A stretch of 64,000 nucleotides of DNA, from positions 2,767,027-2,831,026 of the forward strand of contig NZ_CP025096.1 of assembly GCF_002831565.1 (NCBI RefSeq), given 5' to 3'. Both the position numbers and the translations under genes were made by a program. Source of the stretch: Spirosoma pollinicola. GTDB taxonomy: Bacteria; Bacteroidota; Bacteroidia; Cytophagales; Spirosomataceae. The notes beneath the pieces are model-generated. The model saw nothing but the letters and a program-made list of their open reading frames with translations. It was not told the DNA's origin and did not search any database. Below, one piece after another: positions 1-64,000 of the stretch (within the stretch, counting starts at the first letter, position 1; each line of letters opens with the position of its first letter).

Positions 1-209
1 AGCGTCGATTGAAAGTGAATAGGACTAAAGAATCCCATCCAGATTATTCCTACGGGCGTAAGAAGCAGTGCAATGGCCGATAGAAGCTGCGTTCGTTCCA
101 GTTTGCGCTGATGATCGACATTATCTTTATTCAATTCGGCCGGGTTAATCGTTTGGGCTGGTATTATCTGCTGCTGCCAGACCTGCTTTAGGTGGTCAAA
201 GTTGTCCAT
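1..209 (-). CDS. Hypothetical single-pass membrane protein, 3' end outside window
   Basis: On the minus strand an ATG at 209 opens a frame that runs off the left edge (69 codons visible). It begins MDNFDHLKQVWQQQI, has a polar helix of about 40 residues, then a hydrophobic segment (LLSAIALLLTPVGIIW) typical of a membrane span. The ATG lies inside the 3' end of the sigma factor gene, overlapping it by 14 bases in another frame, so translation is probably coupled. A small protein with a cytoplasmic N-terminal part and one membrane span directly after an ECF sigma gene is the usual position of an anti-sigma factor. That role is inferred from position only; no zinc-binding anti-sigma motif is visible in this part. 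Confidence 0.6.
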   Translation of the reverse strand, partial: MDNFDHLKQVWQQQIIPAQTINPAELNKDNVDHQRKLERTQLLSAIALLLTPVGIIWMGFFSPIHFQST

Positions 210-687
210 GACGCTGGAAAATGCTTGTAAGTTGTTGTTTGATGCGGTGAATTTTAACACGCAAATTGCCCTCCGAAATGCCAACCACCTGGGCAATCTC
301 ACCGTAGGACGTGTCGTCCAGCACAAGCGTAATAATAAGTCGATCCAGTTCGGCAAGTTGGTGGATGCAGGTGTAGAGAAGGCTTATTTGCTGCTCTGTG
401 TCGTTTGGTTCGTCTTGCGCCTGTTCGTTGTGTTGCATTTCCAGCGTATCAGTTGGGTGCTTACGAACTGTGCGTAGGTGATTAAGGCAAGTGTTTACCG
501 CGATTCTGTAGAGCCACGTACTTAGGAGCGACTCCCCTTTGAACTTAGCCAAATTCTGCCACACCTTTACAAACGTTTCCTGGGTTAAGTCCTGCGCCTG
601 TGCGTAATCCCCCGTATAACCTAAGCACAGTTTCAGTACTTTTTTATAATAGGACTGATAAAGTGAGTCGAAGTCTGGTTGTGGCAT
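196..687 (-). CDS. ECF-subfamily RNA polymerase sigma factor
   Basis: Protein of 163 residues if started at the ATG at 687 (MPQPDFDSLYQSYY); a longer frame reaches 744 but would overlap the upstream hydrolase gene, so the shorter start is preferred. Region 2 is clear: DLTQETFVKVWQNL followed by STWLYRIAVNTCLNHLR, the -10 recognition and core-binding part of extracytoplasmic function sigma factors. Region 4 is in the last 60 residues, with a helix-turn-helix (YGEIAQVVGISEGNLRVKIH). It should direct RNA polymerase to a small regulon. It follows the hydrolase gene by 11 bases and overlaps the next gene by 14, so the three form an operon. The signal it answers to cannot be read from the sequence. 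Confidence 0.9.
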   Translation of the reverse strand: MPQPDFDSLYQSYYKKVLKLCLGYTGDYAQAQDLTQETFVKVWQNLAKFKGESLLSTWLYRIAVNTCLNHLRTVRKHPTDTLEMQHNEQAQDEPNDTEQQISLLYTCIHQLAELDRLIITLVLDDTSYGEIAQVVGISEGNLRVKIHRIKQQLTSIFQRHGQL

Positions 688-698
688 AGAATCACAGG

Positions 699-1553
699 TC
701 AGTTTGAGCTTGATAGGAACTGGTCTATCTGCTGGTAAAACCAATTTGGATCGTCATACATAATAAAGTGCTTGGTATGCGCCACCCGAATTGTTTTTGG
801 TTTCAGTAGCTTGTACTGCTCATTCAGAACACGTTCTGTCGTGGCTTCACTATTGAAATATAAACTTCCCAGTACAAGGGTTGGTGTTTGAATGGCAGCA
901 ATATCATTCCGCAAATCAGTTGTGCTCATTTCAACATACGTATAGCCAAGCGTTCGACGGTCGCTCATCGCCGACCAGTGAGCAATTTGCTGCGCCCGTG
1001 TTGAGTCGCTCACTTGCCAAAGCATCGACTTCGTCATGTTTGCTTCATACGAAGCCGCAGGCATATTGACGAAATTTTGAGCAACAGCCTCCGCATTAAA
1101 CATAGGGTTTTTGGTCAATGAATCGGCAGTAATGGCTGGGTTGGACATCGCTGAAATAAACGGGACTCCATCCACACAAATTAATTTACTAAGCAAGGAT
1201 GGTGCTTTACTACTAATCCAGAGCCCCATGAAAGCTCCCAGGCTATGACCGATCAACATGGGTCGTTTGAGTTTCTGGTCATTTATGTACCGAATGATTT
1301 CGTCGCGAACCGTCTGTAAAACAGGCGTTTTTATTGGTGCTACACCGGCAAATCCCGGTAGAGTAAGCACATGGCACTGGTAGTGATCTTTCAGGTGGTC
1401 GACCGTCTCATTCCATACATCGCCACTACACGAAAAACCAGGTATCAGAATGACGGGCTGGCCCTTACCTGTAACTGTTACGCTAAATGACGTCGGCTGC
1501 GTAAAGCCCGCATGAGTTATGAAAATCAGGATAAATAATAAGAGCGTTTTCAT
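699..1553 (-). CDS. Secreted alpha/beta-hydrolase
   Basis: Protein of 284 residues with an N-terminal signal peptide (MKTLLLFILIFITHAGFTQ). The alpha/beta-hydrolase fold is shown by the oxyanion-hole strand PVILIPGFSCSGDVW (about residues 33-47), the nucleophile elbow GHSLGAF with Ser104, and a late histidine in HTKHFIMYD. The Asp or Glu of the triad is probably after the strand TPTLVLGS. This is an esterase or peptidase of unknown substrate, exported to the periplasm or outer surface. It heads the operon that continues into the ECF sigma factor gene 11 bases downstream, an uncommon partner for a sigma gene. Confidence 0.85.
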   Translation of the reverse strand: MKTLLLFILIFITHAGFTQPTSFSVTVTGKGQPVILIPGFSCSGDVWNETVDHLKDHYQCHVLTLPGFAGVAPIKTPVLQTVRDEIIRYINDQKLKRPMLIGHSLGAFMGLWISSKAPSLLSKLICVDGVPFISAMSNPAITADSLTKNPMFNAEAVAQNFVNMPAASYEANMTKSMLWQVSDSTRAQQIAHWSAMSDRRTLGYTYVEMSTTDLRNDIAAIQTPTLVLGSLYFNSEATTERVLNEQYKLLKPKTIRVAHTKHFIMYDDPNWFYQQIDQFLSSSN

Positions 1554-1892
1554 ACTATTGTCTTGTTAAGAAATGAAGAGAAAAGTTGCGTTAACACGTC
1601 GAAGTGCCTGAACGCTGGTATCAAGTATTGGAAACCGATTCTCATCAAATGTTACAGCCAGGCAATACTTTTTTCAGCGTCATAAAACGTGCTGGACGGT
1701 TTCGGTGGTTTGGATAGTTGGGACGATGATATTATCCAGCTCAAAAAAAAGCTCCCCAGGCAATGATTTGCATTGCCTGGGGAGCTAATCCTCAACTAAA
1801 GATGATTCTGGTGAAATAAAAACGAGCTGCTTACCCTAGATCAAAACAACCACGCTGGTTAGTTAAAATCTGGTATAAGGGCTTTTTTATGT
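1554..1892. other. Intergenic region between tetR-like gene and hydrolase operon
   Basis: This 339-base gap holds the terminator of the TetR-type gene (1741-1786). The remaining 190 bases should contain the promoter of the hydrolase-sigma operon, but I see no clear -33/-7 pair. Confidence 0.6.
1741..1786 (-). terminator. Intrinsic terminator after the TetR-type gene
   Basis: A perfect 16-bp stem (1750-1765 with 1771-1786, loop ATTTG) rich in G+C is followed on the minus strand by a run of eight T (complement of 1743-1750). It lies about 107 bases after the TetR stop codon and before the hydrolase operon. Confidence 0.8.
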
Positions 1893-2585
1893 CTACCATT
1901 GTGCCACTGGCAGATTGGCGGACTGGAGTTCCAGTTCAACATCTTTTGTGCTAACTGCCATTTTATTTAACGAAATGTAAATTGCTTTCACGGCATTCTC
2001 TATACGCTGCCAGCCTTCTTCACTCCGCAAGTCGATGCTAATCATTGTGCGGTCATTTTGTGCCATGATAGTAAGGTAGGTCATAGCACCAAGAACAACG
2101 GCTGAAATCGCTTCCGTATCCGCTCCTTTTACAAAAGAGAGCTGATGAACAAGCCGGGTCAGTTCTTCATCCTGCGCCTTAGCTGTCGTTTCGGCAATGG
2201 GATCATTTTCAATGACACTTGCTTTAAGAACTTCACGAGCAGCTTTGAAGGTACGGAAATATCTGTAGGTTTGAATAACCTGACGGTACCAGATTCGAGC
2301 TATATCGGAGTCATGTAGCGGACGAATTTGGTCCAGAATAGCAGGTGTAAAGACAGGAAACAGTTTCCCCATTTTTACGTAGTATTCCAACAAGCCTTCC
2401 ATGCCGCCAAAGTACCGATAGATTAATACTTTGCTAACATTCGCTTTTTCTGCAATACGGTTAACACCTACCCCTTCCAATCCACGTTCCGCAATGACTT
2501 CTTCCAACGCTTCAACTATGCGTTGAGTAGTCTTGGAACGATTCCGTCTGATTTTCTCATCCTTCTCCATAATAACTGCATCCAT
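1893..2585 (-). CDS. TetR/AcrR-family transcriptional regulator
   Basis: Protein of 230 residues (225 if started at the second ATG, MEKDEKIRRN). The N-terminal TetR DNA-binding domain is clear at about residues 18-65: TQRIVEALEEVIAERGLEGV, then IAEKANVSKVLIYRYFGGM, the characteristic helix-turn-helix ending in YRYF. The remaining 160 residues are the helical ligand-binding and dimerisation domain, which carries no diagnostic motif. It is monocistronic: a terminator follows and a 397-base gap precedes it. A near-palindrome 71 bases upstream is a candidate for its own operator. Its target cannot be named; no efflux genes are adjacent. Confidence 0.9.
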   Translation of the reverse strand: MDAVIMEKDEKIRRNRSKTTQRIVEALEEVIAERGLEGVGVNRIAEKANVSKVLIYRYFGGMEGLLEYYVKMGKLFPVFTPAILDQIRPLHDSDIARIWYRQVIQTYRYFRTFKAAREVLKASVIENDPIAETTAKAQDEELTRLVHQLSFVKGADTEAISAVVLGAMTYLTIMAQNDRTMISIDLRSEEGWQRIENAVKAIYISLNKMAVSTKDVELELQSANLPVAQW

Positions 2586-2655
2586 TGTAATTAAGTTGAT
2601 GTCACCCTCTTTGACTATAAATAATCATGAAAGTCACTTTAGTAAACTTTTATTT

Positions 2656-2675
2656 ACCAATCAATTCGTATTGGT
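2656..2675. promoter_or_regulatory. Candidate TetR-type operator
   Basis: The palindrome ACCAAT-(8 bases)-ATTGGT lies 71-90 bases upstream of the TetR-type start codon, followed by a further GGTT. Its position and size fit an autoregulatory operator, but this rests on symmetry and location alone. Confidence 0.35.
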
Positions 2676-2855
2676 TGGTTAGAATTTAGTTTGTCAATAT
2701 TATTAGAGAATTTGGTCAATTACTAATTATGCCTATACACTTTTTGTGGATACATGGTGAATGACTATAAAAAGGGGATAAAAAACATTAACTGCTCAGT
2801 AAGGCTGATAATTAATAATAATTTTTGAAATACGATACATAAAATAAATACGTAA

Positions 2856-2901
2856 AAATCAAGTTTCCATTGCTTCTGCAAAAGCAATGGAAACTTGATT
2901 T
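2856..2901 (-). terminator. Long-stem intrinsic terminator after the DoxX-like gene
   Basis: A perfect 20-bp inverted repeat (2856-2875 with 2882-2901, 6-base loop) is followed on the minus strand by TTTTT. It lies about 80 bases past the stop of the DoxX-like gene. The stem is longer than a usual terminator. Confidence 0.65.
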
Positions 2902-2982
2902 AAGGTTTTCATACAGCAAACAGTATAAATTTGGCTTTTAATGATAACAGCAGTGCAGGCGAGTCGTTTGTTCAGTTAAGTA

Positions 2983-3330
2983 TTAAGTATATAGATAGGC
3001 CCACCAGATAAGTACGCCTTGTAAGGGTAACCTTGCCCATCGAAGCCAGGCTGGAAACTTCCGGAATCGACTCGAAGTAGCCATGTATACATTGGCTGGA
3101 AACACCACAATCAACATCAGAATCAACCCCCAGGCCGACAGTGAACGGGTAGCTGGAAAAAGGAGCCCAATACCCAGAACTATTTCTGCAATACCACTTA
3201 ATGTTACCATCAGATTGTGTGATGGAACATAGGGTGGCATAATGGCTAAATAAGTTTTGGGACTAATGAAATGATTGGCTCCCGCAGCAATGTAGATAGC
3301 GGTCTGGATATAAAGACTGAGATTGGACAT
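2983..3330 (-). CDS. DoxX-family small integral membrane protein
   Basis: Protein of 115 residues with four hydrophobic segments: residues 6-18 (IQTAIYIAAGANH), 40-58 (MVTLSGIAEIVLGIGLLFP), 64-82 (LSAWGLILMLIVVFPAN) and the C-terminal GVLIWWAYL. The pattern AGANHFISPKTYLAIMPPYVP with a following ETVL/GIAEI-type helix is that of DoxX-like proteins of Bacteroidota. Function in the family is not settled; membrane-redox roles have been proposed. It lies 54 bases after the glutathionylspermidine-synthase-like gene on the same strand and probably shares its transcript. A long hairpin terminator follows. Confidence 0.75.
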   Translation of the reverse strand: MSNLSLYIQTAIYIAAGANHFISPKTYLAIMPPYVPSHNLMVTLSGIAEIVLGIGLLFPATRSLSAWGLILMLIVVFPANVYMATSSRFRKFPAWLRWARLPLQGVLIWWAYLYT

Positions 3331-3384
3331 GAATGTAACGTAAACAGGAGTTTGCTATTTATTGATTTATCAGGTTTATATCAT

Positions 3385-4557
3385 CTACTCAATAACGTGC
3401 CCCACAAAACTCGCTGTATTATCCAGGATCAGACCACCCCGGCGAAAGCCTAATCCACAGGCTTCGCCCGCATAGAAGACGCCCCCCTGATAGGCATTCC
3501 CCGCCGAATCTTGTGGGAATTCAACGTATTCCTGATAGATTTTCGAGTAATCACCATAATCCCCGGATGTAGCCTGACGTTCGGTACCGTCGGCGTTCAG
3601 AATACGGGTATTAGCGCCTTCACGTCCAAACAGTACTTTTTCAACACAGGCTTTACCAATCAATGGTTTGGTATCAGTTTCGAGAAGAAGCGGATGATTC
3701 GGATACAGCTCCCACAGGATTTTTAGGATATATTTAGATTGGAAGAGAAGTGTATAGGCCGGGTTCAATACCACGGCCAGCCGCTTACGGACAATTTCGG
3801 TTAGAATTCGGAGCAGTTCGGGTTCATCTTCGGCAATGGATTCCCAGGGGACCAGTTTAAACCAGAAATCCAGTTTTTCGAACTCACCGTTTTTAGGGTT
3901 CTGCCAGAAAATACCCTCTTCGGCCGAAAAGTCGACATTGTCCACAAAATCAAGTTCAATGTCAAAGCCAGCTTCACGGGCTGCTTCGCCCAATAAGGCT
4001 ACGTTGGCATCGTCCTCAGGCGAGTCGCGGATAGCCGACAGTAAAAGCGTTGGCTGCAAATCGGGATTAAGGGCTAGCAACTCTTCAAACTGGCCTGTTA
4101 ATGTTTCAAATACGGCGTTGAACTGCTGACTTTCATCGAGGCCGTTTGCCCGTAAGTGCGCATGCTGAACAACCGCCGTTTCGGGGAGGCAGGTGGCCGT
4201 ATCGGCATTAAACTCAATAAGTTTGATGGGTTGGCCGCCAACGCCCCCAACCAGATCGAAGCGTCCGTACAGGTGAATATTCCGGTCGTCGTCCCAGGTT
4301 AATTTTATCAGTTCGATAAGGTTGTCCGGAATACCTGCTTCGGCAAAACGATTCTTGTCGATAATGTCCTGCCCGGCAGCGACAAACATCTCGAATAAAT
4401 CGTTGGCCGCTTCATAATAGGCGTCTGCTTCGGCAGTTGTTACGCTCACTACCTCATTTGTTAGATAGGGCAATGTATCCTGGCCTAGCATCCAGTCCCA
4501 ACCGAGATTACGTAGTTGGGCGTCGGGCTGTGTCGTTAACTTTTTGAGAGAAATCAT
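3385..4557 (-). CDS. Glutathionylspermidine synthase-like ATP-grasp protein
   Basis: Protein of 390 residues of the glutathionylspermidine synthase C-terminal family (the YgiC/YjfC type, without the amidase domain). Motifs include GRFDLV at about residue 98, LIEFNADTAT at 113-122 (the EFNADTP-like acidic motif), KYILKILWELYPNHPLLLET in the ATP-grasp part, and GREGANTRI. The length fits stand-alone members. These enzymes are thought to form an amide bond at ATP cost, but the substrate of the stand-alone forms is not established. It is divergent from the nucleoside hydrolase gene and probably co-transcribed with the DoxX-like gene downstream. Confidence 0.85.
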   Translation of the reverse strand: MISLKKLTTQPDAQLRNLGWDWMLGQDTLPYLTNEVVSVTTAEADAYYEAANDLFEMFVAAGQDIIDKNRFAEAGIPDNLIELIKLTWDDDRNIHLYGRFDLVGGVGGQPIKLIEFNADTATCLPETAVVQHAHLRANGLDESQQFNAVFETLTGQFEELLALNPDLQPTLLLSAIRDSPEDDANVALLGEAAREAGFDIELDFVDNVDFSAEEGIFWQNPKNGEFEKLDFWFKLVPWESIAEDEPELLRILTEIVRKRLAVVLNPAYTLLFQSKYILKILWELYPNHPLLLETDTKPLIGKACVEKVLFGREGANTRILNADGTERQATSGDYGDYSKIYQEYVEFPQDSAGNAYQGGVFYAGEACGLGFRRGGLILDNTASFVGHVIE

Positions 4558-4579
4558 AGTAGTCGATAATTTACGGCGA

Positions 4580-4617
4580 ACGAATTACGATTCCTGCAAA
4601 AACAAGTCGTAATTCGT
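4580..4617. repeat. 11-bp inverted repeat in a divergent promoter region
   Basis: ACGAATTACGA (4580-4590) and TCGTAATTCGT (4607-4617) form perfect inverted arms around a 16-base spacer between two divergent genes. It may be an operator or only a hairpin; there is no T-tract. Confidence 0.4.
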
Positions 4618-4688
4618 ACCAGAACGGCTGGTATCACACCTATCCATGGTATTGGGTTGTAACCGTCCTGTAAATCTCGCTTAACCAA

Positions 4689-5687
4689 ATGATTCGAACG
4701 TATTTATTTTTCGTGAGTGCGCTGCTAATTCTGACAGCCGGTTTGGTTCATGGACAATCGGCTCAAAAAAAGCAGGCCGTTCCCGTTATTTTCGATACCG
4801 ATATGGGCCCCGATTACGACGACGTAGGCGCCATTGCTATGCTTCACGCGTTTGCCGATGCCGGACAGGCTCGGATTCTGGCTACTATTGCCAGTACGAA
4901 CTACTCCAACGTAACGCCGGTGCTGAGTGTGTTGAACACCTATTTTAACCGACCAGACATACCCATTGGTGTGCCAAAGGGAAAGGCCATTGGCGATAAA
5001 GACACGCAACACTGGTCTGATACGCTGGTGGCCCGCTATCCACACACTGTTCGGTCAAACGATGATAGGCCCGATGCCGTTGCTTTGTACCGTCAGATTC
5101 TGGCCAAACAACCCGATCGTAGTGTTACGGTTATTACGGTTGGCTTTCTAACAAATCTGGCCAATTTGCTGGACTCTAAACCCGACCAATACTCACCGCT
5201 GTCGGGGAAAGCGCTGGCGGCTAAAAAAATTAAACAGGTCGTCAGCATGGCGGGCAAGTTCCCGGCTGGTCGGGAGTACAACGTGTTTCGAGATACAGAG
5301 GCCTCAAAAATCGTGTTTACCAACTGGCCAACACCCATTTTAATGAGCGGTTTCGAAATTGGCGAGCAGATTCATTCGGGTCTGCCACTTACACAGAACA
5401 AAGCGATCAAAAATAGTCCTGTGAAAGATGTTTTTCGGATTTCATTGCCAAAATCGGCCGAAGATAAAAATGGTCGGATGAGCTGGGACCAGACCGCCGT
5501 GCTGGTTGGCGTTAGAGGATATGCGCCGTATTACACCGTTAAATCCGGTCGGTTGCTCATGAATGCCGATGGCTCGAATGGATGGGATGATGCTGGCAAA
5601 GGGCACCAGCATCTGGTCGTGAGGATGCCCGTTCCTGAAGTGGAAAAGCTGATTAATAACTTGATGCAGCATCAACCTGTAAAATAG
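4689..5687 (+). CDS. Secreted inosine-uridine-type nucleoside hydrolase
   Basis: Protein of 332 residues with a signal peptide (about residues 1-23, ending HGQ). The calcium-binding nucleoside hydrolase signature DTDMGPDYDDVGA is at residues 36-48, matching the family's DxDxxxDD motif. Further conserved stretches are ATIASTNYSNVTP, TVITVGFLTNLANLL and the late D in MSWDQTAVLVGV. Enzymes of this family cleave the N-glycosidic bond of ribonucleosides or related ribosides. With a signal peptide the site would be periplasmic, so it probably scavenges nucleosides. The start is the first ATG before the signal peptide. It is divergent from the ATP-grasp gene and 72 bases upstream of recX. Confidence 0.88.
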   Translation: MIRTYLFFVSALLILTAGLVHGQSAQKKQAVPVIFDTDMGPDYDDVGAIAMLHAFADAGQARILATIASTNYSNVTPVLSVLNTYFNRPDIPIGVPKGKAIGDKDTQHWSDTLVARYPHTVRSNDDRPDAVALYRQILAKQPDRSVTVITVGFLTNLANLLDSKPDQYSPLSGKALAAKKIKQVVSMAGKFPAGREYNVFRDTEASKIVFTNWPTPILMSGFEIGEQIHSGLPLTQNKAIKNSPVKDVFRISLPKSAEDKNGRMSWDQTAVLVGVRGYAPYYTVKSGRLLMNADGSNGWDDAGKGHQHLVVRMPVPEVEKLINNLMQHQPVK

Positions 5688-5759
5688 AAATCGAAAAATA
5701 CCACCCACTCACAAGGTATAAACCGAGTGATTTTAGCGTGGTCTGTGTTATCATTTAGT

Positions 5760-6215
5760 ATGACAGATTCAGTAAAAGACGCGCTTCGTAAGGCAGCCAT
5801 GTTTTGCGCTTATCAGGAGCGTACCCAGCAGGAAGTTCGTGATCGGCTGAAGGATTGGAGCGTTTTGGGGGATGATGCCGAAGAAGTAATTGCCGAATTG
5901 ATTCAACAGAATTACCTGAACGAAGAGCGATTCGCCACAGCGTTTGCGGGCGGGAAATTCCGGGTAAAAGGATGGGGTAGGCGTAAGATCAAACAGCATT
6001 TGCAACAACGGGGAATATCGGGCTACAACTTGGAGCAAGCCATGAAGGAAATTGCCCCGGACGACTATCGGGGCACGCTCACGGACTTATTGGCAAAAAA
6101 ACGGCAAACATTACGCGACAGCAACCCATTGGTAATTAAACAAAAACTAGTTCGATATGCGCTCAGTAAAGGCTACGAGCCGGACTTGATATTTGCTGTT
6201 TTGGGCGAAGAGTAA
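5760..6215 (+). CDS. recX: Regulatory protein RecX
   Basis: Protein of 151 residues started at the ATG at 5760 (MTDSVKDALRKAAMFCAYQE); an upstream GTG in the same frame is less likely. RecX is recognised from three repeated helical modules: CAYQERTQQEVRDRL, YLNEERFATAFAGGKFRVKGWGRRKIKQHL, and the C-terminal RYALSKGYEPDLIFAVL. The family binds RecA filaments and limits RecA activity. recA itself lies 23 kb away on the other strand, so they are not an operon here. A paired-hairpin repeat begins at its stop codon. Confidence 0.85.
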   Translation: MTDSVKDALRKAAMFCAYQERTQQEVRDRLKDWSVLGDDAEEVIAELIQQNYLNEERFATAFAGGKFRVKGWGRRKIKQHLQQRGISGYNLEQAMKEIAPDDYRGTLTDLLAKKRQTLRDSNPLVIKQKLVRYALSKGYEPDLIFAVLGEE

Positions 6216-6269
6216 CGCGGTTGGAAAGCCGCGATTGTATATTTAATTAATCGCGGCTTTCCAGCCGTG
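6216..6269. repeat. Paired-hairpin repeat (REPIN-like, family E)
   Basis: Two 21-base arms (6216-6236 and 6249-6269) are inverted copies of each other with two differences and a 12-base A+T spacer. Each arm itself contains a small hairpin (CGGCT-4-AGCCG). It starts at the recX stop codon and ends just before the next gene's -7-like box. No RAYT of matching type is in the window. Confidence 0.6.
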
Positions 6270-6270
6270 C

Positions 6271-6278
6271 TACTTTTG
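6271..6278 (+). promoter_or_regulatory. Candidate Bacteroidota -7 box of the glycosyltransferase gene
   Basis: TACTTTTG matches the TAnnTTTG consensus of Bacteroidota sigma-ABfr promoters and ends four bases before the ATG, which would give a nearly leaderless mRNA. The -33 position falls within the preceding repeat. Confidence 0.35.
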
Positions 6279-6282
6279 CCGC

Positions 6283-7233
6283 ATGATTCCTCGCAAAGTT
6301 TCTATTGTTCTTATTAACTACAACTCCCACCAGTTCACATACGACTGCGTTGATTCGATTGTTGAAAAAACCGCAACCGCCGATCAAAACGGCGTTGATT
6401 ATGAAATTATTATTGTTGATAACAACTCATCTTCCCAGGATTATGAATCCCTGAAGCCCATTGTAGACCCTACCCGACACAATGGGCTTCGGATAAAACT
6501 TATCCGCAGTCGAATTAATCTTGGTTTCTCGGGCGGCAACATGCTCGGCGTTCAATTCACCGATCCTCAGGCCGATTATTACTATTTTCTGAATAATGAC
6601 TGTGTATTGCGAACAGATGTATGTAATCAATTAACTGCCTTTATGGACGCTACTCCCGATGCCGGTCTGTGCGGAGCGCAGATGTTTGCGGGCGATGGCT
6701 CCCGGCAGGTCACCTTCGGGTATTTGCCTACGTTAGGTAGTAAGATTCTGGGTCATGGCTTTGTGCGCATGATCAATCCGTCGCTTTATCCAAACGTTAG
6801 GCAGATCTATACAGGGCCGGTCCAGGTGCCGTTTGTTATGGGCAGCACGCTTTTCTTGCGGGCAACGGCTTTTAATCAACTTGGTGGATTCGATATTGCT
6901 CATTTTCTGTATGTTGAAGAAGAAGATCTTGCTAAGCGGCTTCTGCTACAAGGATTCACCTGTTATTTGGTGCCGCAGGCGGAATATGTGCATTTTACCG
7001 GCCAAAGTACGATTCGTAATTATGACGTAGAAAAGGAATATTACATCTCGCTCTTTCACTATTTCCGCAAATACCATTCCTGGCCCGAACGGATCTTATT
7101 CCGGGCGTATTACTTCATCAAGAATGGCCGAAAATTTCGCCGAGACCCCATTTATGGTCGATTGGCATGGTTTATTGGAAGGGGTAGCCCCATGCGTGAA
7201 AGCTTACGGTATAGGCAGTCAATTGGTCTATGA
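6283..7233 (+). CDS. Family 2 glycosyltransferase (rhamnosyltransferase-like)
   Basis: Protein of 316 residues. It has the GT-A fold of family 2: SIVLINYNSHQFTYDCVDSI at the N-terminus (nucleotide-binding strand), IIIVDNNSSS at about residues 42-51, INLGFSGGNMLG, and the metal-binding FLNNDC in place of DxD. The acceptor-side motif is EEEDLAKRLLLQGF. This layout is that of WbbL/RfbF-like enzymes that add a sugar to a cell-surface polysaccharide. There is no membrane anchor, so it acts at the cytoplasmic face. It is followed by an FkbM-type methyltransferase on the same strand, which fits a small surface-polysaccharide modification group. Confidence 0.88.
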   Translation: MIPRKVSIVLINYNSHQFTYDCVDSIVEKTATADQNGVDYEIIIVDNNSSSQDYESLKPIVDPTRHNGLRIKLIRSRINLGFSGGNMLGVQFTDPQADYYYFLNNDCVLRTDVCNQLTAFMDATPDAGLCGAQMFAGDGSRQVTFGYLPTLGSKILGHGFVRMINPSLYPNVRQIYTGPVQVPFVMGSTLFLRATAFNQLGGFDIAHFLYVEEEDLAKRLLLQGFTCYLVPQAEYVHFTGQSTIRNYDVEKEYYISLFHYFRKYHSWPERILFRAYYFIKNGRKFRRDPIYGRLAWFIGRGSPMRESLRYRQSIGL

Positions 7234-7357
7234 AAGAAGCCAGTAAGCTGTTTGTTAACTATTTAAGTACATTATGTTAATAAAGTGCGCATAAATAGTA
7301 TTATTTTGTTAAAATTGTACCGCTAAAAAGTGCTGTATACGCCCAAATCAGTTAAAA

Positions 7358-8188
7358 ATGTTCAATTACCTGAAAGAGTCATTTGCGCGAAAGAAAGCTC
7401 GTCGCGTTACGGCTAAATACCCATATGAAATTGACTCGTTTCAACTGGCAAAAGAAGGAACTGTACAGTTTGCTAATTGGAAAAACCCATTGATTCCGCC
7501 TAAAGCCATCACCCAGGCTGAGATAAACTTTTTTCGGAGGTTTGCTACGCCCGGTAGCTTCAGCATCGATGTAGGGGCTAATATTGGCGATACAACGGTG
7601 CCTATGGCCATTGCCGTGGGAAAAGATGGACTAACGTTAGGGTTTGAACCTAACCCTATGACTCACGAAATTCTGGACGCCAATGCCCAGTTGAATAAGA
7701 CAAAGACCAATATTGTGCCCCTTGCCTATGCTGTTACTGAAGAAGAAGGCGAGTTCTTTTATTCGTCATCCGAAGCATCGTTTGGCAACGGCGGGGTATC
7801 GGCTAGTGCTGCTGAAGCCGACCAGCATGGAAAATTCAAACTGGAGAATAAGGTGAAGGGCATTAATTTAAATCGCTACCTAAACCAGTATTATAAAGCC
7901 TATTTGCCAAAACTATCCCTCATCAAGGTCGATGTAGAGGGGCATGATATCGATGTACTTCGGTCAATTTCGACATTGATAGATGAGTACAAGCCCACAA
8001 TAATTGCTGAGTGCTTCAGTGAAGCAACGCTGGAGGAACGGGTTGATTTATACAATCTGGTAGCTAACCATAATTATACACTTTATTACTTCGGCGATTT
8101 TGATGAGAATACTGAAATAATAAAGCTGTCGGCACAGGACATGATTCGCTGGAAAAACTTCAATTTCTACGCGATACCAAATAAATAA
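7358..8188 (+). CDS. FkbM-family methyltransferase
   Basis: Protein of 276 residues. SAM-binding motif I is at residues 69-80 (SIDVGANIGDTT), followed by the acidic FEPNP typical of FkbM. Later motifs are LIKVDVEGHDIDVLRS and KPTIIAECF. FkbM-type enzymes O-methylate sugars or polyketides; among glycan genes they usually methylate a sugar of a surface polysaccharide. It follows the glycosyltransferase gene by 124 bases, and its stop lies seven bases before a large paired-hairpin repeat. The substrate is inferred from the neighbour only. Confidence 0.85.
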   Translation: MFNYLKESFARKKARRVTAKYPYEIDSFQLAKEGTVQFANWKNPLIPPKAITQAEINFFRRFATPGSFSIDVGANIGDTTVPMAIAVGKDGLTLGFEPNPMTHEILDANAQLNKTKTNIVPLAYAVTEEEGEFFYSSSEASFGNGGVSASAAEADQHGKFKLENKVKGINLNRYLNQYYKAYLPKLSLIKVDVEGHDIDVLRSISTLIDEYKPTIIAECFSEATLEERVDLYNLVANHNYTLYYFGDFDENTEIIKLSAQDMIRWKNFNFYAIPNK

Positions 8189-8194
8189 GTTAGC

Positions 8195-8283
8195 GTCTGG
8201 CGCGGGCATTTGCCCGTGCCCATATATAAACGCGAGTATATACTCGCAATATTGACGGGCACGGGCAAATGCCCGCGCCAGAC
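8195..8283. repeat. Paired-hairpin repeat with a nested palindrome (REPIN-like, family D)
   Basis: Two perfect 27-base inverted arms (8195-8221 and 8257-8283), each with an inner hairpin around CGGGCA-TT-TGCCCG. The spacer contains a separate perfect 16-base palindrome, GCGAGTATATACTCGC at 8232-8247. It fills the gap between two convergent genes and may also end transcription there. Confidence 0.7.
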
Positions 8284-8284
8284 A

Positions 8285-8959
8285 CTACTTAATCAACCCA
8301 AAAAACTCATAGAAATAAGCCGCTGGTTTAAGGTTAAGCCATTTCTCCCGGTTCTGAACCAGCTCATCATACGTTAGAGCCTGAATTTGATCGGGCGTAA
8401 ACTCAAGTATAGATTCAGGTTTTTTGCGGGTTACAATACCCAAACCCTGATCAAAATCCAGTACAAACACGGTAAGATCGGGACGTTGACTGCGGAGGTG
8501 AATAATTGTTCGCCAAACATCGCCATTCCATTCACCCACTTCCCAGTCTTCAAATCGTCCGGCGGCACCAGCCGTTTTGGGATTGCAGTCGTGCATGATA
8601 ATAACGCCATCGTCCTGCATATACTTAAGCGTGTTTTCAACATCACGTAGGGCAAACTGATACTCGTGCATGCCATCGACGAGAGCCAATTGAAGCTTTT
8701 TAGCCGTAAAAACCCGTTGGGCATCCTGCGCAAAAAAAGCGTCGCTGGTTTTCTCGAAATACTGATTATTGAAGTTGTAAGGATTAATAATCGCTTTCCC
8801 TAATCGACGGGTGGCGTCGAAGATGAACTTCGGATCGACCGCAACCTTGAAGGTGCTCTTGATGCGAAAGAAAATGTGGCCGTTTTCCACCCCGATTTCG
8901 AGGTAATTTTTCAGGTTTTTCTGACGCATTAGCGTCTGGATAACGTCTAGCCGATCCAT
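8285..8959 (-). CDS. Class I SAM-dependent methyltransferase (Methyltransf_24-like)
   Basis: Protein of 224 residues. Motif I is YLEIGVENGHIF at residues 19-30, followed by an acidic position (AVDPKFIFDA). The strand KLQLALVDGMHEYQFALRDVENTLKYM with GVIIMHDCNP is typical of the Methyltransf_24 group found in glycan and secondary-metabolite clusters. The target is unknown. It is convergent with the FkbM-type gene, separated only by the family D repeat. Its stop is two bases inside the edge of that repeat. Confidence 0.75.
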   Translation of the reverse strand: MDRLDVIQTLMRQKNLKNYLEIGVENGHIFFRIKSTFKVAVDPKFIFDATRRLGKAIINPYNFNNQYFEKTSDAFFAQDAQRVFTAKKLQLALVDGMHEYQFALRDVENTLKYMQDDGVIIMHDCNPKTAGAAGRFEDWEVGEWNGDVWRTIIHLRSQRPDLTVFVLDFDQGLGIVTRKKPESILEFTPDQIQALTYDELVQNREKWLNLKPAAYFYEFFGLIK

Positions 8960-9003
8960 TCAGGAAGTTTAGTGTCTATCTGATGTGTACGGATAGCGAG
9001 CTA

Positions 9004-9053
9004 AAATAGAAAAGTCCCGGTAGAGTGCAATCTATACCGGGACTTTTCTATTT
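9004..9053 (-). terminator. Intrinsic terminator after nrdB
   Basis: Arms 9004-9022 and 9035-9053 form a perfect 19-bp stem with a 12-base loop; the outer part of the stem is A+T (U-tract on the minus strand). It lies 20 bases past the nrdB stop and before the next minus-strand start. Confidence 0.7.
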
Positions 9054-9073
9054 GATGATGCCTTTGCTGGCTC

Positions 9074-10123
9074 TTAAAAATCAGCGTCAAATGTAATGCC
9101 TTTGGGTTCTTCGGCAACCTGAATGGGCATTGAGTTTTCGGCATCCTGTGGCTGCGAAGCGGCCGCTTTCATGGCCTTGAACTTCGACATTACTTCGCCC
9201 CGCTGGTATTCGCCAACGCGTTTTTCGAAGAAATTGGTTTTGCCCTGCAGCGAAATCATATCCATGAAATCGAAGGGGTTTGCTACATTATACAGTTTGC
9301 GCAGGCCAAGGGTAGTGAGCAGGTGATCGGCCACGAAAGCGATATACTGCTTCATCAGTTCGGCGTTCATGCCAATAAGCGATACCGGCAGCGCATCGGC
9401 TACGAACTCCTGCTCAATTTCGACCGCGTTACGAATGATGTCGTAAATCTCCGATTCCGGTAATTTATTGACAATATGGTCGGTATAAAGCATACACGCA
9501 AAATCGCGGTGCAGCCCTTCATCGCGTGAGATCAGCTCGTTCGAGAACGTCAGGCCGGGCATCATACCGCGCTTTTTAAGCCAGTAAATGGAGCAGAACG
9601 AACCCGAAAAGAAAATACCTTCGACCACAGCAAAGGCAATAAGCCGCTCGGCAAACGAACCGTTGTCAATCCAGCGCAGTGCCCACTCGGCTTTTTTCTG
9701 GACACACGGAATCGTGTCGATAGCGTTCAGGAGCCGGTCTTTTTCCGTCGCATCTTTAATGTAAGTGTCAATCAGCAGGGAATAGGTTTCAGAGTGGATA
9801 TTCTCCATCATGATCTGGAACCCGTAGAAACACTTAGCCTCGGCATACTGCACCTCCGACAAGAAGTTTACGGCTAGGTTTTCGTTCACAATCCCGTCCG
9901 AAGCGGCAAAGAACGCCAGTACATGCGAAATGAAGTGGCGTTCGCCATCGTTGAGGCTGTTCCAGTCTTTCATATCCTGACCGAGGTCAATCTCTTCGGC
10001 TGTCCAGAACGAGGCTTCATGGGTTTTGTAGTACTCCCAAATGTCCCAGTGTTTAATGGGGAACAGCACGAAGCGGCCTTTGTCTTCTTCTAAAATCGGT
10101 TCAATTACATCAGTCTGTACCAT
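9074..10123 (-). CDS. nrdB: Class I ribonucleotide reductase, small subunit R2
   Basis: Protein of 349 residues. It holds the di-iron/tyrosyl-radical site of class Ia reductase. Aligned by eye to the eukaryotic R2, the iron ligands are Asp76 (ASDGIVNEN), Glu107 and His110 (MENIHSETY), with further Glu and His in the VVEGIFFSG and SRDEGLH helices; the radical tyrosine would be Tyr114. The C-terminus ITFDADF resembles the eukaryotic FTLDADF tail that docks on R1. It delivers the radical to NrdA for dNTP synthesis in the cytoplasm. nrdA is not adjacent. No NrdR box is evident to me in the 265 bases upstream. Confidence 0.95.
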
Positions 10124-10388
10124 GAATCTGGAATGCGTTGTTTTATGTAGATGTTCAACCGGGTAAATGGACTGAACGTATGTCTAAGCGATGAAAATCA
10201 GATTAACAAAATTAAGGTTTCTGGTCGCTTCTGCAAGCCTGAAGAGCAAGATAAATGGCATCAGAAAAAAGGTTAAATCTGACAAGCTTCAGATAGACAG
10301 TTAGTTAGGCTTGATGTATGTGAGTAAGTTTTTGGAATAGTTCCGTGTGATAGGCTGTAGTAAAACAAAAAACAAATTTGGCATATGA

Positions 10389-12731
10389 CTAGGCGGTTGG
10401 GCTAAATCCTCGGGAAATAAGTAAAACTATTTTATCGGTCGTTAATTGCCTGTTGGAGCTGTTTAGAGTGGTTCGTTCCTCTGCAATGCTTTTAAGTAAA
10501 AGGTGATATTTAATCGATAGAATTTTATGTCGTCTGTCCCAAGCAACAGCTTCTTTTATCAGTTCGAGCGATAAAGAAATTTCTTTTTCAGAACTTTTGA
10601 AGGCGTGCGCATGAATTATTGGTGAAGTATCGTCCGGCATGTTTTCAAGTAGTTGAGGGGCATGTTCTATAACAAGCTCTATAACGTATAAGCCGGAGTT
10701 GATTTCACTCGTTGTAAGTCTATTAGTAGTTTGATCTTTCCACTGTCTAATTTTCTTTGCGATGTCAGATGAGATTTGCTGTTGATGAAACGTTAATTTA
10801 TTTGTCAATCTGCCCCATTCACAAATCTGCTCCCAGACAATAGCTGGAATACTACACAACCAATTTGCATTGCTTAGTTGTTGTAATTTCTCTGTATCGT
10901 CGTCCGTCATCGACTTACGTATGGGCGGGTTTGCCGGATCAATCAGATCGGAATAAATTGAGCTAAGGTCAACAGGAAACTCTTTTCCGCGTAATTGCTT
11001 CCAGCAATCTTCTTTCTTAGCCCACTCTCCATAAAGTGCGCCCGTTGCACTGGCTTTGATAGCTTTTTCTACAGAAACCATCAAGTCATAAAGCAGAGCG
11101 CGAAGAGCATCAGAAATGCGTTGTTGTTTCCAAATTTTCAGTAAGTCCAGTCTTCCATTAAGAGTTCTGCTTAACCAAGCCAATGTGTAGGGAACCGTTA
11201 CATAACGCAGGTCACCAATGGCTTTAGGTTGTCGACCATATACTTCTTCTGCGGTTCTGAATAGAACCGCTTTAGCAATTGAATCCTCAAAGAATACACT
11301 TGTTGGTTTTTGATCTTTAGTCTTCAAATTAGTCATGAAAATGCCATAATTCTTTTGACTACCGCGCACAACGTGCCAAGGCAATTCATTCCAGACGTTA
11401 ACATATTTCGCGAGATCTTCTTTGACAAATAGTTGCTTGCGGGGGTTTTGCAACTCAAATTTTTTGCGATTTGCTGCACTAAATTCCCGTGCCAGCGCAT
11501 TTTTGTATTGTGCCCGTGCCCGTTCGTAAAACCAATGAGTTTGATAGCTTTGCCCCGATTGTGCAGGTGTCCAGATAGTACGCGATAGTTTCTCCAGTTC
11601 GGTATGAAATGGGTTATTCGCGCTCAAATCTGATTCAGAAACCTTATTTTGCGTGTTGGCATAGCGCGAAATGTTGTTGACAATAGAACCAACATCATCG
11701 CGGGTTTTAATGACCGACAGTTTCATCTGCACATAAATTCCACTAACGTCCGCTTTGTCTTTACGATGCGTATAGAAAATGCTCGCCGTTGTTTGTCCAC
11801 CATTTACGATCTGTAGACCTGTTAATGACTTTATAGCTCGATTATCAGGGGTTAACTCAACAGACTCGGCAGTGGCTGCAATGCCATTGTTATACGCCAG
11901 GAACATGTGTGGTTCCTTAAGAATCGTTTGTCGGATGCCCTTGTTTGTCCCCACTGTAAACTGTAAAAACGAACGTACATTCATTTCCAGTAAGCGCGCT
12001 CCGTACTCCTCGTATACGTTAGCTAGGATATCGCCCGGCACAGCGGCCAAGTAAGTTTCATACTGGTCATTACCAGTTGGAATCGGTAAACAGGGTAAAC
12101 TTTTTCCGGTTCGCTGGACAAAATCAATAAAAATTGGGGTGGGTTCACCTTGTTCAATTCTGGCCAAATACCGGATGTCTATAATTCGATACGTAAGCAG
12201 CAGATCGGTTTTGTCTAAGCGATCGCTTTGTGAGGGCTCCACTGAACATTCGCCATCCGTCAAAATAAATAGATTAGCCCGTACCAATGCATTTCGATTG
12301 TGACAGATTTCTTTGGCAAAATCATAGGCCGATGCCGATTCGTCCATGTCCTGCCAGTACCCTTTAAAGGCGTTGTTCAGAAAACGGCGACACTGGTTAA
12401 ATGCACTTGTAATCTCCTCCTTACCAATTCGTTGCGGCTCGTCATACCCCTTGTAAATGGTGACAAACAAATCAAGATTTTCGGCTCCCTCGCTAAGTGC
12501 ATATCCGTTAATCTTATGCATCTTCTGACCGGCAGCATTCTCTTTCACATCACGGCACTCGCGGGCGTTTTCGGTGTCGCCAGTTGCCGACAGGTAGTCA
12601 TCCAAAACAATGCTCGTAAATATTTCTTCCTTAAAACCGCCTTGTTCACCCGCTTCGGCGGTGGCATTGATTCGCTGACGGAGATCTGTGTAAAATTGAA
12701 GTAGCTGCGTTTGTTCGCGTTCGGTTGACAT
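10389..12731 (-). CDS. AIPR (abortive infection phage resistance) family protein
   Basis: Protein of 780 residues, last gene of the seven-gene defence operon, starting 20 bases after the DUF4420 gene. The AIPR domain spans about residues 240-600: FLAYNNGIAATAESV (278-291), GLQIVNGGQTTASIFY (305-320) and the SRYANTQNKVSESDLSANNP stretch (355-374). The N-terminal 200 residues have a nuclease-like pattern (INGYALSEGAENLDLFV), which is suggestive only. AIPR proteins were first noted in lactococcal phage-abortive systems and recur in operons with Z1 ATPases; the biochemical role is not established. The last 180 residues have no motif I recognise. Confidence 0.85.
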   Translation of the reverse strand: MSTEREQTQLLQFYTDLRQRINATAEAGEQGGFKEEIFTSIVLDDYLSATGDTENARECRDVKENAAGQKMHKINGYALSEGAENLDLFVTIYKGYDEPQRIGKEEITSAFNQCRRFLNNAFKGYWQDMDESASAYDFAKEICHNRNALVRANLFILTDGECSVEPSQSDRLDKTDLLLTYRIIDIRYLARIEQGEPTPIFIDFVQRTGKSLPCLPIPTGNDQYETYLAAVPGDILANVYEEYGARLLEMNVRSFLQFTVGTNKGIRQTILKEPHMFLAYNNGIAATAESVELTPDNRAIKSLTGLQIVNGGQTTASIFYTHRKDKADVSGIYVQMKLSVIKTRDDVGSIVNNISRYANTQNKVSESDLSANNPFHTELEKLSRTIWTPAQSGQSYQTHWFYERARAQYKNALAREFSAANRKKFELQNPRKQLFVKEDLAKYVNVWNELPWHVVRGSQKNYGIFMTNLKTKDQKPTSVFFEDSIAKAVLFRTAEEVYGRQPKAIGDLRYVTVPYTLAWLSRTLNGRLDLLKIWKQQRISDALRALLYDLMVSVEKAIKASATGALYGEWAKKEDCWKQLRGKEFPVDLSSIYSDLIDPANPPIRKSMTDDDTEKLQQLSNANWLCSIPAIVWEQICEWGRLTNKLTFHQQQISSDIAKKIRQWKDQTTNRLTTSEINSGLYVIELVIEHAPQLLENMPDDTSPIIHAHAFKSSEKEISLSLELIKEAVAWDRRHKILSIKYHLLLKSIAEERTTLNSSNRQLTTDKIVLLISRGFSPTA

Positions 12732-12751
12732 GGTGTAGTAAGGATAGAAAT

Positions 12752-13765
12752 TTATAATTGGGCGAAAACATCGGCTGCTTCAACTTGAAAAGGCTGGCAA
12801 GCCACTAGGGCAATGGCGTAACGAACGGCACTTACCCCGGCAGGAAGGTGGTTAAGCTTTAACCGTGGAAATCCTTCACTTACCCGAAAAACCTGTTCAG
12901 TACGTAGCGTATACGTGGGCGTATCGTACGTATGACGATGAACGGGCTGATAACCAACCTGATAAAGTTTTAGACGAAACTGAGTTCGTAGCGTAGGCGA
13001 TGCACTCAATTTGTTCAGCAACAAATCAACCAACTCGTTGAGTGATTGACCGCCATTAGGACGAACGTCCAGTGTAAGCAGCCAGAGCCACAAATGCGAT
13101 AAGCCGCTATCATCTAATTGTCGTTCGTTACTGATTTGAATATGTTGCGGATTAACGGCAGATGTTGTTTTAAGCTCAACAGCCCGGTCGGAAAGCTGAA
13201 AATCGTGAATACTCCCGCCCGGTCCCGCCCAGGCAGTTAGGCAGTCAGCCGGATTGCTACCCGTATCGAGCCAGCGATTTAGAAACCATAACTCGCCAAA
13301 TAAACCCTGTCGCTTTTCGACCGACAGGCCACCCGGCGATAGACTCTCAAATAAAGTCGTCCACTGTTCCAATCGGCCAAGCAATGCACTCAATACATTA
13401 TTAGGCTCGGTTTCATCGGCGATTTGAGCAATCAAATCTTCGCAGACTACACCGAACAAATCAGCCTGTGTGGCATCTGTGAGCGTAATTAAAACCAGTT
13501 GGTGCCCAGGTCGGGCAGTGTCGCTTTCAACGTTAAGCGTGAGGCCATTTAGGGTTAACGGCTCCGTGACGACGGGTGCTGGCAGGCTTACGGCCAGCAA
13601 ACGCTGCACTGTACTCGCGGTTCGACGAATACCGGCGAAAATATCAGGTTTTACTGATGCAGCATACCGACGATATAGTAGACCGGATGTGGCAGTCGTA
13701 TCCGCTTCGAGATCAGTCCAGAGCGTTTCAATCTTCGTTGTCATCGGGCTCATCATCTGAAGCAT
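12752..13765 (-). CDS. DUF4420-type PD-(D/E)XK nuclease-like protein
   Basis: Protein of 337 residues (330 if started at the ATG at 13744). The family signature is in the middle: GLFGELWFLNRWL (about 150), then GPGGSIHDFQLSDRAVELKTTS (about 186-207). In this the Glu of GELWF, the Asp of HDF and the ELK triplet form a PD-(D/E)XK active site. It is therefore likely a DNase of a restriction-type system. Its start overlaps the Z1 gene by up to 38 bases, and it ends 20 bases before the AIPR gene. This order (Z1, DUF4420, AIPR) recurs in known prokaryotic defence islands. Confidence 0.8.
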   Translation of the reverse strand: MLQMMSPMTTKIETLWTDLEADTTATSGLLYRRYAASVKPDIFAGIRRTASTVQRLLAVSLPAPVVTEPLTLNGLTLNVESDTARPGHQLVLITLTDATQADLFGVVCEDLIAQIADETEPNNVLSALLGRLEQWTTLFESLSPGGLSVEKRQGLFGELWFLNRWLDTGSNPADCLTAWAGPGGSIHDFQLSDRAVELKTTSAVNPQHIQISNERQLDDSGLSHLWLWLLTLDVRPNGGQSLNELVDLLLNKLSASPTLRTQFRLKLYQVGYQPVHRHTYDTPTYTLRTEQVFRVSEGFPRLKLNHLPAGVSAVRYAIALVACQPFQVEAADVFAQL

Positions 13766-16499
13766 CTTGGAGGTTGATGTAGTCTACCAATTGCTCGTGT
13801 ACAGCGTAAGAAATTGCACTGTCATGATCGCTCGTTGGGAAACTGATTGCGTACCCAATAATGGCCGGACTGTCAACAGGTAGCTTAGCCCCTTCCGGGT
13901 CAAGGGTGTATAGTAGTAGTAGAGCGGTTTGTTTACTCCTGATTTTATCGTTAGTACGGACAATTTCACCATTTGGGTAGTCCGGTTCGCCTTTTTTCTT
14001 GTCTGCTTCTCGTTTGAGTGCTGTCAATCGCATGGCTTCGGCGTATTGCTCCGGTGTCAGGTCGATGAATTCGTGGTCGGGACTGATGATGTGCGATTTC
14101 TTAAGATAATAAATTCCGTCACCTGTGTTCTTATTATCAGCCGTTCGCAGAAGATTGCCCACTTTTACAAGTCGGCCACCAATTGAGTAATCTGTGGTTC
14201 GGTTGTGGTCAGGGTTTTTTCGTGCCATGAGGGCAACCGTCCAGCTTACAAGTTCGTTGTGGCCAAGTTGTGCTCCGATAAATTTAGCTATTGTTTGTGC
14301 GTTAGCTCGGTAAAGCGTTTTGGCCACCCGGTATTCGTTCAGAAATGCCACCACCGATACGGCCGGTACGCCCTCCCAAATGTAATTAGCCACTTTCATG
14401 CGGCTCTCTGGGCCAAGTCCCGCCACAAACCGGCGCGTTGCGTCAAGATTACTGTTGATAAGTTCAGGCTGAGTTTGGAACAGGTACGTTTCGACCAGAC
14501 GCCCGGCAAAGGATAGCCGCATCTCAACGGCCCGGCGCATTTTATTAGCCGCCGTAACCTGTAGTACCCCATCATGCGTTTGCACACCCAAGGCGTATTC
14601 ATCCGGTGTGCTGCGCATACTAGCCATTCGGTCGAACTCCGAGCGGAGGTCTTCCGATGCTTTGGTAATGTGGCAGAACCACTCATTCAGTTCGCGGCTA
14701 GTAAACAACCGACATAGATCTACAAAGCCGGGTCGGTAACCAAACCAGCGGCCCATCTGCATGAGGGTATCATACATTTTTGACGGACGCAGGAAATAGC
14801 TGACTGACAGCCCCTCAAGCGTTAGTCCGCGCGAGAGTTTGTCCCCCCCAATAGCGATTACGGACAGACCTTCTTTTTCTTCGTAGTAATCCAGAATGTC
14901 ACCCGACCGACCGTTTATCTCTTTTACTTTTATGCGGGCCGCAGCCGGATACAAATGAGGTAATACGTCGGTCCAACTGTGAACCTGCATAGCCGGGTCA
15001 AGCGTCTGCAAAGGGGAGTTCAGAATACGCTGTGTAGTTGTCCTAAAAGACAGATAGCCGGGTGAATCCTGCTCAAATGTTTGACGCATCAAGGTCAAAA
15101 CAATCGGGTCATTCTGATCTAGGCCACGCTTGTAATAAGCGAATACACTGTCTACTAACTCTGTGATCTGCTCCTGCCTAACATTGAAGCGGGTAACGTG
15201 AATTAACATGGAGTTATGTTTGCTTCCCTGCCCGCGCAGTCGCCGAATGGCACATACTAGAAGAAAGCACCGAATAGCTCGCTTCAATGATTCTGGAATG
15301 GCGTCGGGCAAGGGCGCTTCCCGCTCTTTTTCAGGCATAAACGACCCAGCATCATCGACCCGATGTACAATGGGAAGTGTATCATCTAAGGTGTCATCAT
15401 CGCCTAATACATCAAACCCAAATACCTGTTCCGGGCCAATGTAGTTGGTAGGTGCTGGAAGATTGATAATAAAATCACGCGGGAAAAGCTGATCGGCGGC
15501 AATTGGTACAAAAATATTGGCAAAAGGAGTAGCCGTATAGCCCACGTAAGCACTCTTGTAGAACAGCCGCAGCACATCGCGGATTTGACCGTTGATTCGG
15601 GTGCCCTTGTCGGGGTCTTTATTGGTGTTAATCGAGGCATGATCGGCCTCATCGTCAATTAGTAACAGCGATTTGGACGCAATATATCGGTTTCCTTCTG
15701 CGTCGGTCTGTCCCTTTGACCGGAGCCAGGTGAGCAATGATTTAAGAACGCTGGGATTCTTCTTAACGACTAGCAGTATTGGCTCTCTTGTGTCAAAATT
15801 TGTAATGCCGGATGTTGCAAACGCTTTAGGCGTAAAATCGCCCAAATCATGACTTGATGTAATCGAATGAACGACTAAGCCTTTTCTAATCTGACTGACC
15901 CCGAATTCATGGGTCGCTTTATAATAATCACGCTCTGACTGCGTATCGAAACCCAGAAAGCCCTCGTCTAAACGCAGTTGGGTTTGGGCCCGCAGGTTGT
16001 TATGAACTCCCGCCAGCACGATTACCAACTTAAACCCGGCGTCAACCGCTTTACAGATTAGCCCTGTGTAGTTAGCCGTTTTGCCCGACTGCACTTGTCC
16101 TACTACCAACCCGCGCTTGTCTATTTTTACATCTGCTACACTCGGGTCGAAAAGCTGATCCACAATATCATCAGTCAACAGGTCGAGCCGACGCAGCGTA
16201 TTGGGCGCAAACCCGTTGAAGTCTTCGAGATAACTTTCATACCGTTTCCAGAATGACCAGTCGATGGCTTCCCTGCGGGCGTTGAGCCATGGGCGACGCG
16301 AGTCTTTACCTTCCAGTGTAATCCAGCCTTCGGCTCGGATATTATAGAGAGTTTCTACCTCTTTAATCAGCATCTCCCGGTCGATATGACTAAACTGAGG
16401 AATGCCTAAAACTATGTTCACATTTTGATCAATAATATCACGGGTAAGCGACGTGTTGGTAGGCAGAAGCGTTCGTAACGTCCGTAAAGCATTTTGCAT
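13728..16499 (-). CDS. Z1-domain superfamily II helicase-like ATPase
   Basis: Protein of 923 residues. The helicase-like motifs are all visible: Walker A GQVQSGKTANY at 134-144, LLLIDDEADHASI (Walker B, DEAD-like) at 278-290, motif III YVGYTATPFANIF at 318-330, and the second RecA-like lobe with LSRGLTLEGLSVSYFLRP followed by QMGRWFGYR (motif VI). This is the Z1 family, DNA-stimulated ATPases of restriction-like systems. It should supply the motor or translocase of the operon. It starts seven bases after the GHKL ATPase gene and overlaps the DUF4420 gene. Length agrees with full-size members and no disruption is seen. Confidence 0.88.
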   Translation of the reverse strand: MQNALRTLRTLLPTNTSLTRDIIDQNVNIVLGIPQFSHIDREMLIKEVETLYNIRAEGWITLEGKDSRRPWLNARREAIDWSFWKRYESYLEDFNGFAPNTLRRLDLLTDDIVDQLFDPSVADVKIDKRGLVVGQVQSGKTANYTGLICKAVDAGFKLVIVLAGVHNNLRAQTQLRLDEGFLGFDTQSERDYYKATHEFGVSQIRKGLVVHSITSSHDLGDFTPKAFATSGITNFDTREPILLVVKKNPSVLKSLLTWLRSKGQTDAEGNRYIASKSLLLIDDEADHASINTNKDPDKGTRINGQIRDVLRLFYKSAYVGYTATPFANIFVPIAADQLFPRDFIINLPAPTNYIGPEQVFGFDVLGDDDTLDDTLPIVHRVDDAGSFMPEKEREAPLPDAIPESLKRAIRCFLLVCAIRRLRGQGSKHNSMLIHVTRFNVRQEQITELVDSVFAYYKRGLDQNDPIVLTLMRQTFEQDSPGYLSFRTTTQRILNSPLQTLDPAMQVHSWTDVLPHLYPAAARIKVKEINGRSGDILDYYEEKEGLSVIAIGGDKLSRGLTLEGLSVSYFLRPSKMYDTLMQMGRWFGYRPGFVDLCRLFTSRELNEWFCHITKASEDLRSEFDRMASMRSTPDEYALGVQTHDGVLQVTAANKMRRAVEMRLSFAGRLVETYLFQTQPELINSNLDATRRFVAGLGPESRMKVANYIWEGVPAVSVVAFLNEYRVAKTLYRANAQTIAKFIGAQLGHNELVSWTVALMARKNPDHNRTTDYSIGGRLVKVGNLLRTADNKNTGDGIYYLKKSHIISPDHEFIDLTPEQYAEAMRLTALKREADKKKGEPDYPNGEIVRTNDKIRSKQTALLLLYTLDPEGAKLPVDSPAIIGYAISFPTSDHDSAISYAVHEQLVDYINLQDASDDEPDDNED

Positions 16500-16505
16500 A
16501 CAAAA

Positions 16506-17921
16506 TCAGCAGGTAAGGGATTGAACGTACTCCGGAAAGAGTGAAAAGGGATGGATGCTAAAAATAAGATTGCGGGCTTCGTCGGGCGTTTTGCCTTTGG
16601 CGCACTGTGCCTGAAACATGGCCGATGCTGCTTGCTTTATGGGTTCATGGCTGACTTGCTCAAACGGCTGGGCTTGCTCTTCGGGAGACTCAGTTTCCCG
16701 AATCATAATCGAACGAATAGGAATCGTTTCTTCAACAAATTTTAGCAGGTTATTCAATGCCGAACCCGCGTCGGGATACTTGGCTATAAATGCTGTTACA
16801 AGCGGATGATGGCGATTGATTTCATAGTGCCGCTTGTCGTGGCGTTTACGTTCGAGCCATAATTCCTGGTGAGCAATCGGAATGCCGGGGTTGTTGATGC
16901 GCCCTACGTTTCTGTACACCGCTATAGCTTTGTCGCGTACCGCTTTAGCGAAGGTTTTTAATGGCCCTGCGCTTCCATAGGGTGGATGCGCCATCGACTT
17001 TTTAACGTCAATGTGCCAGTCTGTATCGAGCGTATTGGGGATGTCGACCTGAATGCGGGCTAGTTTTACATGTTCTTCTTTTTTGAACATGCCCAGCCAA
17101 CTACCAGCTACTAAGAGTCTTTCGTTGCGGTATATATAAAAACCTTGCAGATCATTCCAGCCCCGGCTGCCACCCGCTTCGGCAAACTTATCCGTCGTTA
17201 ATCGTTTGTGATATGGTAGTACGTAGCCTTTCACACTCACGGCCCCGTTTTGATAAAATTCTTCGCCACAGGGTTGTGCGCCGTCGGCTCCCTTCAGAAA
17301 CGGGTCCCATGGTTTGATTGGGTTCTCATTGAAATAGAGTTTGAACCGGCCTCGCTCCAAAAACCGATGAAATACCATTGCTAAGTGTTGCTTTACCGTA
17401 TCGGCAATACTCAGAAATTGGGCATGGGCTTTCTCGTCATTAGCAGGGGCATTGGTTACGACGCGGTCGAGCAGTTCCCAAAGTACAATAGTGCCACTTT
17501 TTTGCTGGTTCAGTAAAACGGGAAGACCATAAGCAGGCTCGGGCTTGACCAAATTCCAAAAGCCGGTGTCGGCTACGTAATCTAAATCCCATGCCCAATA
17601 GCAAACGCTGCTGCCTTCTGGTTTTGAGAAGACAGTTACCTTGCGGCACTGCGAAAACGAAGCTGTTTTTAAACCCAGTCCAAACCGGCCTAAATCGCTG
17701 GGGTCGCGAGGTTCGTTGGGGTTGCGGGAACCCGGACGAAGCGCCGTAACTAATTCGGCCTCCGACATGCCGTGACCACTGTCACGAATACTGATGTATG
17801 AACTGGCTCCCTGCCAAATGAAATCAACGTATATATCGTGAGCCCCCGCCGAAATAGAGTTATCAATAATATCGGCGACAGCGGTTTCAATTGTGTAGCC
17901 AATGTCACGAAGGGTTTCAAT
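16506..17921 (-). CDS. GHKL (MORC/MutL-like) ATPase of the defence operon, no standard start codon
   Basis: The frame is open from 17948 to 16506. The GHKL ATP-binding motifs are the N-box ETAVADIIDNSISAGA, the G1 box RDSGHGM and the G2 box GRFGLGLKTASFSQC. The first ATG (17768) is the Met of the G1 box, so translation from it (420 residues) would lose the N-box with its catalytic Glu and Mg-binding Asn. No ATG, GTG or TTG lies between that point and the in-frame TAA at 17949-17951, which ends the preceding gene. I place the start at an ATT (17921) that fits IETLRDIGYTIETA; reinitiation after the upstream stop is an alternative. Such ATPases accompany Z1 proteins in restriction-type operons. 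Either expression is unusual or the gene is damaged. Confidence 0.75.
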   Translation of the reverse strand: METLRDIGYTIETAVADIIDNSISAGAHDIYVDFIWQGASSYISIRDSGHGMSEAELVTALRPGSRNPNEPRDPSDLGRFGLGLKTASFSQCRKVTVFSKPEGSSVCYWAWDLDYVADTGFWNLVKPEPAYGLPVLLNQQKSGTIVLWELLDRVVTNAPANDEKAHAQFLSIADTVKQHLAMVFHRFLERGRFKLYFNENPIKPWDPFLKGADGAQPCGEEFYQNGAVSVKGYVLPYHKRLTTDKFAEAGGSRGWNDLQGFYIYRNERLLVAGSWLGMFKKEEHVKLARIQVDIPNTLDTDWHIDVKKSMAHPPYGSAGPLKTFAKAVRDKAIAVYRNVGRINNPGIPIAHQELWLERKRHDKRHYEINRHHPLVTAFIAKYPDAGSALNNLLKFVEETIPIRSIMIRETESPEEQAQPFEQVSHEPIKQAASAMFQAQCAKGKTPDEARNLIFSIHPFSLFPEYVQSLTC

Positions 17922-17948
17922 GAGTGCCGACGGGTTCGGCGGGGCTGG

Positions 17949-18215
17949 TTAAAAATGTGGGTCGTAGTATTCTTCCCGGAAGCCAATTTTCAACAAATGA
18001 CCACCGAGGTAGTAATTTCCATTTTTTCGTAAATACGCCTTTCGAAGAGCGGGCGGTTGATTATCACGGCTGACAACTACATATGATTTCTTTACGTCAA
18101 CCACAGTAAATGCTTGCCGGTCTGACCACAGTATAAGCGTAGCACCGTCACCAATTTTTGGATCAGCGGGTTTACTTTCAGCATACACGAGATTAGTTAG
18201 AGTGCCGTAAGTCAT
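17949..18215 (-). CDS. Small conserved hypothetical protein, 88 residues
   Basis: The sequence GDGATLILWSDRQAFTVVDV, then a basic middle and REEYYDPHF at the end, recalls small uncharacterised bacterial proteins with a DGAT...WTDRHA...V pattern; I know no function for them. Its ATG overlaps the stop of the HNH gene by four bases (ATGA), so translation is coupled. Its TAA stop is in the same frame as the GHKL ATPase that follows directly. It is not a usual member of Z1/AIPR operons as I know them, so it may be an accessory gene picked up together with the HNH gene. Confidence 0.7.
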   Translation of the reverse strand: MTYGTLTNLVYAESKPADPKIGDGATLILWSDRQAFTVVDVKKSYVVVSRDNQPPALRKAYLRKNGNYYLGGHLLKIGFREEYYDPHF

Positions 18216-19396
18216 CTGTCGAAAAGATTTAGTCTGTATTCCAAAAATTCTTTCTTAGGTTGGTAAGACCGGGGTAGGTGTATAGGTTTGTACTCAAAGC
18301 GACCAAAAAAGTCATTATAGAATTCTTTATGCGAAGTCGCTTTTAGGCGTCTTGATATAAGAACTTTATAATCAGTGTCGATACAAATTAATCCCTTTTC
18401 ATAAGCTCGATCATATAAATTAGATAAACATATTCCGTTCTGAGGATTTAATCGTTCTTTTTCATTTTCAGCCCAGGGAATAATATGACCAGCCACTAAA
18501 AGTTCAGGTGTATTTATGCCTGAAATCGCACATTTACTTGCATAAGTTTTTAGAATCATCTTCCGAAAAACGTTCTGATTTATTCTGGTTTTTACATTCC
18601 TTACTATATAATCACCTTTCAGATCAGAAACTTGAAAATCTACATCAGAGTCTGATTCTTCAATACGTTTATCTTGGTATTCAGAAAGCTTACGTTCGCT
18701 TTCATAAGTTAAATCTTCTTGATTGCTCAAAAACTCATCCCATATGGGTTTTACTTGTCCCGCGCCCTCCTCTAATCCAATTATGCCATTTTGTTTATTG
18801 TATGGATCGGTGAAAGCAAAATTGTTTAATTTCATTGCAACAGAGCTCTCACTTTTTCCAATCAATTTTGCCAGTTTTTTTATTTCCTCATTGGTTAGAT
18901 TAAGTTCACCAGGTGGAAGTTTCAAGTACAAATTAAACACAGACAAAAGTTGAGCTCGATTCCATTGTTCGGATACAGTATTATAAGTTACATCGGAATA
19001 ATACTCGTTTAAGTGAAATATAAACTTACTTGGATACTTAGCTTTCACCTCTACATCTATAACTTCTATTCTGCCAAAATATATAAAATTGGTGTGATGA
19101 ATTGCTCTAAAAAATAGGTGTATTTCTTGTCCGTTAGACCTGGCATGAACCATTCTTTCTTCGGCAAAATGATCGTTTGGGCCTTCCCAGTGCAAATATT
19201 CGTCTAATAATTTATCTGCGTATTGTTCTGAAGAGCCTTGTTTTTCAGCCGTGACGAACAGGATTATCTTTGAATCACCTTTGGGAGTTACTACACCGCG
19301 AGCCAAAGCCTGATATGCGGCATATCCCCAAACTTCTGCTAAGAATTTGCGGGAGTATTCTTCGCCAATCTTTATTAAATCAAAGGAAACAGGCAT
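18212..19396 (-). CDS. HNH endonuclease with DUF3427-like N-terminal domain
   Basis: Protein of 394 residues. The N-terminal part contains KIILFVTAEKQGSSEQYADK and FHL/HWEGPNDH-type motifs (residues 43-78), as in the DUF3427 region of some helicase-nucleases. The middle (SVFNLYLKLPPGELNLTNEE, then LAKLIGKSESSVAMKLNNFA) is a helix-turn-helix-like segment often found before HNH_2 domains. The C-terminal HNH_2 nuclease has YASKCAISGI, VAGHIIPWAENEKERLNPQNG and LYDRAYEKGLI. It overlaps the Vsr gene by 17 bases and the next gene by four. The gene is visibly richer in A+T than the ATPase genes after it. It probably cuts foreign DNA, perhaps reading modification. Confidence 0.82.
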   Translation of the reverse strand: MPVSFDLIKIGEEYSRKFLAEVWGYAAYQALARGVVTPKGDSKIILFVTAEKQGSSEQYADKLLDEYLHWEGPNDHFAEERMVHARSNGQEIHLFFRAIHHTNFIYFGRIEVIDVEVKAKYPSKFIFHLNEYYSDVTYNTVSEQWNRAQLLSVFNLYLKLPPGELNLTNEEIKKLAKLIGKSESSVAMKLNNFAFTDPYNKQNGIIGLEEGAGQVKPIWDEFLSNQEDLTYESERKLSEYQDKRIEESDSDVDFQVSDLKGDYIVRNVKTRINQNVFRKMILKTYASKCAISGINTPELLVAGHIIPWAENEKERLNPQNGICLSNLYDRAYEKGLICIDTDYKVLISRRLKATSHKEFYNDFFGRFEYKPIHLPRSYQPKKEFLEYRLNLFDR

Positions 19397-19820
19397 TTAC
19401 TGGAATGATAGTGGGATGTTTTTTTACATTTTGACATGTCGCATCCTTCGTTTTACGATTCAACTCACACTCAAATATGGTTATAATTCTCCAGCCTTCG
19501 GCTACTAATTTGGCTTGATTTTCGGTGTCACGGCGTTTATTTCCATTGATTTTATCAAGCCACCATTCGGTACGGGTCTTAGGGACAACAAAGTAGCGAC
19601 AACCGTCGTGGCCGTGAAAAAAACGGCCATGCACGAAAATTGCCGTTTTGTACTTGGGTAGCACTACGTCGGGCTTACCGGGCAGTCTTTTATCGTGAAG
19701 TCGATAACGGAAACCATGTGCATGAAGAAACTTGCGGACAATAAGCTCTGGTTTTGTGTCTTTGCTTCTTACCCGAGACATATTGTAACTACGCTGCTCA
19801 GGTGTGTGTACGTCGGTCAT
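19380..19820 (-). CDS. Vsr-family (very short patch repair) endonuclease
   Basis: Protein of 146 residues, a usual Vsr length. It starts MTDVHTPEQRSYNMSRVRSK, followed by KPELIVRKFLHAHGFRYRLH, LPGKPDVVLPKY with the catalytic Asp, and the FVHGRFFHGH histidine cluster, ending with GWRIITIFECEL. In the Escherichia coli enzyme the first Cys of HGCFWH is a zinc ligand; here it is Arg, although a Cys follows in HGHDGC. Vsr nicks T:G mismatches left by deamination at Dcm sites. In Z1-type operons the relative is thought to act as a restriction subunit. It is the first gene of the operon, but no cytosine methyltransferase is beside it. Confidence 0.9.
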   Translation of the reverse strand: MTDVHTPEQRSYNMSRVRSKDTKPELIVRKFLHAHGFRYRLHDKRLPGKPDVVLPKYKTAIFVHGRFFHGHDGCRYFVVPKTRTEWWLDKINGNKRRDTENQAKLVAEGWRIITIFECELNRKTKDATCQNVKKHPTIIPVNACFL

Positions 19821-19823
19821 TGA

Positions 19824-19870
19824 AAAGGGCGTTGAGTTGGTCTGCCTATAACAAGATCAGCCCGCCCTTT
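19824..19870 (-). promoter_or_regulatory. Hairpin just upstream of the Vsr start
   Basis: AAAGGGCG (19824-19831) and CGCCCTTT (19863-19870) are inverted, and on the minus strand the stem is followed by TTTT three bases before the Vsr ATG. It could end transcription from the DUF3761 gene or act as an attenuator in the operon leader. The operon promoter must lie in or above it. Confidence 0.3.
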
Positions 19871-19873
19871 GTC

Positions 19874-20191
19874 TCACAACCACCGCTTCACCCCGCCATG
19901 ATGCGAACAGGTGCCACGCCTTGACTGGCTGAAACTATACGAATTATCCCGGCATTGAGCTGTTGCTCCGGCCCGTGGAGCGGTATAAAAGGTTGGCGAC
20001 TGAACCCGATTGCCCTCGCTGTTGGTGTAATAATGGGTTGAACCAGATGATGGGCGAGCCGGGCGATGGGCGCGATGATGACGAACAGAGGTTCGAGAAC
20101 GGTGAGCAGGTGTTTGCGCTTCGGCAATTCCCAAAACAGCGTTGATCAGGAAAACAGTCGCAAGGGTCAGGAAGCGAAGGTGGTGGCCCAT
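19874..20191 (-). CDS. DUF3761-type small secreted protein
   Basis: Protein of 105 residues with a signal peptide (about residues 1-25, ending AEAQ), then a basic, His/Arg-rich stretch, and a C-terminal motif CRDNSYSFSQSRRGTCSHHGGVKRWL (residues 80-105) that is the core of DUF3761. The two cysteines and paired histidines could bind metal or form a disulfide. The function is unknown. It lies upstream of the defence operon on the same strand but is separated by a hairpin, so I do not count it as part of the system. Confidence 0.7.
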   Translation of the reverse strand: MGHHLRFLTLATVFLINAVLGIAEAQTPAHRSRTSVRHHRAHRPARPSSGSTHYYTNSEGNRVQSPTFYTAPRAGATAQCRDNSYSFSQSRRGTCSHHGGVKRWL

Positions 20192-20225
20192 GAAAGTGAA
20201 AATGTTGAGGGAGAGTAGGACTGGT

Positions 20226-20624
20226 TTACCAGATTACATCTACTACATCACTATAGCGACTAAATTTTTCATCTGCCAAGATAATTGGTATTCGTTCCGC
20301 TAGAGCCGTAGCCAGAATCAATCTATCGAAGGGATCTCGATGGTCTTCAAAAAATGGCACCTGATCATAAGCCAATAAATGATCGTTCGTGATGGGTAGT
20401 ATCTCAATTGCCTCGTTCTTGCAATCTAAAATCAACCCTGCCAGCCCGCGCCTGAGATTTAATCGACCACCAATTTTCAGTTTGATAGCCACTTCAAATA
20501 AGCTGATTCGCCTAACATAAATTTCATTTTCAGAGTCGCTAATTCGGGCATATATCTCCTTTGTGAGCCGCTTATTGCCTTCTAAAAATCATATAATTAT
20601 CTGTGTATCGATCAGTAGCCGCAT
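20226..20624 (-). pseudogene. PIN-domain (VapC-like) toxin gene with an internal stop codon
   Basis: From the ATG at 20624 the frame reads MRLLIDTQIII, a TGA at 20589-20591, then FLEGNKRLTKEIYARISDSE and on through a complete PIN domain ending SDVVDVIW. The family has a Trp at the stop position (xxIIWFLEGN), so a single TGG-to-TGA change explains it. The acidic PIN residues remain: Asp6, Glu in SLFEVAIK, and DHRDPFDRLILATA. PIN toxins are RNases. The ATG overlaps the antitoxin stop (TAATG). An in-frame GTG at 20492 could give only a truncated protein lacking Asp6. The toxin is therefore probably inactive unless TGA is read through. Confidence 0.85.
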
Positions 20625-20845
20625 TACATATATTCATTTAGATCATCTAGCGGCTCGTTGAATTCATCTGACATCCAGACTTCCCCTTTCATGCTCCCAC
20701 CTTCCCGTTTTTTTATCTGATTTAGTTGAGAAGGTGAACTCTCCTCCAAAAACGTCACGATTACTTTTGTTCGTTTTTGAACGGGGGGGACTTCATCCCA
20801 GATAATCTGGACATTGTCATAAATACCTTTTATTGCAGTAAGCAT
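20624..20845 (-). CDS. Antitoxin of the VapBC-like pair
   Basis: Protein of 73 residues from the ATG at 20845 (MLTAIKGIYDNVQ). The N-terminal part resembles the small AbrB-like/DUF2281 antitoxins of Cyanobacteria and Bacteroidota that accompany PIN toxins: IKGIYDN, PPVQKRTKVIVTFLEE. The C-terminal GGSMKGEVWMSDEFNEPLDDL is the usual toxin-binding tail. It is upstream of and overlaps the PIN gene by one base. Since the toxin is broken here, the antitoxin may survive as a relic. Confidence 0.8.
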   Translation of the reverse strand: MLTAIKGIYDNVQIIWDEVPPVQKRTKVIVTFLEESSPSQLNQIKKREGGSMKGEVWMSDEFNEPLDDLNEYM

Positions 20846-20885
20846 AACCAATATGTTTTTAGTAAATTAATCAATCTGTGTCTAC

Positions 20886-21248
20886 TTAAGCTGCCAGCAA
20901 GCTTTCTGCCGGAATGTGTAACTGTTGAAACAGGGTTTTTATCATTTTCAAAGTTAGGGGGCGTTTGCGGTTCAATACTTCTGATAGACGATTTTTGCCT
21001 CCCAATAAAGCCGCTAACTCTTTTGAGGACAAACCTAACTCATCGGCCTGATAACGAATGGCATCAATAGGGTCGGGGGGTAGAATTGGTGTTGTTTTGT
21101 TTTCATAATCATCTGCTAAGATTGACAGAACTTCCAGCAAATCGGCTTCTGGTGAGTTAGGCGGACAATCCAGTAACTGATCAATCTGCCTCATCACCTG
21201 AGCATAATGTTCGGTGCTCTTAATAGGCTTAATTATCGTTTCGCTCAT
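20886..21248 (-). CDS. higA: HigA-type antitoxin with XRE helix-turn-helix
   Basis: Protein of 120 residues started at the ATG at 21248, four bases after the HigB stop (an earlier start at 21272 would overlap HigB). The C-terminal half is an XRE/HTH domain: IRYQADELGLSSKELAALLG, GGKNRLSEVLNRKRPLTLKMI. The N-terminal half (LLDCPPNSPEADLLEVLSIL) is the toxin-binding part typical of HigA in HigB-first systems. It should neutralise HigB and repress the operon. Gene order toxin-antitoxin agrees with HigBA. Confidence 0.88.
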   Translation of the reverse strand: MSETIIKPIKSTEHYAQVMRQIDQLLDCPPNSPEADLLEVLSILADDYENKTTPILPPDPIDAIRYQADELGLSSKELAALLGGKNRLSEVLNRKRPLTLKMIKTLFQQLHIPAESLLAA

Positions 21249-21252
21249 GGTT

Positions 21253-21549
21253 TCAGAGAGTTTGTATGTCATTTATGGCATCATATTCTTTATGGTTACC
21301 AATGAACCGAATATATGCAACTTGAATATCGTATCGAAAGAAGATAATCAGACAGTATTTGTTTTTACAAATGTTGAAGACTATCCGACCGTTACCTACA
21401 GTATCTGCACCGTTAAAACCATTAATAACGTCATTAGGAGTATTACAGTCGTTCTTGCTGATTTTGGTATACCAAAATCGTAAACCTGTTTCAGCATCGG
21501 GATTCTGTTCCCAAAATTCTCGCGAAGTACCTTTGGCAATGATTCGCAT
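21253..21549 (-). CDS. higB: HigB-type toxin
   Basis: Protein of 98 residues started at the ATG at 21549 (MRIIAKGTSREFWEQNPDAE). It belongs to the HigB family of RelE-fold mRNA interferases: RFWYTKISKNDCNTPNDV, GNGRIVFNICKNKYCLIIFF, VAYIRFIGNHKEYDAIN. The frame is intact, and the final Tyr-Asp segment typical of the family is present. It cleaves mRNA at the ribosome. It heads the pair with HigA and is divergent from uvrA, 123 bases away. Two cysteines (NDC and NIC) are uncommon but do not disturb the fold motifs. Confidence 0.88.
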   Translation of the reverse strand: MRIIAKGTSREFWEQNPDAETGLRFWYTKISKNDCNTPNDVINGFNGADTVGNGRIVFNICKNKYCLIIFFRYDIQVAYIRFIGNHKEYDAINDIQTL

Positions 21550-21672
21550 TGGACAATCGTATTGAATTAGTTTCGTGTTCCCAAATCTGGAACAATCCTT
21601 TGAAAGCAGTCTGATTTCCCGGAAACTACCCCAGCCTGTTTTACGTTGTTCTTTAGAATAAGCCAACCGAAC

Positions 21673-24564
21673 GTGACAGAAGAAAAAACAGTCGAGCGTC
21701 AGCCCGGACTTACTGATATTGACCTCACAGGCTACGACCAGATTGAAGTGCTGGGTGCCCGCGAACACAACCTCAAAAACATTGACGTCGTTATTCCCCG
21801 TAACAAACTGGTGGTCGTAACGGGTATCAGCGGAAGCGGCAAATCGTCGCTGGCCTTCGATACCATTTATGCCGAAGGTCAACGGCGATACATGGAGAGT
21901 TTTTCGGCCTATGCCCGCTCGTTTATCGGCGACATGGAGCGGCCCGATGTCGACAAGATCAACGGCCTGAGTCCGGTGATTTCCATCGAGCAGAAAACAA
22001 CGTCTAAAAACCCTCGCTCAACGGTTGGGACGACTACTGAAATCTACGACTTTCTGCGTTTGCTCTACGCCCGTGCGGGTGAAGCGTATTCGTACGTAAC
22101 GGGCCGCAAAATGGAACGGCAGTCGCAGGACCAAATTATCGACACGATTCTGGGGCAATACGAAGGCCAGAAAATAACGCTGCTGGCCCCCATCATCCGA
22201 AGCCGAAAAGGACATTACCGCGAACTATTCGTGCAGATTGCCAAAACGGGTTATACCAAAGTGCGGGTCGATGGCGCGGTGCAGGACATCGTGCCGAAAA
22301 TGCAGCTGGACCGCTACAAAATCCACGATATCGAAATTGTTATTGACCGGCTGGTCCCTAAAACGGAAGATCGGTATCGGCTCAGTCAGTCGATTCAAAC
22401 GGCTATGAAGCAGGGCAAAGGAGCCATGCAAATGCTGGACGGCGAAGGGAAATTGATTTATTTCTCCCAGAACCTGATGGACCCCGAATCGGGGATTAGT
22501 TACGACGAACCATCGCCAAACTCGTTCTCGTTCAACTCGCCCTATGGAGCCTGTCCGGTTTGTAACGGCCTGGGTGTAGTTGAAGAAATCACGGAAGAAT
22601 CGGTTATTCCCGATAAATCGCTGAGTATCAGTCGGGGAGCTATTGCCCCGCTGGGTGAATACCGTGAACTGTGGATTTTTAAGGAGATTGAAGCGATTCT
22701 GAAAAAATACAAACTCAATCTCACCACGCCGGTTGTCAAGTTTCCCGAAGAGTTGCTCCACGCGCTCATGTACGGAACGGAAGAAGAAGCCACGGTTCCG
22801 TCGAAAAAGTATGTCGGTGAGGATTATTACAGCTTCAAATTCGAAGGCATTGTCAACTTCCTGAAACGTCAGCAGGAAAACAGTACCGACAAAATTCAGG
22901 AGTGGCTAAAGGATTTTATGGTCGTGAAAAAATGCCCCGAATGCGAGGGCGCACGGCTAAAGAAAGAGTCGCTGTTCTTTAAGGTCGCCGAGAAAAACAT
23001 CTCTGAACTGGCCCGGATGGATATTTCGGAACTGACCGAGTGGTTTGAGGACGTAGAGAGCCGCATGACCAACCGGCAGAATATTATCGGAAAAGAGATC
23101 CTCAAAGAGATTCGCAAACGCATCGGTTTCCTGCTCGACATTGGTCTCGACTACCTGACGCTCGATCGTCCCCTACGGACATTGTCGGGGGGCGAAGCAC
23201 AGCGTATCCGGCTGGCTACCCAAATCGGGACGCAGTTGGTGGGCGTGCTGTACATCATGGACGAACCGAGTATCGGTTTGCACCAGCGCGACAACGTGAA
23301 GCTGATCGACTCGCTGAAAAACCTGCGCGATTTGGGAAACACCGTTCTGGTTGTTGAGCACGATAAAGACATGATGCTCGAATCGGACTTTATACTTGAT
23401 ATTGGTCCCGGTGCCGGGCGGCATGGCGGTCAGGTCGTCAACCAGGGAACACCTGAAGAGTTCTTGAAAAATCAGTATGTTGGCGTTGCGGGAAGCAGCA
23501 CCACCGCCGATTACCTAAGCGGTCGGCGGGCCATTGAGGTGCCCAAAGAACGCCGGAAAGGAAATGGTAAATTTCTGGTCATCAAGAATGCAACGGGGCA
23601 CAACTTGAAAAATGTAACGTTGCGTTTGCCGCTTGGCCGTATGGTCACCATTACGGGCGTTTCGGGTAGCGGCAAGTCATCGCTCATTCACGAAACCTTG
23701 TTTCCAATTCTGAACCGGCATTTTTTTAGATCGAAGCGCGAATCCTTGCCGTTCAAATCGGTTGACGGACTGGAACATCTGGACAAAGTGATCGAGGTCG
23801 ACCAGTCGCCCATTGGCCGGACGCCCCGTTCGAATCCAGCCACTTACACGGGTATGTTCTCGGAAATCAGGACGTTGTTTGCGGAGTTACCCGAAGCGAA
23901 AATTCGGGGCTACAAACCCGGTCGGTTCTCGTTCAACGTGAAAGGTGGGCGATGTGAAGACTGCGAAGGCGCGGGGATGAAGAAGATTGAAATGGAATTT
24001 CTGCCCGATGTTCACGTCATGTGCGAAACCTGCAAAGGCAAACGCTTTAACCGCGAAACCCTGGAAGTCCGGTTCAAAGGCAAATCCATTGCCGATGTCC
24101 TCGATATGACCGTTGAACAAGCGCTGGATTTCTTCGCCAGTCAGCCCAAAATTCTGCGCAAGGTAACGACGATGAACGACGTTGGTCTGGGCTACATTAC
24201 CCTTGGCCAACATGCCACCACGCTATCGGGAGGAGAAGCCCAACGGGTAAAACTTGCCGAAGAATTGTCGAAGAAAGACACAGGTAAAACGCTTTACATT
24301 CTCGATGAGCCAACTACTGGTCTGCATTTTCAGGACATAGCGCACCTGCTCGATGTATTGAACAAACTCGCCGACAAGGGCAATACGGTACTGATTATCG
24401 AACACAATCTGGACGTGATTAAAGTATCCGACCACCTTATCGACCTCGGTCCTGAGGGCGGTAATAAGGGCGGTTACATCATCGCCGAAGGCTCTCCCGA
24501 AAAGGTGGCTGAGGTGAAAGGAAGCTACACCGGCAAGTTTTTGAAGATGGAGCTGGCGGGTTAG
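21673..24564 (+). CDS. uvrA: Excinuclease ABC subunit A
   Basis: Protein of 963 residues from a GTG at 21673 (reading [12 protein letters not shown]); the frame also offers a TTG at 21646, and there is no ATG near the N-terminus. Both ABC modules are complete: Walker [14 protein letters not shown] and [13 protein letters not shown], signatures [12 protein letters not shown] and [12 protein letters not shown], Walker [12 protein letters not shown] and [11 protein letters not shown]. Zinc modules are [17 protein letters not shown] and CEDCEGAG with CETCKGKRF. It scans DNA for bulky lesions in nucleotide excision repair as a dimer that loads UvrB. It is divergent from higBA. Confidence 0.97.
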
Positions 24565-24620
24565 TGAGCCGCAAAATCTGTTATCTTCGCCGGTACTAAC
24601 AACCTGCGAAAAATAGATTC

Positions 24621-25013
24621 ATGCGTAACCCATTTTTTTATGTTTTGCTCCTGGTGCTTGTCGTTCTGGACGGCTGGCTCCTGGCACACCCCAACCTGAT
24701 CGGTCAGGCTGGGGTGTTCTTTTTTGATTACACCTACCTAGACACATTTCCCAAAGCATTAGGCACCGTGTCGGCTGTTGTTGGTATTGCTTTGTTAATC
24801 AGCTGGAGTATCGGACGATTAAGCCGCCCGGCGGCATTAGGCATCACGGTTGCCCTATTGGCAGCATCGGTGTACTACCTGTTTCAGAGTTTCACGCAGT
24901 ACAACACGGGTATCTACAAACTAACAGGTGCGGGTTTCCGGGCCGGAGCTATTTTGTTGCCGGGTTTAATTGTTTTGGTATTTGGCGAAGGGTTGCTTCG
25001 GCGGTTACGGTAG
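24621..25013 (+). CDS. Hypothetical four-helix membrane protein
   Basis: Protein of 130 residues, nearly all hydrophobic: helices at about 5-22 (FYVLLLVLVVLDGWLLA), 48-65 (GTVSAVVGIALLISWSIG), 70-88 (AALGITVALLAASVYYLF) and 107-124 (AGAILLPGLIVLVFGEG). No motif is recognised. It follows uvrA by 56 bases. The 3' end of the gene (LVFGEGLLRR region) has a degraded second copy about 140 bases downstream, beside a second REPIN, so this end was part of a small duplication. Confidence 0.7.
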   Translation: MRNPFFYVLLLVLVVLDGWLLAHPNLIGQAGVFFFDYTYLDTFPKALGTVSAVVGIALLISWSIGRLSRPAALGITVALLAASVYYLFQSFTQYNTGIYKLTGAGFRAGAILLPGLIVLVFGEGLLRRLR

Positions 25014-25016
25014 CTT

Positions 25017-25097
25017 TGTACCCGACAGCATCTTGCTGTCGGTGTGTAGGTTATTTTATGTACTTTACACACCGACAGCAAGATGCTGTCGGGTACA
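25017..25097. repeat. REPIN A1, associated with the first RAYT
   Basis: Two inverted REP units frame an A+T spacer. Each unit is GTAC followed by a hairpin with 9-bp stem CCGACAGCA and a TCT loop. Outer edges read TGTACCC and GGGTACA. The element starts four bases after the stop codon of the membrane protein gene. The spacer GTTATTTTATGTACTTTACA is shared with REPIN A2. Confidence 0.85.
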
Positions 25098-25146
25098 CAT
25101 TTGCTTACTGGGTCTAGTGTTTGGCGAAGGTTGCTTCATGGGTAAG

Positions 25147-25276
25147 TGTGTACCCGACAGCATCTTGCTGTCGGTATTTCCAGATCTCCGGCCTGTGTAC
25201 TCAGCCTATGGCGATGGTCGGTGTGTATGTTATTTTATGTACTTTACACGCCGACAGCAAGATGCTGTCGGGTACA
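25147..25276. repeat. REPIN A2, interrupted by about 45 extra bases
   Basis: The same REP units as A1 occur at 25147-25176 and inverted at 25249-25276, with the A1-type spacer next to the second one. About 45 unrelated bases (roughly 25177-25217) separate the first unit from the spacer, flanked by GGTCGGT/TGTCGGT-like ends. The right unit ends four bases before the RAYT ATG. The DNA before A2 (25109-25140) resembles the 3' end of the preceding membrane gene. Confidence 0.8.
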
Positions 25277-25279
25277 TTT

Positions 25280-25929
25280 ATGAACGAACCTTTCCGTGCC
25301 TTTTACCGAACGAAATTACCGCATATTCAGCCATTAGGCGGGACGTTCTTCGTGACGTTGAGCTGTTTGATTCATTGCCGCAATCAGTAAGAAAGACATT
25401 GCGGGAAGAATTTGATTGGCAGCAAAAACAGCTTTTGGTGCAGCCTGATTACATACCTGAACAGTTAGACCGGCTTCACCGTCAGTTTTTCGGACGATAT
25501 GATGCTATACTTGACAAAATAGATAATGGATCACATTACTTCAGGCTTGACGCAGTTGCGCAGATTGTAGCCGATGCTTTACATTTCTTTGATGAAAAGA
25601 AGTACGATTTAATTGCCTTCACGATTATGTCGAATCATGTACATGTTGTATTTGGACTCAATCCTGTTCCGGAAACCAGACCATCCATCACCCTCGACAA
25701 AGTCATGCACAGCCTGAAAAGCTATACAGCTACTAAATGCAATGAATTGCTCGACAGGTCGGGTAGTTTTTGGGAACACGAAAGCTACGACCGGCTCGTG
25801 CGCGACCGGAACGAACTCCACCGCATTGTACAATACACGTTGCAAAACCCGGTGAAGGCTGGTTTGTGCGAACGTTGGCAAGACTGGAAATGGACATACA
25901 TAAAACCAGACTATAATGACTTTGAATAA
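25280..25929 (+). pseudogene. REP-associated tyrosine transposase (RAYT), frameshifted
   Basis: From the ATG at 25280 one frame reads MNEPFRAFYRTKLPHIQPL, GGTFFVT and then fails; the frame one base back continues LFDSLPQSVRKTLREEF to a normal end at 25929. One missing base at about 25358-25363 explains this. The rest has the Y1 transposase signature: HUH motif SNHVHVVF, MHSLKSYTATKCNELL, WEHESYDRLVRDRNELHRIV and the presumed catalytic Tyr in QYTLQNPVKAGLC. RAYTs are single-copy enzymes that nick and move REP hairpins. This one is enclosed by three REPINs of one family. It is probably inactive now, although its repeats are well preserved. Confidence 0.85.
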
Positions 25930-27214
25930 GTGGCTACTCATGTTCTTGCTTGTACCCGACAGCATCTTGCTGTCGGCGGGAAAATCACATATTGATATCA
26001 CTCGCCGACAGCAAGATGCTGTCGGGTACCTACTCCGTCCCGATCGTGTTTTCGATGGCGAAACTATGCACGAAAGCTGGGTAGTACGGGTGAAAGGTGA
26101 CAAGATAGAAGCCGTTGGCTCAGCTAATTCCGTTTCGGCAACGGGTGTTGAAGTCGTCGATCTGAAAGGGATGACTCTGATGCCCGGACTCATCGAGGGC
26201 CATTCGCATTTACTGTTGCATCCCTATAATGAAACACCTTGGGATGATCAGGTATTGAAAGAAGCCCGGTCGCTGCGGGTAGCGCGGGCCACCGTTCATG
26301 CACAGAAAACGCTGATGGCGGGTTTCACCACTGTGCGCGACTTGGGTACAGAAGGGGCCGAGTACGATGATGTGGGATTGAAACAAGCCATCAATCAGGG
26401 TATTATTCCCGGCCCGCGCATGATGATTGTGACAAAGGCACTCATTGCCACCGGTAGTTATGGACCAAAAGGATTTAGCCCGGATATTACTGCGCCACAG
26501 GGAGCCGAAGAGGCCGATGGACACGACGCGCTGATTCAGGCCGTTCGGCGGCAGATCGGCAAAGGGGCCGATGCCATAAAAATCTATGCCGATTACCGGT
26601 GGGGGCTGATGGCCGAAGCCCGCCCAACGTTCACGCTCGACGAGTTAAAGCTTATTGTGGAGGTGGCCCGGAGCAGTGGCCGGGGCGTGGTTGCCCATGC
26701 CGGTACGGCAGAGGGTATGCGCCGGGCTATCCTGGCCGGTTGCGAAACCGTAGAGCATGGTGACGCCGGAACCCCCGAAATCTTTGCGCTTATGAAACAA
26801 CAGGGTACCGCTCTTTGTCCTACACTGGCCGCTGGCGACGCGATCAGTCAGTACCGGGGTTGGAAAAAAGGACAAGACCCGGAGCCCGAACGGATGAAAC
26901 AAAAACGAGCAACCTTCAAACAGGCACTGGACGCGGGCGTAACCATTTGCGCCGGGGGCGATGTAGGGGTGTTTAGCCACGGCGATAATGCCCGTGAATT
27001 GGTGCTCATGGTCGACTATGGTATGAAACCACTGGATGTAATGCGCTCAGTCACGTCAACTAATGCCGATGTATTTCACCTTGCCGACCGGGGGCGGGTT
27101 CGTACCGGTTTACTGGCCGATCTGGTAGCTGTAGATGGCGATCCAACCCGAACAATTACCGACGTTCAACGGATACGAATGGTTATGAAAGGAGGTACTT
27201 TCTTTAAACGATAA
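25916..27214 (+). CDS. Amidohydrolase with a REPIN-encoded N-terminal segment
   Basis: Protein of 432 residues of the amidohydrolase superfamily (imidazolonepropionase/Xaa-Pro dipeptidase-like): PGLIEGHSHLLLHP with the HxH metal motif, TVRDLGTEG, VVAHAGTAEGMRRAI, GCETVEHGD and AGGDVGVFSHGDN. The ATG lies inside the 3' end of the RAYT gene (14-base overlap). The first 12 residues, MTLNKWLLMFLL, look like the start of a signal peptide. Residues 13-38 are encoded by REPIN A3, and the conserved enzyme begins at YLLRPDRVFDGE. The reading frame is continuous across the repeat. Whether this N-terminus still exports the protein is uncertain; the hydrophobic stretch MFLLVPDSILLSA may serve. The substrate is unknown. 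Confidence 0.8.
   Translation: MTLNKWLLMFLLVPDSILLSAGKSHIDITRRQQDAVGYLLRPDRVFDGETMHESWVVRVKGDKIEAVGSANSVSATGVEVVDLKGMTLMPGLIEGHSHLLLHPYNETPWDDQVLKEARSLRVARATVHAQKTLMAGFTTVRDLGTEGAEYDDVGLKQAINQGIIPGPRMMIVTKALIATGSYGPKGFSPDITAPQGAEEADGHDALIQAVRRQIGKGADAIKIYADYRWGLMAEARPTFTLDELKLIVEVARSSGRGVVAHAGTAEGMRRAILAGCETVEHGDAGTPEIFALMKQQGTALCPTLAAGDAISQYRGWKKGQDPEPERMKQKRATFKQALDAGVTICAGGDVGVFSHGDNARELVLMVDYGMKPLDVMRSVTSTNADVFHLADRGRVRTGLLADLVAVDGDPTRTITDVQRIRMVMKGGTFFKR
25951..26029. repeat. REPIN A3, inside the 5' end of the amidohydrolase gene
   Basis: Inverted REP units identical to those of A1 (outer TGTACCC and GGGTAC) with a different spacer. It lies 22 bases past the RAYT stop and is read in frame as VPDSILLSAGKSHIDITRRQ and a few more residues of the amidohydrolase. 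Confidence 0.85.
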
Positions 27215-27481
27215 CCGGCAAACTTATTGAAGTTTCTTTAAGTTACATGTTAATACAAACGTAACATGGCTTTTTTTGTACCATTTCATCTGTCGTTTAG
27301 GTTTTTGGACTAATTTCGCCCGACCGATTCGCTTGTACGTTGGGCTCGCTCGGTTACCATGCTTCAGTATTATAACTGCTGTATTGGCTCTGATAAAATG
27401 GGCTTCCTTTTTGAAGAGGCATCCCTGGGTTCAACAAATACCTAATTCATTATTTCTGATTACTCTACCCTTATTTTTTGT

Positions 27482-28765
27482 ATGGCAAACTCCGCTGAAT
27501 TAACCGTCGATGGTAAAACGTATTCATTTCCAACCCTAGAGGGAACTGAACATGAAAAAGCCTTCGACATCTCGAACCTTCGTGATCAGACTGGCTACGT
27601 TACCTTAGACCGTGGTTATAAAAACACCGGTGCCACAAAAAGTGCCATCACCTTTCTGGATGGTGAATTAGGCATTCTGCAATATCGGGGGTATTCTATT
27701 GAAGATTTGGCTGCCAAAGCGTCGTTTTTGGAAGTTGCCTATCTGTTGATTTATGGTGAACTCCCAACTCAGGAAGAGTTTACCAAATTTGAAACGTCAA
27801 TTCGTCGCCATACGCTGGTAAATGAGGACATGCGGAAAATCTTCGATGGTTTTCCGGTTAAAGCCCACCCAATGGGTGTTCTGTCGTCGCTGGTAAGTGC
27901 TATGAGTGCTTTTTACCCCGATTTGGAGGGTGGTAAAGAAGACAATACCGATCAGCACATTATCCGGTTGCTGGCTAAGCTGCCAACCATTGCCACCTGG
28001 TCTTACAAGCGGGCGCTGGGACATCCGGTCAATTATCCTAAAAATACCCTCGACTACATTCCGAACTTCCTGAACATGATGTTCTCGTTGCCAGTCGAAG
28101 ACTATAAAGTTGATCCGGTTGTTGCCGAAGCCCTGAACGTATTGTTGATCCTGCATGCCGACCATGAGCAAAACTGTTCGACATCGACGGTACGGCTTGT
28201 GGGTTCGTCGCAGGCTAATCTTTATTCGTCTATTTCGGCGGGTATCAGCGCCTTATGGGGACCGTTACACGGTGGCGCCAACCAGGAAGTAATTGAAATG
28301 CTTGAAGATATCAAAGCCGATGGTGGCGATGTATCCAAGTATATTGACATGGCCAAAAATGCCAAAACAACGGGTTTCCGTCTGTTTGGATTCGGCCACC
28401 GGGTGTACAAAAACTTTGACCCCCGCGCTAAAATCATCAAGAAGGCTGCGGATGACGTGCTGTCTAAACTTGGTGTCAACGATCCTATTCTCGAAATAGC
28501 CAAAGGTCTGGAAGAAGCCGCATTGAACGACGAGTACTTCGTGTCGCGCAAACTGTACCCGAACGTCGATTTCTATTCGGGTATCATCTACCGGGCACTG
28601 GGGATTCCAACGAACATGTTTACGGTTATGTTTGCCATTGGCCGGTTACCGGGCTGGATTGCACAGTGGAAAGAAATGCGTGAAACGAAAGAACCAATCG
28701 GTCGGCCACGCCAAATATACACGGGTTCTACACTACGTGAATTTGTTCCACTTGAAAAGCGATAG
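27482..28765 (+). CDS. gltA: Citrate synthase
   Basis: Protein of 427 residues, the length of hexameric (type II, NADH-sensitive type) citrate synthases. It contains the N-terminal beta-rich domain (KTYSFPTLEGTEHEKAFDIS), RGYSIEDLA, and the catalytic set HADHEQNCSTSTVRLVGSS, GPLHGGANQEVIEML and GFGHRVYKNFDPRA. It condenses acetyl-CoA and oxaloacetate at the entry of the TCA cycle in the cytoplasm. It sits alone, between the amidohydrolase and the second RAYT. The 267 bases before it hold no gene that I can support; a TAATTTCG at about 27311 resembles a -7 box. Confidence 0.97.
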   Translation: MANSAELTVDGKTYSFPTLEGTEHEKAFDISNLRDQTGYVTLDRGYKNTGATKSAITFLDGELGILQYRGYSIEDLAAKASFLEVAYLLIYGELPTQEEFTKFETSIRRHTLVNEDMRKIFDGFPVKAHPMGVLSSLVSAMSAFYPDLEGGKEDNTDQHIIRLLAKLPTIATWSYKRALGHPVNYPKNTLDYIPNFLNMMFSLPVEDYKVDPVVAEALNVLLILHADHEQNCSTSTVRLVGSSQANLYSSISAGISALWGPLHGGANQEVIEMLEDIKADGGDVSKYIDMAKNAKTTGFRLFGFGHRVYKNFDPRAKIIKKAADDVLSKLGVNDPILEIAKGLEEAALNDEYFVSRKLYPNVDFYSGIIYRALGIPTNMFTVMFAIGRLPGWIAQWKEMRETKEPIGRPRQIYTGSTLREFVPLEKR

Positions 28766-28770
28766 TTCTT

Positions 28771-28848
28771 GTGTAGTACCGACCGTCCCGGTCGGGTGTG
28801 AACGAGAGACATAACTGTCATCTTACTCACACCCGACCGGGACGGTCC
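28771..28848. repeat. REPIN B1, associated with the second RAYT
   Basis: Two inverted REP units; each has GTACC and a hairpin CCGACCG-TCC-CGGTCGG. The left unit with its flank (28771-28801) is a perfect 31-base inverted copy of the right end of REPIN B2 (29590-29620). The spacer (GAGACATA, then CTGTCATCT) is shared with B2. It starts a few bases after the gltA stop. A fainter third copy may exist at 28856-28893. Confidence 0.85.
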
Positions 28849-28894
28849 ATTTTACGTGGGTGTGACGGTAACAAGGTGTAGCTGTCTTACACAT

Positions 28895-29539
28895 ATGGAA
28901 CCCGAAGTATACCGCCGTAAGCTCCCTCACATTCAGCCTCTCTTAGGGACATTCTTCGTTACATATCGACTTCACAATTCCATACCTGTGCATGTGAAAC
29001 AGCAACTTCTTGACAAATTTCAAGCCGAGAAAGCGCGTGTAATAAGACTAGAAAATCATTCCATCAAAATAATTGATGAACTGAACAGACGGTACTTTGG
29101 TCAATTTGATGCATTGCTGGACTTGTGTGCTTACTGTCCCGCTTACTTATTGGATAATGGAGTGGCACAGATAGTCACGGACTCTTTGCATTTTTGGAAT
29201 GACGAGAGAATCGACTTGATTGCTTATTGTATTATGCCTAATCACGTTCATGCGGCTTTTACACTCATTACAGAAACAACCAAATCGGGAAGGGCAAACT
29301 CATTAAAACAGTTAATGCACTCAATCAAAAGCTATTCGGCACACGAAGCCAACAAGGTACTAAAAGTAAATGGTGACTTTTGGGAGGAGGAAACCTATGA
29401 CCGGCTGGTGCGTGATTCAGATGAGTTACGTCGTATTGTGCGTTATATATTGACAAATCCAGTCAAGGCTGGTTTATGTTGTGATTGGAAAAATTGGAAG
29501 TGGACTTACATAAATCCAGAATATGATGAATTCTCATAA
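28895..29539 (+). CDS. REP-associated tyrosine transposase (RAYT), intact
   Basis: Protein of 214 residues from the ATG at 28895 (MEPEVYRRKLPHIQPL). Y1_Tnp/TnpA-REP features: GTFFVTYRLHNSIP, RYFGQFDALLD, the HUH motif MPNHVHAAF, LMHSIKSYSAHEANKVL, WEEETYDRLVRDSDELRRIV, and the presumed catalytic Tyr in RYILTNPVKAGLC. It is close to the broken RAYT 3 kb upstream (RxKLPHIQPLxGTFFVT in both), but its flanking repeats are of a different family, as expected if each enzyme recognises its own REP. The 850-base unit 28771-29620 is bounded by 31-base perfect inverted repeats. The gene is intact and could be active. Confidence 0.9.
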   Translation: MEPEVYRRKLPHIQPLLGTFFVTYRLHNSIPVHVKQQLLDKFQAEKARVIRLENHSIKIIDELNRRYFGQFDALLDLCAYCPAYLLDNGVAQIVTDSLHFWNDERIDLIAYCIMPNHVHAAFTLITETTKSGRANSLKQLMHSIKSYSAHEANKVLKVNGDFWEEETYDRLVRDSDELRRIVRYILTNPVKAGLCCDWKNWKWTYINPEYDEFS

Positions 29540-29540
29540 A

Positions 29541-29620
29541 ACCGACCGTCTCAGTCAGGTGTGAAAAAGAGACATAGCTGTCATCTGACTCACACCCGAC
29601 CGGGACGGTCGGTACTACAC
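29541..29620. repeat. REPIN B2, right flank of the second RAYT
   Basis: The left unit is worn (CCGACCGTCTCAGTCAGG at 29542-29559), the right unit is intact (29590-29620), and the spacer matches B1. It starts two bases after the RAYT stop and ends 13 bases before the recA stop on the other strand. Confidence 0.8.
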
Positions 29621-29633
29621 TAAAACTTTAAGC

Positions 29634-30728
29634 TTAATCGTCGATTTCACCTTCGTCGTCCTCGGCAGTAGCGGCAAGGACAGGGTCAAGAAGAATATCG
29701 TCATCGACGGCAATTTTTGCCCGAATCTTGCCTTCGATTTCACCCATCAATTCTGGGTTGTCAAGAAGCAGTTCTTTAACGGCATCGCGGCCCTGCGCCA
29801 GGCGACTGGTGCCATACGAGAACCAGGAACCCGATTTCTTAACAATCTCCATTTCAACAGCCAGATCAAGGATCTCACCAACTTTGGAGATACCCAGGCC
29901 GTACATAATGTCGAACTCAACAACTTTGAAAGGAGCCGCCAGTTTGTTTTTGACAACCTTTACTTTTGTGCGGTTACCAATGATATTATCGGCACCCTCT
30001 TTAATCTGGCCAATGCGTCGGATATCCAAACGAACCGATGCATAGAATTTCAGCGCGTTACCACCAGTTGTCGTTTCGGGGTTACCGAACATAACACCGA
30101 TTTTTTCACGAAGCTGGTTGATGAAGATGCAACAGCAACCCGTTTTGTTGATGGTGCCTGTTAATTTCCGTAACGCCTGCGACATCAAACGAGCCTGAAG
30201 ACCCATTTTGCTCTCGCCCATTTCGCCTTCGATCTCAGCCTTTGGTACAAGGGCTGCCACGGAGTCAATAACGATAATATCAATAGCGCCTGAACTAATC
30301 AGGTGTTCGGCGATTTCAAGGGCTTGTTCGCCGTTATCAGGCTGCGAGATAAGCAGGTTTTTAACGTCGATACCAAGTTTCTCGGCATAAACCCGGTCGA
30401 AAGCGTGCTCAGCGTCAATAAATGCGGCCAAACCACCGGCTTTCTGCGCTTCTGCAATTGCGTGCAGGGTCAGTGTGGTTTTACCGGATGATTCTGGTCC
30501 ATAAATTTCAACAACACGACCCCGTGGTAAGCCACCGATACCGAGGGCTAAGTCCAGACCCAGCGAACCGGTCGAGATAACGGGAACATCAACGACTTTG
30601 CTTTCGCTCAGGCGCATGACTGTGCCTTTACCGAACGCTTTATCCAGTTTTTCGATGGTCGTTTGAAGTGCTTTTAATTTACTGTCATTAGCAGATGCTG
30701 TGGCTTGCGCCGTATCTGATTTTGCCAT
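29634..30728 (-). CDS. recA: Recombinase RecA
   Basis: Protein of 364 residues from the ATG at 30728 ([17 protein letters not shown]); a longer open frame to 30857 has no family support. Key parts are FGKGTVMRL, Walker [24 protein letters not shown], Walker [13 protein letters not shown], loop [20 protein letters not shown] and [22 protein letters not shown]. The acidic tail ends [11 protein letters not shown]. RecA forms filaments on single-stranded DNA for homologous recombination and SOS induction. No LexA-type box is evident in the short upstream region. It is convergent with the RAYT, REPIN B2 filling the gap. Confidence 0.97.
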
Positions 30729-30847
30729 GTTAGGATGGTTGTTTAAACAGATAAAATTACCCAAAAATGGGCAGATTACCAAATGAGTTTTGAAAATAGT
30801 TAAGGCTTTTGGATGCCTTTTCTGCTCGATAATTCTGGCACGAAAAG

Positions 30848-30887
30848 AGCCCGTCAACTGTCTCGTTTTCAGACTGTTTGATGGGCT
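30848..30887 (-). terminator. Candidate intrinsic terminator before recA
   Basis: AGCCCGTCAA (30848-30857) pairs with TTGATGGGCT (30878-30887) with one G-U, and the minus strand then reads CTTTTCG. It lies 18 bases after the stop of the preceding minus-strand gene. Confidence 0.55.
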
Positions 30888-30904
30888 GCTTAGTCTCCAT
30901 TTGC

Positions 30905-31411
30905 TTACAGGGTCGAATCAGCGGTAGCTGGTTGCTGAACGGGAGCCGGTTGCTGGCTCTGGGGCTGCGTTTGTTGCGGCTGAGCCGGTTGCTGCTGCCC
31001 TTGCTGATAGCCCGGATAAGCTGATGAATCACTGTAGGGACGAGCGGGCGGACCAACTATTTCGACCGATGTGATGTAATATTTTGTTTCGCCGTTCCAG
31101 GGAAATTTCAGGATTTTTTCTTCGTAGTGCAGCGTAACACGCTGACCGGTTTTGACCGCCTGCGTAACCTGAGCGGCTACAGCATCGTCTTTTACCGAAA
31201 AATCAAAATACTGGGGTGTCAGCGAGCCGGTTTCTCCCGAAAAGCCACCTACGTTCAATACACCCTCGTAGGTTTTGAAAACGAAGCCACGGCGGCTGAA
31301 TTTGGAAACTGTTCCGGCACGTTCGCCATCACTATAACTCCAACCGGTAAGCGCATATAACAGACCGAAAACAACTAATAAGAAAAACAAAAAATATAAA
31401 AGCCCTCGCAT
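30905..31411 (-). CDS. Conserved Bacteroidota membrane-anchored hypothetical protein
   Basis: Protein of 168 residues. One N-terminal membrane span (residues 4-22, [18 protein letters not shown]) is followed by [28 protein letters not shown], which is conserved across Bacteroidota (often misnamed as a phosphogluconate dehydrogenase), and [19 protein letters not shown]. The last 45 residues are low-complexity Gln/Pro ([16 protein letters not shown]). The function is unknown; the part after the membrane span would be outside the cytoplasm. It precedes recA on the same strand but is separated by a terminator-like hairpin. Confidence 0.75.
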
Positions 31412-31641
31412 AGGTATAGTTGGTTTAGTGGCAACTCATGAGCACACAAATAGACAACATTTTCTGATAACTTCTGTTTCAGGACACTGTAGACAATGAA
31501 TTATTCATTAAGTAACACACCAATCCTGCTCCAGTTCTAAAGTTTTGACCTGTTTTGCGTTACTTTGCGGCTGGTTAGCTAGCGAGTCTAACAACTTGGT
31601 AGTCAAACCCGATAAACCGGTACGCCGGAACGATAAAATAG

Positions 31642-32952
<1,311 letters not shown>

Positions 32953-32958
32953 ATGTAA

Positions 32959-33031
32959 AATGCATAATGAGTAATGTATAACAAAACAGATGTAGAAACC
33001 ACTGTTCATTAAACATTACTCATTATGCATT
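32959..33031. repeat. A+T-rich long inverted repeat between eno and the DivIC-like gene
   Basis: Perfect 19-base arms, AATGCATAATGAGTAATGT at 32959-32977 and its inverse at 33013-33031, with a 35-base spacer. The repeated TAATG words resemble the repeats at 33354-33424. Confidence 0.65.
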
Positions 33032-33041
33032 AATTAGCCTC

Positions 33042-33353
33042 ATGCTAAACCGTCTTCTCCGTTACGGGCGCAATTTCTACGTCGCCACTGGCTTAGTGCT
33101 GCTGGGGTGGATGACGTTTTTCGACGCGAATGATCTGACAACCCAGATTCGTAACTGGTGGAAACTACGTGAGCTGGATGGAGAGGCCAGCTATTACCAG
33201 GCTAAAATTAAAGCTGTTCAGACCGAACGTAGAGAAGTGCTTGGTAATGATCGCCTTCGGGAGAAATTCGCCCGCGAAAAATACCTGATGAAAAAGCCTG
33301 GCGAAGATGTGTTTGTCATTGTCGATGAACAGAATGAACCACTAGAAAAATGA
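33042..33353 (+). CDS. Septum formation initiator (FtsB/DivIC) family protein
   Basis: Protein of 103 residues: a short basic N-terminus, one membrane span (residues 14-29, VATGLVLLGWMTFFDAN), then a coiled coil (LRELDGEASYYQAKIKAVQTERREVLG) and the C-terminal globular motif EKFAREKYLMKKPGEDVFVI. This is the layout of FtsB/DivIC, which joins FtsL and FtsQ in the divisome. Position next to eno is common for this family in many bacteria. I give no symbol because FtsB and DivIC are not separable by eye. Confidence 0.88.
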   Translation: MLNRLLRYGRNFYVATGLVLLGWMTFFDANDLTTQIRNWWKLRELDGEASYYQAKIKAVQTERREVLGNDRLREKFAREKYLMKKPGEDVFVIVDEQNEPLEK

Positions 33354-33424
33354 TGAATAATGCCTAATGGATAATTAATAATGCTGACTCGGTTCACCGT
33401 TAATTATTCATTAGGCATTATTCA
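33354..33424. repeat. A+T-rich long inverted repeat after the DivIC-like gene
   Basis: Arms of 25 bases (33354-33378 and 33400-33424) differ at one position; spacer 21 bases. It starts right after the stop codon of the DivIC-like gene and ends nine bases before the next ATG. Confidence 0.65.
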
Positions 33425-33433
33425 TTGTCCATT

Positions 33434-33967
33434 ATGATAAACGTCCTCTTCGTTTGTTACGGTAATATATGCCGGTCGCCGGTTGCGGAAGGGGTGTTCC
33501 GAATGCTGGTTGCCGAAGCCGGATTGGATAAGCAGATTCAGGCCGATTCAGCGGGTACCGCTTCCTTTCATATCGGTCAGTTGTCAGACCGTCGAACCCG
33601 TGAAAATGCGCTTGAACATGGTTTGACACTTACGCACCGTGCCCGTCGTTTAATTGGTGAAGACTTGGCTCAGTTTGACTATTTCGTAGCTATGGACGAA
33701 ACAAATCTGGAAGCCATCGAAAAGCTAAATTATAGAAGCACAGGGCTTTATACGAACGACACCATCTTTTTACTTCGTGAATTCGACCCGGATGTAAGCG
33801 ACCAGCCCAACGTGCCGGACCCATACTACGAAGGCCCCGAAGTTTTTGAGGAAGTTTACCAGATTACCCTTCGCTGTTGTCGTCAATTGCTTATGTATTT
33901 GGTTCAGCAGCATAATCTTAATGAGCGAAAGAGTGAACCGGAACGCCGGACCGGAGCGAAAGAGTGA
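33434..33967 (+). CDS. Low-molecular-weight protein tyrosine phosphatase
   Basis: Protein of 177 residues from the ATG at 33434 (MINVLFVCYGNICRSP). The phosphate-binding loop CX5RS is Cys8-Arg14-Ser15; the general acid is in VPDPYYEGPEVFEEVY. SAGTASFHIGQ and RARRLIGEDLAQFDYFVAMD are further family motifs. It hydrolyses phosphotyrosine or related small phosphate esters; in bacteria it often opposes tyrosine kinases of polysaccharide export. The last 15 residues (NERKSEPERRTGAKE) are encoded by the left arm of an inverted repeat and are not part of the conserved fold. Confidence 0.92.
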   Translation: MINVLFVCYGNICRSPVAEGVFRMLVAEAGLDKQIQADSAGTASFHIGQLSDRRTRENALEHGLTLTHRARRLIGEDLAQFDYFVAMDETNLEAIEKLNYRSTGLYTNDTIFLLREFDPDVSDQPNVPDPYYEGPEVFEEVYQITLRCCRQLLMYLVQQHNLNERKSEPERRTGAKE

Positions 33968-34022
33968 GCCACATGATTTCGCTCTTTCACTCCGGTCCGG
34001 CGTTCCGGTGCGCTCTTTCGCT
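33923..34022. repeat. Paired-hairpin repeat overlapping a coding 3' end (family G)
   Basis: The left arm (33923-33959) lies in the last codons of the phosphatase gene and the right arm (about 33988-34022) follows its stop. Each holds CCGG-4-CCGG. The edges are tandem GCTCTTTC units that continue toward 34033, ending just before the gpmI ATG. Confidence 0.65.
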
Positions 34023-34040
34023 CTTTCGCTCTTTATTTTT

Positions 34041-35618
34041 ATGGACAAAAAAGTAATTCTCATCATTCTCGACGGCTGGGGCATTCCGCTCAAGCCCGAA
34101 GTATCGGCTATCGAAGCGGCTCACACGCCGTTTATGAACTCGCTTTATCCCAAATACCCGAATAGTAAGCTGGAAGCGTCTGGATTAGCCGTTGGGCTTC
34201 CGGCTGGCCAGATGGGAAACTCCGAAGTTGGCCACATGAATCTTGGTGCCGGTCGGGTGGTGTATCAGGATTTAGTCAAAGTAAACAAGGCTGTAGAAGA
34301 GCACACGCTGGACAAAGAGCCCGTATTGGTCGATGCCCTGGCCTATGCTAAAACAAATGGCAAAAAGGTACATTTTATTGGTCTGGTGTCTGACGGTGGT
34401 GTTCACGCCCACATCGATCATATAAAAGGCTTGCTGTCGATTGCCCAGGCGCAGGGATTGACCGATGTGTTTGTTCATGCCTTTACAGATGGACGAGACA
34501 CCGACCCTAAAGGGGGCGTTGATTATCTTGCCGATTTACAGGCACATATGGCCGTGTCGACCGGGCAGATTGCCAGTGTTATTGGTCGCTATTACGCTAT
34601 GGATCGGGATAACCGATGGGAGCGGGTTAAGATAGCCTACGATGCAATGGTGAAAGGCGAAGGCGAGAAAATTGTTGCTGCCGACGTAACAAAGGCGTTG
34701 CAGACCTCCTACGATGCTGGCGTTACAGATGAATTTATCAAGCCGCTTATTGTTACCAATGCCGATGGTTCGCCTGTGGCTGTTATCGAGGAGGGCGATG
34801 TGGTTCTGTGTTTCAACTTCCGCACCGACCGGGGGCGCGAAATCACCCAGGCCCTCACGCAGAAGGATTTCCCGGAGCAGGGAATGACGAAATTATCGTT
34901 GAATTACATCACCATGACCAACTACGACAGTGAGTTTGTTGACGTGAAGGTAATTTTCGATAAAGACAACCTGCAAAATACCCTGGGCGAAGTTATTGCC
35001 GGGGCAGGTCGGAAACAGATTCGGATTGCCGAAACCGAGAAATATCCCCACGTTACCTTCTTTTTCTCGGGTGGTCGTGAGGAACCTTTTACGGGCGAAA
35101 AGCGACTGTTATGTCCGTCGCCAAAAGAAATGACCGTTCTTGACGAACATGGCGTAGAAATAACCATTCCGGTGAAAACCTACGATATGAAGCCTGAAAT
35201 GGCGGCTTATGACATTCGGAATGCGATTATTCCGGAGTTGGAGAGCGAAGAGCCGGACTTTATCTGTCTCAACTTCGCCAACACCGATATGGTAGGCCAC
35301 ACGGGTGTATTTGACGCGGTAGTCAAAGCCGCCGAAACCGCTGACGCCTGCGCTCAGGCTGTTACCGAAGCTGCTCTGGCTCATGGTTACACAACAATCA
35401 TTATTGCCGATCATGGTAATGCCGAGTTTATGGCCAATGAGGATGGGTCACCCAACACGGCCCATACCACCAATTTAGTGCCCTGTATTTTGATTGATAA
35501 AGATTATCATCCAACCTTGAAAGACGGTAAACTCGCTGACATTGCCCCAACGATTTTACACTTAATGGGTATTCCCCAACCCACCGAAATGGGTGGTGTA
35601 AGCTTAATTGTAGAGTAG
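34041..35618 (+). CDS. gpmI: 2,3-bisphosphoglycerate-independent phosphoglycerate mutase
   Basis: Protein of 525 residues from the ATG at 34041 (MDKKVILIILDGWG); the longer frame to 33846 runs through the phosphatase gene and repeat and is rejected. It is an alkaline-phosphatase-fold mutase: metal-site Asp11 in DGWG, the phosphoserine Ser61 in GQMGNSEVGHMNLGAG, DGRDTDPKGG, FNFRTDRGRE, NFANTDMVGHTG and IADHGNAE. It interconverts 3- and 2-phosphoglycerate using manganese, supplying eno, located 1.1 kb upstream on the same strand. Confidence 0.97.
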   Translation: MDKKVILIILDGWGIPLKPEVSAIEAAHTPFMNSLYPKYPNSKLEASGLAVGLPAGQMGNSEVGHMNLGAGRVVYQDLVKVNKAVEEHTLDKEPVLVDALAYAKTNGKKVHFIGLVSDGGVHAHIDHIKGLLSIAQAQGLTDVFVHAFTDGRDTDPKGGVDYLADLQAHMAVSTGQIASVIGRYYAMDRDNRWERVKIAYDAMVKGEGEKIVAADVTKALQTSYDAGVTDEFIKPLIVTNADGSPVAVIEEGDVVLCFNFRTDRGREITQALTQKDFPEQGMTKLSLNYITMTNYDSEFVDVKVIFDKDNLQNTLGEVIAGAGRKQIRIAETEKYPHVTFFFSGGREEPFTGEKRLLCPSPKEMTVLDEHGVEITIPVKTYDMKPEMAAYDIRNAIIPELESEEPDFICLNFANTDMVGHTGVFDAVVKAAETADACAQAVTEAALAHGYTTIIIADHGNAEFMANEDGSPNTAHTTNLVPCILIDKDYHPTLKDGKLADIAPTILHLMGIPQPTEMGGVSLIVE

Positions 35619-35639
35619 TGCCGACCGTCCCGGTCGGGC
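35614..35639. repeat. Solitary REP unit of family B
   Basis: A single REP with the hairpin CCGACCG-TCC-CGGTCGG preceded by GTG (GTA in the RAYT-flanking copies), starting at the gpmI stop codon. It is 6 kb from the intact RAYT and has no inverted partner nearby. Confidence 0.75.
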
Positions 35640-35658
35640 GAAGAAACGTTTACTGTAG

Positions 35659-35741
35659 CATGGAGTGGTACTCCGTGCAGCCGTAGGCTAATTTGTAGCT
35701 CAACAATGTTAGCCTACGGCAGCACGGAGTACCACTCCATG
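35659..35741. repeat. Paired-hairpin repeat (REPIN-like, family C)
   Basis: Two 32-base inverted arms (35659-35690 and 35710-35741) differ at one base, with a 19-base spacer. Each carries a small hairpin GGAGT-GGT-ACTCC. It lies directly after the solitary family B REP, so two unrelated families share this gap. Confidence 0.7.
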
Positions 35742-35748
35742 TTATAAT

Positions 35749-35783
35749 AAAAATGCCGCTCCGAATCTCGGAGCGGCATTTTT
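35749..35783. terminator. Bidirectional intrinsic terminator between gpmI and sucB
   Basis: A perfect 16-bp stem (35749-35764 with 35768-35783, loop ATC) has AAAAA and TTTTT at its ends, so it can act on both convergent genes. Confidence 0.85.
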
Positions 35784-35801
35784 ATTGTAAAACTTTACAG
35801 A

Positions 35802-37439
35802 TTACATATCGAAAAGAATCCGGGTTGGGTCTTCCAGAATCTGTTTTACGCGAACCAGGAAGCTAACGGACTCTTTACCGTCAATAATGCGGTGATCGTA
35901 CGATAAGGCTACGTACATAATTGGTCGAATCACGATCTCCCCATTGACTACCACGGCGCGTTCAACGATGTTGTGCATACCTAAGATAGCCGATTGTGGC
36001 GCGTTAATGATAGGTGTCGACAGCATTGAGCCGAAGGTCCCACCATTCGTGATCGTGAACGTCCCACCCGTCATTTGCTCGATTGTCAGCTTATTGTCGC
36101 GGGCCAGACCTGCCAGACGTACAACCTCTTTTTCAATTTGTGCAAAGCTTAATTGCTCGGCATTGCGAATAACGGGAACTACCAGACCCCGATCAGACGA
36201 AACGGCAATTGAAATATCACAAAAATCGTTGAAGACCATTTGGTCTCCGTCGATCTGGGCGTTCACAGCCGGGAAGTCTTTCAGGGCAATGCAAACCGCC
36301 TTTGTGAAGAAGGACATAAAGCCAAGCCCGACGCCGTTTTTCTCTTTGAATTTCTCTTTGAATTTATTCCGCAGATCCATGATCGGCTTCATGTCCACCT
36401 CGTTGAAGGTAGTCAGCATAGCCGTTTCGTTTTTAACAGCCACCAAACGACGGGCAATTGTCCGGCGAAGAGACGTCATTTTTTCACGACGCTGATTACG
36501 GCTACCCGGTACGGCTGGAGCTGCCGGAGTGGGAGCTGGTGCCGCAGGTTTCGCTGCGGCTGGCTGTGGAGCCGGGGTACTCGCCGGAGCGGCTGGTGCC
36601 GGAGCAGGCGATGCTTTTATCGCATCTTCTTTTGTCAAACGTCCGCCAACGCCCGAACCCTGAACCTGCTGGGCATTAATGCCTTTTTCGTCCAAGATTT
36701 TGGCCGCTGCCGGCGATGGGTAATGAGCAGCATACCCATTGCCATTTTGTCCATTGGTTGCCGCTTCGGGCGCTGGTGCGCTCGTTGCGGGTTGAGGAGC
36801 AGGTGTACCAGCCGGAGCGGCTGCCGCAGCCCCTACTTCAATTTTAGCGATCAGTGCCCCAATTGCCAGTGTTTCGCCAGCTTCGGCCACAATACGGAGA
36901 ATCCCGGCCGCTTCGGCAGGAAGTTCGAATGTGGCTTTATCCGATTCAAGTTCGCAGAGAACTTCGTCCAATGCAACCTGATCCCCGTCTTTTTTGCTCC
37001 AGGAGGCAATCGTTACTTCGGTAACAGACTCGCCAACAGCCGGAACTTTCATCTCAATAACACTGGTGGCTGCCTGTGCAACAGGAGCCTGTGCTGGTTC
37101 GGCTACAGATTGTAAGGCAGGCGCAGGCTGTGGCGCTGGCGCAGCCGCAACAGGTGCTTCTACCGCAGCTGGTTCGGCGGCAGGGGCAGGGCTTGGGGCG
37201 TTACCACCATCGTCAATCTTACAAATGCTGGCTCCAATAGGCAATACATCACCTTCCTGTGCCAGAATATGCAGAATACCATCGGCTTCGGCCGTTAATT
37301 CGAACGTAGCTTTGTCGGAGTCAAGTCCGCAAAGTACATCGTCCATTTTTACGTGATCACCTTCTTTCTTGTACCAGGTGCCAACGGTTACTTCGGTAAT
37401 GGATTCCCCCACAGGAGGGATTTTCATGTCAACGGCCAT
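35802..37439 (-). CDS. sucB: 2-oxoglutarate dehydrogenase E2 (dihydrolipoamide succinyltransferase) with two lipoyl domains
   Basis: Protein of 545 residues. Two lipoyl domains occur in tandem: [10 protein letters not shown] with lipoyl Lys42 and [10 protein letters not shown] with Lys167, joined by an Ala/Pro linker. Then comes an E3-binding domain ([28 protein letters not shown]), a second Ala/Pro linker, and the catalytic domain (about 310-545) with the active-site DHRIIDG (His516, Asp520). Usual E2o has one lipoyl domain; two is unusual for it but seen in Bacteroidota. It forms the core of the complex that makes succinyl-CoA. It follows sucA on the minus strand by 109 bases. Confidence 0.93.
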
Positions 37440-37451
37440 AATAATTAGTCG

Positions 37452-37529
37452 GTAAGTCAGTAAGTCGATAAGTCAGTAAGTCAGTTGTGAATGCGTCAGC
37501 CTTACTGACTTATCGACTTACTGACTTAC
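37452..37529. repeat. Inverted pair built of tandem 8-base units, between sucA and sucB
   Basis: Perfect 29-base arms at 37452-37480 and 37501-37529. Each arm is made of TAAGTCAG/TAAGTCGA units in tandem (about four). The hairpin lies inside the sucA-sucB transcript and could affect read-through or RNA processing. Confidence 0.7.
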
Positions 37530-37548
37530 TAACTCACTAACTATTTTT

Positions 37549-40347
37549 TTATTCAAACGCTCTCCGAACGATGTCGGCTTGTTCCTGAGAATGTATTTTT
37601 GGGTAACCGGTTGCGGGTGAAGCCGCGGCTTTACGCGAAATAACCGGGTAATGCAGCCCGATACGTAACAGATACGTCCAGTAACCCATGTTTTCGGGTT
37701 CTTCCTGTACCCAGAAGACTTCGGCTTTTTTGTACTTTGCCAGTACGGCATCCAGCTGTGTTTTCGACAGTGGAGCAAGTTGCTCCAGCCGCACGATAGC
37801 CACATCATCACGCTGATCGGTTTGTTGTTTGTCGAGCAGGTCATAATAGACTTTACCCGTACAAAGCAGCACCCGTTTCACTTTTTTCGCCTGTGCGTAG
37901 CTATCATCGATGATTTCCTGGAACGAGCCTGTTGTCAGGTCTTCCAGTGGCGAAACGCATTTTGGATGACGTAGCAGTGATTTTGGCGACATGATCACCA
38001 GTGGTTTTCGGAAATCCCACACCAACTGACGACGCATGATATGGAATAGATTGGCAGGCGTAGTAATGTTAGCCACCACCATATTATAATCGGCATACAA
38101 CTGCAAATATCGCTCAGGGCGGGCGTTGGAGTGCTCCGGTCCCTGACCCTCATAGCCGTGGGGGAGCAACATAGTCACGCCATTCTGAATACCCCATTTC
38201 GACTCACCAGCCGCAATGAACTGATCAATGATCAATTGAGCGCCATTAGAGAAATCGCCAAACTGCGCTTCCCAGATTACCAGCGCGTGCGGGTTTGCCA
38301 TAGCATAGCCATACTCAAAACCAAGTACGCCATATTCTGACAGCAACGAGTTATAGACCTGAAACTTCTGCTGGTCGTCCTGAATGAAGTCGAGTGACGA
38401 ATATGACGCGTTCGTTTCCGAATCGTGCAGCACAGCATGGCGGTGCGAGAACGTACCCCGCTGAACATCCTGACCACTTAATCGAACCGGTTTGCCGTCG
38501 AGTAGCAGCGATCCATAAGCCAGCAACTCAGCTGTGCCCCAGTTCACCATCTTGCTGTCGGTGAGCATGGTTTGCCGGTCTTTCAGGAGCTTGTCAATCT
38601 GCTTGAGCGGCTTGAAGCCTTCCGGCAGTTTCACCAACGCTTTGCCAATGGTTTGCAGTGTTTCGGCAGAAACACCCGTTTCGGGCGATTTCTCGAAATC
38701 CTGCGGCTCGCTAAACCGAAGTTCGGCCCAATCGAGGTCAAGGCGAAGCGGCTTGTATGGAATTTCAGCCTTCTGCTTCACGCGGTCGAGCCGATCCTGC
38801 AACTGCTTTTTAAATTCCGTATCCATACGCGTTGCCAGTTCGGCATCTACATCGCCCCGTTTGATGAGCAGCTCTTTGTAGATTTCGCGTGGATTCTGGT
38901 GCTTTTCGATGATGTTGTACATCGTTGGCTGCGTAAACTTCGGCTCATCGGCTTCGTTGTGGCCGTAGCGTCGGTAGCAAACCATGTCGATAAACACATC
39001 GCGGTTAAATTTCTCCCGGAACTCAACGGCTAGCTTCGCGCAGAAAATAACCGCTTCCGGATCGTCGCCGTTAACGTGAAAAATAGGGGCGTCAATGATT
39101 TTGGCTACGTCTGAGCAATAGATCGACGAGCGGGCATCATCAAAATCGGTAGTGAAACCAATCTGGTTATTAATCACAAAATGGACGGTACCACCGGTTT
39201 TATACCCGGCCAGTTTCGCCATCTGCGTTACTTCATAAACAATACCCTGACCAGCCACGGCGGCATCACCATGAATCAGAATCGGCATGATTTTCGTGAA
39301 ATCACCCTGATATTCTTCATCGGCCTGCGCCCGGACAAATCCTTCAACAACTGGATTAACCGCTTCTAAGTGAGATGGGTTAGGCGCCAGTTTAACACTG
39401 ATTTGTTTGCCCGACTTGGTTTCGGTCAGGCTCGAATAGCCAAGATGGTATTTTACATCGCCATCGCCGTGTACCTGTTCGGGTACATTGCCTTCAAACC
39501 CGTCGAAGATAGATTCGTATGATTTGCCCAGAATATTGGCCAGGACGTTTAACCGACCCCGGTGGGCCATACCAATCATTACCTCTTCAACGCCCATATC
39601 GGCGGCTTGGCTAATGATCGTGTCCAATGCCGGGATTGTTACTTCACCGCCTTCGAGCGAGAAGCGTTTCTGTCCTAAGTATTTGGTGGCGAGGAAGTTT
39701 TCGAAAACGGTTGCTTCGTTCAGTTTTTCCAGAATACGCTTTTTCTCATCCAGCGAAGGCATGAAAACGAGCGCTTCTTTCTCAATCTTGTTCCGCAACC
39801 AGTTCTTAACATCCAGCTCGCGGATGTACATATATTCAAATCCGATGTCACCAGCGTATATTTTCCGCAGCGACTCCATGATAACCCGAAGCGTAGCGGC
39901 TCCGATACCAAGCAATTTGCCTGATTCGAACACCGTATCCAGATCCGCTTCCGACAGCGCATAATCTGGAAGATCAACGCGTGGTTGACGGTCTTTACGT
40001 TCTTTAAGTGGATTCGTCTTGGCCAGCAAGTGGCCGCGTGACCGGTATGCCTTAATGAGGCTGGCTACCGATACTTCCTTTTCTGCGTGACTGGCATCTA
40101 CCGGCTTACTGGCCGTGTTTTGTCCATTCGCTGAACCAGTTGACGAAACACCATTTGGTTTCACTGATCCGGCCGATTCACCGGAGTTGTTTCCGTTAGC
40201 TTTTTCACCGTAGGCGAGAGAAAACTCAAACCCTTTGAAAAATTGCTGCCAGCTTTCGTCAACTGTCTGTGGGTCTTGTTTATAAGACTGATAGAGTTGG
40301 TCTACGTAAGCCGCGTCGGAGTTGGCGATATATGAGTACTGATCCAT
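37549..40347 (-). CDS. sucA: 2-oxoglutarate dehydrogenase E1 component
   Basis: Protein of 932 residues, the usual E1o length. Motifs: the N-terminal E2-binding segment SYIANSDAAYVDQLYQSYK, RSRGHLLAKTNPL, GMAHRGRLNVLANIL, the thiamine-diphosphate motif HGDAAVAGQGIVYE with NNQIGFTTDF, HVNGDDPEAVIF, YRRYGHNEADEP, and the C-terminal QEEPENMGYW. It decarboxylates 2-oxoglutarate and passes the succinyl group to the lipoyl of SucB. It is first in the sucA-sucB operon; E3 is not adjacent. Cytoplasmic, TCA cycle. Confidence 0.97.
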   Translation of the reverse strand: MDQYSYIANSDAAYVDQLYQSYKQDPQTVDESWQQFFKGFEFSLAYGEKANGNNSGESAGSVKPNGVSSTGSANGQNTASKPVDASHAEKEVSVASLIKAYRSRGHLLAKTNPLKERKDRQPRVDLPDYALSEADLDTVFESGKLLGIGAATLRVIMESLRKIYAGDIGFEYMYIRELDVKNWLRNKIEKEALVFMPSLDEKKRILEKLNEATVFENFLATKYLGQKRFSLEGGEVTIPALDTIISQAADMGVEEVMIGMAHRGRLNVLANILGKSYESIFDGFEGNVPEQVHGDGDVKYHLGYSSLTETKSGKQISVKLAPNPSHLEAVNPVVEGFVRAQADEEYQGDFTKIMPILIHGDAAVAGQGIVYEVTQMAKLAGYKTGGTVHFVINNQIGFTTDFDDARSSIYCSDVAKIIDAPIFHVNGDDPEAVIFCAKLAVEFREKFNRDVFIDMVCYRRYGHNEADEPKFTQPTMYNIIEKHQNPREIYKELLIKRGDVDAELATRMDTEFKKQLQDRLDRVKQKAEIPYKPLRLDLDWAELRFSEPQDFEKSPETGVSAETLQTIGKALVKLPEGFKPLKQIDKLLKDRQTMLTDSKMVNWGTAELLAYGSLLLDGKPVRLSGQDVQRGTFSHRHAVLHDSETNASYSSLDFIQDDQQKFQVYNSLLSEYGVLGFEYGYAMANPHALVIWEAQFGDFSNGAQLIIDQFIAAGESKWGIQNGVTMLLPHGYEGQGPEHSNARPERYLQLYADYNMVVANITTPANLFHIMRRQLVWDFRKPLVIMSPKSLLRHPKCVSPLEDLTTGSFQEIIDDSYAQAKKVKRVLLCTGKVYYDLLDKQQTDQRDDVAIVRLEQLAPLSKTQLDAVLAKYKKAEVFWVQEEPENMGYWTYLLRIGLHYPVISRKAAASPATGYPKIHSQEQADIVRRAFE

Positions 40348-40575
40348 GACGGGGGCGCGTCGTTGTTATGAGCCGCAAAGGTAGCGTTTCGCCCATACAC
40401 TTGATCGCAAAATTTCTGTTTTTATTCCTATTGGCTGTTGGTAACAACCCGTTTCAGTGTACAACAACTGAAAATTAATTTTTATTGCCAAAAAATAAAT
40501 TCAAAATAAAAATTATAGACCCCTTATTCCACAAAACCAATGATTTGGCTCGGCATGGACAACCGGGTACTAACC

Positions 40576-40607
40576 AAAAAAGCCATCCCCAGTAGAGACG
40601 GCTTTTT
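40576..40607 (-). terminator. Intrinsic terminator after the SulP gene
   Basis: On the minus strand a stem AAAAAGCCGTC/GATGGCTTTTT (one G-U pair, 9-base loop) lies about 20 bases past the SulP stop and ends in a T-run. Confidence 0.7.
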
Positions 40608-40626
40608 AAATTGGGCATTCGGCAAA

Positions 40627-42255
40627 TTAAGCCAGTACTCTCTTGCGACGAGCCGCCAGCGGGTGAGCGGACATTGGCTTATGTTCATCAAGATTTATAA
40701 CATGGAAGTCGCCACCAGCCAGTTGAAAATCACGCTCGTAATTGTGCAGGTTTTCCATTACTGTATGGTCAACATACTGTGCATGGTGAAGGTCAACTGT
40801 TACATGCTGACCTGCTTCCTGCGGAATGCTATCCAGTTGCTTTTTAATTGACAGGTAGTTTGTAAACACGGCTGCTCCGTTGATTGTCAAAATATGGTGC
40901 GAACCGTTCGAAACCAGTTCTTGATCAGGATTGAACAGGTATTTCAGGGGCAAACCGAGTACTAACTGAATGATGAGCTTAGTTATAATGCCCACCGCAA
41001 TGCCAATAAGCAAATCAGTTGTCAGGGTAGCAATTATTGTAATGACAAATACAATTAATTGTTCGGCTCCCGTATGGTACATGTGACGAAACTCCTTAGG
41101 GGCAGCCAGACGGAAACCAACAGCAATCAGGATAGCAGAAAGGGCAGCTACGGGTACGAGTTTAATGAGCGGCACAAGCGCAACGACAAACAAAAGCAGG
41201 AAGCCGCCGTGAAAGAAGTTAGCCCAGCGGGTTTTGCCACCATTGGTCAGGTTTGCCGATGAACGAGCCACTTCCGAAATCATAGGTATGCCACCCAATA
41301 ATGCGGCTCCTATGTTGCCAATGCCAACGGCGGTCAAATCTTTGCTCAGGTTCGATTTACGTTTGTAAGGGTCCAACAGGTCAATAGCTTTACCCGTCAG
41401 GAGTGATTCGAGTGTGCCGATCAGGGCAAACATAGCCAGGTATTTTAACGCAATGGGTAAGCTGTCGCCAGACCAGGCACCAAAATCGGCATTGTAGGAC
41501 AGCTTAAACTCGCCAGGATTTACCAGCGGCTTAATAGCACTGTAAAGTTTTGTATCAGACAAGTGAAAATATAACCCTAGAGCAACCGCAACAACCAACA
41601 CAACCAGCGCAGAAGGAACGCGTTTGACAGCGGCACTTTTAATGTTTGGCCACGTAAAGAGAATAATCAGACTTACGATACCGATAACCGCCACGTGCCA
41701 TTCCATATGCGACAGGCTGTGAGGTACCATTGCAATTAATTCGAGGGGTTCTTTCCCTTTTAATTCCGAGGGAGCGATGCCTACCGCAAGATGAAGCTGT
41801 TTCGACATAATGATAATGCCAATAGCCGCTAACATGCCGTGTACGGCAGATAGTGGGAAGAAATCAGCTAGTTTAGCCACCTTCAACATACCCATTAGCA
41901 CTTGTACAACACCGGCTGCCACAATGACGCCCAGCGCCAGTTTCCAGCCCAAATCGTTATCGCCCTTGCCAAGTTCGTCAACGCAACCGGCAACGATCAC
42001 AATCAAACCAGCAGCCGGTCCCTTGATCGTTGGTTCTGACCCGGCAAAAAAGGCAACGACCAAGCCACCGATAATGGCCGTGAGTACGCCCATTATTGGT
42101 GGAAAATTACTGGCTGAAGCGATTCCAAGACTCAGTGGCAAGGCAATCAAGGAGACTAGAAAACCTGACAATAAATCAGACTGCCAGTTTTCTTTGAATC
42201 CGGCAAGACCTTTCGCCGGAACGAAGTGCGTAATTGGTTTTACTTGTGTATTCAT
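40627..42255 (-). CDS. SulP-family anion transporter
   Basis: Protein of 542 residues. The N-terminal 430 residues are a multi-span transporter: SLIALPLSLGIASASNFPPIMG (signature), FFAGSEPTIKGPAAGLIVIVAG, GMLAAIGIIIMSKQLHL and IGNIGAALLGGIPMISEVARSS. The C-terminal STAS domain starts near residue 445 (HHILTINGAAVFTNYLSIKKQL) and has VDLHHAQYVDHTVMENL. SulP proteins move sulfate, bicarbonate or dicarboxylates; the anion cannot be told. A terminator follows, and the gene is divergent from the large membrane protein gene. Confidence 0.9.
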   Translation of the reverse strand: MNTQVKPITHFVPAKGLAGFKENWQSDLLSGFLVSLIALPLSLGIASASNFPPIMGVLTAIIGGLVVAFFAGSEPTIKGPAAGLIVIVAGCVDELGKGDNDLGWKLALGVIVAAGVVQVLMGMLKVAKLADFFPLSAVHGMLAAIGIIIMSKQLHLAVGIAPSELKGKEPLELIAMVPHSLSHMEWHVAVIGIVSLIILFTWPNIKSAAVKRVPSALVVLVVAVALGLYFHLSDTKLYSAIKPLVNPGEFKLSYNADFGAWSGDSLPIALKYLAMFALIGTLESLLTGKAIDLLDPYKRKSNLSKDLTAVGIGNIGAALLGGIPMISEVARSSANLTNGGKTRWANFFHGGFLLLFVVALVPLIKLVPVAALSAILIAVGFRLAAPKEFRHMYHTGAEQLIVFVITIIATLTTDLLIGIAVGIITKLIIQLVLGLPLKYLFNPDQELVSNGSHHILTINGAAVFTNYLSIKKQLDSIPQEAGQHVTVDLHHAQYVDHTVMENLHNYERDFQLAGGDFHVINLDEHKPMSAHPLAARRKRVLA

Positions 42256-42618
42256 TCAAATGTACGGTAGGAGTATAAGTGTCAAAAGACAGTACAACAT
42301 TCGGTCGTTAGCATTAAGCTGTTATTAAGTATGGATTAAAAAGGCATTAATAATCACCTTTTCGTTCAATTTTCGTTATATTATTTGGCATAACTGCAAT
42401 AAAGCAATAGTTTATACTTAAAACTACATATGTATTTATATTGTTATTTAGTTACATTAGGCGCTTATATAATTCTTGGAAGACCACTTTACCGTGATTG
42501 ATACAATGCTTTTTTTTTGTCTTGACGGATAGGGAGCGACTTATTCGCCGACGGTCTATCGGCTTCTCATTTGTCGATGCTTATATTTGACCATAAAATC
42601 GCGTCGTAAATCCTGCTT
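42256..42618. other. A+T-rich intergenic region between divergent genes
   Basis: This 363-base gap separates the SulP gene (minus) from the large membrane protein gene (plus). It is strongly A+T-rich from 42330 to 42520 and should hold both promoters. I see no open frame, no clear inverted repeat and no confident -33/-7 pair. Confidence 0.5.
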
Positions 42619-45600
42619 ATGCTTGTTGGTGCAGACTCTGTTTCTCAATCTACTTCCTCTACTCAACGGTGGTACCGCGTGTTAGGCATTCGGCCGGAGG
42701 AAAGTCGGACGGTAGGGTTATTTTTCATTCACAATTTCTTGTTGGGTATTGGCACAATCCTGATTTATGTGGCGGCCAATGCCATCCTGCTGGAAAATAA
42801 TCCGGAAACAAGCCTGCCTGTGGCGTATATCGCTTCGGCCATAGCTATGATTGCCGTAGGTAAGGTGTATGCCTATTATGAGCACCATCTGGTTTTACGT
42901 AGTCTGGCCGTTCGGGTACTTATGGCCGCCGTTGTCATGACTGTGGTGGTTGGTATTCTGGTTGTTTTTGGTCACTCGGTGGCGGCTGCGGTGGCGATTA
43001 TGACCGGTTATCGCCTGATTTACCTGCTGACGAATCTTGAATTCTGGGGCGTTTCGGCCGTTGTATTCGATACGCGACAGAGTAAACGACTGTTTGGCGT
43101 AATCAGCTCGGGCGATATGCCCGCCAAAGCCATTGGTGCCATCCTGGCTGCGTTGGTACATGCCCATGCCGATGTATTAAGGCTGCTTATGGTTGCATTC
43201 GGGGCGTTTCTGGCCGCCTTGTATATCCTTCAGTTAACCATTCAGTCGCACGATGTCCATGCACCCCAGGGAGCCGACCGGGTTGCCCGTCGAGAACCAT
43301 CACGGCTGGTTGGCAAGCGGTTCGGTGGCAGCGAATTGATATTTTACATGTGTTTGAGTCTGGCGGTATTAGCCGCTGTAGCCACCGAAATCGAATACAA
43401 TTTTTTCATCAATGTGAAGCACCGCTTTCATGACCAGACCGATGTTATCCGGTATGTTAGTTATGTGCTGGCTTTAACGTATGGTGTGGCTATGCTGGCC
43501 AAGCTCCTGCTATCGAGGCAGGTGCTGGATAAATTTGGTGTACAACGCTCATTATTAATGTTACCCTGGGTAGCGTTGACGGGCTTGATTATCCTCACGG
43601 TCATGCGCTATTTTGTTACCAGCGAAACCGTTCTGCTCGTATATTTTTGCGGCCTTTACCTTGTTTTTGAAGTCGTACGGCGTGCCTTATTCGATCCCGT
43701 ATTTCTGGTATTGTTTCAGCCATTATTGCCTCCGCAACGACTCAAAGGGCATACGCTGGCCAAAGGCTTGTATGAACCTATTGGCCTTGGATTTGCGGGT
43801 TTGCTGATTTTTCTGCTTCACACAACCCTAGCTTCCGGGAGCACGCCCGTCTGGATTCTGCTGCTGGTCGGGGCTGTGTGGCTGTTGCGCCATACCTACA
43901 AACGGTATCTGCATGAACTCAATGATGCCATTGGTCGTCGCTTTTTAGAACGTGATCAATTGGCAATGCCTGCGGTTGCTCAGGCGAGCCTGGTGACCCA
44001 GCTGCAAAGTACCAGACCCGACGATGTACTGACCGCCATTAGCTGGCTCGACGCACACAACCCGGCCGAATTAGCCCAGCAACTACCCGCATTGCTTACG
44101 CATACCAACGTAAATGTTCGCCGACGAACATTAGGTGCCATTGCGCATACCGACCAGAAGGTGCCGGTTCAGCAACTAACCCATATTGCGCTGACAGATG
44201 AGGAACCCACTTTACGTCAACAGGCCGCTTATTTGCTGGGTAGGCGTATCAATGCAACAACTGTCGAACTGGCTCCGCTGATTCATCATACCGACATCGC
44301 AATTCAACAGGGAGCCATAAAAGGTGTTCTGGAATTGAACCCGCATGATGCAACGGCACAGGCTATTCTGACTCAGTTAGCCAACGATAAAGACCCGGCA
44401 CGCCAGCAAATAGCCCTAAGCTTAATTGCCACACTGCACCTGAATGACCTGGCACCCCTTGTGAATGAGCGGTTGACAAGTGTGTATCCTGATGTAAAAA
44501 AGGCGGCTATTGCCGCTGCCGGTCAGGTTACCAGCGCAGGGCTAACGACGTATCTGCTTCAGAATCTTACGAACAAGGCCCTTGGCCGGGCGGTAACACA
44601 GGCGCTTAAAACGCGGGGTGCCGAAACGATTCCTGCGTTAAAGTCGGTGCAGCATGCTACCAAAGACCGGTTGACGCTGGAACGAATAGCCAGCGTTTAC
44701 GGAGCCATCAATACGCCCGAAAGTCGCCATCTGTTAAATGAACTTGCTCAACAACCCGATCTGGTGGTTCGAAGCGCAGCCTTACGAGCCTTACGTCGTT
44801 TCCCGAATGAACCCGATGATGATGCGCTGTTTCGCACCATTTTGCACGAAGAAGTTCTGCTGGCACAGCGGCTTTTGCACGGGAGTCTGACCGATGCTGA
44901 TTTAACCGATACGCTCGATTACGAACTATCGATGCTGGTGCAACGGCTGTTTGATGTGCTGATGCAGCTTTACGATTCAGAAACCATTGCCGGGGCACGA
45001 CTGGGCGTAGGGCATCCTGCCCGCGAACGTCGGGCCAATGCGCTCGAAATGCTCGATAACCTGATTCCCAGGGCTACCTATCAAACGCTGCAGGTGTTGG
45101 TAGACGACCTGCCCCGGCTCGAAAAAAATCGTATTCTCGACGTTGAACTTGGTTCATTTGATGGTGCTGAGCCTATTCGGACGTTTATCCTGCACAAAGG
45201 CGAAACTGTCTTTTCGGCCTGGACGGTTGACGTTGTGCTGCGAAGCCTGCCAGCCGATAACGCGTTGCTGGCGCGACAGGCATTGGAATCTCGTTTTGCT
45301 TCTTTATCCCCCTTGCTCATGGCTCATACTACCCATTCAATCGACCAGATTTCAGCTTACGACCGGGTTCTGTTGCTGGCTCAAACCAGCCTGTTCGCGC
45401 AAACACCCGAAAACGTACTGGCCAGTATTACGCCCATCATGAAAGAAGAGGCACACCCGGCAGGTGAGTCGATTTTCCATAAAGGCGACCTGGGTACGGG
45501 TATGTACGTTATTTACACGGGCGAAATAGCTATTCTTGATGGTGAAACCGAACTGGCCCGTTTTGGTCGGGGCGATTTCTTTGGTGAACTGGCATTACTG

Positions 45601-45786
45601 GACACCGAAGCCCGCTCGGCAACCGCCGAAGCCATTACAGATGTGCGGCTGCTGCGTATTGACCAGGACGATTTCTACGATCTGATGGAGGAACGAAGTG
45701 AGGTACTTCGTAGTATTGTCAAGAGTTTATCGGGGCGTATTCGTCGGCAAAACGAGCTGCTGACCAATCGGTCCAGCCCGCAATAA
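42619..45786 (+). CDS. Nucleotide-translocase/MFS-like membrane protein with HEAT repeats and a cNMP-binding domain
   Basis: Protein of 1055 residues in three parts. Residues 25-445 are about 12 membrane spans resembling the ADP/ATP translocase (Npt) or MFS fold: FFIHNFLLGIGTILIYVAAN, YIASAIAMIAVGKVYAYYE, GYRLIYLLTNLEFWGVSAVV. Residues about 465-800 are helical HEAT-like repeats (VNVRRRTLGAIAHTDQKV, DIAIQQGAIKGVLELNP, VYPDVKKAAIAAAGQV). The last 120 residues are a cyclic-nucleotide-binding domain with FGELALLDTEARSATAEA, the phosphate-binding cassette. A transporter or sensor gated by a second messenger is a reasonable guess, no more. It is followed by a histidine kinase 218 bases away. Confidence 0.8.
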   Translation: MLVGADSVSQSTSSTQRWYRVLGIRPEESRTVGLFFIHNFLLGIGTILIYVAANAILLENNPETSLPVAYIASAIAMIAVGKVYAYYEHHLVLRSLAVRVLMAAVVMTVVVGILVVFGHSVAAAVAIMTGYRLIYLLTNLEFWGVSAVVFDTRQSKRLFGVISSGDMPAKAIGAILAALVHAHADVLRLLMVAFGAFLAALYILQLTIQSHDVHAPQGADRVARREPSRLVGKRFGGSELIFYMCLSLAVLAAVATEIEYNFFINVKHRFHDQTDVIRYVSYVLALTYGVAMLAKLLLSRQVLDKFGVQRSLLMLPWVALTGLIILTVMRYFVTSETVLLVYFCGLYLVFEVVRRALFDPVFLVLFQPLLPPQRLKGHTLAKGLYEPIGLGFAGLLIFLLHTTLASGSTPVWILLLVGAVWLLRHTYKRYLHELNDAIGRRFLERDQLAMPAVAQASLVTQLQSTRPDDVLTAISWLDAHNPAELAQQLPALLTHTNVNVRRRTLGAIAHTDQKVPVQQLTHIALTDEEPTLRQQAAYLLGRRINATTVELAPLIHHTDIAIQQGAIKGVLELNPHDATAQAILTQLANDKDPARQQIALSLIATLHLNDLAPLVNERLTSVYPDVKKAAIAAAGQVTSAGLTTYLLQNLTNKALGRAVTQALKTRGAETIPALKSVQHATKDRLTLERIASVYGAINTPESRHLLNELAQQPDLVVRSAALRALRRFPNEPDDDALFRTILHEEVLLAQRLLHGSLTDADLTDTLDYELSMLVQRLFDVLMQLYDSETIAGARLGVGHPARERRANALEMLDNLIPRATYQTLQVLVDDLPRLEKNRILDVELGSFDGAEPIRTFILHKGETVFSAWTVDVVLRSLPADNALLARQALESRFASLSPLLMAHTTHSIDQISAYDRVLLLAQTSLFAQTPENVLASITPIMKEEAHPAGESIFHKGDLGTGMYVIYTGEIAILDGETELARFGRGDFFGELALLDTEARSATAEAITDVRLLRIDQDDFYDLMEERSEVLRSIVKSLSGRIRRQNELLTNRSSPQ

Positions 45787-46004
45787 TCGCATTCGCATCT
45801 GAATACGTAAATGAGCAATGAAAAATTGATAATGAACCGCGCGGGTGGCCATGTGTAATAATTGACTGATTTTTAGTTTAAAATTCATTATTCATTGTTT
45901 ATTCTACATTTGCTTATGTTAGTAGCATCAACGCTGGTTAGCGGTTGCAGGACAGTTTTTTGATAAGCCTTGTCAGTTAATAATTTCTTTCGTTGACTTG
46001 TCGT

Positions 46005-47351
46005 ATGAACCCATCGTCACCCGAAGGTATTGGAACCGTTTTACTGGCCGCTGGTGCGTTTCAATTCGCCCGTCGTTTTCTGGACACGCCCACCCGCCTG
46101 CCCGACTGGGAACCTTACTTCAAGCGAGGCTGGGTCCTTATTGGTTTGCTTATTGGGGCTTCTGCACTCTTCTCCATCACTCTGGCGAATGGCTGGGTTG
46201 CACTCGGTCTGAGTCTGCTATTCGTTTACATGCTGTGGCAATTGAAAGCGTTTCAACCGTCGCGAACGGTATTACTGGCCGTAGCTCCTTTTCTGCTTTT
46301 GTGGATTTTGGGGAGTTTCCTGGAGTACTATGCGCCCAAATATTACGAGGCAAATGACGATTTTATTGATAATTCGATTGGCTTTTCGACAATCTGGCTG
46401 GGCACTTTTTTGCTGATTGCCAGCCGCCAGAAAAAGACACTGGTCAAACAAGAACAGGAGCGTGCACTCGAAGCCGAACAACGGCGTATTATTGAAGCTA
46501 AAAAACAGGAACTTGAGTATTTAGTTGCTGAACGAACGGCTGAGATTACCCTGCAAAAAGAAGAGCTGGAACACGCACTGGTTGAATTAAAGACGACCCA
46601 AAACCAACTCATCCAGAGCGAAAAAATGGCCTCCCTAGGCGAACTGACCGCGGGCATCGCCCACGAAATCCAAAACCCCCTCAACTTCGTCAATAACTTC
46701 GCCGAGGTCAGCATCGAACTCATCGACGAACTGGCCGACGAACAGGCTAAAGCCCACCGCGACCCCGAGCTGGAAGCCGACCTGCTGGTGGACCTCAAGC
46801 AGAATCTGCAGAAAATCAACCATCATGGGGGGCGGGCCTCCTCCATCGTCAAAGGCATGCTCCAGCACTCACGGGCCAGCACGGGGCAGCGCGAAGCCAC
46901 CGATCTGAATGCGTTGTGTGATGAATACCTGCGGCTGGCCTATCATGGCCTGCGGGCTAAAGACAAAACCTTCAATGCCTTGTTCACCGTCGATCTGGAT
47001 GCTAATCTGGGTCAGGTGAGTGTAGTGCCCCAGGACATCAGCCGGGTGTTGCTGAACCTGTTCACCAATGCGTTTTATGCGGTTCAGCAGCGCCAGAAGC
47101 AGGCGGGCAGTGAATCGGGTTACCAGCCCACGGTGAGAGTGAGCACGCGCTGTGCCGGTAGTGAAGTGGTGATCAAGGTGATCGACAACGGGACGGGTAT
47201 GTCGGAGGAGGTTCAGCAGAAGATTTTCCAGCCCTTTTTCACCACCAAGCCCACGGGGGAGGGGACGGGGTTGGGTCTGTCGCTGGCTTATGAGATCATC
47301 ACCAAGGGGCATCAGGGCAGCCTGAAGGTAGCCAGTAAAGAAGGAGACTAG
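46005..47351 (+). CDS. Membrane sensor histidine kinase, C-terminus cut at an insertion sequence
   Basis: About 448 residues from the ATG at 46005 (MNPSSPEGIG). Four hydrophobic segments in the first 140 residues (GWVLIGLLIGASALFSITLA, LGLSLLFVYMLW, VLLAVAPFLLLWILGSF and FSTIWLGTFLLIA) are followed by a coiled coil (QEQERALEAEQRRIIEAK), the H-box GIAHEIQNPLNFVNNF and an ATPase domain with N-box NLFTNAFYA, G1 DNGTGM and F/G2 FFTTKPTGEGTGLGLSLAY. The protein stops at KVASKEGD, where relatives continue some ten residues (a last strand like GTEFIIQLP). The stop TAG is eight bases from the terminal repeat of an IS, so insertion removed the end. It may retain activity. Confidence 0.85.
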   Translation: MNPSSPEGIGTVLLAAGAFQFARRFLDTPTRLPDWEPYFKRGWVLIGLLIGASALFSITLANGWVALGLSLLFVYMLWQLKAFQPSRTVLLAVAPFLLLWILGSFLEYYAPKYYEANDDFIDNSIGFSTIWLGTFLLIASRQKKTLVKQEQERALEAEQRRIIEAKKQELEYLVAERTAEITLQKEELEHALVELKTTQNQLIQSEKMASLGELTAGIAHEIQNPLNFVNNFAEVSIELIDELADEQAKAHRDPELEADLLVDLKQNLQKINHHGGRASSIVKGMLQHSRASTGQREATDLNALCDEYLRLAYHGLRAKDKTFNALFTVDLDANLGQVSVVPQDISRVLLNLFTNAFYAVQQRQKQAGSESGYQPTVRVSTRCAGSEVVIKVIDNGTGMSEEVQQKIFQPFFTTKPTGEGTGLGLSLAYEIITKGHQGSLKVASKEGD

Positions 47352-47430
47352 CTAGCTAGGGATCAATTCCAAAAGTTGTGGAGAGCGTTGTATTTTTCTA
47401 GGTTTGTGTTCTTAATCAAACCTACTTGCT

Positions 47431-47793
47431 TTGGAGAGTTTCTTACCCATCATCCAGTTCCTGTTGCCTGAGTTTATTCTGGAAAATTTCGAATTGACAT
47501 CCATTGACCGGCTCCAGGGCGTCTTTCACGTTCATATCGAAGAGAAAAATGCCGATCAGCGGGATCCGGAACGTAAAAACCTACTCTCCAAAGGTTTCTT
47601 TCCGACTATCACGGTTCAAGATTTCCCCATTCGTGGGCACCAGGTTTTCCTCCACATCAAGCGCCGTCGGTGGCTTAATACTAAAACCGGAAAAGTCGTA
47701 TATCGCGACTGGACACAAGTAGCAGAAGGAACGCGGATGACCAGTGAGTTTTCCGCTTTTTTAAAAGAAATCGGTCGATACCAACCCGATTAA
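47431..47793 (+). CDS. ISAon1-type transposase, N-terminal region protein
   Basis: Protein of 120 residues (MESFLPIIQFLLPEFILENF). It carries the DNA-binding half of the transposase: FELTSIDRLQGVFHVHIEEKN, then HQVFLHIKRRRWLN and a C-terminal EFSAFLKEIGRYQPD. Similar elements also encode this part separately. It ends at 47793; the catalytic frame lies one base ahead (+1) and is open from 47765, so the two overlap by about 29 bases. Confidence 0.75.
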   Translation: MESFLPIIQFLLPEFILENFELTSIDRLQGVFHVHIEEKNADQRDPERKNLLSKGFFPTITVQDFPIRGHQVFLHIKRRRWLNTKTGKVVYRDWTQVAEGTRMTSEFSAFLKEIGRYQPD

Positions 47794-47839
47794 CTGCCAA
47801 ACGATTGGCGGATTTTATGGCGTCTGTGGCCGTGGCTTA

Positions 47840-48757
47840 TTGCGCCAATACCGTGATTACCAGAGTGGGTTTGCCAATTGGGATCAACGAACACACGCCA
47901 AAGCCTGGCTGCTGTATCCCCAAAACCTGGGTACGCATCTATCAATTGATGAGACCAGCCTATCCCATGGAGAACTCTATACCATCCTGACTAATAAAGC
48001 GGCTAAAGGTGGGCCAGGAAGCATTGTGGCTATTGTAGCGGGCACCAAGGCTGATACGGTGATTGGTGTACTGAGGCAACTGCCTAAAAAACAGCGCGAT
48101 AAGGTAGGTGAGATTACTCTGGACATGGCGGGTAACATGGCGCTGATAGCCAAAAAATGTTTTCCTAAGGCCACTCAGGTCACCGACCGCTTCCATGTCC
48201 AACAATTAGCCCTGGCTGCCGTTCAGGATATGCGTATTAAGTACCGGTGGGAAGCCCTGGAAGCAGAAAACGAGGCTACTGAAGCGGCTAAGTTGAGCCA
48301 GATCGACTATCAACCGGCGGTCCTTTCCAATGGCGACACGCTGAAACAACTACTGGTGCGTAGTCGCTATGTGCTCTATAAAAAGACGACTGACTGGACC
48401 CCAAGTCAGCAAGAGCGGGCCGCCCTGTTATTTGAGCGGTATGCTGACCTGAAGACGGCTTATGAGTTGAGTCAGGCCCTGAGCCACATCTTTGAGAAGA
48501 CGACCGATAAGCTTTATGGCTTAGCCCGCTTGGCCAAATGGCATGAAAAAGTACGCCAAGCGGGATTCAAAACTTTCAACACCGTGGCCCGTTCTATCCA
48601 AAATCATTATGAAACGATTCTCAACTACTTTGACAACCGCAGTACCAACGCTTCAGCCGAGTCGTTCAATGCGAAGATCAAAGCATTTCGAAGTCAATTC
48701 CGCGGGGTGCGAAACATCGAATTCTTTCTGTACCGCCTAACTCAGTTATATGCTTAA
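47840..48757 (+). CDS. ISAon1-type transposase, catalytic DDE protein
   Basis: About 305 residues from a TTG at 47840; the frame is open back to 47765 without an ATG (reading NCQTIGGFYGVCGRGLLRQY). The DDE_Tnp_ISL3 acidic residues are in LSIDETSLSHGELYT (first Asp), VTDRFHVQQLALAAV (second Asp) and the Glu in STNASAESFNAKIKAFRSQF. The frame is +1 relative to the N-terminal gene, so it needs either its own non-ATG start or a +1 shift. There is no internal stop, and the element may be active. Confidence 0.8.
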   Translation: MRQYRDYQSGFANWDQRTHAKAWLLYPQNLGTHLSIDETSLSHGELYTILTNKAAKGGPGSIVAIVAGTKADTVIGVLRQLPKKQRDKVGEITLDMAGNMALIAKKCFPKATQVTDRFHVQQLALAAVQDMRIKYRWEALEAENEATEAAKLSQIDYQPAVLSNGDTLKQLLVRSRYVLYKKTTDWTPSQQERAALLFERYADLKTAYELSQALSHIFEKTTDKLYGLARLAKWHEKVRQAGFKTFNTVARSIQNHYETILNYFDNRSTNASAESFNAKIKAFRSQFRGVRNIEFFLYRLTQLYA

Positions 48758-48814
48758 TCCTTGATGCTCCACAACTTTTGGAATTGATCCCGTTTGTGTC
48801 GTTAGAACGGATCA

Positions 48815-49290
48815 AGGTTCAGTTCCAAATGTTGTAGAAAGCATTGAATTTTCTGGGTTTGTGCGTTGAATCAAACCAAGTTATTTTGGAGAGTTTCTTG
48901 CCCATCATCCAATTTTTATTAACTGAGTTCATCCTGGAAAATTTTAAATAGACGACGGCTTATGAATTGAGTCAGTCCTGAGCCATACCTTTGAAAACAC
49001 CACCGACAAACTTTACGGCTTAGGGCGGTTGGCTGCGTGGCATGAAAAAGTGCGACAAGCCGGATTCAAAGCCTTCAACATGGTAGTCTGCTCCATTCAG
49101 AACAACGGTGAAACGATTTTTAACCACTTTGACAACCGCAGCACCAATGCCCCGGCCGAGTCATTCAATGCTAAAATCAAGGCCTTTCGTAGTCAATTTC
49201 GTGGGGTTCCAAATGTGGATTCCTTCCTTTATCGACTAACTCTATTATATGCTTAATCTAAGTTGGTCCACAACTTTTTGACTTTAATCC
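48815..49290 (+). mobile_element. Internally deleted relic of the same IS family
   Basis: The left end (from 48815, GGTTCAGTTCCAAATGTTG) and the right end (49267-49290) are diverged copies of the IS ends next door. The start of the first frame (GGAGAGTTTCTTGCCCATCA) is kept, then about 950 bases are missing: the sequence jumps from near the middle of the first gene (about 48955) to the last third of the transposase. A 75-codon remnant (49029-49256) keeps APAESFNAKIKAFRSQFRGV. It could be mobilised only by another copy's transposase. Confidence 0.8.
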
Positions 49291-49302
49291 TCAAAACTCC
49301 CC

Positions 49303-50286
49303 TCACTCCACAAAACTCCGCTTACTGGTTGCTGTAGCAGTTGGAAAATCAGCAGGTACTGGGATATCAACTTTACCCGTAGCGGCCCACTGAGCGCCCC
49401 GTTGTAAACAGGTGATAAACCCAACGCATTCGACGGAGTAATCGACGTGGCCTAAGGGTGTGTGAAAAATCCGCCCTTTGCCATAGTTGATTGTTATTAA
49501 CATGGGTTCGTTGCGGTCGGTACCTTTGTTGTCTTTCGACGAGAAAGCCGTTGCCAGCACAGTCATGTTATCGGCCGGTCCGCGCAGGCGGTCATACATC
49601 TCGTCTTTGGTGTGCATCCAGGTTAGCGGCATGCCTTTGGTGATGGGATGATTAGGTTCCCGAACCGTTATCAAAAACTCGCTCTGCGCCCCGTGCGATC
49701 CGGCCTGTCCAGCGGCTGTATCTCGGATAAGTTTTCCGTCTTTATCGTAATACACATAGGGACCGTCTTTTTCGGTACGGTCGCCCCAGCCTCCCAGACC
49801 GATCATTTTGTTGTAAGCGGGCCACATCGGAAACGAATTATCGGCTGCATGAACTACGACCAGACCACCGCCGTTTTTCATGAATTTCTCAAAGTCGGCC
49901 TGCGTTTCGTCCGACCAGGGCGCGGCATTCCAGCCAAAATTGCAAACCACGAGGTCGTACTTCGAGAAATCAGGGTGAAAGCTGGAGTCGGCCCTGGATT
50001 TAGATAGCGCTTTCGTAGCCTGAACACCCGCAATTTTGTACTTCTCGATCAGGTCAGCTCCATTCCATGTATAATACGAGCGTTTGACATCGACCGAGAA
50101 CTTGCCCGTTTCTTCGAGGTACCGCTTCATCATAAATGTGATTTTCGGCCACTGTTCATGGTTGTTCTGCCCATCCACAATCAGTGTTCGGATGACTTTC
50201 CCGTTGCCCTGTTTGGTCAATTGTGCCTCCGCGCTACTCGCCACCAAGGCAAAAACTAGCAGTATAAGAGCGTGTACTGGTTTCAT
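49303..50286 (-). CDS. ThuA-domain secreted protein
   Basis: Protein of 327 residues from the ATG at 50286 with a signal peptide (MKPVHALILLVFALVASSAEAQ). The ThuA fold, a glutamine-amidotransferase-like domain, shows as VIRTLIVDGQNNHEQW, YDLVVCNFGWNAAPW, FMKNGGGLVVVHAADNSFPMWP, HPITKGMPLTWMHTKDEMYDRL and the ending TPLGHVDYSVECVGF. ThuA proteins are linked to trehalose or other disaccharide use through keto-sugar intermediates; many Bacteroidota carry secreted ones. It is transcribed toward the IS relic, whose right end is 13 bases from its stop. Confidence 0.85.
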   Translation of the reverse strand: MKPVHALILLVFALVASSAEAQLTKQGNGKVIRTLIVDGQNNHEQWPKITFMMKRYLEETGKFSVDVKRSYYTWNGADLIEKYKIAGVQATKALSKSRADSSFHPDFSKYDLVVCNFGWNAAPWSDETQADFEKFMKNGGGLVVVHAADNSFPMWPAYNKMIGLGGWGDRTEKDGPYVYYDKDGKLIRDTAAGQAGSHGAQSEFLITVREPNHPITKGMPLTWMHTKDEMYDRLRGPADNMTVLATAFSSKDNKGTDRNEPMLITINYGKGRIFHTPLGHVDYSVECVGFITCLQRGAQWAATGKVDIPVPADFPTATATSKRSFVE

Positions 50287-50596
50287 GCGAACTCTTGTCT
50301 GGAAATGCCTGGTCATGACAAATTGGTTTGTTAAGCGGGTATATTTTACTCATTCAGATTACAGCGTTTAAACAAATAAATCCATTGAATCTACTTTAAA
50401 ACCATCTTCTCCCAGGCGATTATATAATTACTCACCACACAGGGAATGCTACAATAGAGCATGCGTAAGTCGTCGGATATTTGCGCTATGAGACCATGAC
50501 GTTTCAGTAAGTTCATTTTGTCTACCGATAAATAAAATGAGATCAAATTATTGACAGTCAAGTATTTACTTTATTAAAACTAAACTCCTCTCAGCC
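50287..50596. other. Intergenic region between divergent genes
   Basis: This 310-base gap separates the ThuA gene (minus) from the muramidase gene (plus). It is A+T-rich near 50520-50580 and holds no open frame, no clear repeat and no confident promoter that I can point to. Confidence 0.5.
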
Positions 50597-51163
50597 ATGC
50601 CTGCTACCTTGACGCTCGATGATTACCAACTGGCTGCAAAGAGCCTGAATACCGAATTAGCCGTTATCAAAGCGGTAACCGAAGTTGAATCTGGTGGACG
50701 TGGATTCCTGACAGATGGCCGGGTTGTGATCCGCTTTGAACCACATTTGTTTCACCGCTATACACAGGGAAAGTTCGACGCAACTCATCCACAATTGAGT
50801 TTTTTGAAACTCAAAACGGGTTATCCAAAAAATGTATCCCAAAGCTGGGAGCTATATGATGAGGCAAAAGTCCTGAATTTACAGGCAGCCCGAATGGCCT
50901 CTTCATTTGGTTTGTTTCAAATTCTGGGTTCCAATTGGCCTGATTGCGGCTGTAAATCATTACCCGAATTTGTGTCCCGCATGTCCAAATCCGAAGCCGA
51001 ACAGCTTAATCTGTTTTGCAGCTTCATTAAGAATCAGGGTCTGAATGATGAATTACGCGATCATCAATGGGCGCGATTTGCCCGAATTTATAATGGCAAA
51101 GACTTTAAACTGATGCATTACGATACGAAGCTTAACAACGCTTATAAAAAATTCAGCGTATAG
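50597..51163 (+). CDS. N-acetylmuramidase family protein
   Basis: Protein of 188 residues covering one N-acetylmuramidase domain (PF11860 type): LDDYQLAAKSLNTELAVIKAV, the catalytic-Glu motif EVESGGRGFLTDGR, RFEPHLFHRYT, ARMASSFGLFQILGSNW and WARFARIYNG with a C-terminal YDTKLNNAYKKF. It should cut the MurNAc-GlcNAc bond of peptidoglycan. There is no signal peptide and no binding domain; such proteins are often phage endolysins or effectors, but nothing else phage-like is around. Likely a solitary gene. Confidence 0.85.
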   Translation: MPATLTLDDYQLAAKSLNTELAVIKAVTEVESGGRGFLTDGRVVIRFEPHLFHRYTQGKFDATHPQLSFLKLKTGYPKNVSQSWELYDEAKVLNLQAARMASSFGLFQILGSNWPDCGCKSLPEFVSRMSKSEAEQLNLFCSFIKNQGLNDELRDHQWARFARIYNGKDFKLMHYDTKLNNAYKKFSV

Positions 51164-51444
51164 AGGTTGTCTGTTCTATCATCAACCGTTGAAGCTGTTT
51201 TCCAGGGTCGCAGCCAGTCAGTCCCATACGAATACATCACCTTTAACAACCCTATGGTATGGTGGAAGTTGATTCGCAACCCGTCAGCCAGCCTCCCGAC
51301 GTGCATTGTACTCTTGTTTTGTCCAGACTTTAACCGTGAAATCGGGGCATTCCACCAGCTTTAAAGGCCATTCCGCTTGGTTAATTTTATCTTTTACCAG
51401 CAATTATCGACATTTAAGGTAGACTATATAAATAGGACGCTAGA

Positions 51445-51720
51445 ATGGTATACAGTCGGGAAGTATACTTTGACGGAGCTCCACCTTCTATCCCTCTCAT
51501 CATAGAAGTGGTTCAACAAAGGACAGGAATTCAGGCAACCTACTTAACCAACAAGTGGCTGGTCACGAACCCCGTTGATCCAAACGATGTATTTAGCCTC
51601 TATCAGGAGGGAGAAAGCAGCCTCTTACTTTTAAACGAAGGCACCGAAACGGCCCTTTTTCGAGCAACGTTATATACACTGCTCGAACTGGGTGGCTATT
51701 ATCAGGATTGGTTCGAGTAG
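51445..51720 (+). CDS. Hypothetical protein, 91 residues
   Basis: Unrecognised. It starts MVYSREVYFDGAPPSIPLII and has an alternating beta/alpha pattern (VVQQRTGIQATYL, NKWLVTNPV, SSLLLLNEGTETALFRATLYTLLELGG), suggesting a small alpha/beta fold. There is no signal peptide or membrane span. It lies between the muramidase gene (281 bases before) and the GH5 gene (154 bases after) on the same strand. The frame and composition resemble real genes, but the function cannot be inferred. Confidence 0.5.
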   Translation: MVYSREVYFDGAPPSIPLIIEVVQQRTGIQATYLTNKWLVTNPVDPNDVFSLYQEGESSLLLLNEGTETALFRATLYTLLELGGYYQDWFE

Positions 51721-51874
51721 ACCGTTTAGCAGAACCGTAAACAGGTATGCCTGATTTACCAGCTCACTCGAAAAATCGACCACTCACTCAAAAGAAGAGA
51801 AAGTTCGCCTGCGAATGACGCAACCTAGGCCTGTTTATCAGTACCTTGCCTATAGTCACTACGTGCTCATCTCC

Positions 51875-53035
51875 ATGAACAGGCAACTGATTATCCATAC
51901 GGCGTTGGCAATTCTCTTTGCGCATTTGCTGCTGTCAGGCCAGGCTTTTTCCCAGAAAAGAAAGCCCTTACCACCCATACAAGGATCAAAAACCCTCGAC
52001 CCAAACAAGCCACCATTTAGTTTGACGAGCCTTAAAAACCCTACCTTTCAAACGAAAGAGAAATTACTGCTGGACCCCTGCGGAAACCCGGTTATCCTGA
52101 AGGGCGTCAATAAATTGTCGGTGTTCGATGATGACGACCCAACAGGCACGAGCTATTTTCCCCAGATTGCAAAAACGGGCGCTAACTGCGTCCGAATTGT
52201 TTGGGAAATGAATGCTGCAAACCCACTCACGCGGCTGGACCAGCTTATCAGCAATGCCAGAGCCAGCAATCTTATTCCGATTGTGGGCCTCTGGGATTTT
52301 ACCGAAACCGACGACGGAGGCTTTAGCCACCTGAATGATTACGTCAATTACTGGAAAAGTCCTGCTGTGGTTAACCTGATCAAAAAACATCAGGCCTACC
52401 TGATCGTCAACATTGCCAATGAAGCCGCAACGGGCGACGAAACGAACTCCGCCGATTTGACGACCTATGCCACGGCCTACAAAAGTGCCGTGCTGAAACT
52501 TCGAAGCGCGGGCATCAATGTACCCCTGATGATCGACGGTATGGATCGTGGCAAGAGCTTACTCTGCTTTGCGCAGAAAGGACCGGAAATCCTGAACGCC
52601 GATCCCAAACACAATCTTATCTTTTCGTTTCACGCCTATTGGCCCAAGACAGATACAGATAGCGACCCAACATTTATTGCCAATGCCTTCGCAAAAGTCA
52701 GTTCGCTGCCCATCGTGCTTGTCATTGGCGAACTGGCGGGTTTTGGGGCCGGGCAGGATAACACAAAGTGTGCTGCGCCCGGAACGGTCGACTACCTGCA
52801 GTTTGCCCAGCGAGCTGACACGGCCCGCATGGGCTGGATGCTCTGGGAGTGGGGTCCCAAAGGTGACCCCAATTGTGCATCAATGGACATTACTACCGAT
52901 GGCACGTTCTCGTCTATTCTGACTACGCCCAACACATGGGTGCGTGACCTCGTTCTCGATAAACCGTTTAGCCTGAAAAACACGCAGAAAACGCCCTTCA
53001 TTACCAGCGGTCTTAAGTCCTGCCCCCGTCCATGA
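51875..53035 (+). CDS. Secreted glycoside hydrolase family 5 (cellulase-like)
   Basis: Protein of 386 residues from the ATG at 51875 with a signal peptide (MNRQLIIHTALAILFAHLLL then SGQAFSQ). A frame from 51815 would precede it but lacks support. GH5 features: LDPCGNPVILKGVNKLS, TGANCVRIVWEM, IPIVGLWDFTE, the acid/base Glu in LIVNIANEAATG, HAYWPKTD, and the nucleophile Glu in VLVIGELAGFG; MGWMLWEWGPKG closes the barrel. It should hydrolyse a beta-linked glucan or mannan outside the cytoplasm. There is no carbohydrate-binding module. It is followed by a very large palindrome. Confidence 0.88.
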   Translation: MNRQLIIHTALAILFAHLLLSGQAFSQKRKPLPPIQGSKTLDPNKPPFSLTSLKNPTFQTKEKLLLDPCGNPVILKGVNKLSVFDDDDPTGTSYFPQIAKTGANCVRIVWEMNAANPLTRLDQLISNARASNLIPIVGLWDFTETDDGGFSHLNDYVNYWKSPAVVNLIKKHQAYLIVNIANEAATGDETNSADLTTYATAYKSAVLKLRSAGINVPLMIDGMDRGKSLLCFAQKGPEILNADPKHNLIFSFHAYWPKTDTDSDPTFIANAFAKVSSLPIVLVIGELAGFGAGQDNTKCAAPGTVDYLQFAQRADTARMGWMLWEWGPKGDPNCASMDITTDGTFSSILTTPNTWVRDLVLDKPFSLKNTQKTPFITSGLKSCPRP

Positions 53036-53154
53036 AAGGACACGTTTACATTATCTGCGCCAGTTTACTTTTTTAGGCATTGATTTTCAATACTACAGTT
53101 TCTCTACAGATTTAATTATTAATCTTACTTCCCCAAACTATTTAGTAAATAAGT

Positions 53155-53262
53155 GAATGGATAATATAAAATGAAAAATAGATATTGAAAAATGGTAAGA
53201 ATCTGATTTCCAGATTACAATCCATTTTTCAATATCTATTTTTCATTTTATATTATCCATTC
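53155..53262. repeat. 41-bp perfect A+T-rich palindrome pair
   Basis: Perfect 41-base inverted arms (53155-53195 and 53222-53262) with a 26-base spacer that itself contains AATCTG-5-CAGATT. The arms are made of words such as ATGGATAATAT and AAAATAGATATTG, similar in style to the repeats at 33354-33424. It sits between the GH5 and response regulator genes. No transposase is adjacent. Confidence 0.8.
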
Positions 53263-53292
53263 TTCATTTAATAGACAACTCTTGATCAGCGT

Positions 53293-53766
53293 ATGGAATC
53301 TGAGCAGAAACACCACCAAAAGGCGGGTTTTCCCCTTTTGGTGGTAGAAGGTAACAAGGATCATCAACTATTAATTGGCTACTGCTTACGCGCAAAAATC
53401 CCTCAGGCGGAACCAATTTTTGCGTCCACGGTTCAGGAAACGCTCTCTTTTTTAGAACTTGCATTTGCCCATCAAAAAACATTCCCTCGTCTGGTCCTTC
53501 TCGATTTCTATTTGCCCGATCTGACGGATGGATTGAAATTAATGAATCAGTTACGAACCCGTTATCCGCTTCTTCCTATCATCATTTTAAGCAGTCAACC
53601 CGAACAAGGTCTTGTTAACAAAGCCTATCAGTTAGGTGCTAATTCATTTTTAGGCAAACCCAAAAGCCTGGAAGAATGGGAACATATGTTTCAATCCTTA
53701 CGAGAATACTGGTTCAATACCGTAACCCTATCCAGCTATAGCCTGATAACTTCGGGTGAAGAATAA
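53293..53766 (+). CDS. Single-domain response regulator
   Basis: Protein of 157 residues that is one receiver domain: PLLVVEGNKDHQLLIGYCLR (acidic pocket, here E and D), the phospho-acceptor Asp71 in LVLLDFYLPD, the Ser of IILSSQPEQG and the Lys of FLGKPKS. There is no output domain; the last 30 residues are a helix and a polar tail. Such proteins relay phosphate or act by protein binding. No histidine kinase is adjacent (the truncated one is 6 kb upstream). The acidic-pocket position usually DD or ED is E-N-K-D, still compatible with Mg binding. Confidence 0.82.
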   Translation: MESEQKHHQKAGFPLLVVEGNKDHQLLIGYCLRAKIPQAEPIFASTVQETLSFLELAFAHQKTFPRLVLLDFYLPDLTDGLKLMNQLRTRYPLLPIIILSSQPEQGLVNKAYQLGANSFLGKPKSLEEWEHMFQSLREYWFNTVTLSSYSLITSGEE

Positions 53767-53788
53767 AGGGTACGACCAAAAAGTCAGG

Positions 53789-56700
53789 TTAACGTTTCAC
53801 TTCAGCCGTTGAGGGACCGGATTTCGCTTCGATCAGGCGAACCGGTCCCAGCAGGCCCGATGGCAGCAGGGGCGAATCGGCTTTGTAGAATGGTATGGTA
53901 GTAAACGTAATCTTAGTGGTTACGCCGGTCTGAGCATCCCCAATCAGGCGATTGACCCATAAGTTAGTCACCTTGATCTGCACGGTGTTACGACCCGATC
54001 TCAAGGCCTCTGTAATATCGATCCGGAACGGTTTCTTCCAGAGCGTCCCTACTTTTTTACCATTCACAACCACCTCGGCAATGTTTTTCACATCGCCCAG
54101 ATCCAGTATGTACGATGCGTTTTTAGTTACCGCCGGTACATCTAATATGTTATCGTAAGTGGCCGTTCCGGAAAAATACTTGATACCTGGGTCAGCATTT
54201 TCGGTTAGGGAAGCAAGCGTCGTCAACGTGGCTTGTTGCGGGGCACCCCTGCCCTCCTGGAAGGTGACTTTCCAGGCATTGGCCACACTACCAACGGGCG
54301 ATTCGGTCACGGCGGGTTTAGTATATGAGGCTACCGTGGCCTTGTCGCGAAATACAATAAAGTAAGCCTGCCACGACTCGAACTTGAGTGGCACAATGGT
54401 CCGCCCGTCTTTGATCTGGTACGATACGGTTTCGATTTTGCCCGTTTCGGGATTCCACAACTCCGGCACTTTGCCCGTTATCCGAAAACTAACCGTGGCT
54501 TCGTTGGGGGTCTCACTGCGGTTATCAAGCCAGTAGAGATCGGCCTCAGGGGTTTGGCGGTGTACGTACAGCACCTTCGACTTCGCCCCGCTAATGTCCA
54601 CATCTTTCGGAATGGTCATTCCCGTTAATACGGCTTCCAGTGGTTTTGACGATACATTCGGATTGCTCCATATCTGGTTTACCAGTGCTGTAAACTCCGA
54701 TGCATTATCGGTCAGGCTGGGTGAACGTTCGGGTTTAACTCCGGCCACTTTCATACCCGCCTTGACCAGTTCACCCAGCTTTTTGAGCACAGGCAGGGTC
54801 ATTGTTCTTGCCGTCGAATCCAGCACAAGCAGGCGGTAGGTTTGCCCGCCCGGCGTTACAATTTTGCCTCCGTCAATACGCAGGGCATTTTTCACTACGG
54901 TTGCGTTGGCAAAATCGAACTCATAGCCAGCCGGAATGGCAGGTAACTTCTGGGCGAAGGCCTGCGTAATGTTATTGTTCTCGCCGTAATAGTAGAGCAC
55001 GTCCACAACGGGTTTGCCCTGTTGCAACATATAACAGCTCCGACCCAGATAGCCTGTCCAGGCACTGGCTTGTTCGGCCCAGGTTTCCTGCCGGGTAAAA
55101 TACTGCCCGAAAGGCCCAAGAGATAGACCAGGTTTTTTATCGTCCAGCGGCTGGTGTACCGACGTATGCACCACAAAGCGGTTCAGTCCCGACGCCATTT
55201 CCAGATCGGCGGTGCGTTTGAGTTTTTCGGGGTGCCAGCTAAAGGCATTTTGAACGGAGGTCATCGACTCGGCCGCTACCAGATTTTGCCCGTAGATGTG
55301 CGCTACCGAAGCGGCTTCCCGAATATCGGCCTCACTGCGAACTTCCTCGTCTGCTCCATCCGCCAGACTACCTGGCGTCCACATAGCCGACATTGGAATA
55401 TCGGCTTTCCGCTTCACATCCATGCCATCGGCGAGGTAAATCCGACCATTCTCATGCGATTCGGTGTAGCGTTTCATACCGCGGGCGTGCAGCGCGTCGC
55501 CAATAACCTCGTAATGATTTTCGACAATTAGTTCGCCAATAGTCTTCCGAAAATCCCACAGGAATTTCTCACTGGCTTCGGCACTCTGTATAATCCGTCC
55601 TGTCAGCACCGGAAGCCAGGGCTTTATGTCGTAGCCACGCCGTTTCAAAAACTCTTCTGGCATGGCCTTTGTCCAGGTCATGTGTCCCGCTTCGTAACTG
55701 TCCAGCACCATATATTGCAACCCCTTTTCGCCCATTTGCCCCCCGGTAGCATCTTTATACATGTCCAGATAGGTATCAATGTATTTTCTGACAGCCACTT
55801 TGTCGAGCTTATCGACTTCCAGCCCCGTAGCCTCCGGCGAAGCAGGGTGATTTTTCCGACCTGTAATCGAATACCCCAATCGCATCACCACCCAGTCTCC
55901 CGTGGGTGCGTTCCAGTTCAACGAACCATCGGCGCTCATTTTGGCGGTTAAATCCACTACATCCTGGGTTGGAATGGCATCGGCACCGGCTTTTATGAGG
56001 GAGTGTGTACTTTCCTGCCAGGGAGTGAATCCGGCTTTCTGTTCAAACAAGTCAACACGGTCGGTATTGTATAACACCAGTTCGGCTACGGGAACACCCT
56101 GCGGCTTTCCGGGTTCGGCACTACCTCCCATCATCGCGGCAAATGGATTACCTTCAGGCTTTTCGGTTTTAAACGTAAATCGAAAGTATTTGGCTGTTGT
56201 TGGCAGGATTCCCATAGTGCTTTGCGGAATTATACTGCCCCGGATAATGACGACATCCCGAAAACTTACCCCGTCGTCGCTCACTCTTAGCATTCGATTG
56301 TCAGGCATTCCCCTGAATTCGGCCAGCTCACCCGCAGCCGCCGAACCCACAATGGTAAACGCCTTGATTGTTTGGGGGCTGTCGAACTCATACTGAATCC
56401 ACATATCCTGCCCAACTTCCATTGGCGGCAGTAGATTGGCATTTGTCAGGTTGCCGTCGGTCAATTCCGGCAGGCTGAATGTACCCCCACTCGATGTGAT
56501 TTTTGGATTCAGCGACGCCACCGGTTTCTCAGTGGTGGGCAGGCGATAAGCGATTACAGCAGCATCAGCGTAGTAGCTCGACTGTTCGCCAGACGAATTG
56601 CTCAACACATCGGGAGCCAGTGCCACATTCTGGAATTTACCCGTTGTTGCCGGCGGCTGGGATAGTTTACCCGAAAACGGCTGTCCGCCCTTAAGTCGTG

Positions 56701-57112
56701 TTTCAGACCAGACATACTTTTTCATGGCGTCGCTGGCAGGCACCCAGGGTCCACCCGTTACGCTCCAGCCCGGCGAACCGGCAATGGCCATTTCAAGCTG
56801 GAGTTTCTGGGCCAGATCGGTGGTGTGCTTGAAGGCATCTTTCCACTCGGGCGTCATGAACACCAGCTTTTTGGGCGTAACGGCAGGGGTAAACAGGCTG
56901 GCATCGAAATTTTGAAAGCCACCGATACCTGCACGGTTCATCCACTCCAGGTCTTTGGTGATGCCCTCTTTGGTGATATTGCCGTTCATCCAGTGCCACC
57001 ACACACGGGGTTTAGCCGCATTGGGCGGCACCTGAAAGCCCTTTTGCAGGGGCGAAGGCTGCGCAAACGCCAGGGCCGGTAGCAGCCAGGCCAGAAAGGT
57101 AATTTTCTTCAT
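53789..57112 (-). CDS. GH106-like secreted glycoside hydrolase (alpha-L-rhamnosidase type)
   Basis: Protein of 1107 residues from the ATG at 57112 (MKKITFLAWLLPALAFAQPS), with a signal peptide. The N-terminal barrel starts with PRVWWHWMNGNITKEGITKD, then RAGIGGFQNFD and MAIAGSPGWSVTGGPWV, as in GH106 proteins of Bacteroidota. A beta-sandwich of about 130 residues is inserted (PQTIKAFTIVGSAAAG). The barrel continues with DSYEAGHMTWTKAMPEEFLK and RYTESHENGRIYLADGMDVK; a galactose-binding-like domain follows near the C-terminus (EVVVNGKKVGTLWKKPFRIDI). It probably removes rhamnose or a like sugar from plant polysaccharides such as pectin side chains. Confidence 0.82.
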   Translation of the reverse strand: MKKITFLAWLLPALAFAQPSPLQKGFQVPPNAAKPRVWWHWMNGNITKEGITKDLEWMNRAGIGGFQNFDASLFTPAVTPKKLVFMTPEWKDAFKHTTDLAQKLQLEMAIAGSPGWSVTGGPWVPASDAMKKYVWSETRLKGGQPFSGKLSQPPATTGKFQNVALAPDVLSNSSGEQSSYYADAAVIAYRLPTTEKPVASLNPKITSSGGTFSLPELTDGNLTNANLLPPMEVGQDMWIQYEFDSPQTIKAFTIVGSAAAGELAEFRGMPDNRMLRVSDDGVSFRDVVIIRGSIIPQSTMGILPTTAKYFRFTFKTEKPEGNPFAAMMGGSAEPGKPQGVPVAELVLYNTDRVDLFEQKAGFTPWQESTHSLIKAGADAIPTQDVVDLTAKMSADGSLNWNAPTGDWVVMRLGYSITGRKNHPASPEATGLEVDKLDKVAVRKYIDTYLDMYKDATGGQMGEKGLQYMVLDSYEAGHMTWTKAMPEEFLKRRGYDIKPWLPVLTGRIIQSAEASEKFLWDFRKTIGELIVENHYEVIGDALHARGMKRYTESHENGRIYLADGMDVKRKADIPMSAMWTPGSLADGADEEVRSEADIREAASVAHIYGQNLVAAESMTSVQNAFSWHPEKLKRTADLEMASGLNRFVVHTSVHQPLDDKKPGLSLGPFGQYFTRQETWAEQASAWTGYLGRSCYMLQQGKPVVDVLYYYGENNNITQAFAQKLPAIPAGYEFDFANATVVKNALRIDGGKIVTPGGQTYRLLVLDSTARTMTLPVLKKLGELVKAGMKVAGVKPERSPSLTDNASEFTALVNQIWSNPNVSSKPLEAVLTGMTIPKDVDISGAKSKVLYVHRQTPEADLYWLDNRSETPNEATVSFRITGKVPELWNPETGKIETVSYQIKDGRTIVPLKFESWQAYFIVFRDKATVASYTKPAVTESPVGSVANAWKVTFQEGRGAPQQATLTTLASLTENADPGIKYFSGTATYDNILDVPAVTKNASYILDLGDVKNIAEVVVNGKKVGTLWKKPFRIDITEALRSGRNTVQIKVTNLWVNRLIGDAQTGVTTKITFTTIPFYKADSPLLPSGLLGPVRLIEAKSGPSTAEVKR

Positions 57113-57265
57113 GATAAATTGGTCGTAGGGATTTAGGCTTTGCTTCATAGGCTTCCCAAAAAGTAGGTAGCAGTTTATTGCTACTTGCTCTTATTGTAGG
57201 AAAATACCTAAACTTCAGGCGGGTACTACATTGACTTCACTGCTGGATTATAGAGGTTTATAAAT

Positions 57266-57304
57266 AAATCAGACGAATCAGGGCAAGCCCGATTCGTCTG
57301 ATTT
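57266..57304 (-). terminator. Intrinsic terminator after the small secreted protein gene
   Basis: Arms 57266-57284 and 57287-57304 form an 18-bp stem with one bulge; the minus strand then reads TTATTTAT. It lies 30 bases past the stop at 57335. Confidence 0.65.
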
Positions 57305-57334
57305 AGGGTTTATCTACCCTCAATGTACGGCTGG

Positions 57335-57712
57335 CTATTTGACCCGCAGGGCAGTGGAATCGAACATATTCATCAGCGACCCTTTCAAGTGGTCATTATC
57401 CACTTTAGTCAGTTCAACCGGAATTTCTCCGGCCTGTGCCGTATCGAAATAGATCGTCAGTTTATCAGCTGCTTCTTCAATTTTAGTGATCGGCGTAACA
57501 GGTCTTGTTCCCGTTGGATCTTTTAGTTCACCCGTAAGCTTTCCGTCTTTACGGATTAGCTCAGTCACCATTTTAGCATCACCTTCGGGTGTACCTACGA
57601 TTGTAATTTCCCATTTACCCGCAAAAAAGTCAGTTGGTGGAGTTGCTTGAGAAAACCCTTTGACACAGATGCCAAGCAAGAAAATGAACAGAAACAGGCT
57701 TACTTTTTTCAT
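57335..57712 (-). CDS. Small secreted protein, lipocalin-like pattern
   Basis: Protein of 125 residues with a signal peptide (MKKVSLFLFIFLLGICVKGFSQ). The mature part, FFAGKWEITIVGTPEGDAKM, alternates short beta-strands (GKLTGELKD, DKLTIYFDT, NDHLKGSLMN), like a small beta-barrel with GKW at its start. This pattern is common in secreted proteins of Bacteroidota linked to sugar use. The function is unknown. It follows the large ThuA-PQQ gene by 42 bases on the same strand, so they probably share a transcript, and it ends at a terminator. Confidence 0.7.
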   Translation of the reverse strand: MKKVSLFLFIFLLGICVKGFSQATPPTDFFAGKWEITIVGTPEGDAKMVTELIRKDGKLTGELKDPTGTRPVTPITKIEEAADKLTIYFDTAQAGEIPVELTKVDNDHLKGSLMNMFDSTALRVK

Positions 57713-57753
57713 TATTGGAATTGGTTTAAACGTGAAATTTTGGATTTGATGGA

Positions 57754-60700
57754 TTACTTACTCCCTTTAAAGGTCATTCCCTGAACGTTTAGCGTAATGG
57801 ACATGACCTTTTTATCAGAGTTCCGGCCAAATTTGAAAACCGTATTGCTTCCCCCTTTAAACTCATCGGCTTCCGCTCCGGGCATAAGTTCGCTCTCATT
57901 GGTTCCGGCTGTCATGAACAGATGGCCTTCTTTGGGGGTAATTTCGATGTATTCGAAAGGTAGGCCGGTCATTTTGTATTTCCCTGCATAGGCGTCCAGA
58001 TTCTGAGCCGACGAGCCTGCTGAGGCAGCCGGTGGATTCAGGCTTGCACTTGCTGACTGGCTCGTTTGAAATTCCAGATCCATCAGAACGAACAGGGCCT
58101 GACCAGCGGGGGCTTTATCATTTTTAAAGACCAGATAAACATCGTGAACACCCGATACACCCGACAATTTTGCCACTACGGGCGGGGGCATGTTGGTTAA
58201 GCTAGCTCCTTCGGCTGGTCCAATGAAAGCGGTTTCCCCCATCAGCTTGCCGGTTGGTTCATCCAGTCGGACCTCGATACTGCCACCAGCCGCGTTTAAC
58301 TGGGATTTAGGTGCCGAAGCCGTAAATTTTATCTGCTCAATGCCCGTCAGGTCAATGTTACTGAACCCGATATTACCCCCTTTCACTGAGGCAATGATAA
58401 TGGTACCATATTTCATCACGCCATCGGTCTTCTCCGCTTTGGCGGCTGGAACTTTGGCGCTGCGTAGCAGAAGCGTTTTTTCGGCCATAATGGGCGGAAC
58501 ACCCTGACTTCCTTTGTCGGTATAAGCAGCCCGAACCAGATACCGGCCTTCGCCTTTATCATCTTTAGGCGGGTTCATGGTATAGCTTCCCTTAACCGGC
58601 AGCGAAGGGGCCGCCTGTTTCTTTTCGGCCAGACTCAGAATGTAGCCAACCATTTCCTGCGCGTCGGTTGGCGACAGTTGGGGGTGGGCACTCATGGCTA
58701 CCTGACCCCAGGCACCACTACCACCCGAAATCACTTTTTTGGCTAACCGGTCGGCTGCTCCAGCTTCGCCTTTGTATTTAAGAGCGACCTGCTGGTAGGC
58801 TGGCCCCACCGATTTTTTCTCGATGCTATGGCAGGCTTTGCAGTCATTGGCCTCAATCAGCGTGAGGCCTTTGCCTACCTGAGCGGTTGCATCGGCACTG
58901 CGGTGGCCCTGGGCAATTGCCGCCAGATCGTAGCCTTCGGCCAGATAGTCGATGTTAACGGCCACTTCGCCCTGCTTTATTTTCCCATTCGCCAGACTGC
59001 CATCTTCCTTATCCGTTACCTTCACGTCATAAGCATAAGGCTGGCCCGGAAAGAAGAAAGTCTGGTTGCTGTTTTTTGATTCGAAGGTAAGCACGGGCTC
59101 TTCATTGCCCGCCATAATCTCCAGCGTCCGGCTGCTGCTGCCTCCTTTGGCGTCACTCACGGTAAGCGTTGCTTTGTATACCCCGGCTTTATCGAAGGTA
59201 ACGGTTGGGTTTGGCTGGTTGAATCTGCGTGCGGCACCTCCGGCCTTGGGAACTACCGTCCAGACATAGGTTAAGGCATCATTATCAAAGTCTTTGGTAC
59301 CAACCGACGAAAGGTTGGCTTTGAACGGAATTGACCCGCCTTTTTTGGAGGTAGCTACCTGCACAATGGGCTTGCGGTTACCGCCGTTGTATTCGATACG
59401 TACCAACCGGGCGTCGTCGTTCTGCGTAAACCAGCCACTACCGTATTCCAGCATGTACAGATCACCTTCCGGCCCAAACTCCATATCCACCGGATTCGAG
59501 AATTTATAGCTGGGCATAACCCGCTCCATAGAGGCATAATTGCCGTTGGCATCCAGCGTAACGGCCATGAGCCAGCCCCGCATCCATTCATAAATCAACA
59601 GTTTGCCGTCGTAATAATCCGGAAAAGGACGCCTGGCCTGCGCAAACTGATCTTTGTAATAAACCGGCCCGGCCATTGCCGAACGACCACCCGATCCCAA
59701 AAGAGGAAACTCTTTCGATTCAGCATAGGGATACCAGATAAAGGCTTTCTGAGCAGGAGGCAATTCGTTTAGCCCGGTGTTGTTGACCGACTTGTTAATT
59801 GGTTTTGCCGGATCGTATAATGGACCGGACTGACTAGTGGCAAAGTCGTATTGATGATACGCTTTGTTATCGCCTACGAAATAAGGCCAACCGTAATTTC
59901 CGGCCTTGCGGGCCTGCCCTACTTCATCCTGTCCGGCGGGTCCACGCTCATCTTTAGGTTGAGCCGCATCCGGGCCAATATCGCCCCAGTAGAGGTACCC
60001 ATTCTTAGGATCTACCGAAATCCGGAATGGGTTCCGGTGCCCCATGGTATAGATTTCAGGGCGGGTGTTCGGTGTGCCTTTAGGGAACAGATTGCCTTCC
60101 GGAATTGTATAGCTGCCGTCGGCTTCGGGGTGAATCCGTATTACTTTTCCGCGTAGATCATTTGTATTGGCTGATGTCATCTGGGCATCGAAGGGCGACC
60201 GACCGGGGCGCTCATCCGACGGGCTAAAGCCATTGGATTCCTGCGGGTTTATATTGTCGCCGGTAGAGATGAATAGGTTGCCGTGAGAATCGAAGGTCAT
60301 CGAGCCGCCCGCATGTCCACTGATCTCGCGTTGGGTGGCTACGTCCAGAATAACTTTTTGGGAACTCATCACCAGTTCCTCACCAATAAATTCGTAACGC
60401 ACCACGCTATTTTTGGCTTCTTTGCCTTCTGGCGAATAATACAGATAAATCCAGTGATTTTGCGCAAAATTGGGATCTTTGGCTATACCCAGCAGACCGC
60501 CTTCATCTTCGCCAACTTCCCCTTTCTTATTGGTGACTTTGGTATTCACCGGAATGTGATTGATGACTTTCAGCTTCCCCGTCGAGGGGCTGAAGAGTTT
60601 TACATTACCCTTGCGCTCTACAACCAGTACACGACTATCGGGCAAAACAGCCAGTTCCATTGGCTCGTCGAGTTTTTCGGCCAGCACAACTTTTGCGAAT

Positions 60701-61518
60701 CGATTTTCTTCGGGCAGTCGCTTCGTTTTTGCCTTCGCGTAGTCCAGCGGCTTTGGCGAATCGCCACCCATTACATATTGTAAACCGGCTCCCAGATGAC
60801 GCAAAAACAGCGGTTCCGAGAACGTGGCATCTGTGTGTCCACCCGCCGTGTAGAACGAGCGTCCGCCCTCAAACTCCTGATACCAGGCCATCGGGTGATT
60901 ATCGCCATTGGTACCTCCCTGATAGGTTTTTTCGTCGATGGTCAGGAGCACGTGCAGGGCCGGACTAATGTTTTTGAAGGAATAAAATTCATCTTCCCGC
61001 TCCCAGCGTTCTGGCAGAAAATTCGTTGCCGGATTAGCTTTATCGGCTACGACAAAAGTCCCTTTCTGGACATTGTTCGGCATGGGATGATTAGCAAACC
61101 AGGCACCCGCCAAGCGGTTGTACCACGGCCAGTCGTATTCGGTATCCGTAGCGGCATGGATGCCCAGATAGCCTCCACCGGCCTGAATATAGCGTTCAAA
61201 GGCATTTTGCTGGGCGGCATTGAGTACATCACCGGTAGTGCTCAAAAAGACAATCGCCCGGTAGCGTTTCAGGTTTTCTTCGGTAAAGCGCCCCGCATTC
61301 TCTGTGGTATCGACGGCGAACCCTTTTTCTTTACCCAATTGAGCAATCGCTTTCTGACCCGCGCCAATTGACGCATGCCGAAAGGCAGCTGTTTTACTAA
61401 ATACAAGAATGCGGGCTGGCTCATTGGCGCCCACATACGACCACAACCCAATGGACACTAGGCCAATGAATGCAGTCCCGACTAGCCAGCGCAGGGAATT
61501 TGGTATAAGCTGTACCAT
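57754..61518 (-). CDS. ThuA / PQQ-type sugar dehydrogenase / PKD / cytochrome c fusion protein
   Basis: Protein of 1254 residues with an N-terminal signal anchor (residues 10-30). ThuA domain at about 33-250 (GGGYLGIHAATDTEYDWPWY, HPMAWYQEFEGGRSFYTAGG). Soluble glucose dehydrogenase-like beta-propeller at 270-720 (GGLLGIAKDPNF, ISGHAGGSMTFDSHGNLFIS, GDNINP, TMGHRNPFRISVDPKNGYLYWGD). PKD-like domain at 725-805. Class I cytochrome c at 870-975 with haem motif CKACH (893-897). A CBM6-like beta-sandwich at about 1000-1175 and a short final strand domain. It probably oxidises a sugar and passes electrons to the haem outside the cytoplasm. It is divergent from the NUDIX-type regulator. Confidence 0.88.
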   Translation of the reverse strand: MVQLIPNSLRWLVGTAFIGLVSIGLWSYVGANEPARILVFSKTAAFRHASIGAGQKAIAQLGKEKGFAVDTTENAGRFTEENLKRYRAIVFLSTTGDVLNAAQQNAFERYIQAGGGYLGIHAATDTEYDWPWYNRLAGAWFANHPMPNNVQKGTFVVADKANPATNFLPERWEREDEFYSFKNISPALHVLLTIDEKTYQGGTNGDNHPMAWYQEFEGGRSFYTAGGHTDATFSEPLFLRHLGAGLQYVMGGDSPKPLDYAKAKTKRLPEENRFAKVVLAEKLDEPMELAVLPDSRVLVVERKGNVKLFSPSTGKLKVINHIPVNTKVTNKKGEVGEDEGGLLGIAKDPNFAQNHWIYLYYSPEGKEAKNSVVRYEFIGEELVMSSQKVILDVATQREISGHAGGSMTFDSHGNLFISTGDNINPQESNGFSPSDERPGRSPFDAQMTSANTNDLRGKVIRIHPEADGSYTIPEGNLFPKGTPNTRPEIYTMGHRNPFRISVDPKNGYLYWGDIGPDAAQPKDERGPAGQDEVGQARKAGNYGWPYFVGDNKAYHQYDFATSQSGPLYDPAKPINKSVNNTGLNELPPAQKAFIWYPYAESKEFPLLGSGGRSAMAGPVYYKDQFAQARRPFPDYYDGKLLIYEWMRGWLMAVTLDANGNYASMERVMPSYKFSNPVDMEFGPEGDLYMLEYGSGWFTQNDDARLVRIEYNGGNRKPIVQVATSKKGGSIPFKANLSSVGTKDFDNDALTYVWTVVPKAGGAARRFNQPNPTVTFDKAGVYKATLTVSDAKGGSSSRTLEIMAGNEEPVLTFESKNSNQTFFFPGQPYAYDVKVTDKEDGSLANGKIKQGEVAVNIDYLAEGYDLAAIAQGHRSADATAQVGKGLTLIEANDCKACHSIEKKSVGPAYQQVALKYKGEAGAADRLAKKVISGGSGAWGQVAMSAHPQLSPTDAQEMVGYILSLAEKKQAAPSLPVKGSYTMNPPKDDKGEGRYLVRAAYTDKGSQGVPPIMAEKTLLLRSAKVPAAKAEKTDGVMKYGTIIIASVKGGNIGFSNIDLTGIEQIKFTASAPKSQLNAAGGSIEVRLDEPTGKLMGETAFIGPAEGASLTNMPPPVVAKLSGVSGVHDVYLVFKNDKAPAGQALFVLMDLEFQTSQSASASLNPPAASAGSSAQNLDAYAGKYKMTGLPFEYIEITPKEGHLFMTAGTNESELMPGAEADEFKGGSNTVFKFGRNSDKKVMSITLNVQGMTFKGSK

Positions 61519-61566
61519 TGAGATTCTGTAGACTATTTAGCGAAAAAATTGAATTAAAATTAATAG

Positions 61567-61621
61567 CGTAAATTTTACGGAATAAAGATAGAACACTTTT
61601 ATGTAATTCGTAATGCTTACG
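61567..61621. promoter_or_regulatory. Pair of candidate operators for the NUDIX-type regulator
   Basis: Two copies of CGTAA-nnn-TTACGGAATA: CGTAAATTTTACG at 61567-61579 and CGTAATGCTTACG at 61609-61621, each a 13-base palindrome followed by GAATA. Their centres are 42 bases apart, four DNA turns. They lie between the ThuA-PQQ gene and the regulator, and the second abuts the regulator's promoter box. Confidence 0.65.
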
Positions 61622-61633
61622 GAATAGTTTTTT

Positions 61634-61641
61634 TATCTTTG
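61634..61641 (+). promoter_or_regulatory. Candidate -7 box of the NUDIX-type regulator gene
   Basis: TATCTTTG matches TAnnTTTG and ends three bases before the ATG. The downstream operator copy lies immediately upstream, where a bound repressor would cover the promoter. Confidence 0.4.
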
Positions 61642-61644
61642 GTC

Positions 61645-62421
61645 ATGAACTCGGAAGAAGAAGTACTGGAATTTGTCAAAAACGGCCATCAGCAATACCT
61701 GCCCCACCTCAGCATCGATCCTGTCATTTTTGGCTACCACAACCAGCAGCTGAAAATTTTACTTCTCAAATGGAAAGGACAGAATGGCTGGGGGCTGCCG
61801 GGCGGTTTTATCAAGCGTGAAGAGCCCCTAAGCGAGGCCGCCCATAGAATTTTAGCCGAGCGAACGGGTCTGCAAGACTTATTTCTTCAACAGTTTCACC
61901 TTTTTGGAGACTCCCCCTATCGGCTCCGGGAACGGAGTGCCGGGGAGTTTAAAGAAAAATATGGCCTTGACGTTGATGATGATAACTGGCTGTTTGTGCG
62001 CACATTGTCCATCGGCTATTTTGCCCTGGTAGATTATTCGAAGGTGAGCGTCAGGACAGACTTTTTCACCGAAGGGTACCAATGGTGGGATGTAAATGAG
62101 ATTCCTCCGCTTTTATTCGATCATAATGAGGCCGTAGAAAAAGCGTTAGCTACGCTTCGACTTCAGATTTATCACCAGCCGATCGGGTATAGTCTGTTAC
62201 CAGAAAAATTCACGCTTCCCGAAATACATACGCTGTACGAAACAATTCTGGGCAAAGAGCTGGATCAGCGTAATTTTTCTAAAAAGCTTGTTGCCCTTGG
62301 TCTAATCAGGAAGCTGAACGAACAGCGGGCTATTGGTCCCCATAGGTCTCCTTATCTGTATCAGTTTGAGAAAGAAGCCTACGAGGACGCCCTGAAGCAT
62401 GGGCTAGTTCATACGTATTGA
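61645..62421 (+). CDS. NUDIX-domain transcriptional regulator (NrtR/AraR-like)
   Basis: Protein of 258 residues from the ATG at 61645 (MNSEEEVLEFVK). The NUDIX fold is at residues 20-150 (LSIDPVIFGYHNQQLKILLL, WGLPGGFIKREEPLSEAA). The NUDIX box ends RILAERTGL instead of REUxEExGU, so two catalytic glutamates are lost and it is unlikely to hydrolyse. The C-terminal winged helix is LPEKFTLPEIHTLYETIL with QRNFSKKLVALGLIRKL. This fits NrtR-family regulators that bind a sugar or nucleotide ligand and control sugar genes in Bacteroidota (AraR type). Its likely target is the divergent ThuA-PQQ operon. Confidence 0.85.
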   Translation: MNSEEEVLEFVKNGHQQYLPHLSIDPVIFGYHNQQLKILLLKWKGQNGWGLPGGFIKREEPLSEAAHRILAERTGLQDLFLQQFHLFGDSPYRLRERSAGEFKEKYGLDVDDDNWLFVRTLSIGYFALVDYSKVSVRTDFFTEGYQWWDVNEIPPLLFDHNEAVEKALATLRLQIYHQPIGYSLLPEKFTLPEIHTLYETILGKELDQRNFSKKLVALGLIRKLNEQRAIGPHRSPYLYQFEKEAYEDALKHGLVHTY

Positions 62422-62444
62422 GTCGAGGTATTGAGTCGTTAATT

Positions 62445-62520
62445 GGTGAAATGGTTACTGGATCACTGCGAACCAGCAATCAAGCCAGTACAGCATAATT
62501 TCATCAGTAACCACTTCACC
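62445..62520. repeat. Inverted repeat between convergent genes
   Basis: Arms of 16 bases (62445-62460, GGTGAAATGGTTACTG, and 62505-62520) differ at one base, with a 44-base spacer. It has the layout of the other paired repeats but with no clear inner hairpin. Confidence 0.5.
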
Positions 62521-62533
62521 CCTCCACCAACTA

Positions 62534-62887
62534 TTACTGAATAACAAAGCTTTCATTCGGGTTGGCCTGCACCACAAACGCTTTGCTGACGATTTCGTCG
62601 CCTGTCTTTAAGATCAAATGGTAAGTGCCCGTGCCTAAGCTCGACACATCAAATTGCTCACTGAGCCCTTTGCCCAAAGCTACATTCTGCGTGTAGACGG
62701 CTTGACCATCAGCATCCAGAATAGCCAGCTGGCCTTTTGTTTGCAGGGGTTGAACATACAGTTTGATTTTACGCTCGGGGGTCATTACTACACGGGTCTG
62801 AGCGGCTGATGTTTGAGGAGTTGATACGTTAGCGAACGATGCAGCACTGGCTACCAGGCCCAGCATCAGAGTAAGTACTTTTTTCAT
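62534..62887 (-). CDS. Small secreted beta-sandwich protein
   Basis: Protein of 117 residues with a signal peptide (MKKVLTLMLGLVASAASFAN). The mature part resembles a type IX secretion-style C-terminal domain standing alone: KLYVQPLQTKGQLAILDADG, QAVYTQNVALGKG, FDVSSLGTGTYHLILKTGDE, VSKAFVV. In full-length cargo proteins such a domain is a sorting signal or a small adhesin module; here it is the whole protein. The role is unknown. It ends 14 bases from the inverted repeat and is preceded by a 223-base gap to the thioredoxin-like gene. Confidence 0.7.
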   Translation of the reverse strand: MKKVLTLMLGLVASAASFANVSTPQTSAAQTRVVMTPERKIKLYVQPLQTKGQLAILDADGQAVYTQNVALGKGLSEQFDVSSLGTGTYHLILKTGDEIVSKAFVVQANPNESFVIQ

Positions 62888-63110
62888 GGCTTTTTTTAGT
62901 AAGTAGTTGTTTGTTTCGTTTTGACGATGCGCCGGGGCGACGATTTGCCGGTTTGCCGTTGCGATGAAACAAAGTTGCTACAAATGGTATAAGCCTGAAA
63001 ATCAAAGGCGATGAGTGCCAATAAAAGCTGGACGACTGCTGTTTTTAGAGGGCTAAACCCGTTATCAACTGGTTCAGAATTCATCCTGTACGGTCAGAGC
63101 ATGACCGTCG

Positions 63111-64000
63111 TTACTGGCCCATGAGCGTACTTAATTTAGCCTCCAGATTTTTCCCCCGCAGATTTTTGGCAATAATTCTGCCGTCTTTATCCAGCAGAAA
63201 ACTATTGGGTATGGCCGTAACCGTGTACAGAGCCGCCGTGGCACCCGAATAGCCATCCAGCTCTGAGACGTTCTCCCAGGTGTACCCATCTTTTTTGATG
63301 GCATTCGCCCAACGGCCTTTCTCCGTGTCGATCGACACACTTAAAATAGCAAATCCTTTGTCTTTGTATTTTGAGTAAAGTCGCACTAACGTCGGGCTCT
63401 CTTGTCGGCATGGGCCGCACCAGGAAGCCCAAAAGTCAACAAGGGTATATTTACCCCGATACTTTTTCAGGTCGACGGTATGGCTGGCAGTATCCTTTGC
63501 GGTAAATTCCGGGGCAATGGCGCCCAACGCAATGCGTTTGGTGGCATTTACTTTGTTGACAAGCTGCCGCGTCAATTCAGTATTGGGATATTTTTTCTGA
63601 AAAATAGCCACCATCTGGTCCATCAGCTTGATGTCATTATCCGAATGCCAGCGCATGCTGTGATGAACCGCAGCCAGCGAGTTGATAAAGAAGGGTTGTT
63701 CGACCCAGGTGGCCAGCTCGGCTTTATAATTCTCGGATGCTTTCTCGTGTTCGACGTTCCAGTACTCGATTCGAGCCTTATCACCGCTTTTTACGGCTAC
63801 TGCCGATGAATCATACGTGCGCTTGAGGTATTTGTCAAACACATTTTTACGATTTCGCTCATAGTCGATCAGGTATTGCGTATCCTGAGAACCAGTGCAC
63901 ACGATGTCATCCCTTTTGACCTGCAAATTGATAACATCACCCGGTTTTGCCAGTACCTGTACCAGGGCCGAATCGGCAACGCTGATCGAATAAATGAGCG
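63111..64000 (-). CDS. TlpA-like thioredoxin-family protein, 5' end outside window
   Basis: The frame enters from the right edge of the window (reading LIYSISVADSALVQVLAKPG) and ends at 63111, giving 295 visible residues. The first 130 residues belong to a DUF4369-like N-terminal domain (KPGDVINLQVKRDDIV and a helical part). The thioredoxin-like domain begins near GAIAPEFTAKDTASHTVDL and has the redox motif WASWCGPCRQES, then GFAILSVSIDTEKGRW and TAIPNSFLLDKDGRIIAKNLRG. These proteins reduce or isomerise disulfides outside the cytoplasm in Bacteroidota. The signal peptide would be beyond the window. Confidence 0.88.
   Translation of the reverse strand, partial: LIYSISVADSALVQVLAKPGDVINLQVKRDDIVCTGSQDTQYLIDYERNRKNVFDKYLKRTYDSSAVAVKSGDKARIEYWNVEHEKASENYKAELATWVEQPFFINSLAAVHHSMRWHSDNDIKLMDQMVAIFQKKYPNTELTRQLVNKVNATKRIALGAIAPEFTAKDTASHTVDLKKYRGKYTLVDFWASWCGPCRQESPTLVRLYSKYKDKGFAILSVSIDTEKGRWANAIKKDGYTWENVSELDGYSGATAALYTVTAIPNSFLLDKDGRIIAKNLRGKNLEAKLSTLMGQ

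Follow-up and report, generated by a model that had tools for sequence, protein, structure and literature searches.

The operon at positions 10389 to 19820 of the window (the whole 64-kb stretch of Spirosoma pollinicola DNA that was analysed) appears, from its sequence, to be a chimera of the MZA type, in which a two-gene nuclease cassette has replaced the methylase gene and the start of MzaB. The locus resembles a known kind of system that has been disarmed or rebuilt, and not one that was methylase-free from the outset. MZA-type systems are poorly understood. Nature seemingly ran a knock-out test here, and the roles of the methylase and the ATPase are directly testable.

Layout of the operon and its junctions

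The features of the locus and its flanks are as follows.

21646 to 24564, plus strand: uvrA, the left flank of the variable site
19380 to 19820, minus strand: altered vsr-like gene (Pfam/NCBIfam Vsr; alignment of 8; E. coli Vsr alignment)
19445 to 19446: left junction, where vsr homology to genome G372 stops at 19446 (blastn of G372 from vsr end to MzaB start against the window)
18212 to 19396, minus strand: DUF3427-helical-HNH nuclease, 394 aa, intact frame (Pfam; full-length relatives in G249, G445, G487 and G439)
18989 to 19396, minus strand: DUF3427 domain, HNH protein residues 1-136 (PF11907, 9.5e-9; passes the cut-off in a scan of this part alone)
18377 to 18532, minus strand: HNH_2 nuclease domain, residues 289-340 (PF13391, 4.8e-10)
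17949 to 18215, minus strand: p88, a small protein without assigned function, in a 4-base (ATGA) overlap with the HNH gene
17950 to 17951: right junction, where MzaB codon 10 directly follows the p88 stop codon (17951-17949)
16506 to 17948, minus strand: MzaB GHKL (MutL/MORC-like) ATPase frame, 480 codons, start and first nine codons lost
13728 to 16499, minus strand: MzaC, Z1-domain protein (Pfam, PADLOC, NCBIfam)
12752 to 13765, minus strand: MzaD, DUF4420 PD-(D/E)XK family protein (Pfam, PADLOC, NCBIfam)
10389 to 12731, minus strand: MzaE, AIPR protein (Pfam, PADLOC, NCBIfam)
9074 to 10123, minus strand: ribonucleotide reductase small chain (nrdB-like), the right flank of the variable site

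Seven minus-strand open reading frames are present where the initial annotation had placed them. Its description of all genes as overlapping or abutting held for the overlaps of 17, 4 and 38 bases and the gap of 20 bases, but the gap given as 7 bases is one of 6, and an interval of 180 bases precedes the GHKL gene if the ATG at 17768 is taken as its start. This interval is coding: the N-terminus of the ATPase, with its N-box, extends upstream of that ATG, and the coordinates first given for the gene were wrong. Pfam matches in the operon were Vsr, HNH_2, HATPase_c_3, Z1, DUF4420 and AIPR, and p88 had none. With HNH_2 and DUF3427 both matched, an HNH/DUF3427-like nuclease and an 88-residue protein do lie between Vsr and the ATPase, as had been proposed. 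A scan for promoters and terminators gave a result no better than shuffles.

The closest relative is the operon of G372, from the same genus, whose MzaB is 92% identical to that of the window and where the C5 methylase gene runs into the start of MzaB. Missing here are 1,733 bp of the G372 arrangement (vsr end, small open reading frame, methylase and first nine MzaB codons), in place of which the window has 1,495 bp holding the HNH nuclease and p88. By blastn, this G372 stretch matched the window at its two ends only (19473-19446 and 17950-17921), plus one distant 16-base match. The G372 MzaB N-terminus reads MNSIYTLTQ and then PAPPNPSAL; in the window, PAPPNPSAL is joined directly to the p88 stop. 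Because that stop adjoins MzaB codon 10, the MzaB frame, which is open back to it, holds no ATG, GTG or TTG ahead of the ATP-binding N-box (ETAVADIIDNS), and its first ATG (17768) comes after the N-box. An ATT codon (17921) lies 28 bases past the p88 stop, and its product would hold the conserved core. The window matches the NCBIfam model of MzaB from model position 1, and no second MzaB was found in the genome.

The vsr gene is also altered. Where 7/7 aligned relatives and E. coli Vsr have the cysteine of the HGCF motif, the window protein has arginine, and the alignments indicate that the C-terminal end is foreign, its last residues deriving from the cassette side. A homing-type insertion of the HNH gene into vsr was rejected, as tblastn detected no vsr 3' portion downstream of the HNH gene; vsr remnants as short CGCCGG-type inserts were likewise rejected, the pattern being absent from the window. 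The passages on Vsr-bearing systems in PMC12458937 and PMC11090510 have no bearing on the present locus.

Joint absence of the methylase and the MzaB 5' end

No remnant of a C5 methylase was found in the 64-kb window (tblastn with 14 C5 queries, best E 0.18), in agreement with the earlier statement that no methylase flanks the operon. Such a gene is normally nearby, as had also been claimed: among the 22 other loci with MzaB and MzaC, 21 had a C5 methylase within the fetched stretch, the exception being G326. Among the 21 methylase-bearing loci, MzaB has a start codon before the N-box in 20, and in the last (L138) the frame runs off the contig.

p88 matches were found in 11 of the 222 family genomes searched, and in three of these 11, from three genera (the window, G326 and G360), p88 lies just upstream of MzaB. 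In 3/3 of these loci (two on short contigs), MzaB lacks its 5' end and there is no visible methylase, whereas the 5' end is missing in 0/20 methylase-bearing loci with a visible start. This joint absence is expected if the methylase shields the host from MzaB-driven attack. In G326, MzaB and MzaC are present, the MzaB N-box is lost and the HNH gene has an internal stop; in G360, the order is vsr-HNH-p88-MzaB, and MzaB is cut at about residue 65. The neighbourhood survey proposed in the initial annotation, which had allowed that the HNH and p88 pair might never accompany Z1 operons elsewhere, thus found the pair with MzaB and MzaC in G326 and with MzaB in G360. There was no methylase on the G326 (6,966 bp) or G360 (8,277 bp) contig, which end inside MzaC and MzaB, respectively, in assemblies broken into 520 and 890 contigs (completeness 87 and 71). 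Since these contigs are short and the methylase of L055, L133 and L134 lies beyond MzaE, a methylase further along is possible in both genomes; the one PF00145 gene of G326 is on another contig. One old event followed by erosion and repeated events are indistinguishable here.

The HNH nuclease and p88

DUF3427 was detected on HNH residues 1-136 alone (35.4 bits; cut-off, 27.7), and Pfam scans of the whole HNH protein and of the N-terminus of the G249 copy gave no DUF3427 match. The DUF3427 and HNH matches of the window protein may represent a modification-reader domain joined to a nuclease, the reader role being a proposal from the literature and DUF3427 going undetected in the G249 copy. The AlphaFold model was poor (pLDDT 55), and no solved-structure relatives of the DUF3427 part were found. 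Full-length copies of the gene also occur in four more genomes of the genus: G249, and G445, G487 and G439, whose proteins are 83, 84 and 68% identical to the G249 copy.

The HNH family occupies the same uvrA-side site without MZA in 14/36 genus genomes, and it was found with p88 in five genomes. The family, with or without p88, is an alternative occupant of the same uvrA-nrdB site. At this point of the chromosome, two distinct modules that attack DNA substitute for one another and also give rise to hybrids. Seven of the 17 genus genomes with the family (100 bits or more) have no PF00145 gene, so the HNH protein there cannot depend on C5 self-methylation. Genome-wide exclusion between the family and C5 methylases, which would be expected if the HNH protein cut all 5mC, was rejected (methylases in 10/17 genomes with the family vs 13/19 without; Fisher p 0.73). 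In G348, the helical domain of the family is fused to MzaB, a hint that the two may be genuine partners.

The short form of p88 is common to the window, G360 and G419; elsewhere the protein has 108 aa. This sharing shows that the short form is not a private 20-residue deletion, a decay that had been suspected from 5 sequences. An in-frame p88-MzaB fusion by stop read-through finds no support, because p88 and MzaB lie in one frame in the window and G360 but not in G326. Regions of p88 matched methylase L059 (E 0.002-0.003), but 88/200 shuffled p88 sequences scored E below 1 (best, 0.006) and a profile comparison gave 3% probability; the similarity is therefore due to chance, and p88 was rejected as a methylase relic. 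A structure search with its AlphaFold model (pLDDT 65) produced no hits at E 0.001.

Interpretation and comparison with known systems

We favor, as somewhat more probable than all else, a disarmed MZA part beside a separate nuclease module that is probably modification-dependent. The ancestral operon would have held vsr, a C5 methylase and MzaB-C-D-E at the variable site that uvrA and nrdB flank in Spirosoma, until a cassette of the DUF3427-HNH nuclease and p88 displaced the methylase and the start of MzaB. MzaB would then not be produced in active form, which would disarm the MZA part, and loss of the methylase would be tolerable because the ATPase was lost along with it. The HNH protein may act independently, its gene perhaps using the former vsr promoter, as a putative endonuclease guided by DUF3427 that would need no C5 methylase for self-protection. 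Counting against disarmament, MzaB to MzaE are otherwise open, with window-G372 dN/dS of 0.05-0.11, values that mostly reflect time before the event and involve very high dS for MzaC and MzaE.

These open frames would also suit a working methylase-free MZA variant, in which MzaB starts at the non-standard ATT (17921), just ahead of its conserved core, by coupling to the termination of p88 translation, and the HNH protein senses modified or foreign DNA through DUF3427, taking over from the methylase the task of telling self from non-self and so triggering MzaB-C-D-E. The vsr-HNH-p88-MzaB order in another genus and the G348 fusion point the same way. However, the G360 and G326 MzaB proteins are wholly without the N-box, so that no choice of start codon gives an active ATPase; vsr is damaged; and HNH-p88 is retained without MZA in other genomes. 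We regard this variant as unlikely, and recognition of invaders by another route, as the initial annotation had suggested, is doubtful given that the methylase was lost together with the MzaB start. Equally tentative is its wider form: MZA-type systems might exchange a self-marking methylase for a DUF3427-HNH and p88 module able to detect the DNA of invaders directly, and MzaB would either be translated from a rare start codon or serve as a shortened subunit that is not an ATPase. The shared order in two genera and the G348 fusion would then be traces of a switch from methylation-based defence to modification sensing. Decay of the whole operon, including the HNH gene, to no present function is less likely still; the vsr Cys-to-Arg change, the lost MzaB start and broken HNH or p88 genes in G361, G326, Larkinella knui and G478 fit it, but the HNH frame is complete here and in four relatives, and the p88 short form is shared. 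Least credible, and very improbable, is a split restriction-modification system whose methylase, encoded elsewhere, protects self DNA. The genome does hold two PF00145 genes, the only ones found, but their identity is 28-30% to the G372 methylase and 61% to each other, and they lie in their own clusters, each beside another GHKL ATPase (double-HATPase proteins).

Like MZA (mzaABCDE), the operon has MzaB, C, D and E homologues together, identified by PADLOC and NCBIfam, which bears out the proposed kinship with MutL/MORC-type restriction-like systems. It differs in scoring far below the NCBIfam equivalog cut-offs (342/850, 674/1500, 133/420 and 414/1050 bits), of which that for MzaB is reached by 0/395 phylum genomes, and in its added HNH and p88 genes and missing MzaB start; an intact GHKL ATPase with a start codon is thus not found, the N-box being present and the start absent. 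MzaA, a sigma factor in the account excerpted from PMC9523054, had no match among ten proteins scanned with PADLOC and NCBIfam, libraries that may hold no MzaA model.

In its passages on Z1 systems, PMC9523054 (Nat Commun 2022) describes a candidate "Type II" Z1 / PD-(D/E)XK / cytosine methyltransferase / AIPR system as mzaABCDE-like at low identity. The window shares its Z1 protein of about 925 aa, PD-(D/E)XK protein, AIPR and MORC-like ATPase, but not the cytosine methyltransferase, there a core gene common to all variants. That text prints the PD-(D/E)XK protein with DUF4220.

The MORC/paraMORC operons outlined in part of PMC2292703 (Biol Direct 2008) likewise combine a GHKL ATPase with an SFII helicase, restriction-fold nucleases, Vsr, methylases and AIPR, and paraMORC1 with HNH is mentioned. 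The window has the GHKL ATPase with a helicase-like ATPase and a restriction-fold nuclease, but the methylase, a frequent and not universal neighbour, is replaced, and that part mentions no p88-like gene. The best solved-structure relatives of G372 MzaB were MutL (6e-5) and MORC2 (0.002); none were found for Z1.

For the cassette, the closest parallel is SauUSI, presented in the relevant passages of PMC3874153 as a Type IV enzyme whose C-terminal DUF3427 is proposed to recognise the modified substrate (modified cytosine). Both join DUF3427 to a nuclease. In SauUSI the nuclease is of the PLD type, accompanied by ATPase/helicase motifs, and the enzyme requires ATP or dATP, whereas the window HNH protein carries DUF3427 N-terminal to its helical domain and HNH.

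Operon content and the stretch between vsr and MzaB

The window is part of an 8.79-Mb single-contig genome (positions 2767027-2831026). The seven ORFs that the initial annotation assigned to the operon are all present, in this reading order:

19820-19380, minus strand: vsr, first
19396-18212, minus strand: DUF3427-helical-HNH nuclease (HNH; 394 residues), second
18215-17949, minus strand: p88 (88 residues), third
following p88, minus strand: GHKL ATPase, Z1, DUF4420 and AIPR protein genes, in that order

The last four proteins are MzaB, MzaC, MzaD and MzaE according to PADLOC and NCBIfam, although all four score beneath the NCBIfam equivalog cut-offs. A DUF3761 gene (19874-20191) lies between uvrA and vsr, and it also adjoins uvrA in genomes G332, G460, G451 and G490.

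The window was compared with G372, a genome of the same genus whose MzaB is 92% identical. There, uvrA is followed by vsr, a 127-residue ORF, a C5 methylase gene (PF00145) and MzaB-C-D-E; the methylase gene overlaps MzaB, which begins MNSIYTLTQPAPPNPSAL. Of the G372 stretch running from the vsr end to the MzaB start, both ends have matches in the window (19473-19446 and 17950-17921), and the sole further match is 16 bases long (50362-50377). Since only the two ends match, 1,495 bp in the window (19445-17951) stand in place of 1,733 bp in G372 (locus L047, 8228-9960). On the right, the junction falls exactly at the p88 stop codon, and other p88 genes stop at the same residue.

The initial annotation had proposed that a methylase elsewhere might protect self DNA. 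The genome does hold two other C5 methylases. Because these are only 28-30% identical to that of G372 and belong to other clusters, self-protection from elsewhere in the genome is unlikely. These two methylases, 61% identical to one another, each head one of two related clusters (L060 5300-9917 and L061 12429-16964), where a double-HATPase protein (837 and 885 aa) comes next, along with another small ORF (298 and 224 aa). PADLOC assigns names to both methylases and gives weak partial matches to the double-HATPase protein in L060 and no match in L061.

The MzaB start

The start codon previously chosen for the GHKL gene, ATG 17768, falls past the ATP-binding N-box. Upstream of 17768, the same frame codes for the N-box and preceding residues, as far as the p88 stop codon, TAA, and no ATG, GTG or TTG occurs between that TAA and the N-box. 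The first rare start codon in the frame is ATT at 17921, and the first usual one is 17768. A search of the genome with MzaB found no second copy.

MzaB loci were gathered from two sets that both include the window: 200 genomes of the family, of which 14 gave a match, and 395 of the phylum, of which 15 did. Left out of the counts were G360 (contig stops inside MzaB), G431 (L058, whose contig has no MzaC) and phylum loci L137, L139 and L141 (all without MzaC). This gave 22 MzaB-MzaC loci other than the window, 11 from the family (L047, L049-L057, L059) and 11 from the phylum (L128-L136, L138, L140). A C5 methylase lies inside the fetched stretch in 21 of the 22, the exception being G326 (L050); L057 has a methylase fragment only, and L055, L133 and L134 have the methylase beyond MzaE. 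A start codon precedes the MzaB N-box in 20 of these 21 loci; in the remaining one, L138, the open frame runs as far as the end of the contig.

Matches to p88 occur in 11 of 222 family genomes, with MzaB next in three: the window, G326 and G360. On the G326 contig, p88 stands between an HNH gene interrupted by a stop codon and an MzaB without an N-box. G360, from another genus, has vsr, an HNH gene of the 257-residue type, a short 88-residue p88 as in the window, and an MzaB that begins abruptly at about residue 65, 0.3 kb before the contig ends. Its vsr is open to its end and keeps the Cys of the HGCF motif, absent from the window vsr; Cys66 of E. coli Vsr binds zinc. The MzaB 5' end is thus missing in all three loci. 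No methylase was seen in the window or in the G326 (6,966 bp) and G360 (8,277 bp) contigs, both of which end early, so that one may lie further along there; the search of the two contigs produced two matches, at E 0.048 and E 0.002, the latter on p88 and at chance level. Before G360 was found, start loss differed from the methylase-bearing loci (2 versus 20) at a Fisher p of 0.004; with G360 (3 versus 20), our own arithmetic gives 1 in 1,771 if the loci are independent, which they may not be.

Occupants of the uvrA-nrdB site

The stretch beside uvrA was surveyed in 36 genus genomes by tblastn with the genes that appear in the list below. For G484 and G748, whose uvrA sits on a different contig, the stretch beside nrdB was surveyed instead, and G490 and G749 were assigned to no class.

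Occupants of the uvrA-nrdB site in 36 genomes
MZA with vsr and methylase: 2 (G372, G484)
Both modules: 1 (window)
HNH family: 14 (G249, G445, G487, G439, G454, G424, G361, G469, G332, G466, G460, G419, G451, G748)
vsr and p88 remnants: 1 (G478)
vsr fragment: 1 (G433)
Surveyed genes absent, uvrA-nrdB distance 0.3 to 1.2 kb: 4 (G463, G442, G399, G481)
Surveyed genes absent from the 3.5-12.8 kb fetched: 11 (G391, G457, G475, G382, G407, G414, G436, G448, G472, G429, G348)

Five of the 14 HNH-family sites also have p88 (G249, G445, G487, G419 and, frameshifted, G361). These five, and three more of the 14, carry a vsr remnant ahead of HNH. HNH begins at vsr codon 65, or right beside it, in G424, G361 and G469, as well as in G472 at another locus. 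A C5 methylase accompanies vsr in most MZA loci surveyed, and PMC2292703 describes vsr as frequently found with one. Given this usual company, the vsr remnants next to HNH hint at the former presence of a methylase at those sites.

In G460, a 257-residue HNH gene is followed by a C5 methylase fragment (L102 9105-10618), possibly a relic of a Type II system with the HNH family. The vsr remnants at L048 10599-10814 and L070 9023-9238 contain short CGCCGG-rich inserts, similar between genomes and perhaps copies of a small dispersed repeat. In S. telluris (L071 10687-11731), tblastn splits the gene for the ribonucleotide reductase small chain next to the cassette into three, which may reflect a frameshift or a sequencing error in what should be a core gene.

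Roles of the two modules

HNH residues 1-136 alone match DUF3427 above the Pfam cut-off; Pfam scans of the whole protein and of the N terminus of its G249 relative did not detect the domain. According to PMC3874153, SauUSI, a Type IV enzyme active on DNA with 5mC or 5hmC, has DUF3427 at its C terminus, where the domain is proposed to recognize the substrate. Among 17 genus genomes with the HNH family at at least 100 bits, 7 lack a PF00145 gene (completeness of G490 is only 82%), so in these genomes self DNA cannot be shielded from the nuclease by C5 methylation. With C5-type methylases alone considered, this gene content favors a nuclease that depends on modification rather than a Type II enzyme paired with a C5 methylase. 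C5 methylases are about equally frequent with HNH (10/17) and without it (13/19), which counts against a simple 5mC nuclease. In the searches made, p88 did not turn up outside this bacterial family. Among 295 class genomes, 2 have it, both in the genus, and a genome-contig scan gave 5 loci; Larkinella belongs to the family, as G351 shows. Its matches to PHROG families, whose function is unknown, are weak.

Loss of the ATPase start together with the methylase would have disarmed the MZA part. Since the two went together, we lean toward a disarmed MZA part with HNH-p88 as the live module. A working MZA-HNH hybrid is a less likely possibility, to which a natural fusion in G348 points. Its 619-residue MzaB (L056 8556-10415), encoded near vsr and two C5 methylases, begins with a domain related to the HNH-family helical domain (39% identity to the L102 version over 120 residues, E 3e-21, and 30% to the window version over 106 residues, E 3e-10, both against a two-sequence set). 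By this homology, the two modules may be functional partners.

No report of the vsr-HNH-p88-MzaB-E arrangement was found in searches of openly licensed papers. The known operon is mzaABCDE; PMC9523054 cites Gao et al. 2020 as its source and describes MzaA as a sigma factor.
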